A stretch of 64,000 nucleotides of DNA from Arthrobacter tumbae (GTDB taxonomy: Bacteria; Actinomycetota; Actinomycetes; Actinomycetales; Micrococcaceae). Shown here in pieces: positions 1 to 64,000 of the stretch (positions within the stretch are counted from its first letter, which is position 1; each line of letters starts with the position of its first letter). Below the pieces are notes generated by a model. That model saw only the letters and a program-made list of their open reading frames with translations, ran no database searches and was not told the origin of the DNA. Made by a program: the position numbers and the translations under genes. The stretch covers positions 2,790,001-2,854,000 of the forward strand of contig NZ_JAFBCC010000001.1 in the NCBI RefSeq assembly GCF_016907495.1, in the 5' to 3' direction.

Positions 1-2
1 AC

Positions 3-644
3 GCCGTTGATCGAGACTCCCGCCTGCTGGGCGCCGTGGCGATCCACCCCAACGAAGCGCCCGTCCTTGCCCAGGCCGGTACCCTTGAGGCTGCGCTCGC
101 CGAGATCGAAAACCTCGCGCAGCATCCCCGCATCCGGGCGATCGGCGAGACCGGACTGGACTACTTCCGCACCGGTGAGGATGGCCGCGAACGGCAGGAG
201 TACTCCTTCCGCCGGCACCTGGACATTGCCCGCCGGCTTGATCTTGCACTGCAGATCCATGACCGGGACGCGCACGACGACGTCGTGAAGGTCCTGCGCT
301 CGGAAGAACCTCCCGCGCGGATCGTCTTCCACTGCTTCTCCGGCGACGCCGACCTGGCTCGTATCTGCAACGAGAACGGCTGGTTCATGTCCTTCTCCGG
401 CACCGTCACGTTCAAGAACGCACGCGATCTGCGGGAAGCGCTGGCGGTGGCCGATCCCTCGCTGATCCTCACCGAAACCGATGCGCCGTTCCTTACCCCT
501 CACCCGTTCCGGGGCCAGCCGAACGCCAGCTACGCGGTTCCCTATACGGTGCGGTTCATGGCGGAACATCTGGGCACCGACCTCGAGGAACTCTGCCGGA
601 GAATCAACGCGAACACCCGCCGTGCGTATGGCGAGTGGGACTGA
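3..644 (+). CDS. tatD: TatD family metal-dependent hydrolase, 5' partial
   Basis: The reading frame is open from base 3, so the start codon lies before the window and about 214 C-terminal residues are seen. TatD proteins are TIM-barrel, metal-dependent 3'-5' DNases. Visible metal-site segments are GETGLDYF (Glu and Asp ligands), QIHDRD, FHCFSGD and the late LTETDAPFL motif. The C-terminal RPF-like loop LTPHPFRGQPN is typical of the family. In related actinobacteria tatD precedes rpf and ksgA; here nhaA, sulP and prfC separate them. It converges on nhaA with only 9 bp between stop codons. Function in the cell (DNA repair or quality control) is known for the family, not shown here. Confidence 0.9.
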   Translation, partial: AVDRDSRLLGAVAIHPNEAPVLAQAGTLEAALAEIENLAQHPRIRAIGETGLDYFRTGEDGRERQEYSFRRHLDIARRLDLALQIHDRDAHDDVVKVLRSEEPPARIVFHCFSGDADLARICNENGWFMSFSGTVTFKNARDLREALAVADPSLILTETDAPFLTPHPFRGQPNASYAVPYTVRFMAEHLGTDLEELCRRINANTRRAYGEWD

Positions 645-653
645 CCAGCCGGT

Positions 654-2066
654 CTAGCGGGTGCCTGGCCGGTTCCCCGGGGTATCTGCGTCCGGGTCGG
701 GGGCCGTCACCGTTTCAGCTGATTCGCGGCCAGGCTCCTGGTAGACGTCGGGAATCCCGTCGTGGTCGGCGTCGACACGTTCTTCGGCCTCGATGGCCCG
801 GTAACGCCTGTTGCGTGCCCGGAGGAGAATTGAGGCGATCAGGGCTGCCAGCAGGGAGGCCGTGAGCACGCCGACCTTCGCGTGATCATTGGTGGATCCG
901 TCAGGAGTGAAGCTCAGGTCGGCGATGAGGAGTGACACGGTAAACCCGATTCCTGCCAGCAACGCCACACCGACCAGGTCCATCCAGCGCAATGCCGGAT
1001 CCAGGTTCACCCTGGTGAGCTTGGTGAGGAGCCAGGTGGTTCCGACGATGCCGATCGGCTTTCCCGCCACCAGTCCGAGGACGATGCCCAACGTCACCGG
1101 GTCGGTGATGGCCGAGACGAACCCGGTCCAGCCGCCGACTGTAACGCCGGCGGAGAAGAAAGCGAAGACGGGGACGGCGAAACCCGCCGAGAGCGGCCGG
1201 ACCCGATGTTCAAAGAGCTCGGCGAGTCCGGGCCCGGCGTCAGGCCCGGCGGTGCCCTTCCGGTGCAGGACGGGGACGGCGAATCCGAGGAGGACCCCGG
1301 CCACGGTGGCATGAATTCCTCCGGCGTGGACAAGTGCCCAGACGACAAAGCCGATGGGCAGCAGAATGAACCAGGCCGCCGCAGGCTTCAAGTGGAAAAA
1401 CTGGCGATACTTCTGGGCCAGCACGGTGTAGAGAGCCAAGGGGATCAGGGCCAAGAGCAGCGGAGTGACTGAAAGGTCGTCGGAATAGAAGACGGCAATG
1501 ATGGTGATGGCGAGCAGGTCATCGACCACGGCGAGCGTCAGCAGGAAGATCCGAAGCGCGGCAGGCAGATGGGATCCCACAATAGCCAGAACGGCTACGG
1601 CGAACGCTATGTCCGTGGCAGTGGGGATGGCCCAGCCGCGCAGCGTGTCAGGGCTGGCGAGGTTGATAGCGACGTAGACCAGGGCCGGGACAATAACGCC
1701 GCCGACAGCCGCAGCCACCGGAACAATCGCTTTGGCTGGGCTTCGCAGGTCACCTGCAACAAATTCTCGTTTGAGCTCGAGCCCGACGAGGAAGAAGAAA
1801 ATGGCAAGCAGCCCGTCAGCCGCCCACGCGCCCAGGCTGAGTTCCAGATGCCACGGTTCGTAGCCGAACGTGAAATCCCGTAGCGCGAAGTAGCTGTCAG
1901 CTGCGGGGGAGTTGGCCCAGATAATGGCGGCAGCAGCGGTGATGACGAGAAGGATTCCGCCGACGGTCTCTTTGCGGAGGATGGCTCCGATGCGCAGTGA
2001 TTCGGAGTAGGTGCCGCGGCCGAGGACGCCGGAGGTGGAAGTGGGTTGGGACGACGGCTTCTGCAT
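654..2066 (-). CDS. nhaA: Na+/H+ antiporter NhaA (copy 1)
   Basis: A 470-aa inner-membrane Na+(Li+)/H+ antiporter. It has the NhaA hallmark VVDDL (the pair of Asp residues that bind Na+/H+), the [19 protein letters not shown] segment and PTATDIAFA. Start chosen at 2066 because GGAG lies 8 bp upstream; the longer frame to 2327 would run through the regulatory leader and is unlikely to be coding. The C-terminus carries a soluble tail with [10 protein letters not shown], an EF-hand/TSP3-like Ca-binding motif also present in copy 2 at 57254-58600. The gene lies 121 bp downstream of sulP on the same strand, with a structured leader (2095-2141) between. Expression is therefore probably cation-responsive at the RNA level. 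Confidence 0.95.
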
Positions 2067-2094
2067 GGGGAAAGCTCCTGGATTGCGCTCGACA

Positions 2095-2141
2095 GTAGAC
2101 ACTGCCGACCAGGCTTCCCGGCTCACCGCTACCCAGTCTAC
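2095..2141 (-). ncRNA. Candidate riboswitch-like leader of nhaA copy 1
   Basis: Read on the minus strand, a GTAGAC...GTCTAC outer helix encloses the core GGTGAGCCGGGAAGCCTGG followed by TCGGCAGT. The GCCG/CGGC inner stem closes a GGAAGCCTGGT loop. The same core with two substitutions precedes nhaA copy 2 at 58622-58661, where a different pair of sequences forms the outer helix. The element ends about 28 nt before the start codon, placing the ribosome-binding site just 3' of it. Conservation, covariation and position support a cis-regulatory RNA. The described nhaA-I and nhaA-II motifs (Li+ riboswitches) are candidate relatives, but I cannot confirm a match from memory. Confidence 0.6.
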
Positions 2142-2187
2142 GGGTGAGTGAAGACCTGGTTCTCCATCTTTTTGGCGGAACTCATGA

Positions 2188-3699
2188 CTAGTGCCCGGCT
2201 CCGAGCTTCCCGGCGAGCCGTTCGCGCATGAGCACTGAGGCGTCGTTGAGTCCGATGACCTCCACGTCCTTGCCGTGGGAATGGTACTTCTCCGTGATGG
2301 CGTCCAGCGCCGCAATGGTCGAGGCATCCCAGAGGTGCGAGGCGTGCATGTCGATGATCACCCTGTCCGGGTCCATCGCATACTCGAACTGCGTGTAGAG
2401 GTCGTTGGACGATGCGAAAAACAGCTCGCCGTCCACCACGTACCTCGCCACCTCTTCGCCGTTCGGCTCGATCACCGTCCGTTCCACAGTGACGAAGTGC
2501 GCCACCCGCCGGGCGAATGCAATCATCGCCACCAGCACACCCACGCCGACGCCGATCGCGAGGTTGTGCGTCCACACCACAACGACGACGGTGCTCACCA
2601 TCACCGCGGTCTCGCTCTTGGGCATCCGCTTCAGTGTTGAGGGCTGGATACTGTGCCAGTCGAAGGTCGCGATCGACACGAAGATCATCACGGCCACCAG
2701 CGCTGCCATCGGAATGATCGCCACAATGTCCCCGAGGGATACCACGAGGATCAGCAGGAAGACGCCGGCAAGGAAGGTCGAAATGCGGGTGCGGGCACCG
2801 GATGCCTTCACGTTGATCATGGTCTGCCCGATCATGGCGCAGCCGCCCATACCGCCGAAGAAGCCGGTGATGATGTTTGCTCCGCCCTGGCCCCAGCTTT
2901 CCCGCGTCTTGTTGGACCGGGTGTCGGTGATGTCGTCGACCAGCTTCGCGGTCATCAGGGATTCCAGGAGACCGACCAGTGCCAGCGCCAACGCGAACGG
3001 CGCGATGATCTCGAGCGTCTCCAGGTTCAGCGGAACGTTCGGGAAGAACAGGCTGGGGAAACTGTCCGGCAATTCACCCTTGTCGCCGACGTTAGGGACC
3101 CGGACCGAGGCAAGGACAGCGAAGAGGGTCAGCGCAACAATCGCGACCAGCGGCGCCGGAACAACCTTGGTCAGCCGGGGCAGACCGAACACGATCAGCA
3201 GGCCCACCGCAACCATGGGGTACACCAGCCACGGCACACCAATCAGCTCAGGAACCTGCGACATAAAGATGAGAATGGCAAGGGCGTTGACGAACCCGAC
3301 CATGACCGAACGCGGGATGAAGCGCATGAGCTTCGCCACTCCAAGCAACCCCAGCGCTACCTGGAAGATACCGCCCAGGATCACTGCGGCAATGAAATAG
3401 TCGACGCCGTGGCTCGCCACCAGCGGCGCGATCACGAGGGCGACGGCGCCTGTCGCCGCTGAAATCATCGCCGGCCGCCCGCCGAGGAACGCAATCGAGA
3501 CGGCCATGGTGAAGGACGCGAAGAGTCCCAGCCGGGGGTCCACTCCGGCGATGATGGAGAAAGCAATCGCTTCAGGGATCAGGGCAAGCGCAACCACCAG
3601 CCCGCCCAGCACCTCGACCTTCAGCAGCCTGGGGTTCTTCAGCGTTCGAAGAACCGACTGGCGTTCAATCGGCGTAAGGGCAGTGGTGGACCTGGGCAT
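2188..3699 (-). CDS. SulP family anion transporter with STAS domain
   Basis: A 503-aa permease of the SulP (SLC26) family, which moves sulfate, bicarbonate or other anions. The N-terminal half has the family segment [17 protein letters not shown] and about ten to twelve hydrophobic helices, including [14 protein letters not shown]. The last ~110 residues form a cytoplasmic STAS domain ([19 protein letters not shown]). ATG start at 3699 is preceded by GAAGGAAT. It is divergent from prfC and lies upstream of nhaA copy 1 on the same strand; co-transcription is possible but the nhaA leader would lie within such a transcript. The substrate cannot be told from sequence; no carbonic anhydrase gene is adjacent. 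Confidence 0.9.
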
Positions 3700-3875
3700 A
3701 CGGTTATTCCTTCAAAGCGGGGGAGCGAAGCAGTACGATGCGCCGTCTTTCCGGGGTTTCCGGTAAGGTCGGGAGGTTGTACGCCGATGAAAGCGGGGCG
3801 GCGGTGCGCCGTCGCAGGTACGCCGGCATCAATTCTAAACGCTCGAGAAGATTCAAGAAGTACTGAGGGAAATCC

Positions 3876-5483
3876 ATGACGAGCGCAACAAACACCGCCG
3901 AGGCGATACGCCCGGCCACGATTGGTGAGCAGGCGCGTAGACGGCGCACGTTCGCTGTCATCTCCCATCCGGATGCGGGCAAATCAACGCTGACTGAAGG
4001 GCTGGCCCTGTACGCGAGCGCCATCCAGGACGCCGGGGTCACCCACGGCAAGTCCAGTCGCCATGGCACGGTATCGGACTGGATGGGCATGGAACGCGAG
4101 CGCGGCATCTCCATCAGCTCGGCCGCACTGCAGCTGGAGTATCGCGACACCGTGCTGAACCTGGTGGACACCCCCGGCCACGCCGATTTCTCCGAGGACA
4201 CGTACCGGGTGCTTGCGGCGGTCGATTGCGCGGTGATGCTGATTGACGCTGCAAAAGGCTTCGAGCCGCAGACAGTGAAGTTGCTCGAGGTCTGTAAGCA
4301 GCGTGGGCTGCCCATCGTGACGGTGGTCAACAAGTGGGACAGGCCCGGGCTGGATGCGCTGGGGCTGATCGACCAGATCGGTGAGCGCACCGACATGGTG
4401 CCGGTTCCACTGACTTGGCCCGCTGGCATTGCGGGCGAGTTTGAGGGACTGCTCGATGCGCGCACCGGGAGTTCGATCGCGCTGGAAGCGGTCGAGGGAG
4501 GCGCGCAGCCGGCGCTCGAGACACCCATCGATCCCACCGTCCTTGACCAGCATTCCGCGCTGGTGTGGGATACCGCGAGTGAGGAGTTGGGCCTGGTGGC
4601 TTCCTCCAACGGAGACTTCGACGTTGAAGCGTTCGCCTCAGCTCAGCAGACTCCAGTTCTGTTCGCTGCTGCCGCCCGGAACTTCGGCGTGCGTCAGTTG
4701 GTGGACCTGCTGGTGGACGTGGGGTCAGCGCCCACGCCACGGATTACTGCGGATGGCGCCCAGCGCCCCCTGGAAGCGGGGTTTTCCGGCTTTGTGTTCA
4801 AAGTCCAGGCCGGCGCGAACACCGCCCACCGCGACCACATCGCCTATCTCAGAATCTGCTCCGGCGTGTTCGAGCGGGGGATGGTCATCACCAATTCCCG
4901 GACCGGCAGGCCATTCGCCACCAAGTATGCACACCGCGTTCTCGGGCGGGAGCGGGAAGCAGTGGAGCAGGCCTGGCCGGGAGACGTCGTCGGACTGGTG
5001 AACGCAACAAGCCTCCGGGTGGGTGACAGCCTCTACCAGGATGAGCCGGTGACCTTCCCGGAGATCCCGCACTTCTCACCCGAACTGTTCGTCACCGTGC
5101 GTGCCAAAGACCCCGGGCGGTACAAGCAGTTCCGGCGTGGCATTGAGCAGCTCGATCATGAGGGTGTCATTCAGGTACTGCGCTCTGAGCTGCGCGGTGA
5201 CCAGGCACCGGTGCTGGCCGCGGTCGGGCAGCTGCAGTTCGAGGTGGCAGAGCAGCGCATGCGAACCGAGTTCAATGCGCCCGTTTCCCTGGAGCAGCTG
5301 CCGTACACCCTTGCCCGCCGCATCCCGGCTGCACCAAGCGCTCTTCCCGACTCTTTCCGGGGTGGGGAAATCCTGCGGCGCTCCGATGGCGAATGCATCG
5401 CCATCTTCGGTGACCGGTGGAAGCTGGGACACTTCGTCGACGCCTATCCGGATCTGTCGCTGGAGCTGATCGGGGCCGGCTGA
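3876..5483 (+). CDS. prfC: Peptide chain release factor 3 (RF3)
   Basis: A 535-aa translational GTPase that removes RF1/RF2 from the ribosome after peptide release. GTPase motifs are intact: SHPDAGKST (G1), DTPGHADF (G3) and NKWDR (G4), followed by the EF-G-like beta-barrel and the RF3-specific C-terminal domain. Length matches the family. ATG start has GAGGG upstream. Divergent from sulP; the ~176-bp region between them should carry both promoters. RF3 is dispensable and patchily distributed in bacteria, so its presence between tatD and rpf fits an accessory insertion. Confidence 0.95.
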   Translation: MTSATNTAEAIRPATIGEQARRRRTFAVISHPDAGKSTLTEGLALYASAIQDAGVTHGKSSRHGTVSDWMGMERERGISISSAALQLEYRDTVLNLVDTPGHADFSEDTYRVLAAVDCAVMLIDAAKGFEPQTVKLLEVCKQRGLPIVTVVNKWDRPGLDALGLIDQIGERTDMVPVPLTWPAGIAGEFEGLLDARTGSSIALEAVEGGAQPALETPIDPTVLDQHSALVWDTASEELGLVASSNGDFDVEAFASAQQTPVLFAAAARNFGVRQLVDLLVDVGSAPTPRITADGAQRPLEAGFSGFVFKVQAGANTAHRDHIAYLRICSGVFERGMVITNSRTGRPFATKYAHRVLGREREAVEQAWPGDVVGLVNATSLRVGDSLYQDEPVTFPEIPHFSPELFVTVRAKDPGRYKQFRRGIEQLDHEGVIQVLRSELRGDQAPVLAAVGQLQFEVAEQRMRTEFNAPVSLEQLPYTLARRIPAAPSALPDSFRGGEILRRSDGECIAIFGDRWKLGHFVDAYPDLSLELIGAG

Positions 5484-5507
5484 ACCTGAGCGGTCTGAGC
5501 CGGCCCC
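5472..5507 (+). terminator. Terminator-like hairpin at prfC stop codon
   Basis: GGGGCCGGCT and AGCCGGCCCC form a perfect 10-bp stem around a 16-nt loop. The left arm includes the last prfC codons and the first base of its TGA. There is no T-run, as is common in actinobacteria. Confidence 0.55.
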
Positions 5508-5528
5508 AGCTCCCAAGCTTGCCCTATT

Positions 5529-5546
5529 ATCACGGTTCGATTACGG
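5529..5546. promoter_or_regulatory. Direct repeat upstream of rpf, MtrA-box-like
   Basis: ATCACGG-ttcg-ATTACGG is a 7-bp direct repeat with an 11-bp period, lying 254 bp before rpf. MtrA response regulators bind roughly 11-bp-spaced direct repeats upstream of rpf and peptidoglycan hydrolase genes in other actinobacteria; assignment here is inference. The rest of 5508-5799 has no convincing gene; it holds a CCGTCCGC/GCGGACGG hairpin at 5591-5607 and otherwise unassigned leader sequence. Confidence 0.35.
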
Positions 5547-5799
5547 TGAACTCTTATTAGCCGGGGTCGGGGAAGGCTTTCGGACTGATGCCGTCCGCTG
5601 CGGACGGGTTTCCATGTGCATTACCGCTGGTGTTGAGCCGCGCCTGAATGAGGCATGTCAGGTGTGCTCAGCTCAACTCAAGCGGTGCGCTCAAGGCGCC
5701 CTCCGCCGTCGTTCATTTTGCCTGTGCACTCTCTGCTGCGCCCACTGATGGGCCAGCTATTCCAGAGCGCCCTTTCCCCGTGCCCGGATACGACGCTGA

Positions 5800-7068
5800 A
5801 TGTGGGACGTTGTGGCAAAAAGAGTGGCAAAGCGAGTGGCCAAGCGGGATGCGAAGGGCTGGGCTGTCCTGACCGGACAGGGCGTGGTCATGCTGTCTCT
5901 GGTGGTGGGACTTCTGGCCTTCGTGGGCAACGGCAAGAGCGTGCAGGTAGTGGTCGACGGACAGCCGCAGACCGTCCAGACTTTCGGCGGCACCGTGGCC
6001 GAGGTCCTGCGGACCGCTGACGTGACAGTCACCGAGAACGACGACGTGTCCCCGGCTCTTGCGAGCCCCGTTGACGACGGCGCTGCCATCCAGGTCAACA
6101 AGGCCACCGCCGTTGACGTCCGGCTCAACGGAGCCGAAACCGTCGTTCACACGACGGGTGAGACCGTGGGCGAGCTGGTGAGCGACATCGGGGTGGCCAG
6201 CGAATCGGACATTTCCGCACCGGCTGAAACCCGGCTGGGGACCCTCAGTTCCACTCTCAGTATTTCGACGCCGAAGAACGTCACCCTCGCCGTTGACGGC
6301 AAGGACCACCGCATCGAAACCACTGGAATCACCGTGACTGACCTTCTCGCCGAAGCGAAGGTCACTCTCGGCAAGGAAGACCGTGTCTCGGTTCCGGTGG
6401 GCAGCTCGCTGGTCACCGGCATGGGACTCAAGGTCACCCGCGTCGAGTCCGGCAAGAAGATCACCGAGACCGAGACGATCGACTTCACCTCCACCGAGAA
6501 GGAAACCGACGAGCTGCTCGTCGGTGAAAGCGAAGTGGTCCAGGCCGGTGTTGCTGGCGAGCGCACGCGCGTCTTCGCCGTGACGGTCATCGACGGCAAG
6601 GAGATCAAGCGGGAGAACGTCAGCGACAAGGTCAACCGCGAGCCCGTCGAGCAGATCGTCGCCATCGGCACCCGCGAGGAAGAGCCGGAGTCGGAGCCCG
6701 AGCCGAAAGAGGACAAGGCAGAGGTAGAGGAAGAGGCACCCGAGGTTGAAGCTGCAGCCGAGGCCGCAGCCCCGGTGGAGATCGAGACACCAGCGCATGC
6801 TCCGGAGGCCGTGGTATCCGGCGGTGCCGCGTGGGACGCCCTCGCCGAGTGCGAGTCCGGCGGAAACTGGTCCATCAACACCGGCAACGGGTACTACGGC
6901 GGCCTGCAGTTCAGCCAATCCAGTTGGATCGGTGCCGGCGGCGGTAAGTACGCGCCGCTGCCGCATCAGGCATCGCGCGCCGAGCAGATCGCTACCGCCG
7001 AGGTGCTCAAGCAGAACGGCGGCTGGGGACACTGGCCTTCCTGCTCCGCAAAGCTCGGCCTGCGGTAA
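5800..7068 (+). CDS. rpfB: Resuscitation-promoting factor (Rpf), DUF348-G5 type
   Basis: A 422-aa secreted or membrane-anchored muralytic enzyme that cleaves peptidoglycan and revives dormant cells. Order: basic N-terminus with three VAKR-type repeats, one hydrophobic helix (about residues 25-42), three DUF348 repeats (about 45-200), a G5 domain (about 210-290), a Glu/Pro/Ala-rich linker and a C-terminal Rpf lysozyme-like domain (343-422). The catalytic Glu is expected in ECESGGNWSIN (E352), and the domain's Cys pair (C351 and C413) is present. ATG at 5800 lacks a strong RBS; GTG at 5812 is an alternative start. ksgA follows in the same direction after a strong hairpin. Confidence 0.93.
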   Translation: MWDVVAKRVAKRVAKRDAKGWAVLTGQGVVMLSLVVGLLAFVGNGKSVQVVVDGQPQTVQTFGGTVAEVLRTADVTVTENDDVSPALASPVDDGAAIQVNKATAVDVRLNGAETVVHTTGETVGELVSDIGVASESDISAPAETRLGTLSSTLSISTPKNVTLAVDGKDHRIETTGITVTDLLAEAKVTLGKEDRVSVPVGSSLVTGMGLKVTRVESGKKITETETIDFTSTEKETDELLVGESEVVQAGVAGERTRVFAVTVIDGKEIKRENVSDKVNREPVEQIVAIGTREEEPESEPEPKEDKAEVEEEAPEVEAAAEAAAPVEIETPAHAPEAVVSGGAAWDALAECESGGNWSINTGNGYYGGLQFSQSSWIGAGGGKYAPLPHQASRAEQIATAEVLKQNGGWGHWPSCSAKLGLR

Positions 7069-7090
7069 GCGACTCTGAAGCAGCTGTCCC

Positions 7091-7120
7091 AGCGCCCCTG
7101 CCGGTACCGGCGGGGGCGCT
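7091..7120 (+). terminator. Terminator hairpin after rpf
   Basis: AGCGCCCC-T-GCCGG-TA-CCGGC-GGGGGCGCT forms a long GC-rich stem with one bulge, followed by GCTGTCTT. It lies 22 bp past the rpf stop and 73 bp before ksgA. Confidence 0.75.
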
Positions 7121-7192
7121 GCTGTCTTCCGGCCGTGTCCGTCCAGCACTGTCCGTCCCGGTCTGCCGGCCGGGTCCCGTTACGATGTCTAG

Positions 7193-8071
7193 GTGACAGA
7201 CAAGGCGAGCTCATCCCCGGCACCGGCACTGCTCGGCGCGAGTGAAATCCGCCGGTTGGCCGAGGAGCTGGGGATCCGTCCCACCAAGACGCTCGGCCAG
7301 AACTTCGTCATTGACGGCAACACCATCCGCAGAATCGTCGCGGCTGCCGCGGTTGACCCCGCCGAAACGGTGCTCGAGGTGGGCCCTGGGCTTGGATCAC
7401 TGACCCTTGGCCTGCTGGATGCGGCACAGCGTGTGGTTGCCGTGGAGATCGATCCGGTCCTGGCCGCACGCCTGCCGCAGACCATTGCGCGGTGGCGTCC
7501 CGAGCAGGCTGCGTTCTGTGACGTGGTGGAGGGTGACGCCATGCGCATCACTGAACTTCCCGCCGAACCGACCGCCCTGGTGGCCAATCTCCCGTACAAC
7601 GTGGCCGTGCCCGTGGTGCTGCATCTGCTGGCACACTTCCCGTCGCTACGTCACGGACTGGTGATGGTGCAGGACGAGGTCGCCGACCGCCTGGCAGCGC
7701 CGCCCGGCTCCAAGATCTACGGCGTGCCGTCGGTGAAGGCCCAGTGGTACGGCAGGATGCGCAAGGCCGGAGTGATCGGCATGAACGTTTTCTGGCCGGC
7801 GCCGAAGATCGCGTCCGGCCTGGTGGCTTTCGAGCGGCATGAGCAGCCCGAAACCACGGCGTCCCGCGAGGAAGTGTTCGCCGTCATCGACGCCGCCTTC
7901 GCGCAGCGACGCAAGACGCTCCGGGCGGCACTGGCAGGCTGGGCCGGCAGCGGCGTTCTTGCGGGTGAGGCGTTGGCACGGGCAGGCGTGGACCCCTCAG
8001 CCCGCGGCGAAGTGCTCGACATCCACGCGTTTGCCCGTATCGCGGAAGCCAAGCAACCTCCGCTCGCCTAG
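7193..8071 (+). CDS. ksgA: 16S rRNA dimethyladenosine transferase
   Basis: A 292-aa RsmA/KsgA enzyme that dimethylates two adjacent adenosines in the 3' hairpin of 16S rRNA during small-subunit maturation. Seen are LGQNFVID at the N-terminus, the SAM motif [11 protein letters not shown], the acidic VVAVEID strand end, and the catalytic [10 protein letters not shown] (NLPY, motif IV). GTG start at 7193. It lies downstream of rpf as in other actinobacteria, where ispE normally follows; here about 8 kb of accessory genes intervene before ispE. Confidence 0.96.
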
Positions 8072-8087
8072 CGACGGTCCGTCCGCT

Positions 8088-8192
8088 CACAATCCTGCAA
8101 CTTCTAGCCCAGCACGACGACGGCGGCGACCTCGAACCGCGACAACTCACCCTTTACTCGAGACAGCGATGGTGAGAAGCTGCAGGATTGTG
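8088..8192. repeat. 105-bp element bounded by 18-bp inverted repeats
   Basis: CACAATCCTGCAACTTCT at 8088-8105 is matched by its reverse complement at 8175-8192 with one mismatch; 69 nt separate the arms. It sits between ksgA and the DUF2975 gene, exactly where the conserved ksgA-ispE order is broken. It could be a MITE-like remnant, a large RNA hairpin in the DUF2975 leader, or a pair of operator half-sites. No obvious target-site duplication flanks it. Confidence 0.6.
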
Positions 8193-8232
8193 TTCGCCTC
8201 ACGCGCTCACTCTTGAAGGGACTGGTTGCAGC

Positions 8233-8700
8233 ATGACAGGACAGCAGGTTGCATTCGGCCGCGTCCTCATCGGAGCACTTGCTGCGGGTTCATTGCTGGC
8301 TCAGTTTGTGCTCGTTCCGCAGGTCGCGTCTGACGCTGCTGAGCGCTACCCCGAGGTTGCGCACCTGGAGATTCCGTACCTCACCGCTGTCGTGGCCGCA
8401 CTCGGGTTCTTTGAGGTTGCATTGCTGGCAGCATGGCGACTGCTTGCGGTGACCAATAGTGCGGTGGCCGGAAAAGAGAGACTGGGTTTGACCGGCGGCT
8501 CGAAGCGGTGGATCGATGTGATGACAGCGTCGCTTTGTTCGACGGCATTGATCTTCGCCGGTATCTGCGTGCACGCCGGGTCCGTCGAGAACATCGGCGG
8601 CCCTGCAATGTTGTTCGGACTGCTGGCCTCCCTGTCCCTGACAGTGGCAGTGGTTGTCCTGAGGAGCAAAGTGTCAGCACCTCAAATACCAGCACCTTAA
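8233..8700 (+). CDS. DUF2975-like four-helix membrane protein
   Basis: A 155-aa integral membrane protein with four predicted helices (LIGALAAGSLLAQFVLVPQV; TAVVAALGFFEVALLAAW; ASLCSTALIFAGICVH; AMLFGLLASLSLTVAVVVL). The layout and sequence resemble DUF2975, a family of unknown function often paired with a small XRE regulator; no such partner is seen here. Start set at ATG 8233 because AAGGGAC precedes it, rather than the GTG-type frame start at 8188. Converges on the SRPBCC gene with a shared terminator. Confidence 0.75.
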   Translation: MTGQQVAFGRVLIGALAAGSLLAQFVLVPQVASDAAERYPEVAHLEIPYLTAVVAALGFFEVALLAAWRLLAVTNSAVAGKERLGLTGGSKRWIDVMTASLCSTALIFAGICVHAGSVENIGGPAMLFGLLASLSLTVAVVVLRSKVSAPQIPAP

Positions 8701-8709
8701 ACACCACAC

Positions 8710-8733
8710 GGCGGCCTCCCAAAGGAAGCCGCC
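8710..8733. terminator. Bidirectional terminator between convergent genes
   Basis: GGCGGCCTCC-CAAA-GGAAGCCGCC with one mismatch, extended by ACAC/GTGT outside, lies 9 bp after the DUF2975 stop and 28 bp after the SRPBCC stop on the other strand. Confidence 0.75.
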
Positions 8734-8761
8734 GCGCTGTGTTGTTAACGGAAGTGAGCGC

Positions 8762-9661
8762 TTACGGTGCGCCCGGCCGGCTGCCCGGAGGCACGTAACC
8801 GTCGGCCGTCGGATCGTCCTCGCCGCGATCTGCCGCGCTGCGGGTGTCGCTCCCCGCGAGACCGTCGGACTCGCCACTGGTGTCGGTGAGCCCGTTGGTC
8901 TGGTCGAACGGCTCACCCAGGGGCCGCTCGGAAGCGGTCTCCGGCGCCACGTCAACCGGAGCGCCCGCAACAGGAGTGACGTCCGGCGGGGTGGTGTCCT
9001 CAACGGGCACAACCGGAGTGACCGGAATATCGGTGGTGGTCGCCTCCGTGTCGGTGGTCTTCTTGCTGCCCGCTGCTGCGGCTACACCCGCGGCGGCTGC
9101 TGCGGCAACGCCTACGCCTGCAGCTGCTGCCTTGCCCGAGATGCCGGCCTTACCGCTGTCACCGCGTGAGGCGGCGGCGTCAGTGACGGTGGGGGAGCCG
9201 GCAGTACCGCCGGCGACGGACCCGCGCCAGGCGCCCGATGCGTAGCCCTCGTCCTCGATGAATTCCTTGAAGCGCTTGAGGTCGCCCTCGGCTTCCTTCT
9301 CGACGACGTGCAGCTTGTCGCCGATCTTCTCGATCATGCCTTCTGGCTCGTACTCGAGTTCGAGGTGAACGGAGGTCTGGCCCCCGCCGACGTCCTCAAA
9401 GGTGACGGCTCCGGCGTTGGTGGCGCCCTCGGTGGCTGCCCAGGCAACGCGGCGGTCAGGCTCCTGTGCGAGGATCTTGGCCTCCCACTCGCGCTTCACT
9501 CCGCCGATCTCGGCCACCCACTGGAGCCGGTCGTCGCTGAGCTGCTCTACCTTCTGGACCCCACTCATGAAGTGGGGGAATTCCTCGAACTGTGTCCATT
9601 GGTTGTAGGCCACGCTCACTGGAACGTTGACCATGATGTGCTTTTCGATCCTCGTGCTCAC
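8762..9661 (-). CDS. SRPBCC (cyclase/dehydrase-like) protein with Ala-rich and acidic tail
   Basis: A 299-aa protein. Residues 1-150 are a START/SRPBCC ligand-binding fold of the cyclase/dehydrase type (NVPVSVAYNQWTQFEEFPHF; DRRVAWAATEGATNAGAVTF). Then follow a Gly/Ala-rich hydrophobic stretch (about 170-205) and a Thr/Pro/Asp-rich tail. GTG start at 9661 is set by AAAGGAG 6 bp upstream; the frame extends further but is not preceded by a site. Such proteins occur in Micrococcaceae without defined function; membrane association through the Ala-rich segment is only a guess. Confidence 0.85.
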   Translation of the reverse strand: MSTRIEKHIMVNVPVSVAYNQWTQFEEFPHFMSGVQKVEQLSDDRLQWVAEIGGVKREWEAKILAQEPDRRVAWAATEGATNAGAVTFEDVGGGQTSVHLELEYEPEGMIEKIGDKLHVVEKEAEGDLKRFKEFIEDEGYASGAWRGSVAGGTAGSPTVTDAAASRGDSGKAGISGKAAAAGVGVAAAAAAGVAAAAGSKKTTDTEATTTDIPVTPVVPVEDTTPPDVTPVAGAPVDVAPETASERPLGEPFDQTNGLTDTSGESDGLAGSDTRSAADRGEDDPTADGYVPPGSRPGAP

Positions 9662-9692
9662 AGCGTCTCCTTTGGATGGGAACGTCCGATGA

Positions 9693-9709
9693 ACTGATAA
9701 TTCATCAGT
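9693..9709. promoter_or_regulatory. Inverted repeat upstream of the SRPBCC gene
   Basis: ACTGAT-AATTC-ATCAGT is a perfect 6-bp inverted repeat 32 bp upstream of the GTG start, in an unusually AT-rich patch. It is a plausible operator in the promoter region; the binding protein is unknown. Confidence 0.4.
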
Positions 9710-9884
9710 ATGCTTACCATACCTATCGACCGTACATCTGACCATGGTCGGGCACAAGAACGACGACGGCGGTGGAATGGCGCACGCTGCCTGGCACTGT
9801 TCGATCGTGGTGCGGATCAACCACGAGTTTGCCCGCGATGCCCTGCGGGGCACAGCAAACTATCGACAGTAAGTAAGTGAGTGA

Positions 9885-10100
9885 GTGGTGAGCTGTAGGC
9901 TACGCGTCCTTGCCCGGCCAGAGGTGGAGTTGGCTGAGGCCACACTGAGCATTACCGGCTGCTTCACCACCGAGAACTGGGCGGCACTGCTGCCCATCAT
10001 TCGCCGCACGCAAACGCTCCTCGGTGGCAAGTCCGTCAGCGTGAACCTGTGCGGCAAGTCGGCGGACCGTGCTCTAGCGCAGAACGCAATCACTGGTTGA
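9885..10100 (+). CDS. Possible truncated STAS-like small protein
   Basis: A 71-aa frame whose middle (AEATLSITGCFTTENWAAL followed by LLPIIRRTQTLLGGKSVSVNL) resembles the first beta-alpha-beta unit of a STAS domain, as in small anti-sigma-antagonist-like proteins. It ends early, so it may be a decayed remnant. The start (GTG 9885, with GTGAGTGAGTG just before) is poorly supported. Between it and 10358 I see nothing else convincing. Confidence 0.35.
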   Translation: MVSCRLRVLARPEVELAEATLSITGCFTTENWAALLPIIRRTQTLLGGKSVSVNLCGKSADRALAQNAITG

Positions 10101-10357
10101 TCCGGACCGCCGACAGTGCCATCGCGCCCAGCTAGCTCTGGCGTCCCCCACGCTAACGCCCATGCCCATGAATAGGAACCCCAACGACCAACGCAGACCC
10201 CACGCGTACTCTGAATGGTCGTCGTCAGCCAAATGCGCGGCCTCATGCCCGATTGCGGCTTGCGGAGAACTGGGCAAATACTGCGCAGAGCCGGTGGAAC
10301 AGTCTGAGGGCTTCGCCGATAGGCTCAGGACCATAGGGGACGTCCTTGGGGGAGCGC

Positions 10358-10825
10358 GTGAGAAAAGTAGCGGGTTGGCTGTGCATCGGCATCATCCTTG
10401 CCTGGGCGGGTGCCTTTCTGGTAATGAAGACCGTCCATGATCGCGTCACGCAGAATCTGGTCTCCGTGGCGGATGAATTTGTTGTGCCGTCCGATTGGAC
10501 GCTTATCGCCGAGAACATCGAGACCGAAAAGCTCATTTGCCTGAACGGGAATCCCTGCCCCAGCCTTCACCGCAGGTGGCAGGCAAATGAACAGCTTGCC
10601 GAGATTCACCTCCACCTGCTTGCGGCCACAGCAGGATGGGATTTCAGCCTGGATCGCGACTGCGTCCGCCATGAGAATGTCTTCGGTAGCACAACCCTCT
10701 GTTCAGCTACCGGCTCGCGGGACGGCTACGACTACATCTTCAGAATCAATAGCCCGGAACCAGGCGCGGACAGCACCCTCATATTGAACGTGCAGCCTGC
10801 GCGTGTAGCCCTCGACGCACGGTGA
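10358..10825 (+). CDS. Small membrane-anchored Cys protein, tandem paralogue A
   Basis: A 155-aa protein of unknown function: MRK start, one N-terminal transmembrane helix (GWLCIGIILAWAGAFLVM), then an extracytoplasmic domain with four cysteines in ICLNGNPCP, DCVRH and TTLCSA. It aligns end to end with the next gene: SVAD, W-T, ICxNxxPCP, RxWQA, LLA, GW-F-L, CSA, DG and SP-GA are shared. GTG at 10358 is preferred over TTG at 10346 because GGGGGAG precedes it and the N-terminus then matches paralogue B (MRKLAM). The conserved cysteines suggest two disulfides outside the membrane. Confidence 0.75.
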   Translation: MRKVAGWLCIGIILAWAGAFLVMKTVHDRVTQNLVSVADEFVVPSDWTLIAENIETEKLICLNGNPCPSLHRRWQANEQLAEIHLHLLAATAGWDFSLDRDCVRHENVFGSTTLCSATGSRDGYDYIFRINSPEPGADSTLILNVQPARVALDAR

Positions 10826-10915
10826 ACCGAACCTATCGTTTCGGTCACGACGCTTCCCGCCTCGTCCGCGTCCTCTATATGCTCGACAAAACTTCGATGA
10901 GTCTCGGGGGCGTTC

Positions 10916-11368
10916 ATGCGGAAACTGGCCATGCGGCTTTGTCTCATCATGGTGATCTTCTGGGCCGGCGCCTTTTTCTTCGTCAAGACACACCACGATT
11001 CCGTTGCCACACAGTTGGGGTCTGTCGCGGATCAGCTGGAGATTCCCGAAGCTTGGACCGTGGTGTCGGAGCACGTTGAGCGGGAACGGTTCATCTGTTT
11101 CAACAACAAGCCGTGCCCAACCTTCAGCCGCACGTGGCAGGCTGACCGAGTGCTGGGCGCCGAGGACGTTCTGCTGTTGGCCGAGGCCTCGGGATGGGAA
11201 TTCGAGCTCAACGGAACCTGCGAGCGAGGCCCCGGCTCAATCGGCCTGAGCAGTGTGTGTTCCGCGCTTGCGACCTACGACGGCCACCGGATCCAGCTGA
11301 GCGTCGACAGCCCAGACGCCGGTGCTCCCAGTATCCTGCGGCTGCATCTGAACGCCTCCAGCCAGTAG
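10916..11368 (+). CDS. Small membrane-anchored Cys protein, tandem paralogue B
   Basis: A 150-aa paralogue of the preceding gene, 90 bp downstream in the same direction: N-terminal helix LCLIMVIFWAGAFFFVK, then SVADQLEIPEAWT, ICFNNKPCP, RTWQAD, LLAEASGW and SSVCSA. All four cysteines are conserved. No known family recognised. The pair probably arose by local duplication; sequence divergence (roughly one third identity by eye) says it is not recent. Disulfide-bonded extracytoplasmic domain inferred. Confidence 0.75.
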   Translation: MRKLAMRLCLIMVIFWAGAFFFVKTHHDSVATQLGSVADQLEIPEAWTVVSEHVERERFICFNNKPCPTFSRTWQADRVLGAEDVLLLAEASGWEFELNGTCERGPGSIGLSSVCSALATYDGHRIQLSVDSPDAGAPSILRLHLNASSQ

Positions 11369-11537
11369 CGCCAGCCACGTACCGAAAATTCTGCATAACA
11401 GTTTGCTCCCGTGATGGTTCCGTGCTGTTGAGCGGGCGTCCCGGGCGGTAGCATCCGTAAGTGGGGATGCAGCACTGCAGGGTTCTTGCCTGGCGATTCC
11501 GCGCCACCTCCGTTTACTTCGTTCCGAAAGTACGCCC

Positions 11538-12257
11538 TTGTTCAAGCTTCCATCAGTTCTCGCGCTCACGGTAACCACCGCCCTCCTTCTCGTTGGCTGC
11601 GCAAGCACAACCGATGAGCCCGAAGCCCGCACCACAACTGCTTCCGACTCTCCGTCGCCGTCCGCAACTCCTACCCAGGCGGAGACTGCCACCGAGGAGC
11701 CCGAAGAAACCCCGGAACCCAGTGTCGAGCCGTCCCCGGCCAGCGACGAACCCAGCGACGAACCCAGCGTCCAACCCGCCACGGAAGCTCCAGCGGAACC
11801 TGCTCCGACACTCGAGCCGCTCCCCACCGCGCCGGGCGATCCGTTTGTTCCACCGCCGCACGGTGAGCCAAACCCGGGGACGCCGTTCGTCCCACCGCCG
11901 CACGGCGAGCCGGATCCCTCCGCGGGCACCCCGAGCACGGTGACGCCCGGACCCGTCTGGGGCTCTGTGGAAACCGTCGTCCAGGCGGGAGCAGCGTTCA
12001 CCCTCACCGGGAGCGGCTACCAGCCCGGTCAACGGATCACAGTGTTTTTCGGGCCCTCGCAAACTGACTACTCAATCATCGGCGAGCAGTCCGCGTACGC
12101 AGGCCCCTCCGGAAACTACAGCTTCACCATCACCCTGTCACCGGACATCGCGCCCGGAACCTACGGTGTGCTGACGGCCACCCCGGACGGACTGTCCAGC
12201 GGACCGGCGATCGACGCGACCCGGCGCTGGGCCACCATCGAGGTCGTCACACCGTAG
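11538..12257 (+). CDS. Lipoprotein with Pro/Glu-rich linker and C-terminal beta domain
   Basis: A 239-aa predicted lipoprotein: signal peptide ending in the lipobox LLLVGC (Cys21). A long Ser/Thr/Pro/Glu linker has short duplications (SDEPSDEPS; PFVPPPHGEP twice, 15 residues apart). The C-terminal ~90 residues (FTLTGSGYQPGQRITVFFGP ... APGTYGVLTA) resemble an Ig-like/IPT-type beta-sandwich seen in actinobacterial surface proteins. TTG start at 11538, weak RBS. The spacer between lipid anchor and domain suggests display beyond the peptidoglycan. Ligand unknown. Confidence 0.75.
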   Translation: MFKLPSVLALTVTTALLLVGCASTTDEPEARTTTASDSPSPSATPTQAETATEEPEETPEPSVEPSPASDEPSDEPSVQPATEAPAEPAPTLEPLPTAPGDPFVPPPHGEPNPGTPFVPPPHGEPDPSAGTPSTVTPGPVWGSVETVVQAGAAFTLTGSGYQPGQRITVFFGPSQTDYSIIGEQSAYAGPSGNYSFTITLSPDIAPGTYGVLTATPDGLSSGPAIDATRRWATIEVVTP

Positions 12258-12269
12258 TTCGGTCGGAAC

Positions 12270-12309
12270 ACTTACCATTGTTCTGAATATATTCAGAACA
12301 ATGGTAAGT
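12270..12309. promoter_or_regulatory. Perfect 40-bp palindrome: antitoxin operator/promoter
   Basis: ACTTACCATTGTTCTGAATA is followed immediately by its exact reverse complement. The centre holds TATATT (12288-12293), a good -10 element; transcription would begin near 12300, so the mRNA could start at the ATG at 12301 (leaderless). The size and symmetry fit autoregulation by a Phd/YefM-type DNA-binding antitoxin. Confidence 0.7.
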
Positions 12310-12780
12310 ATGACCGCAGCCGTCCATGCCCGCACCGCCTCTTCGTCGGATCTGTCTCGAAACCCGGGTCAGGTCTCTCGCGCGACAGACCATGGCCCAG
12401 TGACTATTACGCGACGTGATGGTGAACCGTTGACGCTGGTCAAGTCGAGCACCATCGAGCAGGAACACGAGGCCCTTCGCCTTGCGGCAACCTTGGTCGC
12501 CGCGTCGCTATCACCGAGTGAAACCACATTTGCCGAGCGGCTTGTCGCTCCCTTCCCGTGGCTCGGTTTCCTGCCAAAGCCCCAGCGAGACCGGTTCGCC
12601 ACTGAGATCGTCGAAGTAGCCGGCGCGTGCGCCTCCATCTCGAAATTCGACCGTCTCTTTGTCGTGCTCGCGGAATGGCGGTCCACAGCGGAGGCGCTTG
12701 CTGCCGGCTACACACTCGACGAGCAGCTCGACTGGCTGGATGAAACCGAAACCATCAATGATCCAAGGGTAGATGGGTGA
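12301..12780 (+). CDS. Phd/YefM-family antitoxin
   Basis: A 159-aa protein. The N-terminal ~45 residues match the Phd/YefM DNA-binding fold (SSSDLSRNPGQVSRATDHGP then VTITRRDGEPLTLV). The longer C-terminal part (about 60-150) would bind and neutralise a toxin. Start is either ATG 12301, inside the palindrome and suited to leaderless translation, or ATG 12310 immediately after it. No recognisable toxin follows: the 12773-12982 frame is a basic, unrecognised 69-aa sequence overlapping the next gene. The antitoxin may therefore be orphaned, or paired with an unknown toxin. Confidence 0.8.
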   Translation: MVSMTAAVHARTASSSDLSRNPGQVSRATDHGPVTITRRDGEPLTLVKSSTIEQEHEALRLAATLVAASLSPSETTFAERLVAPFPWLGFLPKPQRDRFATEIVEVAGACASISKFDRLFVVLAEWRSTAEALAAGYTLDEQLDWLDETETINDPRVDG

Positions 12781-12962
12781 GCTAGACACGCAGCAAAAAA
12801 GACGACGACGGCGCCGCCTCCCACCCGACCTAGCGCAAGATTCGCACCGCTCCAAGCGGGTTTGCCACAGGATTCCCCTAACCCTGGCCGGACGGATGAA
12901 GCGCCTTGGTACCGTTCGATGGGCACACTGTTGTGCCCGGGGAGTTCCGCTATCGGCAGGAA

Positions 12963-15860
12963 ATGGTTGCTTTGAAGGATGAGGACGGCGTCGTCGCCGC
13001 AGGTGAAACCTCGACAGTAACAATCCGGCTGTTGTTGCAGGTCGTCGCGGACCAGCGTGGACTAACGGGCGCGGAGCGCGTCATACAGCACGCTGGGATG
13101 CAGACTCAGAAGGCAAAGCTGCGCGGTCTGACCGGAAGAATCCCCCACACAGCGAAACTGTTGATGTTCGACGCCGCCGCAGCCGAAACCTCCAATTCCC
13201 GCATCGGTCTGCTGCTCGGAGCCGCTGCCCTGAAGGACCGGGGGTTGGCGCCGCTGCGCGCACTGGCACGGGCACACGGCTCCACCGCAGCTCTGCTGAA
13301 CAGCGCGTCCCGGCTCTCCACCCGCCTGGACACCGCCTCTGTCATCCGCACCGATGAGGTGACGGACGGGAAAGCGGTGCTCGCCTGGCGGGCGTTGCCT
13401 CCACACCGTCCCCACCGGGTGGACTGCGATTACACCTTCGGTTTGCTCCACCAGGCACCGGTGCTGTTCGGGCTGCCACCGGCCCAGGTATCCCACGACG
13501 TCTGCCAGCTGAATGGCGCCCCCGAATGCCGCTATGACGTGACGTGGAAAGAAAAGCCGTTCCAGCGGTTGCGCAGACTCAATGGCCGGAAGAAACGCGC
13601 ACCGCAGGAGCTCGAATCAGCCGAGCGCCGGCTCTATGCACTGCAGGGCGCAGCAACTGATCTGACCAGCGGAGAGTCACTGGCGGACGTCCTGGAACGC
13701 ATTGCGAGCAGGGCCAATGTCGCTGTGCACGCGCCAGGCCATCTCCTGGCAGTAACGCTTCCTGACGGCACCCGGCACATCAGCTGCCGCGGCACCGGCG
13801 CCATCCTGACCGAGGCACTGGGCTCCGGTACCGAGCTGAACCTAGCCCATCCCAGCCTTGTCGGCATGCCTGTCGTCACGTCCCCGGTCACCTCCGCCGA
13901 TCACTCCTACGGCGTACTGGCCGCCGTCGCCTACCCGGGCCAGGAATTCTTCCCGGAGGACAGGGAAACCCTGGGAGCCTATGCTCACCACGCAGCCCTG
14001 GGCCTGGACATCGCACGCCTGTTCATCGAAACCAGGGAACAGGGCGAAACAGCCCAGCTGCTCCTGGACGTGGCGCGCTCCCTGAACCAGCGGTCCACCG
14101 TCGAGTCGATCGCCCAGACAGTCGCCGACGCCGTTCCCGCCTTATCCGGCGCGGACCGTTCCGCCGTGGCCCTGTGGGACGACGACGCCGGTGAGGTGCG
14201 AATCGGCGCCATGATGGGTTGGGAGGGCGCTCTGGCAGAGAAGCTGGCCAATTACATCACCACCGCGGCAGAGAGCCCGGAACTTGCCGCATTGCTCGCC
14301 AACAATCTCCCGCAGCTGGTGAACCGCAACGGCTCCCAGTGGGCGCAGCGAACCGTAGAGGACTTCGAAGTCCAGGCATTCGCCGGCACGCCCATCACCA
14401 CCGACGGAAAACTGGTGGGAATTATTTTGGCCCACTGGGCTGACAAACCAGCCCCACACAGCCTCACTGAAGTGATGACCGAGCGGCTGGCGGGGCTCGC
14501 CGGTCTGGCCGGCGTCGCGCTGGACAATGCGAAGCTGCTGGAAGAGACCCGGCGGCAGGCGCTTCACGACCCGCTTACCGGGCTGCCCAACCGGGCAAAG
14601 CTGGAGAGCAGGATCGAAGCCGCATTAATCAGGGCTGCCTGGACCGAAGGCCGGGTGGGGCTGCTGTTCTGCGACCTCAACCGGTTCAAACGCATCAATG
14701 ACAGCCTCGGGCACAGCGCCGGGGATTACGTCCTCCAGCAGGTCGCGGCCCGCATCACCAGCGCCATCCGCGAGGGGGACATGGTGTCCCGCTACAGCGG
14801 AGACGAGTTCATCGTCCTCCTGGAAAGCCTCCACGCGGAGACTGAAGCGGAAGTGCAGGCGGAGATGGAGGGCATTGCTGCCAGGATCCGGCTCATCCTC
14901 AGCGAGCCGTTCGAGGTGAACGGAAAGAAGTTGTTCCTCGACGCCGCCATCGGCACCGCGCTCAGCGACGCCCTGACAGACGGCACACCGGAGAACGTTT
15001 CCGAGGCAGCCAGGAGACTGGTTGAATGCGCGGACCTCGCCATGTACCGGTCGAAGGCCCGGACCCGCGGTCAGGCACCCGCGAGGACGCATTCCCCGTA
15101 CCGGCTCCAACTCGAGACAGACCTCCGCGGGGCAGCCGCCAGGGGTGAGTTGCAGGTACTGTTCCAGCCGCAGGTGGATCTGCAGACCCGCAAAGTGGTG
15201 GCAGCCGAGGCCCTGCTGCGCTGGCGTCACCCCGAGCTGGGCATGATTCCGCCCACCGAGTTCATCCCGCTTGCCGAGGAGAGCAACCTGATGGGTGAGA
15301 TCGGCGCGTATGTCCTCGACGAAGCCTGCCGGGCGGGAGCGGCATGGCACAGCCTCGGCTATCCCATCGAGGTGGCGGTCAACATCTCCGCAGCGCAACT
15401 CAACACAGCATGCTTCTCTGCCTTGATCACGCAGATCCTGCGCAAGTCAGGATTCCCCGCCACAGCTCTCATCCTCGAGATCACCGAAACCCAGGTGATC
15501 TCGGAGAACGCGGATGTCAGCAGCCTCTGGGACCTGAAGGAACTGGGGGTCGGCATCTCGATCGATGACTTCGGCACCGGGTACTCATCGATGACGCAAC
15601 TGCACCGGCTCCCTGTGAGCGAGATCAAGATCGACAAGTCCTTCATCAGCACACTGGGCCCCAACGGATCCGATGCCTTCGTCGCAGGCATTGTCGGGCT
15701 GGCCTGCGGCCTCGGCCTCCGGGTGATCGCCGAAGGGGTGGAAAACGCTCAACAGCTCGCCGCCCTCCAATCACTGGGATGCGAACGCGCGCAGGGGTAC
15801 TTCCTCGGCCAGCCGGGCGACGCCAGCAGCCTGCAGCGCCTCCTGACCAGCGGAACCTAA
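12963..15860 (+). CDS. Sensor GAF-GGDEF-EAL cyclic-di-GMP protein
   Basis: About 965 aa, cytosolic (no helices seen). Order: an N-terminal sensory region ending in CQLNGAPECRYDVTW (a C-x-Y-W motif seen in ligand-sensing domains), two GAF-like domains (about 220-370 and 380-530), a GGDEF domain with SGDEF near residue 611, and an EAL domain beginning near 730. The I-site RxxD lies five residues before SGDEF (REGD). EAL residues look intact: AAEALLRWRHPE, NISAAQL, DDFGTGYSS, KIDKSF and AEGVE. Both synthesis and hydrolysis of c-di-GMP are possible. The start is uncertain: ATG 12963, TTG 12972 (better RBS spacing) or TTG 12906. Confidence 0.88.
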   Translation: MVALKDEDGVVAAGETSTVTIRLLLQVVADQRGLTGAERVIQHAGMQTQKAKLRGLTGRIPHTAKLLMFDAAAAETSNSRIGLLLGAAALKDRGLAPLRALARAHGSTAALLNSASRLSTRLDTASVIRTDEVTDGKAVLAWRALPPHRPHRVDCDYTFGLLHQAPVLFGLPPAQVSHDVCQLNGAPECRYDVTWKEKPFQRLRRLNGRKKRAPQELESAERRLYALQGAATDLTSGESLADVLERIASRANVAVHAPGHLLAVTLPDGTRHISCRGTGAILTEALGSGTELNLAHPSLVGMPVVTSPVTSADHSYGVLAAVAYPGQEFFPEDRETLGAYAHHAALGLDIARLFIETREQGETAQLLLDVARSLNQRSTVESIAQTVADAVPALSGADRSAVALWDDDAGEVRIGAMMGWEGALAEKLANYITTAAESPELAALLANNLPQLVNRNGSQWAQRTVEDFEVQAFAGTPITTDGKLVGIILAHWADKPAPHSLTEVMTERLAGLAGLAGVALDNAKLLEETRRQALHDPLTGLPNRAKLESRIEAALIRAAWTEGRVGLLFCDLNRFKRINDSLGHSAGDYVLQQVAARITSAIREGDMVSRYSGDEFIVLLESLHAETEAEVQAEMEGIAARIRLILSEPFEVNGKKLFLDAAIGTALSDALTDGTPENVSEAARRLVECADLAMYRSKARTRGQAPARTHSPYRLQLETDLRGAAARGELQVLFQPQVDLQTRKVVAAEALLRWRHPELGMIPPTEFIPLAEESNLMGEIGAYVLDEACRAGAAWHSLGYPIEVAVNISAAQLNTACFSALITQILRKSGFPATALILEITETQVISENADVSSLWDLKELGVGISIDDFGTGYSSMTQLHRLPVSEIKIDKSFISTLGPNGSDAFVAGIVGLACGLGLRVIAEGVENAQQLAALQSLGCERAQGYFLGQPGDASSLQRLLTSGT

Positions 15861-15867
15861 GCGGCCC

Positions 15868-15881
15868 GCGGGCAAACCCGC
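15868..15881 (+). terminator. Short hairpin after the GGDEF-EAL gene
   Basis: GCGGG-CAAA-CCCGC begins 8 bp after the stop codon; no T-run follows. A weak terminator candidate. Confidence 0.35.
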
Positions 15882-16002
15882 AAGCACAAGCGCCACACTC
15901 CGTTCACGACTCGCCGGGCCACGATTTGGGAACCGGCATACAAACACATACGTTATTACTGGATGAGGCGTCCGTAGAAAACGAAAGCTTGGTGCAATCG
16001 GC

Positions 16003-16158
16003 GTGGAACTCATCGACCTGTTAATCGGCATGGCTATTCTCACTGCCCCCGTCCTGTTCTTCGCAGTGGCCGCCAAGGTCATCCTTGACCGCCGGGCCAG
16101 CGCGCAGCGCCTGCAGCCCCTTCCCGTCGAAGCAACGGTCGACAACCAGCGCTCCTGA
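16003..16158 (+). CDS. Possible 51-aa single-helix membrane protein
   Basis: A GTG-started frame encoding VELIDLLIGMAILTAPVLF and continuing as a hydrophobic helix, then VILDRRASAQRLQP, a basic juxtamembrane stretch, ending QRS. Hydrophobicity followed by Arg-rich sequence obeys the positive-inside rule, and codon use looks normal. RBS weak. It lies alone between the GGDEF-EAL gene and ispE; no family recognised. Confidence 0.45.
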   Translation: MELIDLLIGMAILTAPVLFFAVAAKVILDRRASAQRLQPLPVEATVDNQRS

Positions 16159-16228
16159 GACGCAGCGCTCCTGAGTCGCACAAGCAACAGAATCGGGCAG
16201 TTTCTCCTCAGCCCTGACGTGATCTAAG

Positions 16229-17209
16229 TTGGACACCATGGTGGCTGGGAGAACGGCAGGGATGCGCGCAACGGGTCCCCGCGCCGTACGGGTTAAGGCG
16301 CCGGGCAAAATCAACGTCTCCCTCCGGGTGGGTCCTCCCCGCGAGGACGGCTACCACAGCGTCGCCAGCGTCTACCTCGCCGTTTCCCTGTATGAAGAGA
16401 TCACCGCTACAGCCACCGACGACGACGCCATCACCGTCACGGTGGATGGCCAGGGCAGTCTCAACCTCCCGATGGAGGAGATCCCTCTCGATGCCAGCAA
16501 CCTCGCCGCCCGCGCGGCCACCCTGCTGGCGGAGCTGAGCGAGAAGTCCACCGGCGTCCACCTCAACATCACCAAACGCGTCCCGATCGCCGGCGGTATG
16601 GGCGGTGGCTCCGCCGACGCCGCAGCAGCCCTCCTCGCCTGCGACGCCCTCTGGAGCAGCGGCTTCTCCCGCGACGAACTCGCCAAGATCGCCATCGACC
16701 TCGGCGCCGACGTACCCTTCGCGCTCATCGGCGGCACAGCCGTCGGAGTCGGGGTGGGGGAGCAGCTCACGCCCGCCATCTCCAAGACGCCGCTGCACTG
16801 GGTCCTCGTGCCCTCATCGTTCGGGCTGTCCACGCCGGAGGTGTACCGGACGCTCGATGACCTCCGCCTCGCCAGCAGCGAGCAGCCACCGGAGATCCCC
16901 GAGATCGACCCGCAGATCCTCAGCGCCATGCGCTCGGGCGACGCGCACACCCTCGCCGACCTGCTCCACAACGACCTGCAGGCAGCAGCCCTCGAACTGG
17001 CGCCGGAGTTGAAAGACGTCCTCGCCGCCGGCCGGGAAGCGGGAGCGCTCGCCGGCATCGTCTCCGGATCCGGCCCGACGGTCGCCTTCCTCGCCGAGTC
17101 CGAGGACCACGCCGCAACCGTCGACGCCCTGCTGGCCACCGCCGGGCTCACCACCGAACTGGTGCACGGGCCGGCCCATGGTGCCAGGATTGTCAGCGAC
17201 TACATTTAG
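16229..17209 (+). CDS. ispE: 4-diphosphocytidyl-2-C-methyl-D-erythritol kinase
   Basis: GHMP kinase that phosphorylates CDP-ME in the MEP isoprenoid pathway. Seen are VKAPGKINVSL near the N-terminus, the ATP-binding PIAGGMGGGSADAAAALL, DLGADVPFALIGGTA and the C-terminal GIVSGSGPTVAFL. 326 aa from TTG 16229; ATG 16238 and ATG 16262 are alternative starts and the first ~18 residues are not conserved-looking. The normal neighbour in this phylum is ksgA, displaced here by accessory genes. Cytosolic, expected to be essential. Confidence 0.95.
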   Translation: MDTMVAGRTAGMRATGPRAVRVKAPGKINVSLRVGPPREDGYHSVASVYLAVSLYEEITATATDDDAITVTVDGQGSLNLPMEEIPLDASNLAARAATLLAELSEKSTGVHLNITKRVPIAGGMGGGSADAAAALLACDALWSSGFSRDELAKIAIDLGADVPFALIGGTAVGVGVGEQLTPAISKTPLHWVLVPSSFGLSTPEVYRTLDDLRLASSEQPPEIPEIDPQILSAMRSGDAHTLADLLHNDLQAAALELAPELKDVLAAGREAGALAGIVSGSGPTVAFLAESEDHAATVDALLATAGLTTELVHGPAHGARIVSDYI

Positions 17210-17264
17210 CCGCGCGCACTCCGTACCTTCTCAAGAACACCCATAAACGAAAGCAGTATTCACG

Positions 17265-19094
17265 TTGGCCCACCTGCTCGGTGCTGAAAACATCAGCGTC
17301 ACCTTTGCCACCCGGACTATCCTGGACGGCGTCACCCTCGGGCTGGAGGAGGGCGACCGCATCGGCATGGTCGGCCGCAACGGTGACGGCAAGTCGACCC
17401 TGATGCGCCTGCTCGCCCAGCGCACCACGCCCGACGACGGCCGCGTCACCAAACGGCGCGACGTCACCGTGGGCTACCTCAACCAGAACGACGTGCTCGA
17501 CGGCGACCTCGACGTCGGCGCCGCCATCGTCGGCGACCAGGCCGACCACGAGTGGGCGTCCAACCCAAAGATCCGCGACGTCATGGGCGGCCTCGTGGCC
17601 GAGGTGGACTGGCACGCCCGCGTGGACTCCCTCTCCGGCGGGCAGAAGCGCCGTGTGGCGCTGGCGAAGCTGTTAATAGGGGACGACGACGTCATCATGC
17701 TCGACGAGCCCACCAACCACCTCGACGTGGAAGGAGTGGCCTGGCTCGCGGAGCACCTCAAGCAGCGCTGGCGTCCCACCGAGGGCGGGCTCCTGGTGGT
17801 CACCCACGACCGCTGGTTCCTCGACGAAATCTCCACCCGCACGTGGGAAGTCCATGACGGCATCGTGGACGGGTTCGACGGCGGATATGCCGCCTACGTC
17901 CTGGCACGTGCCGAGCGTGACCGAATGGCCAATGTCATTGAGGGCAAGCGCCAGCAGCTCGTGAAGAAGGAGTTAGCCTGGCTGCGCCGCGGTGCACCCG
18001 CCCGCACCGCCAAGCCGAAGTTCCGCATCGAGGCCGCCAACGCGCTCATCGCCGATGTTCCGGAACCGCGCGACTCGCTCGCGCTCAGCCAGCTCGCCAC
18101 CGCCCGGTTGGGCAAGGACGTCCTGGACCTCGAGAACGTCTCGCTGGAGCTGGGGGACAAGTCGCTGTTCAAGGGGATCACCCTGCGGCTGGCGCCGGGT
18201 CAGCGGCTCGGGATTGTCGGGGTCAACGGTGCCGGCAAGACCAGTTTGCTGCAGATGCTCAACGGAGAGGTGACCCCGACATCGGGCCGGTTGAAGCGCG
18301 GCAAGACGGTGCAGACGGCGATCCTGTCGCAGGACGTGCGCGAGCTCGACGACGCCAATCACCTCCGTGTCACCGAAGTGATTGAGCAGGAGAAGCGGGT
18401 TCTGTCGGTCGGCGGGAAGGAAGTGTCGGCGAGCCAACTCGTGGAGCAGCTTGGCTTCACCAATGAGCGGCAGTGGACGCCTGTCGGTGACCTCTCGGGT
18501 GGGGAGCGGCGGCGTCTGCAATTGCTGCGTCTGCTGGTCGGGGAACCGAACGTGCTGATGCTCGATGAGCCCACCAATGACCTGGATACCGACACCCTCG
18601 CGGCGGTCGAGGACGTGCTGGACGGGTGGCCGGGCACGCTGATCGTGGTCTCGCACGACAGGTACCTGCTCGAACGCGTCACCGATACCCAGCTGGCGCT
18701 GCTCGGCGATGGGAAGATCCGCGACCTGCCCGGCGGAGTGGATCAGTACCTGCAACTGCGCCGCGGAGCGGCAGTATCCGGCGACAAACTTGCCGGCACG
18801 CCGATGGGATCGGACAGCGGCAACGGCACGACGACGGCGGCAGCCGCTTCCGCTGGCCCGGCACCGGAGGAAGCGCGCCAGGCGAAGAAGGACCTCACCC
18901 GCATCGAGCGGCAGATGACCAAGACGAGCTCGCAGATCGAGAAGATCAACCAGCAGATGAGCGACGCCGGCAGCAAGGCAACGGTCGACTTCGAGAAGAT
19001 GTCCGGCCTCGACGCGAAACTGCGGGAGCTTCAGGCCGAACAGGAGTCACTGGAGGAACAGTGGCTCGCGGCGGCCGAGGTGCTGGGCGAGTGA
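17265..19094 (+). CDS. ABC-F family ATPase, Uup type
   Basis: A 609-aa soluble protein with two ABC ATPase domains and no membrane segments. Domain 1: GRNGDGKST, LSGGQKRR, MLDEPTNHLD. Domain 2: GVNGAGKT, LSGGERRR, MLDEPTNDLD. The interdomain linker is charged, and the last ~70 residues (RQAKKDLTRIERQMTKTSSQ onward) form a coiled coil as in Uup. ABC-F proteins act on ribosomes or, for Uup, also bind branched DNA; antibiotic resistance cannot be inferred from sequence alone. TTG start at 17265. Follows ispE by 55 bp, probably the same operon. Confidence 0.92.
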   Translation: MAHLLGAENISVTFATRTILDGVTLGLEEGDRIGMVGRNGDGKSTLMRLLAQRTTPDDGRVTKRRDVTVGYLNQNDVLDGDLDVGAAIVGDQADHEWASNPKIRDVMGGLVAEVDWHARVDSLSGGQKRRVALAKLLIGDDDVIMLDEPTNHLDVEGVAWLAEHLKQRWRPTEGGLLVVTHDRWFLDEISTRTWEVHDGIVDGFDGGYAAYVLARAERDRMANVIEGKRQQLVKKELAWLRRGAPARTAKPKFRIEAANALIADVPEPRDSLALSQLATARLGKDVLDLENVSLELGDKSLFKGITLRLAPGQRLGIVGVNGAGKTSLLQMLNGEVTPTSGRLKRGKTVQTAILSQDVRELDDANHLRVTEVIEQEKRVLSVGGKEVSASQLVEQLGFTNERQWTPVGDLSGGERRRLQLLRLLVGEPNVLMLDEPTNDLDTDTLAAVEDVLDGWPGTLIVVSHDRYLLERVTDTQLALLGDGKIRDLPGGVDQYLQLRRGAAVSGDKLAGTPMGSDSGNGTTTAAAASAGPAPEEARQAKKDLTRIERQMTKTSSQIEKINQQMSDAGSKATVDFEKMSGLDAKLRELQAEQESLEEQWLAAAEVLGE

Positions 19095-19339
19095 GATTCA
19101 TGTTTATGAAGGTCCGGCCACGTCGAGCGAAGATCGCACTGGTCGCCGGTTTTGGAGCGATTGTAGTAGCGGGGCGCCTCTTCGCGTTCTTCGTCGACGA
19201 GCAAGGCACAGCAGGCACGGTGGCAAGCGTCGCTGTAGTCGTCATGCTCGTCGCTGGCGTCATCAGCCTCTATATCGGCTTTAGGTCACTGAACTGGAAC
19301 AAGCTGCGCAGCAGACTACGTAAGCGCCGCCAACGTTAG
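19091..19339 (+). CDS. Small two-helix membrane protein coupled to the ABC-F gene
   Basis: An 82-aa protein starting with GTG that overlaps the ABC-F TGA (GTGA), implying translational coupling; ATG 19100 is an alternative. Two helices (IALVAGFGAIVVAGRLFAFF and VASVAVVVMLVAGVISLYIG) and a strongly basic C-terminus (KLRSRLRKRRQR). No family recognised. Confidence 0.6.
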   Translation: MRFMFMKVRPRRAKIALVAGFGAIVVAGRLFAFFVDEQGTAGTVASVAVVVMLVAGVISLYIGFRSLNWNKLRSRLRKRRQR

Positions 19340-19659
19340 TAAGTGAACTCGTCAGGGCCGGCAAGCACCACGAGATTTTTCCGTAGGCGCCGCAGGAAAT
19401 GGCGGACAGCAATTCTGATCCTCAGTAACTTCACGCTCTTCACCGCCTCTCAGTGACCCTTTGATAAGGGTGCTTAGCGAGCGTATCCGTCGAACCTTGG
19501 AGAATGGTGGAGGCGGCGCCAACCCCGCTGTGCAGATACCATTGAGGGTCAGTCTTGGAAAACAGGGGAGCCTTCCGCTTGAGCACGCAGAACCATCACG
19601 AGGCCTCGCATCTGTGCCCGGCCGCCGATCTTCCCGCAGCCGGAGTTTAGGAAGATTCT
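19340..19659. other. Intergenic stretch without a convincing gene
   Basis: About 320 bp before the surface-protein gene. CCCTTTGATAAGGG (19457-19470) forms a small hairpin. A 31-codon frame from TTG 19555 is open but has no supporting feature. The promoter for the surface-protein gene is expected here but not pinned down. Confidence 0.4.
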
Positions 19660-20379
19660 ATGAAAGCGATCCGAGTGGCGATTGCCGGCGCGCTCCTGCT
19701 ACTGATCGGGTTTCCCTTTCCCGCCGTCGCGCAGGAGGGCGAACCCGGTCTAATGCTCCCCGTGGTGACTGTCCCTCCTCAGCAACCGGGGCCGGCGCCG
19801 AGCCCGAGTCCAGAGCCTCCGCCGGAAGAGCCCGTTCCAGCACCGACGCCGACACCTCCGCCGGCCCCCGTGCCCGCACCCGCTCCGGCACCCGCGCCTG
19901 CTCCGGCACCCCCTCAACCAGCGCAGCAACCTGATCCGGCTATTGACCCCGCCACGGGCTTCACCATCGACCCTGCCACCGGGTACCTGATCGAACCGCA
20001 GACCGGTTTTCTGATCGAGCCAGGGACAGGCAACCTCATTGATCCGGGCACCCGCTTCTACACGGATTTCCGTCTGGATTTTGTGACCGGGGAGGTAGTG
20101 GAGATCGAACCGGAGGTCGAGGAGCCAACGGAGGAACCTTCCTCTGAGGAACCCGAGCCGTCGCCCACGCCCAACACCCGCAGCGCTACACCGTCCCCAT
20201 CTCCGACGGTCCCGAGCGCAAGCCCGACCGCCGCTGCAATCGAAGCGAATCCATCAGTCGAGCGGGGTGCGGTGTCGTCGATAGGGGAACACCCGGCCAC
20301 ACGAATCCTCGTCATTCTGATGCTTATAGGGCTGGGGGCGCTCTACTACGCCAAACTCCGTGGCGGCAGTCGCTTGTGA
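19660..20379 (+). CDS. Pro-rich secreted surface protein with short tandem repeats and C-terminal anchor
   Basis: A 239-aa protein: signal peptide ending AVAQ, Pro/Ala-rich stalk (APAPAPAPAPAP), then five eight-residue repeats of the form [D/E]PxTGxxI (DPATGFTI, DPATGYLI, EPQTGFLI, EPGTGNLI, DPGTRFYT). An acidic Pro/Ser linker leads to a C-terminal helix (ILVILMLIGLGALYYAK) with a basic end. The plan is that of a wall-spanning protein held in the membrane at its C-terminus; no LPXTG sortase motif is present. GGAAG precedes the ATG. It lies at the edge of the polysaccharide locus; function unknown. Confidence 0.75.
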   Translation: MKAIRVAIAGALLLLIGFPFPAVAQEGEPGLMLPVVTVPPQQPGPAPSPSPEPPPEEPVPAPTPTPPPAPVPAPAPAPAPAPAPPQPAQQPDPAIDPATGFTIDPATGYLIEPQTGFLIEPGTGNLIDPGTRFYTDFRLDFVTGEVVEIEPEVEEPTEEPSSEEPEPSPTPNTRSATPSPSPTVPSASPTAAAIEANPSVERGAVSSIGEHPATRILVILMLIGLGALYYAKLRGGSRL

Positions 20380-20441
20380 GTGGAGCCAGCGGACAACAGG
20401 TAACGATTGGATGGAAATTTGTTCGATTGGGCACTCATTTC

Positions 20442-20468
20442 TTGCGCTGACTCAGCAATCGTTAGAAT
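20442..20468 (+). promoter_or_regulatory. Candidate promoter of the polysaccharide operon
   Basis: TTGCGC and TAGAAT with a short 15-bp spacer, 60 bp before the first glycosyltransferase start, in the most AT-rich part of this intergenic region. By eye only. Confidence 0.3.
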
Positions 20469-20527
20469 GTCAAGTATCTTGAATAGATTCGACGGAATCG
20501 GAATCGGGCACAGTTAGGGGATAGTTC

Positions 20528-21730
20528 TTGCGCGTTCTGCTGTTGACGCACTCCTACGCGCCGGAACATAGTCCACCGCAGCGGCGGTGGACCCAGCTCA
20601 TCCATTCCTTCCGCACGGCAGGATGGGACGTCGACGTCGTCGCCCCAGTAGCGCACGCTCCCCACGGCCGCCGCATCCTTCCGAAGCGGGAGGCAGGCCG
20701 TCCCTTCCGATCGGACAAGGGCGTCAACGGTGAGGTCGTGCGCCGCGTTCCCTACCTCTGGCACAAGACCACTCGCATCGGCCGGCTGATTGACCACCTG
20801 TTCTCAGCCGGCATGAGTATTCCTACTGCCGCCATGTGCCGCAGGCCCGACGTCGTCATTGTCACAGTGCCCAGTCTGCCCATCCTTGGTGCGGGCTATG
20901 TGGTTTCCCGGATGCTGAGGCGCCCGCTCGTGGTGGACATGCGGGACGCCTGGCCCGATATAGCACGCGATGCACGTCTCATCCAGGGCAGTGCGAAGAG
21001 TCTCACCGAACGGGTCATTATTGCAATTCAGGACCGCGCGGATCTTGTGGTGACGGTGACGTACGGATTCGCTCGGACCCTCCGTGATCGTGGGCTCAGA
21101 AACGTTGCAACGGTCACGAACGGTGTTGACATTGATCGTCTGCAGAAGCTCGACCCCGTGCCACTCGAGAAGAACCGGCTGGATGTTCTGTACCTGGGAA
21201 ATCACGGCGAGAGTCAGCACCTGGACATTCCCATTCGGGCAGCAGCTCTGATGGGGGACAGGGTGCGCTTGACGATGGTGGGTCACGGTGTGAAGCGCAA
21301 CGAACTCAAGGCGTTGGCGGCATCGCTTGATGCACCCGTCGAATTCCATGATCCTGCCTACGGCCCCGAGGTGATGGAGTACTACCGCAGTGCTGACAGT
21401 TGCATTGTGGCACTTCGGGACGACTGGAAGTCGTTCGAGACGACTGTTCCGTCCAAGACCTACGAGGTCTTGTCAGTCGGACGGCACATAACCGGGATGG
21501 TGCGTGGCGAAGCGAAAAAGATCCTTGAGGATGCGGATGCCGGCCATGTTGTCCAGGCCGATCCGGAGGCGCTGGCTAACCTCTGGCGGGTGCTCGCTGA
21601 CGATCGCATGCAGCTGCAGGTGAACGGGCACGGGCGACTCTGGGTACAGCACAACGCTGACGCACGTACGTTGGGACAGTCCTACATCAACCTTCTTGCT
21701 GAGGTAGCAGGCGGCGGTCCGCACAGGTGA
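20528..21730 (+). CDS. GT4-family glycosyltransferase
   Basis: A 400-aa GT-B enzyme. The N-terminal domain begins VLLLTHSYAPEHSPPQRRW, typical of GT4 acceptor-binding halves. The C-terminal domain carries LDVLYLGNHGESQHLDIPIR and the nucleotide-sugar region VPSKTYEVLSVGRHI. No transmembrane helix; cytosolic face of the membrane likely. TTG start with AGGGGA upstream. First gene of a tightly packed operon in which the next gene starts inside its stop codon. Sugar donor unknown. Confidence 0.88.
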   Translation: MRVLLLTHSYAPEHSPPQRRWTQLIHSFRTAGWDVDVVAPVAHAPHGRRILPKREAGRPFRSDKGVNGEVVRRVPYLWHKTTRIGRLIDHLFSAGMSIPTAAMCRRPDVVIVTVPSLPILGAGYVVSRMLRRPLVVDMRDAWPDIARDARLIQGSAKSLTERVIIAIQDRADLVVTVTYGFARTLRDRGLRNVATVTNGVDIDRLQKLDPVPLEKNRLDVLYLGNHGESQHLDIPIRAAALMGDRVRLTMVGHGVKRNELKALAASLDAPVEFHDPAYGPEVMEYYRSADSCIVALRDDWKSFETTVPSKTYEVLSVGRHITGMVRGEAKKILEDADAGHVVQADPEALANLWRVLADDRMQLQVNGHGRLWVQHNADARTLGQSYINLLAEVAGGGPHR

Positions 21731-23457
21731 ATGTGCTCCGCAACATCCGGCTGACCGCTGCCACGGCGGTTCAGCACCTTGACGATGACCCTGTTCTGCT
21801 ATTGCTGCAGATTTCCCGTCGGCTTCCCTCGCGCATCGTCCAACCTGTTGCCGGTATCGTGCGGAAAGTGGGGCGCGGACCCCTGCTCAGTGCGCTGAGC
21901 GCTCATCTCCGTGGGGACGAGGCCCGACGGTCGGTCATCCTCGACGAGGCACACCGCGACGGCGTCACTGGAGCCGCGGCAGCGCGTCTCGCCGACGTGG
22001 CCCTCGCCGCCAATGAGCCCCAGCGTGCCGACATGCTGCTCGAACGAGCCGGCGCCGCTCCCGGAACACGCGCCCGCCGCCGGTGGTACGACGGCGACAT
22101 GACCGGAGCGGTCGCGGAACTCACCTCGGCGGGCCTTCACCGCAAGGCGCAAAGGCTCGAGAGCGAGCTGAGGGTTTTCCGCGGCTGGATCCCAACGCTC
22201 GAGCCGGTACAGGGATACGAACCGCAACCGCAGACAGTGCTGCACGTGCTCACCAACTCGCTTCCGCACACCGGCAGCGGCTATGCCCAACGGTCGCACT
22301 CAATTCTGACGGCTCAGGAAGCGCTTGGCTGGAACGTTCATGCGGCAACTCGTCTTGGTTACCCGGTGCAGGTGGGGAAGCTGTTCGCCCAGGACACCGA
22401 TGTATTGAACGGTGTGACGTACCACCGTCTGATTCCTGCTCGCATGCCGACCGGCTTTGACCAGCGGCTGCAGGTTCAGGCCGAGGTGCTTCTGGACTTG
22501 GCGCTGAAGATCCGACCTGCCGTGCTCCATACCACTACCCATTTTGTGAATGGTTTGGTCACGCGCGCGGTGGCCGAAGCGCTCGGAGTCCCGTGGGTGT
22601 ACGAGGTCCGCGGTCAATTGGCCGATACCTGGGCCTCGGTCCGCGGTGAGGCGGCGAAGTCCAGCGAACGCTACAATTTCTTCACTGAACGTGAGGCGGC
22701 CATGACGCGAAGCGCAGCGCTGGTGGTTACGTTGGGCGAAGCCATGAGACAGCAGATCCTCACCGCGGGAGACCTCCGTGGCGGCGTGCTGCTATGTCCT
22801 AACGCGGTGGGTGAAGCTTTTCTGGACGAGCCGCTGGACTCGCAGTCCGCCCGGGCCTTGCTTGGACTGCCCCACGACGGGGTGTTCGTCGGAACGGTCA
22901 GCAGCCTTGTGGAGTATGAGGGGCTGGACGTGCTTCTCCGCGCAATTGCGATGCTGGCGGGGGAGCACCCCGGCCTACAGTGCCTGATCGTCGGCGATGG
23001 AGTGGCTGCTTCCGCGCTACGGCAATTGGCGGGGGAACTAGGAATCACATCCCGCGTGACGTTCACTGGCCGGGTGCCGCGCAAGCACGCGCACTTGTAC
23101 CATCAGGCCCTGGATATTTTTGTGGTTCCGCGTCGGGACCTCGCGGTGACGAGGGCGGTTACCCCGTTGAAGCCGGTGGAGGCTATGGCCTCAGCCCGGC
23201 CCGTAGTGGCGAGCAACCTGCCTGCCCTGAACGAGATAGTAGAGGATTCAGTGACGGGAACGTTGGTTGTGCCTGACAGCGCAGAAGAACTTGCTGCTGC
23301 TTTAAAGGATCTCATCAGGGAGGATGGCGCTGTAGTCACCGACGAAGCCCGAGCTATGGGCGCGACCAGTCGAGTGCGCGTGCTCAAGGAGCGTACATGG
23401 ACCGGAACCACTTCAACCCTACTGCGCGCATATCAAGAGCTCGGAACCGCAGGCTGA
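21727..23457 (+). CDS. GT4-family glycosyltransferase with helical N-terminal extension
   Basis: A 576-aa protein. Residues 1-170 are Ala/Leu/Arg-rich and TPR-like, followed by a GT-B glycosyltransferase: VLHVLTNSLPHTGSGYAQRS, VPWVYEVRGQLADTW, then the donor domain with VGTVSSLVEYEGLDVLLRAI, LIVGDG and PLKPVEAMASARPVVAS. GTG start overlaps the preceding TGA. It overlaps the ABC permease start by one base. Part of the polysaccharide assembly operon; specificity unknown. Confidence 0.88.
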   Translation: MNVLRNIRLTAATAVQHLDDDPVLLLLQISRRLPSRIVQPVAGIVRKVGRGPLLSALSAHLRGDEARRSVILDEAHRDGVTGAAAARLADVALAANEPQRADMLLERAGAAPGTRARRRWYDGDMTGAVAELTSAGLHRKAQRLESELRVFRGWIPTLEPVQGYEPQPQTVLHVLTNSLPHTGSGYAQRSHSILTAQEALGWNVHAATRLGYPVQVGKLFAQDTDVLNGVTYHRLIPARMPTGFDQRLQVQAEVLLDLALKIRPAVLHTTTHFVNGLVTRAVAEALGVPWVYEVRGQLADTWASVRGEAAKSSERYNFFTEREAAMTRSAALVVTLGEAMRQQILTAGDLRGGVLLCPNAVGEAFLDEPLDSQSARALLGLPHDGVFVGTVSSLVEYEGLDVLLRAIAMLAGEHPGLQCLIVGDGVAASALRQLAGELGITSRVTFTGRVPRKHAHLYHQALDIFVVPRRDLAVTRAVTPLKPVEAMASARPVVASNLPALNEIVEDSVTGTLVVPDSAEELAAALKDLIREDGAVVTDEARAMGATSRVRVLKERTWTGTTSTLLRAYQELGTAG

Positions 23458-24350
23458 TGTCGCAGTCAGATTCACGTCTTCCGCTACCGGGACCGGCGGC
23501 GATTCAGTCGATGCCGATCGATACGCGAGGACTTATCCGCGTCGGTGCCCGCCCCGGTTTCCTGGACTACCTCATCCAGTTGTGGGACCACAGACAGTTT
23601 GTCTTTTACGACGCGAAGGCGCGCGTTCAAAGTGGTAACCGGCGAGATCGCCTCGGCAGTGCTTGGCTCGTGCTCAACCCAGTATTCAACGGGCTGACCT
23701 TTTTTCTGATTTTCGGGCTACTCCTCGGCACTGGACGCGGCATAGAGAATTTCGTCGGTTATCTGATCATCGGCGTGTTCATCTTCCAAATGAGCTCCAG
23801 GGCGATTACCAACGGCGCGCGGTCAATACAGGGTAATCGTGCCGTCATACAGGCATTCAACTTTCCACGCGCTACACTCCCGGTGGCAGTCAACCTGCGG
23901 GAACTTCTCGCCGGAATTCCTGTGATCCTGTCGATGCTGGTGCTGGTTCTCTTGCTTCCCCCGACGGAAGGCATCACGTTCCTGTGGCTTTTGATCATCC
24001 CAGCTCTGCTTTTGCAGACATTGTTCAATCTTGGTGTTGGAATGATCCTGGCGCGGATAATCTCGACAGTCAACGACGTAACTCACCTGCTCAACTTCGC
24101 GATGCGGGTATGGATGTATGGATCTGGGGTGTTTTTCTCATTTGACTCTTACATTGAAGACAAGACTCTCTTGGCCATTGTTGAACTCAATCCGCTCTAT
24201 GTAGTTCTGAATATAATTCGCGATTGTGTGCTGTATGCGACGGTTCCGGAATGGCAATCGTGGGCAATTCTTACGGTGTGGGGTCTCGCGGCGGTCGTCG
24301 TCGGGTTCATCTATTTCTGGAAAGCGGAGGAATCCTATGGCCGGGAGTAG
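23457..24350 (+). CDS. ABC-2 type polysaccharide/teichoic acid export permease
   Basis: A 297-aa membrane protein of the TagG/Wzm type with about six helices (FFLIFGLLLGT, FVGYLIIGVFIFQM, PVILSMLVLVLLL and others) and the family segments QLWDHRQFVFYDAKARVQ and LNPLYVVLNIIRD. ATG 23457 (TGATG overlap with the upstream gene) is preferred to the in-frame start at 23397, which would overlap it by 61 bp. It works with the ATPase encoded immediately downstream to flip a lipid-linked glycan across the membrane. Confidence 0.92.
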   Translation: MSQSDSRLPLPGPAAIQSMPIDTRGLIRVGARPGFLDYLIQLWDHRQFVFYDAKARVQSGNRRDRLGSAWLVLNPVFNGLTFFLIFGLLLGTGRGIENFVGYLIIGVFIFQMSSRAITNGARSIQGNRAVIQAFNFPRATLPVAVNLRELLAGIPVILSMLVLVLLLPPTEGITFLWLLIIPALLLQTLFNLGVGMILARIISTVNDVTHLLNFAMRVWMYGSGVFFSFDSYIEDKTLLAIVELNPLYVVLNIIRDCVLYATVPEWQSWAILTVWGLAAVVVGFIYFWKAEESYGRE

Positions 24351-25224
24351 CTCCGATCGGCCCGAGGGTAAGCAGCAAGCCACCGTCGTGATCGATCGTG
24401 TAAGCATGAAGTATCGGGTGCCTTCGACCAAGGCGCAGCCGAGAGAGAAGCGCGACAGTACCAGGATTCTCAAGAAGATGCTCGGGCAAACGCCCTTGGT
24501 TTCAGTTCGGGCACTCAACGAAATGTCCCTGGTCGTCGAGCGCGGTGAGTCGGTGGGCATAGTAGGACGAAATGGTTCGGGCAAAAGTACGCTGATGCGT
24601 CTCATCAGCGGACACAGTGCTCCGACTACCGGCGCCGTCTACGCCTCTAGTGTTCCCGTGATGCTAGGGGTGAACGCGGCACTGGTTCCGGAATTGTCAG
24701 GGGATCACAACATCGTGCTTGGATGCTTAGCGATGGGTATGACCAAGAAAGAAGTTGGGCAGAAATTTGACTCCATCGTTGAACTGTCCGGATTGGACGA
24801 TTCGATTCACCTTCCGATGAAGTCGTACTCCGCTGGCATGGGATCCCGTTTGCGGTTTGCGATCGCGGCAAGTGTCAACCCGGAAATTCTGCTCATCGAC
24901 GAGGCTTTGAATACGGGTGACGCACAGTTTCGCGACCGCAGTAAGCGGCGCATGGATGAACTGCGATCACAAGCCGGAACCGTATTCCTAGTCAGCCATA
25001 GCCTGGAGACGATTACCGACATGTGTTCGCGAGCGATCTGGATCGACAAGGGAGATTTGCTGATGGACGGAAAACCTGCGGAGGTCACGAAGATGTACGC
25101 GACTTTTGCTGGACACCTTTCCAAGGGAAATGGTGCGTCGGCCGCTGCCATCAGGGACGAATCCCGCAGAAATTTGATCGCGACGCAGGTGCTTGAGCGT
25201 TCTCCTGGGCGGCGAAGCGCATGA
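24337..25224 (+). CDS. ABC transporter ATPase for polysaccharide export
   Basis: A 295-aa TagH/Wzt-type ATPase: Walker A GRNGSGKST, family-typical degenerate signature YSAGMGSRL, Walker B ILLIDEAL with N-terminal KYRVP. It lacks the long C-terminal carbohydrate-binding domain of some Wzt proteins, so export probably does not need a chain-terminating cap recognised by the ATPase. ATG 24337 has GGAGG upstream and overlaps the permease by 14 bp. Next gene overlaps by ATGA. Confidence 0.93.
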   Translation: MAGSSSDRPEGKQQATVVIDRVSMKYRVPSTKAQPREKRDSTRILKKMLGQTPLVSVRALNEMSLVVERGESVGIVGRNGSGKSTLMRLISGHSAPTTGAVYASSVPVMLGVNAALVPELSGDHNIVLGCLAMGMTKKEVGQKFDSIVELSGLDDSIHLPMKSYSAGMGSRLRFAIAASVNPEILLIDEALNTGDAQFRDRSKRRMDELRSQAGTVFLVSHSLETITDMCSRAIWIDKGDLLMDGKPAEVTKMYATFAGHLSKGNGASAAAIRDESRRNLIATQVLERSPGRRSA

Positions 25225-27140
25225 AGGCGACTACTTCTATCCTCTCTGATGCGCGTAGAAGCGTATGGCATTTTCGTCAGGGAGGCTTGCGTCAACTGCG
25301 AGTATTCAGTGCGCGGCAGAAGGTTGAAACGGGCTTCATACCGTTGGGGAACATCCTCGGAGCGCAGGGTGGCTGGGCCGGTCGCGGTAAGAACCGAGCA
25401 CTGAAATTTGCACCCTCGGCACCGCCGGTGCGCCCGCCACGCCGAAGCGACTTGACCGTTGCCGTTATTTTGGACGACTTCTCGGCTCTGGCTTTTGCTT
25501 ATGAGTGGAACACCGTAGTGCTCAAGAGAGATTCCTGGCGCACGCAGCTGTCGGAAGTTGACGTGGATTTCCTGTTTGTGGAGTCTGCGTGGTCGGGCAA
25601 CAACGGTCAGTGGAAGTACCAGCTCACGGGCGCTTCCGGGCCCAAGCCGGAGTTCATCGAATTAATGGCCTGGTGCCGGCAGAACTCACTCCCATCAGTT
25701 TTTTGGAACAAGGAAGACCCTCCGCACTACGACGACTTCTTAGCCGCAGCGCGCGAATTTGACGTCGTCTTCACAAGTGATTCCAACAAAATCCCCCGCT
25801 ACCTGGAGGATCTGGAGCACGATCGCGTCGGAGTTTTGCCGTTTGCGGCGCAGCCCGCCGTGCACAATCCAATCCGCCCTCGTTTCGGGTGGCGCGACAG
25901 GGATGTCGCTTTCGCTGGAATGTACTTCGCGCATAAGTATCCGGAGCGCCGCGAGCAAATGGATTTGTTGCTCGGCGGCGCAGCTGAGGCCGGGGAAGGA
26001 ATGCAAATCGGCCTCGAGATTTTCTCTCGGCAACTCGGCGGTGATGAGCGGTACCAGTTTCCTCCTGGTTTGAAGGAGCATGTGGTCGGCAGCCTTTCTT
26101 ACGCGCAAGTCCTCACCGCCTATAAGGCCTACAAAGTGTTCCTCAACGTGAACTCCGTAGTCGACTCGCCGAGCATGTGCGCCAGACGGATATTCGAGAT
26201 CACGGCGGCCGGGACTTCAGTTATCAGCACGCCAAGCGCCGCAATCTCTTCGTTTTTCACGGAGGATGAGCTGGCGACGGTCGAGTCACGAGAGTCCGCT
26301 GCCTCGATGTCTCGGGCGTTGGTTAGGAGTCATGAGCTGGCCGACCGCATGATTCATAAGGCGCAACGCAAGATTTGGTCGGCACACACATACGCACATC
26401 GCGCCGAGTCCGTAGTTGGGGCAATTCTGCCGGAGCGGGGAGTTGCGGTAAGTAGCTCAAGCATCTCTGCGTTGGTATCAACCGTTCGACCCCATCAGGT
26501 CGAGCACATCTTCAGGACGATCGGCTCTCAGATCGGTGTGAACTGTGAGCTGGTTCTGCTGACACACGGGTTCGAGCTTGATGCGCTCGAGGTTCAGGCG
26601 TTGAGCGAGCGATACAGCGTGGAGAACCTCACTCTACTTTCAGCGACAGCAGATATTAGCCTGGGTGCTTGCCTGAACCGATGCGTTGAGGCAGCTGCCG
26701 GTGAGGTAGCAACCAAGATGGACGACGATGACTATTATGCTCCGCACTATCTCGGTGACCAGTTGAATGCGCTGAATTACTCCGCTGCTGACGTGGTGGG
26801 GAAACAGGCTCATTACATGTACCTGGCCAACCGAAACGCGACTCTGCTGCGCTTTCCACAGCAGGAGCACCGTTTCACTAGGCTGGTCATGGGTCCGACG
26901 ATTCTTGCACGCAGAAGCGTATTTCGCGCACATCCTTTCGAGAACGTGCAACGGGGGGAGGACACTGCGTTCCTTAACTCCGTGACAACGAGCGGCGGTT
27001 CGGTTTACTCCGCCGACCGATTCAACTATTTCCAGCACCGGCATGGCGTCGGACATACGTGGGCTGTGGGGATCGACGAACTGCTCGCGTCTGGCCAAGT
27101 GCAGTTTTTTGGCACGCCACACGACCACATCACCATCTGA
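25221..27140 (+). CDS. Two-module glycosyltransferase (CgeB-like plus GT2)
   Basis: A 639-aa protein. Residues ~80-400 resemble CgeB/GT group 1 proteins (VFWNKEDPPHYDDF, VVFTSDSNKIPRYLE, VNSVVDSPSMCARRIFEITA then AGTSVIST). Residues ~415-630 are GT2-like: nucleotide-binding start and the metal-binding run KMDDDDYYAPHYLGDQ, then GPTILARRSVF and RGEDTAFLN. Two transferase modules in one chain could add two sugars or make a repeating linkage. The start overlaps the ATPase stop (ATGA). Cytosolic. Confidence 0.85.
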   Translation: MKATTSILSDARRSVWHFRQGGLRQLRVFSARQKVETGFIPLGNILGAQGGWAGRGKNRALKFAPSAPPVRPPRRSDLTVAVILDDFSALAFAYEWNTVVLKRDSWRTQLSEVDVDFLFVESAWSGNNGQWKYQLTGASGPKPEFIELMAWCRQNSLPSVFWNKEDPPHYDDFLAAAREFDVVFTSDSNKIPRYLEDLEHDRVGVLPFAAQPAVHNPIRPRFGWRDRDVAFAGMYFAHKYPERREQMDLLLGGAAEAGEGMQIGLEIFSRQLGGDERYQFPPGLKEHVVGSLSYAQVLTAYKAYKVFLNVNSVVDSPSMCARRIFEITAAGTSVISTPSAAISSFFTEDELATVESRESAASMSRALVRSHELADRMIHKAQRKIWSAHTYAHRAESVVGAILPERGVAVSSSSISALVSTVRPHQVEHIFRTIGSQIGVNCELVLLTHGFELDALEVQALSERYSVENLTLLSATADISLGACLNRCVEAAAGEVATKMDDDDYYAPHYLGDQLNALNYSAADVVGKQAHYMYLANRNATLLRFPQQEHRFTRLVMGPTILARRSVFRAHPFENVQRGEDTAFLNSVTTSGGSVYSADRFNYFQHRHGVGHTWAVGIDELLASGQVQFFGTPHDHITI

Positions 27141-27148
27141 GGGCATTG

Positions 27149-28423
27149 ATGAACTCCATTGAAACGGTCGCGGTAATTGGTCTCGGCTATATCGGGCTGC
27201 CCACAGCAGCGATTCTCGCTACGAACGGCCTTAAGGTCACCGGGGTGGATATCAACCCGAAAACGGTCGATGCTGTGAACCGGGGGGAAGTTCCATTCGT
27301 TGAGCCGGATCTGAGCGTCCATGTCACCGGGGCCGTCGGGCAGGGCCGCCTCTCTGCCTCCACCGAGACGCCGGTTGCCGACGCCTTCATCGTGGCTGTG
27401 CCCACGCCGTTCAAGGCCGACAAGAGCGCGGATCTGACCTTTATAGAGGCAGCAGCGCGCAGCATCGCACCGAACCTGCGGGGCGGCGAACTCGTCATTC
27501 TGGAATCGACTTCACCACCGGGAGCAACGCAGTATCTTGCTGACTACCTCGGCGAGCTACGTCCGGATTTGGGAGGGCCGCGTCAACCGCTCTTCGCTCA
27601 TTGTCCGGAACGGGTGTTGCCTGGTCGAGTCATGATTGAACTTGTTACCAATGACCGGATCGTGGGTGGAGTCACACCGGAAGCTGCTCAGAAGGCGAAG
27701 GAACTGTACGAGGTGTTCTGTCAGGGTGACATTCACCTGACGGATGCCGTAACGGCCGAAATGGCGAAACTGGTTGAAAATTCCTATCGGGACGTGAACA
27801 TCGCGTTCGCGAATGAGCTTTCAATGATCAGTGATCGACTTGGAATCGACGTATGGGAACTGATTTCCCTCGCCAATCACCATCCTCGCGTGCACATCCT
27901 GCAACCTGGGCCCGGTGTGGGAGGTCACTGCATCGCCGTTGATCCCTGGTTCATCGTCGATGCCGTGCCGGAATCGGCCCGCATCATACGAATGGCGCGG
28001 GAGGTGAATGATTCTAAACCGTCATGGGTGGTGGAGAAGGTCATCGCTACAGCATCGGCAATCGAGCATCCGACCATCGTGGTGCTGGGGTTGACGTTCA
28101 AAGCCAACATCGACGATCTCCGTGAGTCTCCAGCGGTGCAAATCTTGACGGACCTTGTTCGAAGGTTGGAGGGTGCAGAGTTCCTGGTTGTGGAACCGCA
28201 TATCGAGCAGCTTCCCAAGTCTCTTGCTGAGTACCGGAACGTACGCCTCGAGGGGCTTCGGGCAGCAATCGAGGCTGCAGACGTTGTGGTTCAGCTAGTG
28301 GACCATGACGATTTCCGCGCTATGACAGGGCGAGACCTGGATGGGCGGCTTTTCATCAACACGCGAGGACCCGAGCCGATAGACGGAGATAGATCCGACG
28401 TCAATACCAGCAGACGTGCATAG
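27149..28423 (+). CDS. wecC: UDP-N-acetyl-D-mannosamine dehydrogenase type (WecC)
   Basis: A 424-aa NAD-dependent nucleotide-sugar dehydrogenase; converts UDP-ManNAc to UDP-ManNAcA. Rossmann VIGLGYIGLPTA, catalytic Cys in GPGVGGHCIAVDPWF, and WecC-type motifs HCPERVLPGR, NDRIVGG and SYRDVNIAFANELS distinguish it from UDP-glucose dehydrogenases. ATG 27149 with GAGGG upstream, 8 bp after the previous gene. The substrate would come from WecB at 34683-35804, in the opposing operon. Last gene of the rightward operon; converges on a small membrane gene 10 bp away. Confidence 0.9.
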   Translation: MNSIETVAVIGLGYIGLPTAAILATNGLKVTGVDINPKTVDAVNRGEVPFVEPDLSVHVTGAVGQGRLSASTETPVADAFIVAVPTPFKADKSADLTFIEAAARSIAPNLRGGELVILESTSPPGATQYLADYLGELRPDLGGPRQPLFAHCPERVLPGRVMIELVTNDRIVGGVTPEAAQKAKELYEVFCQGDIHLTDAVTAEMAKLVENSYRDVNIAFANELSMISDRLGIDVWELISLANHHPRVHILQPGPGVGGHCIAVDPWFIVDAVPESARIIRMAREVNDSKPSWVVEKVIATASAIEHPTIVVLGLTFKANIDDLRESPAVQILTDLVRRLEGAEFLVVEPHIEQLPKSLAEYRNVRLEGLRAAIEAADVVVQLVDHDDFRAMTGRDLDGRLFINTRGPEPIDGDRSDVNTSRRA

Positions 28424-28433
28424 GGTGTTTGAC

Positions 28434-28883
28434 CTAGAGTTTGCGCCGCGACCGAGAGTCAAGAACGAACTGGTTCCTGATGGTGGACGCCGTCAACGCG
28501 GAAGTTACATTCGCGAGCCGCTCGGAGTTCTCGCGCATCAAACCATCACTTTCTGATGACGCAAGATCAATCTTTGACAGCGCAACCGAAATTCCCGCCA
28601 GATTCTTCCTACTTGCTGCCACCTCTCTCCTGAGAGGCGCATTCTCGCGCAGGCCCGTCTCGATCGTTGCGACGAGGCGCTGGATCCTAACCAATCGCTT
28701 ATGCGCATATCGCTGATTTCTGGTGACAACCCATACCGCTCCCATGAGCGCCCCGACATAGATGAAAGTCAGGAAGCCGAAAGCAACGGGCGGTGGCGCA
28801 ACGAGGAACAAGACCGACGTAGATACAGGAGCCAATACCGCGAACAGGCAGGCGGCTGCGAGTTTCCTTTTGTGGCTAAGCAT
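28434..28883 (-). CDS. Two-helix membrane protein with coiled-coil tail
   Basis: A 149-aa protein: two helices near the N-terminus (AAACLFAVLAPVSTSVLFLV and VAFGFLTFIYVGALMGAVWV), then RNQRYAHKRLVRIQ and a heptad-like C-terminal region to about residue 140. ATG 28883 chosen because upstream codons look non-coding. The same plan (two helices, basic loop, coiled coil) forms the N-terminus of the glycosyltransferase at 31968-33392, suggesting a scaffold role in this locus. No family recognised. Divergent from the FkbM fusion gene. Confidence 0.6.
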   Translation of the reverse strand: MLSHKRKLAAACLFAVLAPVSTSVLFLVAPPPVAFGFLTFIYVGALMGAVWVVTRNQRYAHKRLVRIQRLVATIETGLRENAPLRREVAASRKNLAGISVALSKIDLASSESDGLMRENSERLANVTSALTASTIRNQFVLDSRSRRKL

Positions 28884-29050
28884 GATGAGTGGCGCCTCAG
28901 GTCGTATATGGACTCGAATTCCGGTACTCATCCTAGCGTGTTGGCCAGGACCCGACGGGCCGGCGTCGTGAACGTGCGCCCTAAGAACGTACTGCATAAG
29001 ATGGAGGCAGGCATCGCCGCAGCATCACATCACCTGGGCAGGACTTAAGT

Positions 29051-31930
29051 TTGAAGCACACCTCGTATTCGGCTCCCCTCGAATCGGTCACCATTCGATC
29101 TCGGGTCGGAGATGTGTACCTCAAGGGCGTAGCTGGTGAGTACATATTCGAGCTCATCAGAGATGATGAGAACTTCTATGAGTGGGACCTGCTGGATCTT
29201 TTGTCATCCGTCCGGTTTCCAACGGACCATCTCGTCGTTGATGTCGGGGCGAATATCGGCAATCATACGATCTACTTCGGCACTCATATGCCGCACAAGG
29301 TGATTGCGCTTGAGCCGCAGCGGGATAATTTCAACGTCCTCCTGCAGAACATACATGACAATGGGTTGGCGACTAAGGTTCGTGCGAGGCAGGTAATAGC
29401 CTGGAACCAGACAGACCAATTCGATCTCGAAAACGCCGACCCAAATAACAGCGGGACTTTCCGCGTGAAGGCAACAGAACTAGGCAGTATCCCGGCCAGG
29501 ACGTTGGACGCGATCGTACGGCGCGAAAAAGTAGCACTGATAAAAATCGATGCTGAAGGTAGCGAGGCAAAAGTACTTCTCGGGTCGAAGAGAATACTTC
29601 GTCGGGACAAACCCCTCGTGGTCACGGAGGCACACTCTCCCGAGGCGCTGCGGGAGATAGCAGCACTCTTGGAGCCATTGGGTTATGAAGTAGTAGGGAT
29701 CGCGGGTCGGAGTTTCAACTATGTTTGGGCGAACGCGAACGGCCCACTGGGAGCGACCCCCGAGCAACTCCGGGCTCGCTTCTCGCTCGCCCAGAATCGC
29801 ACCGATGCCAAAGGAGCTTCAGAGGCGCTGAAGCAGATGCGCACCTGGATCAGCGGCATCGTGGAAGATGTTGAAGACCCCAATAGCACCGTACTTCTTC
29901 TGGGCGCCAAGGATGTGGGCAGCCCGGAACGAAGTGAGACTCGAGATTCGGCGATCCAGGTCGCACAGGACGAATCTGCGCGGTACCGCAAGACTGCGGA
30001 GGTTTGGGCTCAAGCTTATCGACTGCTCTCAGACGAAATTGCAACAGAGAAGCCTGGTGCATGGTCCACCGATGCGGCTATACGCACGGTGTCAGAGATC
30101 GTGGCCGAGGCGGGTGGCGCCGAAGTTTCTCAAGCTTCTGTGGGCGGCTCCATTCGCGAGCTGCGCGATTCAGCGCGCAGCTCGTCGGAAGGAGTCCGAG
30201 TAGGAATTGCTACGATGCCTGGACGCGAAGTCGGGTTGAGGCGCGTAATCGACGCGTTGCTGCCACAGGTAAGTGAAATTTATGTGTACCTCAATGGCAT
30301 GAACGAAATTCCGGGAAATTTGCTGTACGACAATCGAGTGAAGTTCTTTACCGGCCCGGACTATGGTGATCGGGCGAAGTTCCTGTTCATCAAGGACTTT
30401 GAAGGATATTACCTCACGTGTGATGACGACATTCAGTACCCAGACTTTTACGTCCCCTTCATGGTAAATGCCATTGAAAGGTATGGGCGCAGAGCGGTTG
30501 TTGGCTGGCACGGGTCGATATTCAAAGACGAGTTCGAAGATTATTACGATAGCCGGTCGCGACGCGTGCTCTCTTTCTCCAAGAAGAGGGGAGCCGACAC
30601 CCCAGTGCACCTTCTGGGAACGGGAATCGCCGGTTTTCACACTGACACGATCAGCATCTCGTTTGAAGAGTTCGAAGCCCCGAATATGGCTGATGTCTTT
30701 TTGGCTCTGAAAGCTCAGCACCTGGAAGTTCCGATGATAGTGCTCGCGCATGAGGAAGGATGGGCGGAGCCCATAGAGCCCGACGCTGACTCCATCTCCA
30801 ATTCCTCCCTCAAGAAGCCAGGGACCTCTGGAAACTTTGACGTGCGCGCGCACGTCACTTCTCTGGTGAAGGGTCATGGTCCTTGGACCATCCACGAGGC
30901 ACCGAAGCCAATCACCCGACCCCTCCCGCGGGTCGCCGTGATCGGACGAACCGATCGCAATCGTTGGCGAAAGGGAGGCATCCTAAAATCCTGCCACCTC
31001 ACTGCGTCCATGCTTCGGCAGTTCGGAGTGGACTGTGTGCTTGAGGACATAGAAACGGGAGACCCTTTTCAATTGGGCGGTGCGAACCCGTCGATCGTGA
31101 TGCTGTACGTCGGCGATCCCGAACGCCCAGATTTCGCGACCGTCGAGCGGTTGATTGAGCATCATGCGGACTTGGGACGAGTAGTCATCGTCAATATGTC
31201 GGTGAACGGCCACGCGAAGCGCAACGAGTACATCACATCCAAGATGTTGTCGTGGGAGAAGGTGTACAGCGACCGGATCATTCTTATGGTCTTCACTGAG
31301 GCGATGGTGGCTCAACGCGAGTTTCAGCCGATAAGACATTTGATGATTGCCTTGCCGAAGACGATCACGATGCCTGCGCCGCCGAGAGCAACGTTCCACG
31401 GAAGTCGGGGGATCTTCCTGGGTGACTTCGCCAAACTCAGCGACTCCTCACTTATGGATTACACCGCGCAGGAATGGATCTCTGCAATAAGAGAGGCTGT
31501 ACCGGAGGCACCCCTGTTCGCAGTGGAACAGTACAAGCCGCGGTATGCGGTGCAACTCGACATCGACGAGGTTTGGCCTCATCTAACGGAGGACTACTCA
31601 CGCAGGATCTCCAGCTGCCGGTTGATGTTCACACCGATCAAGTACGCAACCTTCGAGATGGTTCCTGTCGAAGCGGCGGCAATGGGGCTGCCGGTCATTT
31701 ACCCCGAAATGCCTCAATCGTTGTCCGAATACCTGGGTATGGGCGGAGTGCAGGTCTCCTCGCCAGCGGAACTTGCGAGTGTCCTTCCATCGCTATACCG
31801 AGATCCGCTGGTGTGGAGGAGCCAGAGCATCAGCGGCCGTAGAAGAGCAGAAAGCTCTGACATCTATGGAGCAGCGGGGCAAATGTATATGAGGATCGCC
31901 GCTCTGGAGCGTAGAGCGAAGAATCGGTAA
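29051..31930 (+). CDS. FkbM methyltransferase fused to two glycosyltransferase-like modules
   Basis: A 959-aa three-part protein. Residues ~1-215 are an FkbM methyltransferase (VVDVGANIGNHTIYF SAM motif; IKIDAEGSEAKVL). Residues ~375-590 resemble a GT2-like nucleotide-sugar domain with YLTCDDDIQYPDFYV as probable metal site. Residues ~625-950 resemble a GT-B transferase, with a conserved FEMVPVEAAAMGLPVIYPE segment. A charged helical linker lies between the first two. It could add a sugar and O-methylate it, perhaps as a chain-end modification. TTG start; single gene between divergent and convergent neighbours. Confidence 0.8.
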   Translation: MKHTSYSAPLESVTIRSRVGDVYLKGVAGEYIFELIRDDENFYEWDLLDLLSSVRFPTDHLVVDVGANIGNHTIYFGTHMPHKVIALEPQRDNFNVLLQNIHDNGLATKVRARQVIAWNQTDQFDLENADPNNSGTFRVKATELGSIPARTLDAIVRREKVALIKIDAEGSEAKVLLGSKRILRRDKPLVVTEAHSPEALREIAALLEPLGYEVVGIAGRSFNYVWANANGPLGATPEQLRARFSLAQNRTDAKGASEALKQMRTWISGIVEDVEDPNSTVLLLGAKDVGSPERSETRDSAIQVAQDESARYRKTAEVWAQAYRLLSDEIATEKPGAWSTDAAIRTVSEIVAEAGGAEVSQASVGGSIRELRDSARSSSEGVRVGIATMPGREVGLRRVIDALLPQVSEIYVYLNGMNEIPGNLLYDNRVKFFTGPDYGDRAKFLFIKDFEGYYLTCDDDIQYPDFYVPFMVNAIERYGRRAVVGWHGSIFKDEFEDYYDSRSRRVLSFSKKRGADTPVHLLGTGIAGFHTDTISISFEEFEAPNMADVFLALKAQHLEVPMIVLAHEEGWAEPIEPDADSISNSSLKKPGTSGNFDVRAHVTSLVKGHGPWTIHEAPKPITRPLPRVAVIGRTDRNRWRKGGILKSCHLTASMLRQFGVDCVLEDIETGDPFQLGGANPSIVMLYVGDPERPDFATVERLIEHHADLGRVVIVNMSVNGHAKRNEYITSKMLSWEKVYSDRIILMVFTEAMVAQREFQPIRHLMIALPKTITMPAPPRATFHGSRGIFLGDFAKLSDSSLMDYTAQEWISAIREAVPEAPLFAVEQYKPRYAVQLDIDEVWPHLTEDYSRRISSCRLMFTPIKYATFEMVPVEAAAMGLPVIYPEMPQSLSEYLGMGGVQVSSPAELASVLPSLYRDPLVWRSQSISGRRRAESSDIYGAAGQMYMRIAALERRAKNR

Positions 31931-31967
31931 AGAGAACCCGTCGGAACCCTTCGCTCTGCGCTCAGAG

Positions 31968-33392
31968 TCACCCTCGACGGATCACATCGGCAATAATCGT
32001 TGAGGTCTGATCAGCGCCTTCGAAGCGCCGGCCACCGGTCGAGGGCTGCAATGACCTAACGGTCAGTACCCGAATGGCTTCTTCAACGTCTTCTGCGGAA
32101 CTGGCAACGATGCCATCGCAATCGCGAGCAAAAATCTCGGCTCGGAGCCGCTGATTGTCTGTCGCTGTCGAATCGTTCGGTATCACCACGCATGGCAGGC
32201 CTGCCGACGCTGCCTCGTGTATCGAATTGTACCCACCGGCGATAACGCCGAAATGGAATGCGGCGAGTACCGGCGCAAGCGGATACTCCTGGATGCCAGT
32301 GGCCTCGAGATCGCTTGGAGTCTTGTCTGCAAGCGGCGAGGTCGCGACGACTGGGTTCCACGGCGCGCCCAAAGAATTGACAATTTCTACCGCGCGAGCT
32401 CGCACATCCTCGATGTTGTTGATGTTTCCGGCGCCGAGCTGGATAAGTATGTGATGCTTCCTGGCGTCCAGCCCCAGCTCACTACACGCCAGCTCTCGGG
32501 AGAGCGACTTTTGTGGGCTGTAAAGGGTGATCGGTTCGGTAGCGTAGTTGGGCTGGACTGTTCGCAGTGGGCCCTTGTCGTCATTGGTTGCGATGTCGCC
32601 GGGCTCAATCACGCGCCATGCGATGGTCTCGTCTGCCGCCTGAGTTGTGTTGGTGCCTTCCTTCCACAATCCGCGGCGAAGCCAGATGAGCGGCACGTCC
32701 GCCCGACGCGTAGCCTCAATCACACCGCGGTACACGTATGATCCATCAAAGACCACCATGTCGGGCCGATTCTGTCGGAGTACCCCATGCATGAAGATCG
32801 CGAATCTTCGGTGCCATTCGGCACTGGGCAGGCCGCTCTGAGCCTGACTGACAAAAGGTATGACCGAGTAGCCGAACCTTTCCACGATGTGCGCAGCACC
32901 TGAGAGCGAAACAAAGCTCGAGGAGTAGAAACGCTCGCCGGCTAGTGCGACGGCCAAGCACCTGGTTAGATGTCCCATACCGGCACCATTGCTCGTGACG
33001 AAAAGTACGCGAGAACCCGCTTTCCCCCTAAAAGTGAGCCCTAGTTCCCCCGATGGCTCAGCGCGGTACTCACTGTCCAGCCGAAGTTGTGCCAAAGCCA
33101 TATCGACAGAATCAACTCGCTGCCGAACACGATAGTCAAAGCGGGAAGCCTCTTTGCGGTTCCTATTGACCAGCTCAACAAGCTCTGATCTGGTTCTCCT
33201 CACGAGCCGAGCCATGAAGATGGCGCAGAGGGAGATATGAAGTGCCAGAGCGGCGACCAAGACAGAGATTAAGACGGACGGGTCATCAGAAACGCCCGTC
33301 AGAGCCAAGGCAACCACTACGATGCCGAGAGGAGCGAGGATGACGCTGCCCACAAGAAGGCGACTAATGTTCAAGTACGTGACCCATTTCAA
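31968..33392 (-). CDS. Membrane-tethered MurG/GT28-like glycosyltransferase
   Basis: A 474-aa protein with two N-terminal helices (LLVGSVILAPLGIVVVALAL and LISVLVAALALHISLCAIF), a coiled-coil stretch to about residue 125, then a GT-B domain: VTSNGAGMGHLTRCLAVAL near the N-terminus of the fold and GGYNSIHEAASAGLPCVVIP in the donor site, as in UDP-sugar transferases of the MurG class. TTG start at 33392 without a clear RBS. Last gene of the leftward operon, 20 bp after the dehydrogenase. Converges on the FkbM fusion gene. Confidence 0.8.
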   Translation of the reverse strand: MKWVTYLNISRLLVGSVILAPLGIVVVALALTGVSDDPSVLISVLVAALALHISLCAIFMARLVRRTRSELVELVNRNRKEASRFDYRVRQRVDSVDMALAQLRLDSEYRAEPSGELGLTFRGKAGSRVLFVTSNGAGMGHLTRCLAVALAGERFYSSSFVSLSGAAHIVERFGYSVIPFVSQAQSGLPSAEWHRRFAIFMHGVLRQNRPDMVVFDGSYVYRGVIEATRRADVPLIWLRRGLWKEGTNTTQAADETIAWRVIEPGDIATNDDKGPLRTVQPNYATEPITLYSPQKSLSRELACSELGLDARKHHILIQLGAGNINNIEDVRARAVEIVNSLGAPWNPVVATSPLADKTPSDLEATGIQEYPLAPVLAAFHFGVIAGGYNSIHEAASAGLPCVVIPNDSTATDNQRLRAEIFARDCDGIVASSAEDVEEAIRVLTVRSLQPSTGGRRFEGADQTSTIIADVIRRG

Positions 33393-33412
33393 CAGGAGTG
33401 TTCAGACCGTGC

Positions 33413-34669
33413 CTACAACCGGTGGGCGTCTCGTCCTTTAGTCACTCCACGCGTATCAAAAAAGAGATTCGAGACGGCTGCCAAGTGCTCCGTATCGTAC
33501 TCGCTGTGCATCTGCAGGAGGATCGTGACGTCCGCTTGAGCTACAGCGTGAGCGAGGTCTTCCTGTGATTGCAGTTCTTCTCCGTTGACATGCCAAGACT
33601 TGACCCTGGGATCATGAAACGAAACTTTGGTCCCACTTCCCTGGAACAGTTCAGCGATCGGCGTCGCTGGGGACTCCCTCTGATCAGCGATATCGGCTTT
33701 GTATGTGATCCCCAGGAGTAGAACGTGGGCGTTCATCAAGGGTTTGGCGTTCTGATTGAGAAGATCCTGTACGCGCCGAACCACGTACTGCGGCATGCTG
33801 TTATTGATCTCCTCCGCCAACTCCACGAAGCGGAATGGATAACCCAGAGCCTTCCTCACTTGGTAACTGAGGTAGTTTGGGTCGATTGGGATGCAGTGTC
33901 CCCCTACGCCAGGGCCGGGGTAGAACGCTTGAAAGCCGAAGGGCTTGGTTCGGGCAGCGTCGATGACATCCCACAAGTCGATGTCCAGGTCATGGCAGAA
34001 CTTCGCCATCTCGTTCACTAGCGCGATATTGATATGGCGGTAGGTATTCTCGAGCAGCTTCGCTGTTTCTGCTTCCTTTGCTCCCCTCGTGGGAACTACG
34101 GTTTCGACGAATTTTGAATAAAATTCCGATGCGCGAAGTGTCGATGCTTCAGAAACACCGCCGACCACTTTGGGTGTGTTGGTCAAACCATAATGAGCAT
34201 TTCCCGGGTCGATTCTTTCCGGGGAGAAGGCCAAATGGAATTGGGTATCAAGATCCAGTCCGGATTCCTCAAGCATGGGGCGGACGAAGTCGTCTGTGGT
34301 GCCCGGATAGGTGGTCGATTCCAGAACGACCAAAGTGCCAGGTGTGATGTGCTTCGCAACTGTCCTCACTGCGCCTTCTACTGCGCCCAGATCGGGAGAA
34401 CCTGCCTCTCCCAGCGGAGTCGGTACGCAAATGACAACAGCGTCGGCTGTTGCAATGGTGTCCGGGTCCGTTGTAGCACTGTAACCCGCGTCGAGCATGA
34501 TTTTCAGTTCGGCGTCGCTGATGTCATCGACGTGGGAAATACCGAGGTTCAAGTTATGAACGGTTTGCGGATTGGTATCGAGTCCGGTCACTTTCAAGCC
34601 GGAGTGCGTGGCACCCTGGGCCAACGGGAGCCCTACGTATCCCTGACCGATAACGACTAATGATTCCAT
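33413..34669 (-). CDS. UDP-sugar 6-dehydrogenase (WbpA/TviB-like)
   Basis: A 418-aa nucleotide-sugar dehydrogenase, distinct from the WecC-type gene at 27149. Rossmann VIGQGYVGLPLA, catalytic Cys in YPGPGVGGHCIPIDPNYL, plus FSPERIDPGN, LLENTYRHINIALVNEM and the C-terminal GITYKADIADQRESPA. These match the WbpA/TviB group acting on UDP-GlcNAc or related sugars, though UDP-glucose cannot be excluded. ATG at 34669 follows wecB by 13 bp. It would supply a second uronic acid for the glycan. Confidence 0.85.
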   Translation of the reverse strand: MESLVVIGQGYVGLPLAQGATHSGLKVTGLDTNPQTVHNLNLGISHVDDISDAELKIMLDAGYSATTDPDTIATADAVVICVPTPLGEAGSPDLGAVEGAVRTVAKHITPGTLVVLESTTYPGTTDDFVRPMLEESGLDLDTQFHLAFSPERIDPGNAHYGLTNTPKVVGGVSEASTLRASEFYSKFVETVVPTRGAKEAETAKLLENTYRHINIALVNEMAKFCHDLDIDLWDVIDAARTKPFGFQAFYPGPGVGGHCIPIDPNYLSYQVRKALGYPFRFVELAEEINNSMPQYVVRRVQDLLNQNAKPLMNAHVLLLGITYKADIADQRESPATPIAELFQGSGTKVSFHDPRVKSWHVNGEELQSQEDLAHAVAQADVTILLQMHSEYDTEHLAAVSNLFFDTRGVTKGRDAHRL

Positions 34670-34682
34670 TTTCTAGCCTTCC

Positions 34683-35804
34683 TCAAATCTGACGGAACAG
34701 TTTCTTGATTGCAGCTAATGCTCGTTCTGCTGCGTGACCGTCGCCATACGGGTTTACTGCGTTGGCCATTGAATCGAAATACGAGCGATCATTCAGGAGT
34801 CGGCTCACCTCGAGAATGATCCTGGTCTCGTCGGTTCCGATGAGCTTGACGGTTCCCGCCTCCACTGCCTCGGGACGTTCAGTATTTTCCCGCATCACCA
34901 GGACGGGTTTGCCGAGGCTGGGAGCTTCCTCCTGCAGTCCTCCCGAGTCGGTTAGCACGATCTCCGCAAGTGACAGTAAGCGCGTGAACTCGCCGTATAC
35001 CAAGGGTTCAGTGACCAGTATGTTCGACGTTCCTTGAAGGATTGGTAGCACTGCTTCTCGAACTACGGGGCTCTTATGAGCCGGAAGTACAACCGTCAGG
35101 TCTTGCTCTGAATCTGCGATCTGTACCAGCGCCCGCGCCACTGCTCGCATAGCATCGCCCTGATTCTCCCGACGATGAGTGGTGACCAGGAGTATTCGAC
35201 GCCCGGAGGCCGCCAGTTTCTCAAGTCTTTCGTCGGAAAACGGAACCATTGTTTGCACAGCCGAAAGCAAAGCGTCGATGACTGTATTACCGGTCACTAC
35301 GATGGCCTCGTCGGACACATTTTCGGCGATCAGGTTTGCCCTGCTCAGCTGTGTAGGGGCCAGATGCAGACTCGTGATTTGTGTGGTGATCCTCCGATTT
35401 GCCTCTTCAGGAAACGGTGAGAACAGGTCCCCTGACCGAAGGCCCGCTTCGACGTGCACTACCGGTATGCCGTGATAGAAGGACGCTATAGCGGCGGCGG
35501 TTGATGTGGTTGTATCCCCTTGAACGATGACAGCATCAGGTTTGCAGGCTAGGAATAACCCATCTAGGCCTTGCATTGTTCGGGTCATGATCGAAGTGAG
35601 AGATTGGCGATCCTGGATGATGTTCAAATCGTAATCAGGTGCGATGCCGAATAATTCGTTCACCTGATCGAGCATTTCACGGTGCTGGCCGGTCACCGTG
35701 ACGACGCAGTTGAATTCCTTCGAATTATGGAGGGCTTTTACGATAGGAGCCATCTTGATTGCTTCAGGCCGCGTGCCATATATCGGCATGATCGTGGGCA
35801 ACAA
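34683..35804 (-). CDS. wecB: UDP-N-acetylglucosamine 2-epimerase, non-hydrolysing
   Basis: A 373-aa GT-B-fold epimerase interconverting UDP-GlcNAc and UDP-ManNAc. Conserved GTRPEAIKMAPIV, VHVEAGLRSGD, THRRENQG and TDSGGLQEEAPSLGKPVLV are present. TTG start at 35804 with GAGGAA upstream; an internal ATG five codons on is possible. It feeds UDP-ManNAc to the WecC-type dehydrogenase of the rightward operon, linking the two halves of the locus. Confidence 0.94.
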   Translation of the reverse strand: MLPTIMPIYGTRPEAIKMAPIVKALHNSKEFNCVVTVTGQHREMLDQVNELFGIAPDYDLNIIQDRQSLTSIMTRTMQGLDGLFLACKPDAVIVQGDTTTSTAAAIASFYHGIPVVHVEAGLRSGDLFSPFPEEANRRITTQITSLHLAPTQLSRANLIAENVSDEAIVVTGNTVIDALLSAVQTMVPFSDERLEKLAASGRRILLVTTHRRENQGDAMRAVARALVQIADSEQDLTVVLPAHKSPVVREAVLPILQGTSNILVTEPLVYGEFTRLLSLAEIVLTDSGGLQEEAPSLGKPVLVMRENTERPEAVEAGTVKLIGTDETRIILEVSRLLNDRSYFDSMANAVNPYGDGHAAERALAAIKKLFRQI

Positions 35805-35842
35805 AGATTCCTCGCTTGGCTGGAGAATGACTGGAAACCAGC

Positions 35843-37357
35843 TTATCCCAGAAGCACGAGAGTAAGGATCAATGCGGGTATTGTCACGAGCGCCGCGATC
35901 ACGAGAGCCAGGGCGATTGCGCGTTTTTTCCTGTAACTTGCGTTGCGCTGAGCTCCTTCGGACGGCAGCGGGGTGCCGTAACCGGATGTGGCCCCTGGCC
36001 GACGCTTCAGTTGAAATGTAGGTTTGTTGGTCGGCTTGAGGTGGCGCGCTTCCGGGGAGGAATAATCACTCGAGCGGATGATGCGGTTGATGTGCTGGAC
36101 GGTGTCGTGGCGGCTCATGAAGAAGCGGGAACCCGAGATCACGCTCCACGCCGAGTACTCGAAGTATTCGGCGTTGCTTCGTGCCCACTCGTGCTGCTCA
36201 GCCAGCATCAGAGTCCGTGATTTGAAGTCCGTGTAGTGCTTCTCTACGTGAAAAACATCCCTCAAGTTCTGCAGGTACAAGAAGTCTGGGACACGTTCCT
36301 CATGGCGGAATCGTTCGATGACGTCTACACGGTGAACAAGTGATGTGGGAGTTTCGGCGACCGAACTGGAATGCAGTGCGATCATAGTCGCAGCATCGGC
36401 CGATCGGTGTTGCTGGCATTGCCGCAAGTCAATCTGCGGCGAGTCCACAACAGCTTTTGATCCAGGGAGGCAGGCAGCCATGTGGAGTGACGAATACCCG
36501 CCGACGGAATCTCCGTAGAAGATAACGTTCTCAGCGGAAAAGCCGAGACGTTTAGCCAGTGCACTTACAATCTCAGCCATTTCGCGAGCGTAGTCGCGTT
36601 CCGGCGTTCCGATCCACCATCCTGCTTCGAGCGATTCGCCCAAGTAGAGAGTCGGGTCATTCACAACCATCACGGAGGCGTTCACATCGCCGGACCACTC
36701 CCAGCGGTGAAATGCGGGCAGCGTCACGCTTGGTCGCTGTACTGTGCTCTGTCCAAATACCACCAGATGGTGCGCTTCGGGTTTGAAGTCGCAGAAGTAG
36801 TCAAATGGCACGCCGTCACGGACGGTGCGCACAGTTCCTCGGTAGGGTGCCAGCAGGTTCGTTGGAACCTCTTCTGACTCATAGTGTTCACTCGGAAAGG
36901 GGGCCGACCCGGGATTTATGGGGGAGCCCTGCGGTTGTTGGCCCAGAATCCGGAATATGTGACCTCCGACTTTTCTGGCGAATTCTTCGTCGGAGGACTT
37001 CGCGGGAACTCCTTGTACCCTTACCCGAGGGTTGCCGGATTTGCGGTGCTCCCGGGCGAAGACGTAGAGCACCGCCTGGGGTGGCATCGCGGAGGCTAGC
37101 TCTTCGAGTTCGACCGCACCCTCGGGCTTGGTCGCGAATATGAGTATTGGCCCATGTGCTGCCTTTCCCTCAACAAGCTCATGCAAGGTCCGCAGACGTT
37201 CTGACGGGCCTTTCTCGTGCGCTGAGTCGAGGTTAATTTGCAGGTGCTTTTGCTGGAACGTCTCGAGGTATTGGTCAATGAGACCGCCAGGTGGGTCGAG
37301 GTTCAGAATCCGACGAAAGGCCGGCACTTGGTCGGCCGAGGGCCCGGCGGTGTTCAT
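35843..37357 (-). CDS. Serine-hydrolase-fold protein with C-terminal helix, Asp2-like
   Basis: A 504-aa protein. The centre holds FYGDSVGGYSSLHMAA, a G-x-S-x-G nucleophile elbow of the alpha/beta-hydrolase kind. The C-terminus has one helix (AIALALVIAALVTIPALIL). The overall plan recalls Asp2-type accessory proteins and glycan esterases, but the match is partial. Its start overlaps the stop of the O-acetyltransferase (ATGA), so the two may be made together: one adding and one removing or transferring acyl groups on the glycan. Function inferred only. Confidence 0.65.
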   Translation of the reverse strand: MNTAGPSADQVPAFRRILNLDPPGGLIDQYLETFQQKHLQINLDSAHEKGPSERLRTLHELVEGKAAHGPILIFATKPEGAVELEELASAMPPQAVLYVFAREHRKSGNPRVRVQGVPAKSSDEEFARKVGGHIFRILGQQPQGSPINPGSAPFPSEHYESEEVPTNLLAPYRGTVRTVRDGVPFDYFCDFKPEAHHLVVFGQSTVQRPSVTLPAFHRWEWSGDVNASVMVVNDPTLYLGESLEAGWWIGTPERDYAREMAEIVSALAKRLGFSAENVIFYGDSVGGYSSLHMAACLPGSKAVVDSPQIDLRQCQQHRSADAATMIALHSSSVAETPTSLVHRVDVIERFRHEERVPDFLYLQNLRDVFHVEKHYTDFKSRTLMLAEQHEWARSNAEYFEYSAWSVISGSRFFMSRHDTVQHINRIIRSSDYSSPEARHLKPTNKPTFQLKRRPGATSGYGTPLPSEGAQRNASYRKKRAIALALVIAALVTIPALILTLVLLG

Positions 37358-38040
37358 GGTGCCGATGTTGCTGTCAGCCGACGGTGACGCCGTTCGAATT
37401 TCTGTAATTGAGGCAGTGATGATTCAATTCTGTCTGCTGTTTCTGCCGCCGAGCCGCGGACCAAATTTTTCACCTGCTCCGGTTCGTATTCCCACCACGC
37501 AAGCCTGACCATTTGTTCTCTGAGCTTCGAATCGAACCGGTAGCGGATGTGTTTGGCGGGTATACCCCCGACTATTTCGTAGGGTTCAACATCTCGTGTA
37601 ACCACAGCGCCGGCCGCCACAATGGCGCCATCTCCGACTCGAACGCCCGAAACGATCTTCACGCCGTCGCCGATCCAGCAGTCGTTTCCGATAATCACGC
37701 GTCGCGTAGGTTCGTGGGAGGCGAGCTTCATCTCTGAGCGAGGAAGGTGTTGTTCAAAGTACGGCGAAGTCGAGAAGCCGTCCAGATTATGATTGCCCAG
37801 TCCAATTGCGACTTCGCGTCCGAGGCTGCAGTAGCGTCCGACTTCCGAATATGACCGCACAGCGCCGGAATTGATGTAGCTGCCGAAACCGAAGTAGACG
37901 GTTCCGAGGATTTCACAGTTGAGAATTCTGACTTCGTCTTCGGCGAAGACGCACCAAGAGGTGTTCTTCGCCGCGATGACTCGAGCCGGGTTGAAAGATG
38001 TAGTCACAGTGAGAACCACTTCGGGCTCAGCGGTGCACAC
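37354..38040 (-). CDS. Hexapeptide-repeat O-acetyltransferase (CatB/XAT-like)
   Basis: A 228-aa left-handed beta-helix acyltransferase: hexapeptide turns from about residue 45 (FGFGSYINSGAVRS), catalytic-loop GNHNLDGFSTSPYF with the active His, and the late coils VIIGNDCWIGDGVKIVSGV and IVAAGAVVTRDVEPYEIVGG, then IPAKHIRYRF. Such enzymes use acetyl-CoA to acetylate sugars. GTG start at 38040, weak RBS. First gene of the leftward polysaccharide operon. Confidence 0.88.
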   Translation of the reverse strand: MCTAEPEVVLTVTTSFNPARVIAAKNTSWCVFAEDEVRILNCEILGTVYFGFGSYINSGAVRSYSEVGRYCSLGREVAIGLGNHNLDGFSTSPYFEQHLPRSEMKLASHEPTRRVIIGNDCWIGDGVKIVSGVRVGDGAIVAAGAVVTRDVEPYEIVGGIPAKHIRYRFDSKLREQMVRLAWWEYEPEQVKNLVRGSAAETADRIESSLPQLQKFERRHRRLTATSAP

Positions 38041-38163
38041 GGAGGTTGGGCCAATTCACGCACTCCTACTCTTGTGACCAACGGATTCTTCAACACTATA
38101 GTGCTGCAGATGGGAATGCTTCGGCCGCTCCGTGCCCACTTCGCGGAGGCGCCGCGCTTAAAT

Positions 38164-38196
38164 AGAAGACCCGCAGTTAGCAACTGCGGGTCTTCT
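38164..38196 (-). terminator. Strong terminator of the peroxidase gene
   Basis: AGAAGACCCGCAGTT-AGC-AACTGCGGGTCTTCT is a perfect 15-bp stem with a 3-nt loop. It lies 30 bp past the peroxidase stop on the minus strand, followed there by ATTTA; on the plus strand GTTTGTT follows, so it may work both ways. Confidence 0.85.
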
Positions 38197-38225
38197 GTTT
38201 GTTCAGTTGTTCGTATTGTGAGGGT

Positions 38226-41200
38226 TTACTGTGCCGGTGCCACCTCCGTGTCCGTAACCTCGGACGTTACCTGCACAGGAACTCCGTCTCCGTCGGTGAA
38301 GGTAGCGACTACCTGGAGTTGGGAGCCTTCCTCCGCCTCAGTGATAACGAATTCGCCGGTGGTGTTGTCCTGGGTTGTGACTGCGACGGTGTTGCCGTCC
38401 TGATCGACAGCGATTGCCTGCAGTTCGAAGGCGACACCTTCTGCTGCGGGGTCAACGTCTGCAGTCGCGGTGAGCGTGTCGCCAACCGCTGCGGCTGTGC
38501 CGTCCAGCGCCACAGTATCCGCGGACAGTGCAACCGGAGTTGCGACGCCGTTGGAAACATCTACCGAGGTATCGCTGAACTGAAGGATCTCGACGTTCTT
38601 GAGAACGTCAGTCCGCAGCGTCGGCTCGAGGATGTTGGTGACCCGGATGGCGCCGTCCGGCAGCTCTTCGATCGTGAACTCGGCCCGCGTCTCTGCATAC
38701 AGCACTGTGTCTGTTGCATCGGCCTGGTTGGTGTCCGCATTCATGATCCTGCGTTCTGCATGCAGGTCAGCCGGGTTGATTGCTCCCGAGAAGACCCGCG
38801 ACTGGAAGGTCCTCATGGAGGCCGCCCGTTCGGTGATCTCGCCGCCATTCGGTCGCCAGACCACGTTTACGTCCAGCCAGGCATCGGCATCGACGAAGTT
38901 GCGTCCCACACGGGGCTCGACCAAGTCGCTGCCTTGACCACCAAGGAGGATGTTGTTGTTGAAATCCTCTTCGGTGCTTGCTTCTTCTGACAGGAACGGG
39001 CGTGCGTACTCGGGTATTGCTCCACCGCCCAGCAGGTCACGGAGTCCGTCGACCCGGTCCAGCTGCTCCTGGGTGAGGCGGTGGCCGTAACCCAGAGTTC
39101 GAGTAGTCGGGTCTGCAATGTCGTCCTCTGCAGCTGAGCCGCGGATGACGTCATTATTCTTCCAGCCCGAGGTCGCTTCCGTATGTAGGAAACGGTCCGA
39201 GATCTGGCTGACGGTGTCAGGAAGCAGCGCGTTGATTGCCATATCCACATTGACCGGGAACGGGTAGTCCTTGTGAGTTACCCAGTCGAAGCCGAGCATT
39301 CCCGCGAATCTCTCGGCCGATGCGCCGGCGACCATGATGTCGTCGCCGCCTTCGGAGTCGAAGTCCGTGTTGCCCTGCCCGCCGTTGAGGATGTCATGGC
39401 CACCGTGGGAAAGGTTCGGATCGTTTTCCATGGTGTTGCTGTTGTCGCCGACCAGGAGGTCAGCTCCACCTTCAGCACCTTCAATCCAGTCATTACCCTC
39501 GTTGCCGATCAGGATGTCGGCACCGCTCGATCCGAACAGGAAGTCATCGCCCAGCCCTGCAAAGGTGGTGGCGTGATCCTGGCCGCCGTAGATGACATCC
39601 TTGCCGGATCCGCCGAACAGGAGGTCCAAGCCGGGACCGCCATTGATGACGTCGTTGCCGGCCTCGCCCTGGATCCTGTCATCACCGTTGGAGTCCGTCA
39701 GGATGTCGTCACCGTCGCCGCCCATGATGGCGTCAACGCCGTCGTCGCCTTCCAGCCGGTCATTGCCGGCACCGCCCCACACGGAGTCGTCACCGATGCC
39801 CGCCCGGATGTTGTCATTCGCGTCGGTCCCATGGATGGATGTATGGTCGCCGCCAGCAAATCTCCACTGTCCGTTGAGGAAGGTCATTCCTCCGGCAAGC
39901 GCCGCCGTCTCGTTGTTCAGATCGAACGTAAGCTGCGGTGTGGCGAATGGATCGTGCTGAAGGTTTTCGATCTCCGTATTGCGTTCGATGATCTGCGAGA
40001 GCGAGTTAGCCTCCAAGGTGTGGAACAGAGTGTTTCCCAAGTTCCGGTTCAGGTAGTAGAAACGGTCACCGTTCTGCAGATTCTCGAGCTGAGTCTCGAA
40101 GACGAAGTTGAAGGTGGATCCCATCATTCCGCCAAAGACGAACGGCTTCTCAGCCAGTCCACCCATCCAGAAATCAACGTTATTGAGTCCTGTGTCAGCG
40201 GCCGGCGCGTTCATGAACGCAATGTCCGCTATGAGCGTTGTTGCAGCTGCACGCTGTTCAACCATGGTGGTTGCCGCCTGCAGAGACGGGTGTATTCCGT
40301 AAGCCGCCACGAAGTTCACGATGGACTCTGGATTCTTCATCCCCAGCCGGAAGTCCTCCCAACTGGTGTAGGGAGCCAGCTGTGGCATTTGTGTCTGGTC
40401 GAAGAACTGCGTACGTGCGGCTTGGAGCCCCGGTACCCCGGTTTCGCGGGCACGCAACATGTTGATCGATGCGAGGTCCAGCGGGAGGCCGAGCAATTGA
40501 TTGCGGAGGGTATCGGCCACAAACTCGTCAATACCTGCAGCGGTCTGGCCGGCCATGCCCTTCAGCACTGCGCCTGCGGCAGCCTTGGACGACAACTGTT
40601 CGCCGTTCGGACCCTGGTGGTACGCCACGGGATTCAGGAAGGCATCCAGAAGCGGTTTCTTCTCGACGGCGCCTCCGCCGAAGTCGCGGTCTACCGTGTC
40701 CGTCAACATTGAGTGCCCAAACCGGTACACCACGTTTGCGAACTCAGAAGAGATCGCAGGATCCACGTCCGGCATGTAGAAGACCTCGTTGAAGACGCCG
40801 GGGTCGATCGTCGGCTGGACACGGCGGGCAAACTCCTCGAAAACGAGGTGCTGATACTGCATCTCGGTGAAGAACCGCGCTGCCTGGAACAGCCGCTCGC
40901 CATAGTCCCAGAACCCATCGACCTGGTACTTGGCCAACAGCTCTGCCTGTGCCGGCTCGTTGAGGAACGCGTCCACCTGCGCCATGACCCGGTTGTGCTC
41001 CGAGTGGAACACCTGGTGAATGGCAGAGAGTGCAATGTTCTCGTTGCCGCGTCCGTCACCGGTAACGAAGTGAGCGTCCAGTGCCGCGTTGTCGTAGCCG
41101 GCCAGCTCGTTCGGCACCGCACCGTGTGCAATGTCGTCGAGGAAGGCGTTGTTGGCACGCAAGGCGCCCACCGTCGAGATGGGAGCTGCCGGGTTTCCTT

Positions 41201-43310
41201 CCCGGAAGCCGTCCGCGAATGCAACCTGCGGGAAGCCATTCGCGCCGGGTACAAAGCGGCCATACGGGTCGGTCTTCAGAAGGGGAACGTCGAGCACGTC
41301 CATGTCCCTGAGCTCAATTCCAAGCAGGTCGCGGGCCTGCGCCTTGGTGTCAGCCCAGGTAGCCAGTCCTTCACCGTCCGCTCCGTTGAGCAGGCGTCCG
41401 GTAGGCACAGGACCTCCAGCGCTCGCTACATACTGCCGCAGGAAGACCTGGTGTGAAGGATGCGAGGTGTAGGTCTGGTTCTGGTCCACGAACGGTGTGG
41501 TGCGGTTGGTATGGTTCCGCTCCGTTCCGCTATCTCCCGTGTCGATGGTTGCCCGGCTCAGCATGAAGAAGTTGGTTTGTGAACCTTCCACATACAACGG
41601 GTCGTCCGGCCGCAGGGGAACAACAACGGTTCCGTTTCCGCCCTTTGAAATCAGATCCAGTCCGTGGTCAAAGAACTGCCCGAAGATGGTGAACAGCGAA
41701 CTTGCCGATGCTGACAATCCCTCATCGGTTGCGATATCGGGGATGAAGAGCTGCGTGCCTGGCAGTAATTCGGTAATCGCTGCTTCTGTCTCAACAGGAA
41801 CAGCGGCTGGGCCACCGAGGACGGTGACGGTCTGCGGGGACAGTCGCTGCAGCTCGGCGGACACCGAGGCCGGCATCACGCCAACGTCCGGTACAAGCAG
41901 CAGCGGGCCTCCGCGCAGGCCGGCAAGATAGGAGCCGGCGAGTGCATCGGGGTAGTCCGTGCCACGGGCAATGAACGCGTGGGTTACCCCTGGAGCGTAG
42001 TTGGCCTGGGAGAGGGCAACTGCCGTCTCGTAGCGGTCAACACCGCTAAATCGGGTGACAGCTCCGGCCGTGTAGTCCGCCAATTGGGTGACGACGGCGT
42101 CGCTGACGCGTGCGGTGGTTCCCACCACAACAATCTCCCGGGGCGCTAGCCGCTGGAGTTCGGCAATGGTGGCCGTAGGTATGGAGGTGCCGGTGGTGAG
42201 CAGTACTGGATGTCCATCGCGGGCAGCCGGAGCGGATGCAATCAGAGCATCAGGGAAGTCTTCGCCAGAGGCGATGTAAACTTTGCCGATGTCCGTCGCG
42301 AAAGTGGCGGCGCTGATCGCTGCCGCGGTTGAATAACGGCTGCTTCCCGCCAGCCGTGTCACCGTGCCGGCGGTGTAACCCTCGAGCGCGGTTGCAACCC
42401 CTTCAGTGACGGCGGCTGGGCCACCCAGTATGACGATGCGTTGTGGTGCCAGTCGCTGCAGTTCAGCCACTGTGGCATCGGGGAGAGCAGCCGGATTGGT
42501 GAGCAGAATGGGCCCGTTGCCAGCTTTGGCAGCAGGACCGCCGGTCAACGCATCGGGAAAGTTTTCCCCTCTGGCGATGAAAACAACCGGAACATTGGGA
42601 CCGAATGTATCGGCGCTCACGGCTGCAGCGGTCGCGAACCGGTTTGATCCTTCAAGACGGTTTGCAACGGTTACGGGAACAACGCCGGCTCCCTCAACAC
42701 GTTCCGCCACTGCAACAGCGGCAGGGTTGTTGGTCGTCTGATCAACGATCAGGTTGCTGATATTGCGGGGCGAGGAGTCGTAGACAAATCCCTGGGTCTG
42801 CTCGTAGGTGGTGGGCGTCCCCGGAGGGCCACCCGGAGCGCCTGGAGGTATCGGCTCCGCAGCGCGGAACACGGGATCAAGCAGACGGGGGAAGATCTGT
42901 CCGCCGGATCCCAAAGTGTCCTGGTCGGGCAGCAGATTGTTCCAACGCCCGTCCACGGTCCTCAGGCCAAACGGCGAGAGGACGTTGCCCACGCAGGGGT
43001 CGCCGTCGGCATCGTAGTGGGTCTGTTCCGCTGCGTTGAACACAGGGTTGGGACCACACAGAGGGGACGAATCCGGAAGGTTGTCCACCACGACGTCTTC
43101 GGCGTGGGCCTCGGAGATTGCGATCTGCTTCAGAATGAACTCCAGGTCACCGGTGGTGACGTTGAAGTCCTGGCCGGGTGGCGGCGCCGCCAAGGCCATT
43201 TGTCCGGGAAGCACTATCCCGGACAGGACCACTGCACTGCCTACGGCAAGTGCTGTGAGCTTCTCACTGGTTCTGCGGCCCGCCGAACGGCGCCGCGCCT
43301 CAATACTCAT
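38226..43310 (-). CDS. Secreted RTX animal-type heme peroxidase with inserted cell-wall-binding repeats
   Basis: A 1694-aa secreted enzyme. Signal peptide ends about residue 41 (MALA-APPP). The peroxidase domain starts about residue 60 but is interrupted at ~215-510 by three CWB2 (PF04122-type) repeats (NRLEGSNRFATAAAVS; FPDALTGGPAA; VILGGPAAV), then resumes with FTIFGQFFDHGLDL (distal His), HSEHNRV and YRFGHSML (proximal His). RTX-like Gly/Asp repeats follow at ~1150-1340 (GGAGNDRLEG, GGDGDDIL), and an Ig-like C-terminus. ATG 43310 has AAGGGAG upstream. Likely Ca-dependent, wall-associated and oxidative; substrate unknown. No type I secretion genes nearby. Confidence 0.92.
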   Translation of the reverse strand: MSIEARRRSAGRRTSEKLTALAVGSAVVLSGIVLPGQMALAAPPPGQDFNVTTGDLEFILKQIAISEAHAEDVVVDNLPDSSPLCGPNPVFNAAEQTHYDADGDPCVGNVLSPFGLRTVDGRWNNLLPDQDTLGSGGQIFPRLLDPVFRAAEPIPPGAPGGPPGTPTTYEQTQGFVYDSSPRNISNLIVDQTTNNPAAVAVAERVEGAGVVPVTVANRLEGSNRFATAAAVSADTFGPNVPVVFIARGENFPDALTGGPAAKAGNGPILLTNPAALPDATVAELQRLAPQRIVILGGPAAVTEGVATALEGYTAGTVTRLAGSSRYSTAAAISAATFATDIGKVYIASGEDFPDALIASAPAARDGHPVLLTTGTSIPTATIAELQRLAPREIVVVGTTARVSDAVVTQLADYTAGAVTRFSGVDRYETAVALSQANYAPGVTHAFIARGTDYPDALAGSYLAGLRGGPLLLVPDVGVMPASVSAELQRLSPQTVTVLGGPAAVPVETEAAITELLPGTQLFIPDIATDEGLSASASSLFTIFGQFFDHGLDLISKGGNGTVVVPLRPDDPLYVEGSQTNFFMLSRATIDTGDSGTERNHTNRTTPFVDQNQTYTSHPSHQVFLRQYVASAGGPVPTGRLLNGADGEGLATWADTKAQARDLLGIELRDMDVLDVPLLKTDPYGRFVPGANGFPQVAFADGFREGNPAAPISTVGALRANNAFLDDIAHGAVPNELAGYDNAALDAHFVTGDGRGNENIALSAIHQVFHSEHNRVMAQVDAFLNEPAQAELLAKYQVDGFWDYGERLFQAARFFTEMQYQHLVFEEFARRVQPTIDPGVFNEVFYMPDVDPAISSEFANVVYRFGHSMLTDTVDRDFGGGAVEKKPLLDAFLNPVAYHQGPNGEQLSSKAAAGAVLKGMAGQTAAGIDEFVADTLRNQLLGLPLDLASINMLRARETGVPGLQAARTQFFDQTQMPQLAPYTSWEDFRLGMKNPESIVNFVAAYGIHPSLQAATTMVEQRAAATTLIADIAFMNAPAADTGLNNVDFWMGGLAEKPFVFGGMMGSTFNFVFETQLENLQNGDRFYYLNRNLGNTLFHTLEANSLSQIIERNTEIENLQHDPFATPQLTFDLNNETAALAGGMTFLNGQWRFAGGDHTSIHGTDANDNIRAGIGDDSVWGGAGNDRLEGDDGVDAIMGGDGDDILTDSNGDDRIQGEAGNDVINGGPGLDLLFGGSGKDVIYGGQDHATTFAGLGDDFLFGSSGADILIGNEGNDWIEGAEGGADLLVGDNSNTMENDPNLSHGGHDILNGGQGNTDFDSEGGDDIMVAGASAERFAGMLGFDWVTHKDYPFPVNVDMAINALLPDTVSQISDRFLHTEATSGWKNNDVIRGSAAEDDIADPTTRTLGYGHRLTQEQLDRVDGLRDLLGGGAIPEYARPFLSEEASTEEDFNNNILLGGQGSDLVEPRVGRNFVDADAWLDVNVVWRPNGGEITERAASMRTFQSRVFSGAINPADLHAERRIMNADTNQADATDTVLYAETRAEFTIEELPDGAIRVTNILEPTLRTDVLKNVEILQFSDTSVDVSNGVATPVALSADTVALDGTAAAVGDTLTATADVDPAAEGVAFELQAIAVDQDGNTVAVTTQDNTTGEFVITEAEEGSQLQVVATFTDGDGVPVQVTSEVTDTEVAPAQ

Positions 43311-43515
43311 TGCGAACTCCCTTATTCTGGGTCCGGCTCTTAGTCGCTGGAGACCCCCAAACCAACGGCAGAAGTCCAATGGCGCAGGCTTGCCGTTAGG
43401 AGGAGGTTCTCAGTACGACCCTGCAAATAACTTGGGTTCCCGCATAAGGGACAACGGCGGGTAGGCGAGCCGTATGGGCCGGCGAGATGCGCGGAATGTC
43501 GCGAGGTGGGAAGTC

Positions 43516-43556
43516 CTGGGTGGGGTTGTCGTCTTGGGGTAGACAGCCCCACCCAG
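43516..43556. other. Long hairpin in the peroxidase-tRNA intergenic region
   Basis: CTGGGTGGGG and CCCCACCCAG form a perfect 10-bp stem with an inner TGTC/GACA pairing. It lies about 206 bp upstream of the peroxidase start within the 440-bp stretch 43311-43750, which has no gene. It may be a 5' leader structure of the peroxidase transcript or an upstream terminator; promoters for both directions should lie here but are not clear. Confidence 0.5.
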
Positions 43557-43750
43557 GGTGGGCAGCACAGCCGGCCGCCGAGGCAGCGAGGGGGCTAGCG
43601 GTCTCGGACCGGCGATTCTGGCTGCCGCTCTCAGATTCGGCTAACCACCTTGGGGATTCCTTGTCTGAGCGCCAAGTCGCAGGATGGCATTCGGACATGG
43701 CAAACTAGGTAGTCGCGTGCGCTCATGGGTTTCGGCCCGGTCACACGCGG

Positions 43751-43822
43751 TCCGCCCTGGTGTAATGGCAGCACCCCAGCCTTTGGAGCTGTGGAGTATA
43801 GGTTCGAATCCTATGGGCGGAA
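43751..43822 (+). tRNA. tRNA-Gln (UUG)
   Basis: A 72-nt cloverleaf: acceptor TCCGCCC/GGGCGGA, D-loop TGTAATGGCAGCA, anticodon loop CTTTGGA (anticodon TTG), T-loop GGTTCGAATC with stem. Discriminator A; CCA is not encoded. It immediately precedes glmU, as in related genomes. Confidence 0.93.
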
Positions 43823-43868
43823 CGGCAGGCCAGCAGGCGTCAGAAACAGGCAAGGAGCGGCCCCTTTC

Positions 43869-45350
43869 GTGAGCCACGAGAACCAGTCCAACCAGGTGGA
43901 TGTAGCGCCTGCAGCAGTGATAGTTCTGGCAGCCGGAGCCGGGACCCGAATGAAGTCCCGGACCCCCAAAATCCTCCACCGCATCGGTGGCACTTCAATG
44001 GTTGGACACGCTCTCGCCGCGGCCCGTGGTCTCTCACCTCGGGAGATGGCGGTGGTCGTGCGCCACGAGCGAGACCGGGTTGCCGCGCACATCGCCGAGC
44101 TCGATGCAGGCGCCCTTATTGTGGACCAGGACGACACTCCTGGAACGGGACGTGCCGTGCAGGTGGCACTTGACGCGCTGGATGGCCATTCGAACGTCGA
44201 GGGGACCGTCGTTGTCACCTACGGCGACGTCCCTTTGCTCGACACCGCAACACTGCAGGAGCTCGTGCGAACACACGAAAAGGAAGCCAACGCAGTAACC
44301 ATCCTTACGGCAGTCCTCGACGACGCCGCCGGGTACGGACGCGTTGTTCGGGCTGAAGACGGCACCGTCACCGGCATCGTGGAACATAAGGACGCCACCG
44401 AAGAGCAGCGCACCATCAGGGAAATCAACTCCGGGATCTACGCATTTGACGCCTCAGTGCTCCGGAAGAGCCTCACTAGCGTTGACTCGAACAACGCTCA
44501 GGGTGAGATGTATCTGACGGATGTGCCGTCGATCGCGCGGAAGGCAGGCGGTCGTGTAGCCGCAGTCGTCTCAGTTGACCGCTGGCAGGTTGAGGGGGCA
44601 AACGATCGCGTGCAGCTCTCAGCACTCGGTGCTGAACTCAACCGGCGCACGCTCGAGCGGTGGATGCGAGCAGGCGTGACCATCGTGGACCCGACCAGCA
44701 CCTGGATCGATGTCGATGTCCAGCTCGACGAGGACGTCACCATCCTCCCGGGAACGCAGCTTCACGGAGCAACTCAGGTCGCTCGCGACGCCGTCGTTGG
44801 CCCGGATTGCACCCTCACTGACGTCGTAATCGAAGAGGGCGCAAAGGTCATTCGCACGCACGGCAGCGGTGCACGCATCGGCCCCGGAGCATCGGTGGGA
44901 CCCTTCACCTACCTGCGTCCAGGCACTGTGCTGGGGGAGTCAGGCAAGATCGGCGCCTTCTACGAGACCAAGAACGTTACGATCGGCCGCGGTTCCAAGC
45001 TCTCCCACCTTGGCTATGCCGGCGATGCGGAGATTGGCGAAAACACCAACATTGGCTGCGGAAACATCACCGCTAACTATGACGGTGTAAACAAGCACAG
45101 AACGGTTATTGGCAGCGAAGTGCGAACTGGATCCAACACCGTTTTTGTCGCCCCCGTATCCATTGGTGACGGCGCCTACACGGGCGCGGGCGCCGTCGTG
45201 CGCAAGGATGTCCCCGCCGGCGCCTTGGCCATCGTCGCCGCTGCCCAGCGGAATCTGGGCGGTTGGGTCGAAACAAATCGCGCCGGCACCGCTGCCGCCA
45301 TAGCTTCCTCATCAACGACTACATCAACGGAAGAAAGCGATCCTTCATGA
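43869..45350 (+). CDS. glmU: Bifunctional UDP-GlcNAc pyrophosphorylase / GlcN-1-P acetyltransferase
   Basis: A 493-aa enzyme making UDP-GlcNAc for peptidoglycan and for the wecB product. N-terminal uridyltransferase: VLAAGAGTRMKSRTPK, TYGDVPLL, and a C-terminal hexapeptide acetyltransferase: IGPFTYLRPG-like coils, GKIGAFYETKNV, NYDGVNKHRT. GTG 43869 preceded by AAGGAG at about 11 nt. C-terminal tail is Ser/Thr-rich. prs starts within its stop codon, giving a coupled operon. Confidence 0.96.
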   Translation: MSHENQSNQVDVAPAAVIVLAAGAGTRMKSRTPKILHRIGGTSMVGHALAAARGLSPREMAVVVRHERDRVAAHIAELDAGALIVDQDDTPGTGRAVQVALDALDGHSNVEGTVVVTYGDVPLLDTATLQELVRTHEKEANAVTILTAVLDDAAGYGRVVRAEDGTVTGIVEHKDATEEQRTIREINSGIYAFDASVLRKSLTSVDSNNAQGEMYLTDVPSIARKAGGRVAAVVSVDRWQVEGANDRVQLSALGAELNRRTLERWMRAGVTIVDPTSTWIDVDVQLDEDVTILPGTQLHGATQVARDAVVGPDCTLTDVVIEEGAKVIRTHGSGARIGPGASVGPFTYLRPGTVLGESGKIGAFYETKNVTIGRGSKLSHLGYAGDAEIGENTNIGCGNITANYDGVNKHRTVIGSEVRTGSNTVFVAPVSIGDGAYTGAGAVVRKDVPAGALAIVAAAQRNLGGWVETNRAGTAAAIASSSTTTSTEESDPS

Positions 45351-46327
45351 GCGAGATCACGGCACGCGGCGAAAAGAAGCTGGTCCTCGCATCGGGCAGG
45401 GCGCACCCGGAACTGGCCGAGGAGATCGCGCGGGTTCTGGACACGGAACTCCTGCCCATCTCCGCCTATGATTTCGCGAACGGCGAGATCTATGTGCGGT
45501 CGGGGGAGAGCGTTCGCGGCACAGACGTTTTCGTCATCCAGGCTCACCCTGCGCCGCTGAACAACTGGCTCATGGAGCAGCTGATTATGGTGGACTCGCT
45601 CAAGCGCGCCTCGGCCAAGCGCATCACGGTGGTCTCCCCGTTCTACCCCTACGCCCGCCAGGACAAAAAAGGCCGCGGGCGCGAACCCATCTCGGCACGC
45701 CTGGTCGCTGATCTGTACCGGACAGCCGGCGCAGACCGGCTGATGTCGGTAGACCTGCACACCGCTCAGATTCAGGGTTTCTTCGACGGTCCAGTCGACC
45801 ATCTCATGGCGATCCCGCTGCTGGCGGACTACATCAGAGGCCGCGTTGATGCCGATAACATAACTGTCGTATCCCCGGACACCGGACGCGTGCGCGTAGC
45901 CGAGCAATGGGCTGAACGGCTTGGGGGAGCACCGCTTGCATTCGTTCACAAGAGCCGCGATCTGACTGTCCCTAACCAGGCGATATCAAAAACCGTGGTG
46001 GGTCAGGTTGAAGGCCGCACCTGCGTGCTCATCGACGACATGATAGACACCGGCGGAACCATCTCCGGAGCCGTTGCGGTGCTGAAGAATGCTGGCGCAA
46101 AAGACGTCATCATTGCGGCGACGCACGCGGTCTTTTCAGACCCGGCCGCACGTCGCCTTGCAGAATCCGGTGCACGGGAAGTAGTCGTGACCAACACCCT
46201 TCCGATCGGCCCGGAGAAGCGCTTCCCGCAGCTGACAGTGTTGTCGATTGCGCCACTTATTGCGCGGGCTATCCGCGAGGTTTTCGATGATGGTTCCGTG
46301 ACGAGCCTCTTCGACGGCAATACCTGA
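45347..46327 (+). CDS. prs: Ribose-phosphate pyrophosphokinase
   Basis: A 326-aa PRPP synthetase. Seen are FANGEIYVR, QAHPAPLNNWLMEQLIM, the Mg-site DLHTAQIQGFF, and the PRPP loop VLIDDMIDTGGTI. The start overlaps the glmU TGA (ATGA). PRPP serves nucleotide, His and Trp synthesis. Length and motifs are those of class I enzymes. Confidence 0.96.
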   Translation: MSEITARGEKKLVLASGRAHPELAEEIARVLDTELLPISAYDFANGEIYVRSGESVRGTDVFVIQAHPAPLNNWLMEQLIMVDSLKRASAKRITVVSPFYPYARQDKKGRGREPISARLVADLYRTAGADRLMSVDLHTAQIQGFFDGPVDHLMAIPLLADYIRGRVDADNITVVSPDTGRVRVAEQWAERLGGAPLAFVHKSRDLTVPNQAISKTVVGQVEGRTCVLIDDMIDTGGTISGAVAVLKNAGAKDVIIAATHAVFSDPAARRLAESGAREVVVTNTLPIGPEKRFPQLTVLSIAPLIARAIREVFDDGSVTSLFDGNT

Positions 46328-46390
46328 GCCGCGGCTCGCGTCCTAAGCGAACCCTGCATGCGGTAAGCTGGTCTGCGATGCCTAGGCGAG

Positions 46391-46420
46391 GGAGAGGCTG
46401 GTAATTCCAGAATCCTCTCC
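46391..46420 (+). promoter_or_regulatory. Nested hairpin in the rplY leader
   Basis: GGAGAGG-CTGG-TAATT-CCAG-AAT-CCTCTCC: a 7-bp stem enclosing a 4-bp stem, about 150 nt before rplY and 64 nt after prs. A TAAGCT -10-like hexamer at 46362-46367 lies just upstream, so the hairpin would be near the mRNA 5' end. It could be an autoregulatory leader of the L25 protein or a prs terminator; the 46328-46539 stretch has no gene. Confidence 0.45.
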
Positions 46421-46539
46421 GTGATCGACGGTGGCTAGCGGCTTTCCTGAATGCGCGTTCGTTGCGCACGGATGGTCCTGGGCTTTCGTCAACTCATCGC
46501 ACGGTACGCCCAGAAGACCATAAACACTCAGGAGACATC

Positions 46540-47184
46540 ATGTCCGAGCAGAAGCTCGTCGCAGAACTGCGCACCGATTTCGGTAAGGGCGCTGCCCGCC
46601 AGGCACGCCGCGCCAACAAGATTCCCGCCGTCATCTACGGCCACGGCGCAGACCCCATCCACGTGCTGCTGCCCGCCAAGGCAACCACCCTGGCAGTCCG
46701 CCACGCCAACGCCCTGCTCAGCATCGACGTTGACGGCGAATCGCACCTGGCCCTCGCCAAGGACGTTCAGCGCAACACCCTCAAGCGCATCGTCGAGCAC
46801 CTCGACCTGCTGACCGTCCGCCGCGGCGAAAAGGTCCAGGTTGAGGTCAACATCCACGTTGAGGGCGAGCCCAAGCCGGGCGTCGTCACCAACCTCGAGC
46901 AGACCACCGTCACCGTCGAGGCCGAGGCAACCCACCTGCCCGAGTCCCTGACCGTGAACCTCGACGGCCACGGCGTGGGCGACCACGTCTACGGCTCGGA
47001 CATCCGCCTCCCCAAGGGTGTAACCCTCCTGACCGATGGAGAGACGCTGATCATCAACGTTTCCTCGCCGGTTGTTGAAGACCTGGGCGAGACCGCAACC
47101 GAGACCGGCGTTGACTCCGACGGCGGCGCAGCCACCGCAGGCGAGGCCACCGGCGATGTGGTTCAGGCCACCGAAGAGTCCTAA
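46540..47184 (+). CDS. rplY: 50S ribosomal protein L25/general stress protein Ctc
   Basis: A 214-aa long-form L25 (CTC type). N-terminal domain: ELRTDFGKGAARQARR and KIPAVIYGHG, which bind 5S rRNA; C-terminal beta domain and a low-complexity acidic tail (ATETGVDSDGGAATAGE). ATG 46540 with AGGAG upstream. pth follows after 10 bp, as in many actinobacteria. Confidence 0.95.
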   Translation: MSEQKLVAELRTDFGKGAARQARRANKIPAVIYGHGADPIHVLLPAKATTLAVRHANALLSIDVDGESHLALAKDVQRNTLKRIVEHLDLLTVRRGEKVQVEVNIHVEGEPKPGVVTNLEQTTVTVEAEATHLPESLTVNLDGHGVGDHVYGSDIRLPKGVTLLTDGETLIINVSSPVVEDLGETATETGVDSDGGAATAGEATGDVVQATEES

Positions 47185-47194
47185 GCACTCAACA

Positions 47195-47782
47195 GTGTCT
47201 GACAACACCTGGCTGATAGCCGGGCTCGGGAATCCCGGGCCCGGCTATTCCGGCAACCGGCACAATGTGGGCCAGATGGTCCTCGACGTGCTGGGTGCGC
47301 GGCTGGGTGGCAAGTTCGGCACCTCCAAGGCACGCGCCGTCGTACTCGAGGGCCGGCTGGGAATTGGCGGGCCGAAGCTGGTCCTTGCCAAGCCGCTCAC
47401 CTACATGAACCTCACCGGCGGGCCGGTTTCGCAGCTGGCGAAGTTCTACGGGATCGAGCCGGACCACGTGGTGGCGGTCCATGATGAGATCGACATCCCC
47501 TTCAACACGATCAAGCTCAAGATCGGTGGGGGAGAGGGCGGCCACAACGGCCTGCGGGACATGAGCAAGGCCCTCGGCACCAAGGACTACCTGCGGATCC
47601 GCGTGGGCGTGGGCCGTCCTCCGGGCCGGCAGGAAGCCGCGGACTACGTGCTCCGCGACTTCAGCTCCACCGAAAAAAAGGACCTTCCGATCCTGCTGGA
47701 GGAGGCGGCTGACGCCGTCGAAAGCGTTGTACTGGACGGGCTCATGCCGGCCCAGCAAAAATTTCATTCTGCCGGTAAGTAG
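47195..47782 (+). CDS. pth: Peptidyl-tRNA hydrolase
   Basis: A 195-aa enzyme releasing tRNA from stalled peptidyl-tRNA. Motifs: GLGNPGPGYSGNRHNVG (catalytic His), PLTYMNLTG, HDEIDIP (catalytic Asp) and GGGEGGHNGLRD. GTG start at 47195. Downstream in most relatives is mfd; here ~14 kb of accessory genes intervene before mfd at 62174. Confidence 0.96.
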   Translation: MSDNTWLIAGLGNPGPGYSGNRHNVGQMVLDVLGARLGGKFGTSKARAVVLEGRLGIGGPKLVLAKPLTYMNLTGGPVSQLAKFYGIEPDHVVAVHDEIDIPFNTIKLKIGGGEGGHNGLRDMSKALGTKDYLRIRVGVGRPPGRQEAADYVLRDFSSTEKKDLPILLEEAADAVESVVLDGLMPAQQKFHSAGK

Positions 47783-47840
47783 CGGTAAACTGGATCAGCA
47801 GTTCCGAACAGGACTGCACGGCCTGATGGCCCCAAAATCG

Positions 47841-47903
47841 GGGGCCGACGTTGGGCGGCCTCTGAGACTGGGCCACCCCCATCCCAACGTCGGTCCCTTT
47901 TTT
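47841..47903 (+). terminator. Intrinsic terminator, possibly ending a small RNA
   Basis: GGGGCCGACGTTGGG pairs with CCCAACGTCGGTCCC, followed by six T residues, a textbook terminator. Upstream, GGCCCC-AAAATC-GGGGGCC (47828-47846) can form a competing hairpin sharing its left arm. A TAAACT hexamer at 47786-47791 could start a ~105-nt RNA ending here; alternatively it just ends the pth transcript. Confidence 0.85.
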
Positions 47904-48027
47904 GTGCCCGCTTGAACTATCTGACCGTTTATCACGCAAGTTGAATTATCAAGGAAATAGTGGGTGCGGCTTCCGGTGATCGGGCGTAGTCTATTGGCCT
48001 AGCGCATGACGTGTTGGGGCGGACTTA

Positions 48028-48138
48028 ATGAATGAACTAGAAATGCCCGATGCTGACAAAGATCTGTCGGCATCGCAGAGCGATCCCGTGCGGCCACCAG
48101 GCCGGACGATCCGGAGCGCCGGGACCCGGCGATGCTGA
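48028..48138 (+). CDS. Possible 36-aa upstream ORF of the LuxR gene
   Basis: An ATG frame (MNELEMPDADKDLSASQSDP and on) after GGGGCGG ends with a TGA overlapping the start codon of the LuxR ATPase gene by 7 bp. It may be a leader peptide coupling translation, or a chance frame. No similarity recognised. Confidence 0.3.
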   Translation: MNELEMPDADKDLSASQSDPVRPPGRTIRSAGTRRC

Positions 48139-50759
48139 ACGTCCACGGCGAGTGGCCCCTGGTTGGGCGTGATGCGGAACTGGAGGACGTCCGCGACGCC
48201 CTCCTGGACAACAGCTGCCGTGGAGTGATCATCACCGGCCCATCCGGAGTGGGCAAGACCGCGCTGGCGCAGCGCATGGCACGCCAGCTCGATGACTCGT
48301 TTGAACTCGTATACGTCCGTGGCTCAGCACTCGCATCCAAAATGCCCTACGGGGCCCTCAGCTTTGTCCTCAGCGATCTCGACGACGCGATCGTGGACAA
48401 TCCCCTGATGCTGCTGCGCGGACTGCAGGAACTCTACGCACGGCGCGACGACGGCCGCCAGACCCTCATCCTCGCTGACAACCTAGAGGAACTCGACTCA
48501 TCCTCCGCCATGGCGTTGGCGCACCTGGTGCGCGTGGACGCGGTCAAACTCATTGCCATCTGCCAGTCCATTGACGCCTCGCCGGATGAGTTCTGCGACC
48601 TCTGGAAGGACGGGGCGCTGCGGCGGATCGACATCGCGCCGCTGGATCTGGCGTCCACCACCCGGCTGCTCTCAGCCGCCCTCGACGCACCGGTGTCCCG
48701 GTCCGCTGCCGCGAGCATGTGGCACATCACCGGCGGAAACCCGCTCTTCCTCCAGGCGCTCACCCGCGAGCAGGTGGACTCCGGCGAAATGCTGGAGCGC
48801 GACGGCGTGTGGGTGGCCAAGCCGCTCTCCGCACCCAAGACGCGGCGGTCAATGACGGACTGGATCATGGTCCGCCTGCGCCGCTTGCCGCCGGAGGAAC
48901 GCGAGGCGCTTGAACTGGTCTCCGTGGTGGGAGCGATCCCGCTGGACCTGCTGCTCCGCTTTGTTCCCTCGTCAGCCGTGGACGAGTTGCAGACCAAACG
49001 GATCATCCACATCGAGCAGCGGGAGGTCCCGCTGGCGCGGATTGCCAACGGGCTCGTCAGCGAGGTGGTTCGAACCCAAGTCCCGCTGGGCCGCGGCCGC
49101 GAGCTGATGCGTGCCCTGGCGGTCGAAGCCCGGGAGTGGGACATTCCCGCCCTCGCCCGCATGACCTTTGCCTCGTGGTGTATCGAATCCGGCGCAGACA
49201 TCCCCGCCGAAAACCTCATCAACGCCGCTGGTCTCGCAAACCGGCACCGCCAGGGTGAACGCGCCCTGCGCTTCATCCACGCTATCCCCAACTACTCGGC
49301 ACTGCCGCAGGCGGTGATTGAGGAAGCGAAGGCGATGGGGGTGGAAGCTGACATTGCCGGCGGTCTCTCCATCCTCGACCAGTTCCTGCAGACGCACGCC
49401 GAGCCCGAGTTCGAAGACTGGCTGGACATCAAGCTGCTCCAGTGCCGCCTGCTCATGAAAAGCCCCATCCGGTACGCGGAGGCCGAACCACTCCTCGAGG
49501 AGGTCCGGCAGCGGCTCGCCGTGGAGGCGGCCACCACGGATCTGAATGACCTCGTCTGGGAAACCGACGAACTGGCAGCCGAGCTCGCCGGCTACAGCGG
49601 CCGTTATGCGGAACTGCTGGAGAGCTTCGGTTACATGCTCACCGACCACTCGGCCGAACAGCATAACCCCGCCCTGCTGGGATGGCTGGCTGAGGCGTTG
49701 GCCATGACCGGACGCCAGGACGACGCCGTCCGGCTCGCCTCCACGATCATGGCCCGGCTGATGGACACCAGCACGGACTCACTGCTGCAGGAAGCCGCCA
49801 TGGGGCGCGTCTTCAAGCTCTTCGTGATCTCCGGACGCTGGAGCGAGTGCATCGAGATGGCCGCCTCGCCTGCTCACCACGGCAAGGAAAGCGCCTATGA
49901 CGGGTCCGCTTCAGAGTTCGCCGAAGGCTGCCTGCTCGCGTACGCGGGCCGTGGTTCCGAAGCCCTCGACAAGCTGCTTCCCGCACTCAGCCAGATGCGG
50001 GTCCACGACAGGCAGCACACACTTCCGGTGGCGGAGGCGATCACCGCCTACGCGTACGCGCTGGTGGGCGAGGCCCGTGCCTCCCTGGAACACCTGGAAC
50101 GGGCGGATCACCGGCCGGAGCGGTTGTCCTGGCACACCTCACGCGCCGCCGACTACTTCGCGACGCTGGCCACAACCGCAACGCGGGCGCCGGACGAGGT
50201 GGCCGAGCGGATGCTGCAGCTCGCCGATGAAGACCGCGCACTGGGTAATCATGGCCACGAGCTCCTGTTCCTGTGCCAGAGCATCCAGCTGGGCCTCGAC
50301 TCGGTAGCCGACAGGCTGGTGTCCTCCGCACTGGCCTCGCAGGGACCGTTCGCGGAAGTCTGCGCACTATATGGGAAGGGGATCGCCTCGAAGGACACCC
50401 ACCAGCTGCTGCTTGCAGCACAGAAGGCATCGGAGCTCGGGAACTGCCGCCTGGCCGCGGATGCAGCTCGGCTGGCAGCCGAGCTCGCCCAGGAGAGCGG
50501 CGACCAGGTCACCGTGGCCGGAGCCGGCAAAGTGCTGCGCGACGTCGGCGCCCCGGGGGTCGCCGGACGGCGCGGTGCACTGGAATCCCTCACTGACCGC
50601 GAACGTAGTATTGCCGTGCTGGTGGCGCAGGGGCGCACCAACCGTGATATAGCTCAAGTCATGTGCGTTTCCGTGCGGACCATTGAAGGCCACGTCTATC
50701 GGCTCTACTCGAAACTCGGGGTGTCATCGCGTAGCCAGCTGGCTCTGCTCCTGGAATAG
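48132..50759 (+). CDS. LAL-type LuxR regulator with AAA-like ATPase (A)
   Basis: An 875-aa MalT/LAL-class regulator: N-terminal ATPase with Walker A ITGPSGVGKTA near residue 35 and TLILADN as probable Walker B, a long helical repeat region (~300-800), and a C-terminal LuxR HTH (LTDRERSIAVLVAQGRTNRD then VSVRTIEGHVYRLYSKLG). Such proteins couple ligand and ATP binding to transcription. ATG 48132. The adjacent gene is a paralogue 7 bp downstream; targets are not evident, though genes in the wall or pilus are candidates in relatives. Confidence 0.88.
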   Translation: MLNVHGEWPLVGRDAELEDVRDALLDNSCRGVIITGPSGVGKTALAQRMARQLDDSFELVYVRGSALASKMPYGALSFVLSDLDDAIVDNPLMLLRGLQELYARRDDGRQTLILADNLEELDSSSAMALAHLVRVDAVKLIAICQSIDASPDEFCDLWKDGALRRIDIAPLDLASTTRLLSAALDAPVSRSAAASMWHITGGNPLFLQALTREQVDSGEMLERDGVWVAKPLSAPKTRRSMTDWIMVRLRRLPPEEREALELVSVVGAIPLDLLLRFVPSSAVDELQTKRIIHIEQREVPLARIANGLVSEVVRTQVPLGRGRELMRALAVEAREWDIPALARMTFASWCIESGADIPAENLINAAGLANRHRQGERALRFIHAIPNYSALPQAVIEEAKAMGVEADIAGGLSILDQFLQTHAEPEFEDWLDIKLLQCRLLMKSPIRYAEAEPLLEEVRQRLAVEAATTDLNDLVWETDELAAELAGYSGRYAELLESFGYMLTDHSAEQHNPALLGWLAEALAMTGRQDDAVRLASTIMARLMDTSTDSLLQEAAMGRVFKLFVISGRWSECIEMAASPAHHGKESAYDGSASEFAEGCLLAYAGRGSEALDKLLPALSQMRVHDRQHTLPVAEAITAYAYALVGEARASLEHLERADHRPERLSWHTSRAADYFATLATTATRAPDEVAERMLQLADEDRALGNHGHELLFLCQSIQLGLDSVADRLVSSALASQGPFAEVCALYGKGIASKDTHQLLLAAQKASELGNCRLAADAARLAAELAQESGDQVTVAGAGKVLRDVGAPGVAGRRGALESLTDRERSIAVLVAQGRTNRDIAQVMCVSVRTIEGHVYRLYSKLGVSSRSQLALLLE

Positions 50760-50766
50760 CCGGCCT

Positions 50767-53466
50767 ATGGGGGAACACGCTGACGGCGGCCGGGATCTGA
50801 TCGGCCGCGACGACCTGATTGAAGAAATCACGGGGGTACTGTCCGGATCCCAGTACCTCGGAGCCCTCCTCATCGGTGAGGCCGGTGTGGGAAAGACCGC
50901 GCTGGCCCGGACTGTTGCAAGGGAGCTGAACGGCAACGTGGCCGTGCTTCCCATCTCCGCCAGCCCCTCGCTGCGGAAAGTGCCGTTCGGAGCGCTCTCG
51001 CCGTACCTGCACTCGCTGTCCATCAACGACGTCGGCTCCTCCGTGGCCGTGTACCGCAGCATCATGGCACACCTGGAATCCAGCAGTACCGGCCAGACGA
51101 AGAAGATGCCCCTGTTCCTCGTGGACGATTCCCACGAACTAGACGACAACACCAGCGTGCTGCTCTCCCAGCTCATTGCGGGCAGGCGGGCACGCGTGCT
51201 GGCACTGGCACGGACGGCGCCCAATCCATCGTCGGAATTTGGCTCCCTGCATCAGGACGGACTGCTGCGCCGATACGAGGTGAGGCCGCTCGGTGCCTCG
51301 GAGGTGCACGAGCTCTGCCGCCGTGAACTCGGCGGTGATGTGCTGACCAGTGTCAGCTCCACCCTCGCGCAATCGTCCGGCGGGAACCCCATGTTCCTGC
51401 TGGCACTGCTGCGCCAGGGCAAACGTTCCGGCTATCTGGGTGTGCGCAACAAGGTGTGGCGGCTGGTTGGTGCGGCGCCGCCGCTGGACGTCAGCCTCGT
51501 GGACCTCATCAAGGTCCGCTTCCGGCGGCGGACGCCGGAAGAGATGTCCGTGCTGGAGACGCTGGCGCTCGCAGAACCCATGCCGCTGGAGGCCCTGGTT
51601 CACTGCACGGACCGGCCGGCTGTGGGTGCGCTGCAGGAGGACGGACTCATTGCCGTGGAAGGGGGCAGGGACCGGCTCGTCAGCCTCAGCCACCCGCTCT
51701 ACGGTGAGGTCATCCGCCAGGACGTGCCCGCGGGGCGGAGTCTGACCATCCGCCGGAAGGTGCTGGACATCCTGGACCAGGACTCGAGTACGGCTGAGGG
51801 CTTCCTGCGCTTCGTGGCGTGGGGACTGGACTGCGGGCTGCCGCCTGATGACACGACGCTGCTGCGGGCGGCGGTGGTGGCCAACCGTCTCCATAACGCC
51901 GAGTTTGCCCTGCGCGCCGCCCGGGCTGTGCATGAACCGAAGCTTCGCGGCAACGCGCTCGTCGAGATCGCACGCGCGCAGATCACCCGGGGGAACCTTC
52001 CATACGCGCGCGAGATTGTCGACGAGGTGCTCGACCAGTGCGAGAGCTTCACCCTGGCCAAGGAGGCGTCGCTGCTGTCCGTGGCGCTTCGGGTGCATAG
52101 TCCCAACGCACCGGAGAAAATCCGGGATGATGGTGCGCGCTGGAAACGCATCACTGACCGGATCACGTCCGCAACGGGGACGCCGGATGATCCGCTGGTG
52201 AGAGTCGGTCTGGGTGTATCGGCCAACGGCCACCGGATTCTAGAGAGCTTCGCCCTGAATTACGAGGGCAAGTTCCGGGAGTCCGAGCAGATCCTCCGGG
52301 AGGTCCTCTCGGACCAGTACTGCACGGACGAGGTTCGGCTTGCCGCGCTCAGCCTGCTCGGGGAGGCTCTCGGCTCCATCGGCAGGGCGATCGAGGGCAC
52401 CCAGGCTACGAATGAGGCGCTGCAGATCATCGCGGCACACGGAACCAAGTTCATGGGTCACTCGGAATTTGTGATCACCCGCCATTTTGTGTCGATGGCC
52501 CATGCCGGGCTCTGGGATGAGATTGAGGAGCTGTTGGACACCCTGGTGCGCAGCAAAGCCAGCGGGCCCTCTTCCTTCACCGGCATCACGGAGCTGTCCG
52601 AGGGACTCATTGCGCTCCGCAAAGGCCTGATGGGAAGCGCCCGTACCGCACTGATCCTCGGTGTGGAAGGCCTGCGCGAGTCCGACTCCAACCAGCTCAT
52701 GCCGATGGCGCTGGGGCTCGCGGCATTCGCGTGCACCATGGTGGGGGACACCACCCGCGCCAAGGTGTATGCCGCGGAGTTTGAATCGGGTGCGATCATC
52801 GGCACTCGGCAGGCGCAGCTCCTCGGCAAAGTGCACGTGGTCGCGGCCAACGCACTGTTTCAGGGCGCCGCCCGGAGCATCGAGGAACTGCTCGTGCTGG
52901 CGAAGCGGGCGGCCGCTGACGGCATGACCGTACTGGCCGTCGTCGGCTATGAACTGGCCGGCCGGCTGGGGGATGAGCGCTGCTTCGAGCCGATGGCCCA
53001 GCTCACGGAGTCCTTCGAGGGGCCGGAAGGCGCCGTGATGACGGCGATGGCGAAAGCGGCAGTCCAGAAGGATCCGAACGCGCTCATCGACGCCGCGGAC
53101 CTCGCCCAGTCCTCCGGCTACCTGCTGGTGGCCGCCGAGTGCCTGGGCAAGGCCGTGCGGTACCTCTCGCTGCGCGGGGAAGAGCACAAGTCGCGGACAG
53201 TGCAGCAGAAGCTCAATACGATCATCGGACAGCTCGAAGGGCTGCAGAGCCCGCAGTTCGAGGCCGTGCGCTCCACCTCGAAGCTCACCCAGCGTGAACT
53301 GGACATCGCACGGCTGGCCGGCCAGGGCTACTCCAACCGGGACATTGCCGAAGCCCAGGGCGTGTCCGTCCGCACCGTTGAAGGCCACCTCTACCGCATC
53401 TTCGCGAAGCTCGGCATCACCCGCCGCGACGAGCTGCCGGGAGCGGATCCAGCGAGTACCGGCTGA
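50767..53466 (+). CDS. LAL-type LuxR regulator with AAA-like ATPase (B)
   Basis: An 899-aa paralogue of the previous gene: Walker A IGEAGVGKTA, PLFLVDDSHELDD as Walker B-like segment, helical repeats, and a C-terminal LuxR HTH (LTQRELDIARLAGQGYSNRD, VSVRTVEGHLYRIFAKLG). ATG 50767 lies 7 bp after the upstream stop, so they are co-transcribed. The HTH domains of A and B are similar but the middle regions differ, so they may respond to different signals or act as a heteromer. Confidence 0.88.
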   Translation: MGEHADGGRDLIGRDDLIEEITGVLSGSQYLGALLIGEAGVGKTALARTVARELNGNVAVLPISASPSLRKVPFGALSPYLHSLSINDVGSSVAVYRSIMAHLESSSTGQTKKMPLFLVDDSHELDDNTSVLLSQLIAGRRARVLALARTAPNPSSEFGSLHQDGLLRRYEVRPLGASEVHELCRRELGGDVLTSVSSTLAQSSGGNPMFLLALLRQGKRSGYLGVRNKVWRLVGAAPPLDVSLVDLIKVRFRRRTPEEMSVLETLALAEPMPLEALVHCTDRPAVGALQEDGLIAVEGGRDRLVSLSHPLYGEVIRQDVPAGRSLTIRRKVLDILDQDSSTAEGFLRFVAWGLDCGLPPDDTTLLRAAVVANRLHNAEFALRAARAVHEPKLRGNALVEIARAQITRGNLPYAREIVDEVLDQCESFTLAKEASLLSVALRVHSPNAPEKIRDDGARWKRITDRITSATGTPDDPLVRVGLGVSANGHRILESFALNYEGKFRESEQILREVLSDQYCTDEVRLAALSLLGEALGSIGRAIEGTQATNEALQIIAAHGTKFMGHSEFVITRHFVSMAHAGLWDEIEELLDTLVRSKASGPSSFTGITELSEGLIALRKGLMGSARTALILGVEGLRESDSNQLMPMALGLAAFACTMVGDTTRAKVYAAEFESGAIIGTRQAQLLGKVHVVAANALFQGAARSIEELLVLAKRAAADGMTVLAVVGYELAGRLGDERCFEPMAQLTESFEGPEGAVMTAMAKAAVQKDPNALIDAADLAQSSGYLLVAAECLGKAVRYLSLRGEEHKSRTVQQKLNTIIGQLEGLQSPQFEAVRSTSKLTQRELDIARLAGQGYSNRDIAEAQGVSVRTVEGHLYRIFAKLGITRRDELPGADPASTG

Positions 53467-53500
53467 GTACCCTACGCACTACGCGGAGGGGAAAAGCGGG

Positions 53501-53530
53501 TACCTACTACTCGTGTCTGGAGTGGGTAGT
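53501..53530. promoter_or_regulatory. Imperfect inverted repeat after the LuxR pair
   Basis: TACCTACTACTC-gtgtctg-GAGTGGGTAGT is an imperfect palindrome about 35 bp past the second LuxR stop. It could be a binding site for the LuxR pair. A short frame from ATG 53543 to 53641 (32 aa, Arg/Leu-rich, MSGAGDVVAF...) follows, too weak to call. Confidence 0.3.
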
Positions 53531-53756
53531 TTTCCTAGAGTTATGAGTGGAGCCGGCGACGTCGTAGCCTTCCCCAGACTAAGGCTCGTCCCCAGCCGTC
53601 GTCGGCTCCTTCTACGCGGTTTGGGGGCCGGCAGCGCGTGAGTGTTTCACCGGCCGTGCGGGTTTCCTCGCAGGGCGGGGCGGTGGGTAGCATCGATAGG
53701 GCCGGGTTTCGTGCCGGGCTACCTCATCAGCATCTCCCGTTCCAAGGAATGTTCCA

Positions 53757-54653
53757 GTGTCTCGCCCCTTCTTTTCCTCGCGTTTCTCCCACTCACCCGC
53801 GCCGCGCTCGCGGCGGGCATCGGGATCGGCTGCCATCGCCGTCGTACTGCTTGCACTGACCGGCTGTGCTTCTGCCGGCCCGGCTGAGAGTGCGCCTGCC
53901 GGTGCGCCGGACTATCCGTCCGCGCACATCCACGGGATGAGCGTGGATCCGGGCACCAACCGGGTGCTCCTGGCCACTCACGACGGATTGTTCGATGTCT
54001 CCGCATCGCCAGCGGCTCAGATTGGGCCCACTATTGACCTGATGGGTTTTACCGCTGCGGCTCCAGATGAGTTCTATGCGTCCGGACATCCCGGCCCGGG
54101 CTCTGGCCTGCCGGACCCTGTGGGTTTGATCCGATCGACTGATGGTGGCCGCACGTGGCAGCCGTTGTCCCTGCAGGGTGAATCCGACTTCCATGCGCTC
54201 GCCGCTACCGACGGCGGAATCGTCGGGTTTGATGGCGAACTCCAGGTCACCGGCGACGGCACTGACTGGCAAGCCGCGGTGGACCAGTTCCCCGTTCACC
54301 ACCTCGCGGGATCGCCGAGGGACAGTATTGTCCTCGCCACCACGGAGGACGGCCTGCAGCGTTCCGCAGACGGCGGCGCAACGTGGGTCACTGTTGGTGA
54401 TGCCCCTCTGCTGGTGTTCACGGCCCTGTCCGAGGAGAAGGCGGCCGGAATCTCGCCCGACGGTGTGATTTACACCAGTAGCGACGGCGGGGTGAGCTGG
54501 GTTGTGCAGGGGAGCGTTGACGGCGAGGCGTCAGCCATTGCCACGCAGGTCATCGACGACTCGACCCAGCGCATCTGGGTAGCAACCCACGATAGCGTGC
54601 AGGTGTCCAATGACAACGGACAGACCTTCACGTCCCTCAGGTCGAGCCGCTGA
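53757..54653 (+). CDS. F510_1955-family lipoprotein (BNR/sialidase-like beta-propeller)
   Basis: A 298-aa predicted lipoprotein: signal sequence with lipobox LTGC (Cys37), then an Asp-box beta-propeller (STDGGRTWQP, SADGGATWVTV, SSDGGVSWVV, SNDNGQTFTS) of the F510_1955 glycosyl-hydrolase-like family. GTG start at 53757 after AAGGAA. The CDF transporter gene starts in its stop codon; similar pairs are often near metal-resistance genes. Substrate unknown. Confidence 0.85.
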   Translation: MSRPFFSSRFSHSPAPRSRRASGSAAIAVVLLALTGCASAGPAESAPAGAPDYPSAHIHGMSVDPGTNRVLLATHDGLFDVSASPAAQIGPTIDLMGFTAAAPDEFYASGHPGPGSGLPDPVGLIRSTDGGRTWQPLSLQGESDFHALAATDGGIVGFDGELQVTGDGTDWQAAVDQFPVHHLAGSPRDSIVLATTEDGLQRSADGGATWVTVGDAPLLVFTALSEEKAAGISPDGVIYTSSDGGVSWVVQGSVDGEASAIATQVIDDSTQRIWVATHDSVQVSNDNGQTFTSLRSSR

Positions 54654-55351
54654 TGAGCCTCAACAGGACTTCGCCGTCCGCGGACCGGCGGGCTGTGCTT
54701 TCGCGGCGCATCCGGTTTTTCGTCGCTGCGACGATCAGCTACAACATCATCGAAGCCGTCGTGGCGATCACCGCCGGCACTGTCGCGTCCTCAAGCGCGC
54801 TGATCGCGTTCGGTCTTGACTCGATCATCGAGGTGACGTCCGCGGCGGCCGTGGCCTGGCAGTTCTCCGCCCCTGATCCTGAGCGGCGCGAGAAGACGGC
54901 GCTGCGGTTCATCGCATTCTCCTTCTTTGGTCTGGCCCTGTTTGTCGGGATCGACGCGGTCCGCGCGCTCGTCATCGGCGCCGAGGCCGAGCATTCGACC
55001 GTGGGCATCGTGCTGGCCGCGGTGAGCTTGGCGGTCATGCCGCTGTTGTCCTACCTGCAGCGGCGTGCCGGGCGCGAGCTGGGCTCGCGGTCCGCCGTGG
55101 CCGACTCGAAGCAGACCCTGCTCTGTTCCTACCTCTCCGGGGTCCTGCTGGCAGGGCTGCTGCTCAACAGCCTCTTCGGCTGGGCGTGGGCTGACCCGAT
55201 TGCCGCACTGGTGATCGCCGGCTGGGCAATCAAGGAAGGGCGCGAAGCGTGGAAGGGCGACGCGTGCTGCGCGAACCCGCTCGCGGATCACCGTGACGAC
55301 GCCGCCGGTGCCGCCTGTGATGGCTCCGACTGCTCCTGCTGCTCCTCCTGA
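54653..55351 (+). CDS. Cation diffusion facilitator-like transporter with Cys-rich tail
   Basis: A 232-aa membrane protein with about six helices (FFVAATISYNIIEAVVAITA, SALIAFGLDSIIEVTSAAAV, etc.) of the CDF/cation-efflux type, exporting divalent metals by proton antiport. HxxxD-type metal site is altered to GLDSIIE. The C-terminus carries CCANP...CDGSDCSCCSS, six cysteines that probably bind a soft metal. ATG overlaps the lipoprotein stop. Metal specificity not determined. Confidence 0.82.
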   Translation: MSLNRTSPSADRRAVLSRRIRFFVAATISYNIIEAVVAITAGTVASSSALIAFGLDSIIEVTSAAAVAWQFSAPDPERREKTALRFIAFSFFGLALFVGIDAVRALVIGAEAEHSTVGIVLAAVSLAVMPLLSYLQRRAGRELGSRSAVADSKQTLLCSYLSGVLLAGLLLNSLFGWAWADPIAALVIAGWAIKEGREAWKGDACCANPLADHRDDAAGAACDGSDCSCCSS

Positions 55352-57204
<1,853 letters not shown>

Positions 57205-57253
57205 CCGCCCTGCAGCGGGTCAGCGGCGCACCGACGTCAGCGGCGGTATCGCG

Positions 57254-58600
57254 TTAGCGGCGCGGAGGGTTGTCTTCGAAGAGATCGGGGATCCCGTCGT
57301 CGTCGGCGTCCACCTTTTCCGCCTCTTCGATCCTGCGGTAGCGCTTGTTGCGGGAGCGCAGGAGAACGGTAGCGAGCAGCGCGGCGAGCAGCGACGCGAC
57401 GAGGATAGCCACCTTGGCATGGTCGTTGTGTTCGCTGCCCTGTTCGAAGCTCAGGTCATTGACGAGCAGGGAGACCGTGAAGCCGACACCCGCCAGGAGG
57501 CCGACGCCGAGCAGGTCGACCCATTTCAAATCGGGGTCCAGGGTTGCCTTGGTGGTCTTGGTGATCGTCCACGTGGTCAGCAGGATGCCAATGGGCTTGC
57601 CGAGCACCAGGCCCAGCACAATGCCTACGGTCACCGGATCCGAAAATGCCGAGATGAGTCCCTCGACTCCGCCGATTGCCACTCCCGCGGAGAAGAACGC
57701 AAAAACCGGCACGGCGATGCCTGCGGAGAGCGGGCGGAAGCGGTGCTCGAAGGTCTCCGCGAGTCCAGGCTTGTTTGGCCGGGGCAACACGGACTTGCCG
57801 CCCTTGCCGATGCGCAGTACCGGAACCATGAAGCCGAGCAGCACGCCGGCCACTGTGGCATGGACGCCCGAAGCGTGCATAAGCGCCCAGGTGGCAAACC
57901 CGATCGGCAGGAGGATGAACCAGGCCGCCGACGTGTTCTTCCCGAAAAACTTGGGGTTCTTCTGCGCGAGGAACGCGAACAGGGCTAGTGGGATCAGCGT
58001 CAGCAGCAGGAACGTGAACTCCACCTCTTCTGTGTAGAAAAAGGCGATGATGGCGATGGCAATCAGGTCATCCACCACGGCGAGCGTCAGCAGGAAGATG
58101 CGTAGGGCGCTCGGCAGGTGTGAGCTGATGACGGCGAGCACGGCCACCGCAAAAGCGATGTCCGTGGCAGTGGGAATGGCCCAGCCCCGTATGGTTTCCG
58201 GCGAAGTCAGATTGACCGCCACATAGATCAGAGCGGGAACAATGACGCCGCCCGCAGCGGCAGCCACGGGGACGATGGCGCGCGCAGGGTTCCGGAGGTC
58301 GCCGGCGACGAATTCGCGCTTGAGCTCAAGGCCCACCAGGAAGAAGAAGATGGCCAGCAGGCCGTCAGCCGCCCAGTGTCCAACCGAGAGCTTCAGGTGC
58401 CAGGGCTCGTAGCCGAACTCGAAGTCGCGGAGGGCAAAGTAGCTGTCCGCGAAGGGCGAGTTGGCCCAGACGAGTGCCAGTGCCGCCGCGATGATCAGCA
58501 GGATGCCGCCGACGGTCTCTTTCCGGAGGATTTCGCCGATCCGGAGATGTTCGGGGTAACTGGACCGTCCAAGGACGTTCCGAGGCTGAGAACTCGACAT
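57254..58600 (-). CDS. nhaA: Na+/H+ antiporter NhaA (copy 2)
   Basis: A 448-aa paralogue of copy 1 at 654-2066, with [33 protein letters not shown] and the same C-terminal [10 protein letters not shown] motif. It differs mainly in the mid loops and C-tail. ATG 58600 with AAGGAGCC upstream; the in-frame extension to 58657 is within the leader. A structured leader (58622-58661) precedes it, as for copy 1. Converges on sufU. Confidence 0.95.
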
Positions 58601-58621
58601 GAGCGGCTCCTTCAGGGCAGG

Positions 58622-58661
58622 AAAAATTACTGCCGACCAGACTTCCCGGCGCACCATTTTT
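58622..58661 (-). ncRNA. Candidate riboswitch-like leader of nhaA copy 2
   Basis: Minus strand: AAAAAT-GGTGCGCCGGGAAG then TCTGGTCGGCAGT-A-ATTTTT. Same core as the copy 1 leader (25 of 27 positions), but the outer helix is AAAAAT/ATTTTT instead of GTAGAC/GTCTAC. The 3' strand of the helix is separated by about 11 nt from AAGGAG, so ligand binding could affect the ribosome site. Confidence 0.6.
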
Positions 58662-58847
58662 TAAAACCCTAGCAGGGGAGCCCTCCGCGGGTGACGCGCG
58701 TTACTCAGGCGGTGACCAGAGCCGCTGCATGCGACGACAGCGTCCGGGCCGGTAAGTTGGTTCGTGACAAATTCACGTGTGGCCATCTCCACGGAACCAA
58801 CGACCTCACGCTTGACCTGGGCCGAGACTTCACGAAAGGAACCGAGC

Positions 58848-60197
58848 ATGGAAGGTGATTCCCCATCCAGGAGTGAACAGAAATTATCCCTGACAGGGTC
58901 CGTAGCGCTGGGCACCGGTGTGATGATCGGTGCCGGCATCTTCGCCCTCGTGGGCCAGGTCGCTGAACTGACCGGTGGTTGGGTTCCCTGGGCGTTCTTC
59001 GCCGGTGCCGTGGTCGTGGCATTCAGCTCCTACTCCTACATCCGCTACTCCGCTACCAACCCCTCCGCCGGCGGGATCGCCATGCTGCTCAAAGCCGCTT
59101 ACGGCCCCGGCGTGGTTGCAGGCTCGTTCTCCCTGTTCATGTACGTGTCGATGATTCTGGCCGAAAGCCTGCTGGGCCGCACCTTCGGTACCTACCTGTT
59201 GCGGCCTTTCGGGATGCAGGACTCCGCGCTGTGGGTGCCGGTACTGGCCGTTGTAGCCATTGCGGCCGCAGCGCTGGTGAACCTCGTCGGCAACCGGTGG
59301 GTGGAGCGCTCCGCCACGGTGACAGCGGCGATCAAGATCATCGGAATCGCAGTCCTGGCCGTCGCCGGAATCCTAGCCGCCGGGGCCTCCTCCCTGGGAC
59401 GGTTGTTCACCGCCGCGGAGCGGACCCCGCCGGAGGCAGGGTGGCTTGGTTTTCTGGCTGGAGTAGCTTTGTGCATCCTGGCGTATAAAGGCTTCACCAC
59501 CATCACCAATCAGGGGGCGGATCTGCGCGACCCCAAACGCAACATCGGCCGGTCCATCATGATCGCCATCGGGCTATGCACCGTTCTCTACCTGCTGATC
59601 ACCGTCGCGGTGACAGGCAGCCTCACCGTCGCGCAGATTGTGGAGGCCCGGGATTACGCCCTCGCCGAGGCGGCCCAGCCGACGTTCGGGTCCTGGGGTG
59701 TGACGTTGACCGTGGTGATCGCCGTCGTCGCCACACTCTCCGGGCTGGTGGCCAGCCTATTCTCGGTCTCCAAGCTCTACGACATGCTCCGAAACATGGG
59801 CCAGGCCCCTGGCCTACCGGGGAAGGAGGGGCACCAATCACTGTTCATCACTGCGGGGTTGGCCATTGTCATGGCCGCCTTCTTCGACCTGTCCCAAATC
59901 GCTGCCCTCGGCGCCATCCTCTATCTGGTCATGGATATCGCCATCCACTGGGGCATCATCCGGCACGTTAGAAGCGACGTCGAAGCAAAAACCTGGATCC
60001 CCTGGACTGCGATCGTGCTCGACATCGCCGTCCTCGTGCCCTTCACGATCCTCAAAGCACAGTCGGACCCGTTCACCGGAATCACCACCGTGGTGGTGGC
60101 TTCGATCATCGTCCTGACACAGTGGCTGGTGGTCCGCCGTAGGAACCGCGATGGTGAACCTTCGCGGGAAACCCCCGCCCAACACCACTCCGAATAA
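58848..60197 (+). CDS. APC-family amino acid permease
   Basis: A 449-aa permease with about twelve helices; N-terminal VALGTGVMIGAGIFALVGQV is the APC consensus for helix 1 with its unwound GAGIF. Other segments: CILAYKGFTTITNQGADL and SKLYDMLRNMGQAPGLP. ATG 58848 with AAAGGAACC upstream is preferred over the GTG at 58764. Divergent from nhaA copy 2 with 247 bp between starts, containing the nhaA leader. Substrate not predictable. Confidence 0.9.
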   Translation: MEGDSPSRSEQKLSLTGSVALGTGVMIGAGIFALVGQVAELTGGWVPWAFFAGAVVVAFSSYSYIRYSATNPSAGGIAMLLKAAYGPGVVAGSFSLFMYVSMILAESLLGRTFGTYLLRPFGMQDSALWVPVLAVVAIAAAALVNLVGNRWVERSATVTAAIKIIGIAVLAVAGILAAGASSLGRLFTAAERTPPEAGWLGFLAGVALCILAYKGFTTITNQGADLRDPKRNIGRSIMIAIGLCTVLYLLITVAVTGSLTVAQIVEARDYALAEAAQPTFGSWGVTLTVVIAVVATLSGLVASLFSVSKLYDMLRNMGQAPGLPGKEGHQSLFITAGLAIVMAAFFDLSQIAALGAILYLVMDIAIHWGIIRHVRSDVEAKTWIPWTAIVLDIAVLVPFTILKAQSDPFTGITTVVVASIIVLTQWLVVRRRNRDGEPSRETPAQHHSE

Positions 60198-60233
60198 CGG
60201 GCTTTGCCGCGCCCAAGCCCGGCAACCCGCCAG

Positions 60234-60363
60234 TCAGGATGAGCTCGGTTTAGTACCGAAGGCCACGTTCAGTCCCCATCCGAGCCCGGTGACCAATGCG
60301 ACGGCCACCACGCCGGCGAGCTGGAGGAGGACGTCGACGGCAAGAAAATCAGTCCCGTGCCAT
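60234..60363 (-). pseudogene. Frameshifted small membrane ORF (or sequencing slip)
   Basis: Starting at ATG 60363 the frame stops after four codons, but removing one G from the GGG run at 60354-60356 gives a 42-codon ORF reading MARTDFLAVDVLLQLAGVVA and on to GWGLNVAFGTKPSSS, a plausible one- or two-helix protein. It lies 10 bp past the SCO4848-type stop. Either a decayed gene or a base-call error. Confidence 0.4.
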
Positions 60364-60372
60364 GCGAGTTGC

Positions 60373-60594
60373 TCAGGCGGCCAGCGTGCGGATTCCGATC
60401 ACCAGGGTTGCAGCGCCAAGGATCATCGAGGTGGTCACCAGCATGAAGTGAACCTTCAGGAACCGCGTGGGTGCACCGTTCTCGTCCTTGGACCGTGGGT
60501 CTTTGAACACCCGGCGAAGGAACGGCGGCCAGACGATGAGCGTCCACAGCCCGGCAACCACGAGGACGATCGACAGCGCGAGGGGGAGTTGCAT
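60373..60594 (-). CDS. SCO4848-family small membrane protein
   Basis: A 73-aa protein with two helices (LALSIVLVVAGLWTLIVW and VTTSMILGAATLVIGIRTL) flanking a conserved basic loop (FLRRVFKDPRSK) and PTRFLKVHF, the pattern of the SCO4848 family, whose function is unknown. Its ATG overlaps the preceding DUF2505 TGA (TGATG), so the two genes are coupled. Confidence 0.8.
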   Translation of the reverse strand: MQLPLALSIVLVVAGLWTLIVWPPFLRRVFKDPRSKDENGAPTRFLKVHFMLVTTSMILGAATLVIGIRTLAA

Positions 60595-61091
60595 CAGCGG
60601 TTCTCCAGCCAGCTCTTCGCCTGGGTGGCCTGGACGTTCAGTGCCTTGCCGATGAACGGCTCCGCGGCGTCGGCAATCTTGGCGCCCATGAACGGGATGG
60701 AGGAGGTGACATTGCCCTCGACGTCCACGCGGGTGGAGGTGCCCTCCGCGACCAGGCGCTGGACGGCGTCGACCGTGACGGGCGCTCCGGAGATCTTCAT
60801 GGTCACCTTCGCCTCGCGTGAGCCGTCGGGCAGCGGTGCGGCCCAGTCCTCGGTCTGCGTCACGGTGATGGTCTCGCCGACAAACTTGCGGGCGAAGTCC
60901 GGCAGACGCGTGGTGGGCAGCGTGCGCACAGCGGTGAGGGTGAAGGCGGCGGAGGTGTCGCCGTCGACCGTCAGGGACTGCAGCTCCCCTCCGACGTGCT
61001 CACTGGTGTGCTTGAGGAACGCTTCATCGGTGAACACGTCCGTTACCGACTGGACGTCGTAGGGCAGGGTGGTTGAGGCGCTGAGTGCCAC
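60594..61091 (-). CDS. DUF2505 domain protein
   Basis: A 165-aa protein of the DUF2505 family (SRPBCC-like fold): STTLPYDVQSVTDVFTDEAF, SIPFMGAKIADAAEPFIGKA. GTG 61091 has GGAGG at 5 bp upstream, which decides the start over the longer frame to 61283. Common in actinobacteria beside SCO4848-type genes. Function unknown, cytosolic. Confidence 0.85.
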   Translation of the reverse strand: MALSASTTLPYDVQSVTDVFTDEAFLKHTSEHVGGELQSLTVDGDTSAAFTLTAVRTLPTTRLPDFARKFVGETITVTQTEDWAAPLPDGSREAKVTMKISGAPVTVDAVQRLVAEGTSTRVDVEGNVTSSIPFMGAKIADAAEPFIGKALNVQATQAKSWLENR

Positions 61092-61149
61092 TAATCCTCC
61101 GGGGTAGGTCTGTTGGGGTTTCCCGTACATCCTATGTGAGCACCGGCGT

Positions 61150-62004
61150 TCAGCCGTCGAGCTTGCCCTCGAGGTACCGGCTGGCCCATTCGCGGAGTTG
61201 CGTTGGAGTCCAGGTGCTCGTGGCGATGAGGAGAACCTCCCGATCCTCGCGGACGACGCCGGTGATTCCGTCCGTTGCGCCAAGGTCCACCGCCAGCTGG
61301 TCCACTACGGAGGAACGCTCGCCGGCGGTGTCCTCGCGTACTGACAGCTCGAGCTCACGCCCGCGGAGGGGATGGTTTCCGAGGTCCTCAACCTCGACGA
61401 GCGGCTCATCGATGGGCCCGCCGGCGGCTTCATTCTTTTCACTCAAATCAGCGATCACGGCGCGTGCGTAGTCGGCAATCCTGGACGCGCGTAACTCGCG
61501 CATGCCCTTCAGACCCGCCCGGGCATCCGCCACAGGAACCGACGGAAGGAAAATGTTGCTCTCGGTGTGCTCGCTGACGAGGACCGGGTGATTGTTGAAG
61601 GCGTAACGCTTGACCTTGTGCCGGGCCACGGCCCAGCGAGCCGCAGGCGCGTGATGCTGAACCACCTGAGCCAGGTAGGACACCAGCCCGTCGATATGTC
61701 GCACGGATTCCATGGAGAGAACTAGTTCCTCCTCCCAGGTGTAACGCTCCCAGGACGGCCACTCATCCCGAGGCACGCTGGCTGGATCTGTTGCACTGGG
61801 CGCCTGCGGACCGGTCAGGTGCTTGAGCGTCCATTGCCAGAGCGGTACGAGGCTTTCGACCGTCCCGTCCAGCAACGCATCCGGATTCTGTCCGTCCGCT
61901 GCGAGCATCTCGCGCAGACGGACCAGCGCGGGACCGCGCTCATCGAGGAACTCCTGGAAGGCAGCGGCCGCTTGCGTCTTTGTCTGTTTCAGGTAGTGGG
62001 TCAC
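61150..62004 (-). CDS. Conserved actinobacterial protein of unknown function
   Basis: A 284-aa soluble protein from GTG 62004 (THYLKQTKTQAAAAFQEFL); the 48 residues before it in the open frame look unlike coding sequence. Helical N-terminal half, then mixed alpha/beta; contains VVQHHAPAARWAVARHKVKR and a Trp-rich WQWTLKHL. No domain recognised. Divergent from mfd with ~170 bp between, likely sharing a promoter region. Confidence 0.7.
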   Translation of the reverse strand: MTHYLKQTKTQAAAAFQEFLDERGPALVRLREMLAADGQNPDALLDGTVESLVPLWQWTLKHLTGPQAPSATDPASVPRDEWPSWERYTWEEELVLSMESVRHIDGLVSYLAQVVQHHAPAARWAVARHKVKRYAFNNHPVLVSEHTESNIFLPSVPVADARAGLKGMRELRASRIADYARAVIADLSEKNEAAGGPIDEPLVEVEDLGNHPLRGRELELSVREDTAGERSSVVDQLAVDLGATDGITGVVREDREVLLIATSTWTPTQLREWASRYLEGKLDG

Positions 62005-62173
62005 GGAGTTCACGCTAGAGCAGGGATCACCCGGTCGCCGCTTCTCGAAAGGGCGCCGGTCTGTGCTGCGCGGTAGTGTTAACGCCGACTCCCGGGATTC
62101 TTCGTGAATTTCGGGCTTTCGTGTTGTCTTTTTCGTGCTCAGCTTCATTTCAAGTTACCCCTGAAGGAACGCC

Positions 62174-64000
62174 ATGGCCCCCTCCGGACCCACCCTCAAC
62201 GGTCTCCGCGCTGCCCTGCAGGAAGACGCCTCCTTCGCGCGGGTGCGCACCAACGCCTCCCGCCGGATTGCCGACCGCAGTACCGACCTGGAGATCGGCG
62301 CCCCCACGGGGCTGCGCGCGGCGCTGCTCGCGGAAATGGTGGATGGGCTGGCGTCGGCCTCAAACGACGACGACGGCGGCGCGTCCGTGGTCGTAGCCGT
62401 CACCGCCACAGGGCGGGAGGCAGAAGATCTGGCAGCTGCGCTGCGAAGCTACCTGCCGGCGTCGGGCATTGAAGAGTTTCCAAGCTGGGAGACGCTGCCG
62501 CACGAGCGGCTCTCACCCCGCTCCGACACGGTGGGCCGGCGGCTGTCGGTCCTGCGGCGGCTGGCGCACCCGGGCGCCGACCCGATACGGGTCATCACGG
62601 CGCCCATCCGCGCCGTCGTACAGCCGCTCGTTGCCGGGCTGGGTGAGCTGGAGCCGGTCACGCTGAAGGTGGGTCAGGAGCGCGGGTTCGACGAGGTGGT
62701 CCGCGCGCTCGCCGACGCCGCGTACGCCCGCGTGGACATGGTCACCCACCGCGGCGAGTTCGCCGTGCGCGGCGGGATCATCGACGTGTTCCCGCCCACC
62801 GAGGACCACCCCATCCGCGTCGAGTTCTTCGGTGACGAGGTGGACCAGATGCGCTGGTTCGCAGTGGCCGACCAGCGCTCGCTGCCCACCGACGGTGACC
62901 GTGGTGCACCCACCGAGCTGTATGCGCCGCCATGCCGTGAGCTGCTCATCACGCCGTCGGTCATGTCCCGTGCCGCGCACCTGAAGGATCAGCTGCCGGC
63001 TGCGGCGGGGATGCTGGAGAAGATTGCTGGCGGGATCGCCGTCGAGGGCATGGAGTCGCTGGCGCCGGTGCTGGTTGACGCGATGGTGCCGTTTGTCGGT
63101 GAGCTGCCGGCCGGGTCGATTGCCGTCGTCGTCGAGCCGGAGAAAGTGCGCGCGCGCGCCCACGACCTTGAGACGACCAACGAGGAATTCCTCCAAGCGG
63201 CGTGGGCAACAGCGTCCGACGGCGGGGCGGCGCCGGTCGATCTGAGCGGCCAACTGGGTGCCGATCTGGAGGCGGCGAGCTTCCGTTCACTGGTTGATAC
63301 GCGGTCTTCGGCGCTCGCCAATGATGTTGCGTGGTGGTCGGTGACGTCCTTCGGGTCCGATGAGCTGCTGACCGACGTCGACAGTTTCACCGTTGCGGCG
63401 CGTGAGCCGCGCGGGTACCAGGGCGACGTCGCCGAGATGATGGAGTTTCTCGGCGGTCGGGTTCGTGACCAGTGGCGGGTGGTGGTCGCGACCGAGGGCC
63501 CTGGACCGGCCCAGCGCCTCGCTGAGCTGTTCCACGACGCGGACATTCCGGCGTCGCGCGTTGATTCGCTTGAGCGCTCGCCGCAGCCGGGAATCATCGA
63601 AATCACGACGTCCTCGGCGGGCCGCGGGTTCGTGCTTGACGGGTTGAAACTGGGGCTGCTGACCGAAGCGGACCTGCTGGGGAGGACGAGTGCCTCCGGC
63701 ACCCGCGACATGCGGAAGATGCCCTCGAAGCGGCGCAACGCCGTCGACCCTTTGCAGTTGCGCGAGGGCGACTTCGTGGTGCACGAGCAGCACGGTGTGG
63801 CGCGGTTCATCGAGCTGATCCAGCGGTCCACAGGCGCCGGGCCCACCAAGACCATCCGCGAATACCTGGTGCTGGAGTACGCGCCGTCCAAGCGCGGCGC
63901 GCCGGGTGACAGGCTGTTTGTGCCGACGGATCAGCTGGACCAGGTGACGCGCTACGTGGGTGGCGATACGCCGGCGCTGTCGAAGATGGGCGGCTCCGAC
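62174..64000 (+). CDS. mfd: Transcription-repair coupling factor Mfd, 3' partial
   Basis: The first 609 codons are present; the frame runs to the window end. Mfd removes stalled RNA polymerase and recruits UvrA. Seen: the UvrB-homologous domain (THRGEFAVRGGIIDVFPP, IRVEFFGDEVDQMRWF), and the RNAP-interacting CarD-like domain (GDFVVHEQHGVARFIELIQ, FVPTDQLDQV). ATG 62174 with GAAGGAA upstream. Helicase motifs would lie beyond 64000. In relatives it follows pth directly. Confidence 0.96.
   Translation, partial: MAPSGPTLNGLRAALQEDASFARVRTNASRRIADRSTDLEIGAPTGLRAALLAEMVDGLASASNDDDGGASVVVAVTATGREAEDLAAALRSYLPASGIEEFPSWETLPHERLSPRSDTVGRRLSVLRRLAHPGADPIRVITAPIRAVVQPLVAGLGELEPVTLKVGQERGFDEVVRALADAAYARVDMVTHRGEFAVRGGIIDVFPPTEDHPIRVEFFGDEVDQMRWFAVADQRSLPTDGDRGAPTELYAPPCRELLITPSVMSRAAHLKDQLPAAAGMLEKIAGGIAVEGMESLAPVLVDAMVPFVGELPAGSIAVVVEPEKVRARAHDLETTNEEFLQAAWATASDGGAAPVDLSGQLGADLEAASFRSLVDTRSSALANDVAWWSVTSFGSDELLTDVDSFTVAAREPRGYQGDVAEMMEFLGGRVRDQWRVVVATEGPGPAQRLAELFHDADIPASRVDSLERSPQPGIIEITTSSAGRGFVLDGLKLGLLTEADLLGRTSASGTRDMRKMPSKRRNAVDPLQLREGDFVVHEQHGVARFIELIQRSTGAGPTKTIREYLVLEYAPSKRGAPGDRLFVPTDQLDQVTRYVGGDTPALSKMGGSD

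Follow-up and report, generated by a model that had tools for sequence, protein, structure and literature searches.

The regulatory RNAs closest to the element described here are the nhaA riboswitches, leader RNAs with a conserved core that are reported to turn on expression when Li+ is present (White et al., 2022; PMC9646797). In the available text of a second report, variants of nhaA-I are proposed as a Na+-II class, and the DUF1646 motif (Na+-I) is described as having two extended helices, P1 and P2, that carry conserved bases at the bottom of the former and in the loop of the latter, and as comprising 308 representatives, for which Firmicutes, Proteobacteria, Acidobacteria, and Verrucomicrobia are named (White et al., 2022; PMC9337991). 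Few sensors are known through which Na+ controls bacterial gene expression: the same report states that such sensing had previously been shown for a single protein, and itself describes one riboswitch class (PMC9337991). A further candidate, the nqrA-II motif, resembles the present element in being an unvalidated leader RNA that precedes a sodium-transport gene and for which Na+ or a related ligand is proposed, but differs in being described from five genera of the Pasteurellaceae, with four stem-loops and 36 representatives (PMC11109978). The word Actinobacteria is absent from the main text of both the Li+ and the Na+ riboswitch papers (PMC9646797; PMC9337991), and nhaA is not mentioned in the available portions of two surveys of candidate RNAs (PMC11109978; PMC8632094). 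Searches of the open-licence PMC literature returned no description of an actinobacterial nhaA leader RNA or of this element, and four core strings of 13-16 bases did not occur among the papers listed, in which just a 9-base word was matched.

Within the 64,000-nucleotide stretch of Arthrobacter tumbae DNA analysed here (the window), each of two nhaA genes is preceded by a copy of one short element (Table 1). A first-pass annotation, made from the letters alone, had pointed to a 27-base core common to both and to GCCG/CGGC complementarity within it; the two copies (GGTGnGCCGGGAAGYCTGGTCGGCAGT), both on the minus strand, are indeed identical at 25 of the 27 positions, and the complementarity is as first described. 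When up to three mismatches are allowed, the 19-mer GCCGGGAAGYCTGGTCGGC is found at two places in the window only, both before nhaA (chance mean 0.09). Upstream of nhaA copy 1, in the same orientation, is a gene for a SulP-type permease (2188-3699, minus strand); a gene for an amino-acid permease (58848-60197, plus strand) diverges from nhaA copy 2. The same genome holds a third, altered core outside the window (L288, G000:C1:3329297-3329320), reading GGTGTG-CGGGAAGTCTGGTCGGCA, in which one P1 base is missing; a TAAACT box precedes it by 13 bases. Judged by eye, a short open frame and then a universal-stress-type protein come after this core, whose leader is similar to the one before nhaA copy 2.

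Table 1. Coordinates of the two leader copies and their nhaA genes in the window.
Feature	Position	Strand	Basis and remarks
Leader-RNA core, copy 2 (putative)	58631..58655	-	GGUGCGCCGGGAAGUCUGGUCGGCA; covariance model R1, 44.3 bits; exact 19-mer
Helix P1, copy 2 (predicted)	58650-58647 with 58635-58632	-	
-10-like box TAGGGT, copy 2	58666..58671	-	Sequence; begins 16 bases before GG of core; putative promoter
Core-to-nhaA leader, copy 2 (putative expression platform)	58601..58630	-	Sequence
Shine-Dalgarno GGAG, copy 2 leader	58607-58610	-	Sequence
nhaA copy 2 (Na+/H+ antiporter), 448 aa	57254..58600	-	PF06965, 436 bits
Leader-RNA core, copy 1 (putative)	2103..2127	-	GGUGAGCCGGGAAGCCUGGUCGGCA; covariance model R1, 42.8 bits; exact 19-mer
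-10-like box TAGACT, copy 1	2135..2140	-	Sequence and spacing statistics; begins 13 bases before GG
Core-to-nhaA leader, copy 1	2067..2102	-	Shine-Dalgarno AGGAG at 2075-2079
nhaA copy 1, 470 aa	654..2066	-	PF06965, 430 bits

The first-pass annotation had left open whether these leaders belong to a known nhaA-associated class or to a distinct one, and had proposed a comparison with the Rfam models of nhaA-I, nhaA-II, and DUF1646. At the gathering score, Rfam 15 matched nothing at the element in the whole window or in 16 relatives, where its two matches, a tRNA and Ms_IGR-5, both lie away from the element; at E <=10 there was no relevant match in four leaders (both window copies and two relatives). 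The actinobacterial sRNA family Ms_IGR-5 is matched at L142:483-738 (minus strand, 88.6 bits), approximately 1.4 kb from the core. Membership in either Li+ class was rejected on the unmatched nhaA-I and nhaA-II models, and membership in DUF1646 on the unmatched model together with the presence of one conserved 4-bp helix only, rather than a P1-P2 architecture. With the Li+ riboswitches the element shares its position before nhaA and its character as a leader RNA with a conserved core, although it does not match their models and no actinobacterial members are named in the available text on that class (PMC9646797). With DUF1646 and Na+-II it shares a mixed set of Na+ transport genes, but where extended helices are described for DUF1646 it has one 4-bp helix and an 11-base loop (PMC9337991). 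An undetected member of a known Li+ or Na+ class (nhaA-I, including the Na+-II variants, nhaA-II, or DUF1646/Na+-I) would account for the likeness in downstream genes, since nhaA and further cation transporters follow those RNAs too (PMC9646797; PMC9337991), and the Rfam comparison used no separate model for the Na+-II variants; in view of the unmatched models, and of the lack of Actinobacteria among the phyla named in the available text for DUF1646 (PMC9337991), such membership is very improbable. Of the two options first raised, that of a distinct, functional leader RNA is supported and that of membership in a known class is not.

Comparison across genomes yielded a 25-base consensus, GGnGHGCCGGGAAGYCUGGUCGGCR. 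Its exact 19-base part is present in 217 of the 295 genomes examined from the family to which the window belongs, representing 26 of 32 genera, with the reversed control absent from the family-genome matches listed; an exact 18-base part was found in 65 of 296 genomes sampled from the whole phylum (reversed control, 0), with up to nine core copies per genome. One 9.7-Mb genome (G437) carries nine, including two tandem pairs just 325 and 504 bases apart. A 24-base pattern with at most two mismatches matches 100 of 148 genomes of the class, the control giving six matches in all, and a covariance model built from the core detects 55 of 198 phylum genomes at E <=0.001. In a scan of named genomes at least 119 loci with the core were found, and 78 of the 80 titled loci listed are Actinomycetota by title (Micrococcales, Streptomyces, Amycolatopsis, Nocardia, Geodermatophilus, Frankia, Solirubrobacterales, and others). 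The other two are a Rhizobium match without GGnGnG and a Chloroflexi metagenome bin (L101), the latter being the sole non-actinobacterial locus with a full GGnGnG core among the 80; there the core precedes a protein with a weak amino-acid-permease match, and transfer or mis-binning is possible. Viral contigs, searched as a test of phage carriage, gave no match to the exact 24-base pattern, and a genus search with three mismatches was too loose for use, its reversed control matching almost as often.

All sets of sites begin from exact-match patterns, such that invariance inside the pattern is built in and only positions outside it constitute evidence. From 212 sites, 188 non-redundant ones were taken, removal at flank identity >=60% being the sole correction for relatedness in all tests. 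When the first C of CCGGG is numbered 0, G stands at -6, -5, -3, and -1 (GGnGnG) in 210 of the 212 sites, the other two, which look like chance, having been dropped; positions -6, -5, and -3 are absent from all fetching patterns. Among the 188 sites, position -4 is U in 81%, position 8 is U (152) or C (36), and position 18 is a purine in 90%. A -10-like TAnnnT box begins between -23 and -17 in 141 of the 188, mostly at -19, corresponding to the 13-base distance of window copy 1, the commonest spacing among sites. Given the usual distance of 6-8 bases, transcription is predicted to start at about the GG of the core; the start codon follows the core by a median of approximately 38 bases (159 sites).

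Such a tight usual spacing from the -10 box would also be expected of a promoter-proximal operator, and a rival explanation is that the core is a DNA site for a repressor overlapping the transcription start, with GCCG/CGGC as the site of a protein dimer. The start of the core at about the expected transcription start in most sites is as this explanation predicts. Against it, a TARNVT box beginning at -47 to -31 is present in 16 of the 47 sites without a near box vs. 3 of the 141 others (Fisher p ~1e-8), which indicates that the core is not tied to +1; 13 of these 16 far-box sites precede nhaA, and eight carry a Streptomyces title. If the predicted promoters are correct, some cores thus probably lie 12-28 bases deeper in the transcript.

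The evidence for an RNA helix lies in variation of the stem. The predicted helix P1 joins G-1, C0, C1, and G2 with C14, G15, G16, and C17, giving 4 bp over an almost invariant 11-base loop, preceded by GGnG. As the searches above demanded exact letters, variation in P1 was sought with looser patterns. Among the 15 two-mismatch matches listed, from the 24-base search that gave six control matches, both changes fall in P1 in four, where they always compensate each other (C0U with G16A in two, C1U with G15A in two); another five, of which some are probably chance matches, carry a single P1 change without compensation, and the rest are changed outside P1; of the 12 one-mismatch matches listed, two break a P1 pair. 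Free-stem patterns in which C0 or C1 was forbidden, each applied to 394 genomes, gave 36 and 37 matches, of which five and two, respectively, keep a fully Watson-Crick-paired P1 with altered letters; the remaining matches are mostly chance, since the reversed controls gave 23 and 15. All six distinct P1 variants have a TAnnnT box exactly 13 bases before the GG, a feature not demanded by the search, whereas none of 36 other non-canonical 25-mers has one at 13 and one has it at 18. An alignment (A3) of 30 of the 40 canonical 25-mers and the six variants shows changes on both sides in six cells (0 of 500 shuffles) and has a covariation score of 0.156 vs. a shuffled mean of 0.079, both values depending on variant rows picked for an intact P1; one locus (L275), which forms four pairs when G.U is counted, was excluded because neither G at -1 nor a -10 box is present. 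As the complete pairing in A3 arises by construction from this selection, the counts from the looser searches are the fairer measure. Covariation nonetheless supports P1 as a helix, with six distinct compensated variants found in other genomes. The same compensatory changes would likewise preserve the dyad of an operator.

The first-pass annotation had placed covariation elsewhere, in an outer helix pairing GTAGAC with GTCTAC in copy 1 and AAAAAT with ATTTTT in copy 2, and had argued from it for a functional RNA. This outer helix is not supported by any flank test. In copy 1 its 5' arm covers the -10-like TAGACT (2140-2135), upstream of the predicted transcript, and in copy 2 the arm is 8 bases nearer the core and is thus not part of the same helix. 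Across the 188 sites, the longest flank pairing averages 4.91 bp vs. 4.83 when partners are swapped between sites, pairing of 6 bp or more occurs in 53 sites vs. 48.5 expected, and fixed-offset tests at the two offsets give 2.62 vs. 2.46 and 2.44 vs. 2.32 pairs. The argument from covariation therefore has to be moved to the inner GCCG/CGGC helix, where the covariation is real. The annotation had also held that absence of the outer helix from most genomes, together with conservation of the core as a protein operator, would count against an RNA; that helix is indeed absent from most genomes, while the remaining evidence favors an RNA over an operator.

Part of that evidence comes from the non-Watson-Crick neighbors of P1, positions -2 and 18, which in the 188 sites are U.G in 69, C.A in 52, A.A in 22, U-A in 13, A.G in 11, and others in 21, with C-G in only two of the last. 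The two positions vary together (chi-square p ~1e-18, relatedness not corrected), and both main combinations occur inside Streptomyces (U.G in nine and C.A in six of 19 sites) and inside named Micrococcaceae (three and two of five). A U.G wobble and a protonated C.A wobble are alike in shape. Consequently, alternation between them is how a conserved RNA pair would behave, and a DNA dyad would be expected to give C-G and T-A; an operator offers no rule by which C-G would be avoided at these positions.

Genes downstream of the core were called with a GC3-based caller, which found one for 185 of the 188 sites, and nhaA is the first gene in 121 of the 188. As to orientation, nhaA lies downstream in sense in 114 of 170 sites and upstream on the other strand in 0 of 170, and the working in either orientation that might be expected of an operator was not found. 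Together with the conservation of the core and P1, this placement points to a conserved structured domain in the 5' leader, on the sense strand only. Pfam scans covered 41 of the 64 first genes other than nhaA, and 19 of the 41 fall into families linked with ion transport: ten Na_H_Exchanger proteins, two P-type cation ATPases, one each of an MrpA type, a membrane pyrophosphatase, TrkH, a TrkA-N domain, and a Na/Ca exchanger, one CitMHS/ArsB type whose cation role is uncertain, and one relative of the K+ importer KimA, on which Pfam is silent (PDB 6s3k, E 2.8e-27). The other 22 run against this theme, since none is a recognised ion transporter; they comprise three PEP-synthase-like proteins, an ABC ATPase, two CBS proteins, an alpha/beta hydrolase, PP2C, SpoIIE, an LCM methyltransferase, an acyltransferase, a glycosyltransferase, DUF2254, DUF6653, one weak, below-cut-off amino-acid-permease match, and seven proteins without a family. 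In some cases a transporter gene stands second, as where a CBS-domain protein is followed by a CitMHS/ArsB-type transporter (L106, L119, and also L175, with CBS judged by eye) or an alpha/beta-hydrolase-like gene, likewise judged by eye, by nhaA (L182).

Several arrangements among these loci deserve mention in their own right. Two cores facing away from each other, approximately 140 bases apart, are found in L112 (3653- and 3808+), with TrkH on one side, and in L166 (1278- and 1417+), with an ABC ATPase and a PEP-synthase-like gene. The core precedes PEP-synthase/pyruvate-phosphate-dikinase-like genes (PPDK_N) in L130, L155, and L166, with no obvious link to sodium, and ABC-type transporter ATPases in L005, L036, L075, L114, L143, L166, and L208; in the three ATPases checked, the best match is NCBIfam drrA, below its cut-off. 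These ATPases may be unrecognised Na+ exporters of the NatA type.

A coding explanation, in which the core belongs to an N-terminal extension of NhaA or to a leaderless upstream frame starting at GTG, was suggested by the nhaA frame, which is open through core and leader in both window copies (positions 58657 and 2327), and by the not quite even distribution of frames in 159 sites (68/49/42). As these frames are open, automatic annotation may call starts that are too early, thereby hiding the RNA; the in-frame ATG at 58657, before the copy 2 core, is not a likely nhaA start. An in-frame stop is present in 49 of the 159 sites and the frame relative to the gene is not fixed, and on these grounds a coding or upstream reading frame was rejected. 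Moreover, the variants GGAGAG and GGGGCG lack GTG, the U/C change at position 8 would alter an amino acid in the GTG frame, and a Shine-Dalgarno (SD) sequence stands before the downstream start, all of which makes a coding function hardly credible.

The leader between core and gene provides a further line of evidence. A recognisable SD sequence is present in 159 of the 188 sites, of which 139 have a leader of at most 80 bases and 131 one of at most 70. The 7-base complement of GGUCGGC, in the 3' half of the core, occurs in 38 of the 139 leaders vs. 11.8 expected from dinucleotide shuffles (z 8.4), so that long complementarity to the core is confined to part of the leaders. Segments able to pair with the 3' half are enriched 7- to 10-fold, whether by Watson-Crick pairs (GCCGACC, 12 observed vs. 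1.6 expected) or with a required G.U pair (GUCGACC, 15 vs. 1.5), while GCCGGG and GUCUGG have fewer complements than the shuffles predict (8 vs. 21.1 and 14 vs. 31.6) and that of GGUGnG is enriched (39 vs. 24.9). Enrichment of Watson-Crick and G.U complements alike runs counter to an operator. Taken together, the sense-only placement of nhaA, the wobble rule, the variable distance from the promoter, and leader complementarity that includes G.U pairs argue for a leader RNA over a DNA operator, which we regard as improbable; on present sequence comparisons, the element is very probably a cis-acting structured leader RNA.

Leader pairing with the 3' half of the core excludes P1, and two mutually exclusive folds are therefore likely. 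In models of the lowest-energy fold, the core CCUGG of copy 1 pairs with CCAGG of the SD region, and the core CGGC of copy 2 pairs with a GCCG that shares one base, the last, with GGAG. Hardly any P1 is populated in the modelled free folding ensembles, and forcing it costs approximately 9-10 kcal/mol, in models that take no account of ligand energy or of folding during transcription. With P1 forced, predicted SD accessibility went down in 63 and up in 20 of 131 natural leaders, as compared with down in 40 and up in 44 of 130 shuffled leaders; another modelling run gave up in 17 and down in 58 of 131. Neither modelling run thus supported, on average, the simplest sodium-ON scheme, with the SD released once the core has folded; the tendency was the opposite one. 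As the sign of the modelled effect is uncertain, switching may go in either direction.

The mechanism we envisage begins with a small structured RNA domain that would lie at or near the 5' end of nhaA mRNAs, provided that transcription proceeds as predicted. Its 25-base core would act as the aptamer, and the leader of approximately 38 bases after it would contain the site of ribosome binding. The segment YCUGGUCGGC, which makes up the 3' half of the core, is needed for P1 and could alternatively pair with the leader; as the two folds share this segment and exclude each other, translation initiation could be switched, and the effect of the element would be on translation.

A different reading accepts the leader RNA as real but holds it to be bound by a trans-acting factor, whether an RNA-binding protein or a small RNA, instead of being an ion aptamer. 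The element is a small hairpin close to the 5' end whose loop hardly varies, its P1 is weak on its own in folding models, and its associated genes include K+ transporters and several non-transport genes, all as this reading would have it. However, a near-identical core throughout many actinobacterial families, in up to nine copies per genome, would need an equally widespread partner, and we know of none. The conservation of the core also seems above the usual need of a protein-bound hairpin. We therefore consider a trans-acting factor unlikely, if the most serious of the alternatives, and give a modest preference to an ion-sensing riboswitch, although the conserved core is small for an aptamer.

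As to what such a riboswitch would sense, K+ uptake rises with salt, and the combination of Na+ export with K+ uptake in the gene set is best explained by a common ligand linked to Na+. The ligand is probably Na+, with Li+ or another monovalent ion as the next candidates, Li+ because the known nhaA riboswitches sense it (PMC9646797). In kind, the element would be a new class within an established type, the ion-responsive leader RNAs, and not a new type of regulator. In its fullest form our proposal, offered tentatively and as close to an even proposition, is that the 25-base core defines an undescribed, phylum-wide riboswitch class of the Actinomycetota that senses Na+ and sets a sodium/potassium regulon; with the same reserve, this regulon would consist of nhaA together with CPA1/CPA2, Mrp, pyrophosphatase, Na/Ca exchanger, Trk, and KimA-like genes.

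If this proposal is right, it would add a very common and very small Na+ sensor in a phylum for which the available text of the reports on Li+ and Na+ riboswitches gives none (PMC9646797; PMC9337991). Such a compact RNA would also lend itself to the study of how RNA selects Na+ over K+. For the organisms themselves, many ion transporters whose regulation is unknown in Streptomyces, Arthrobacter, and their relatives would be joined in one salt response.
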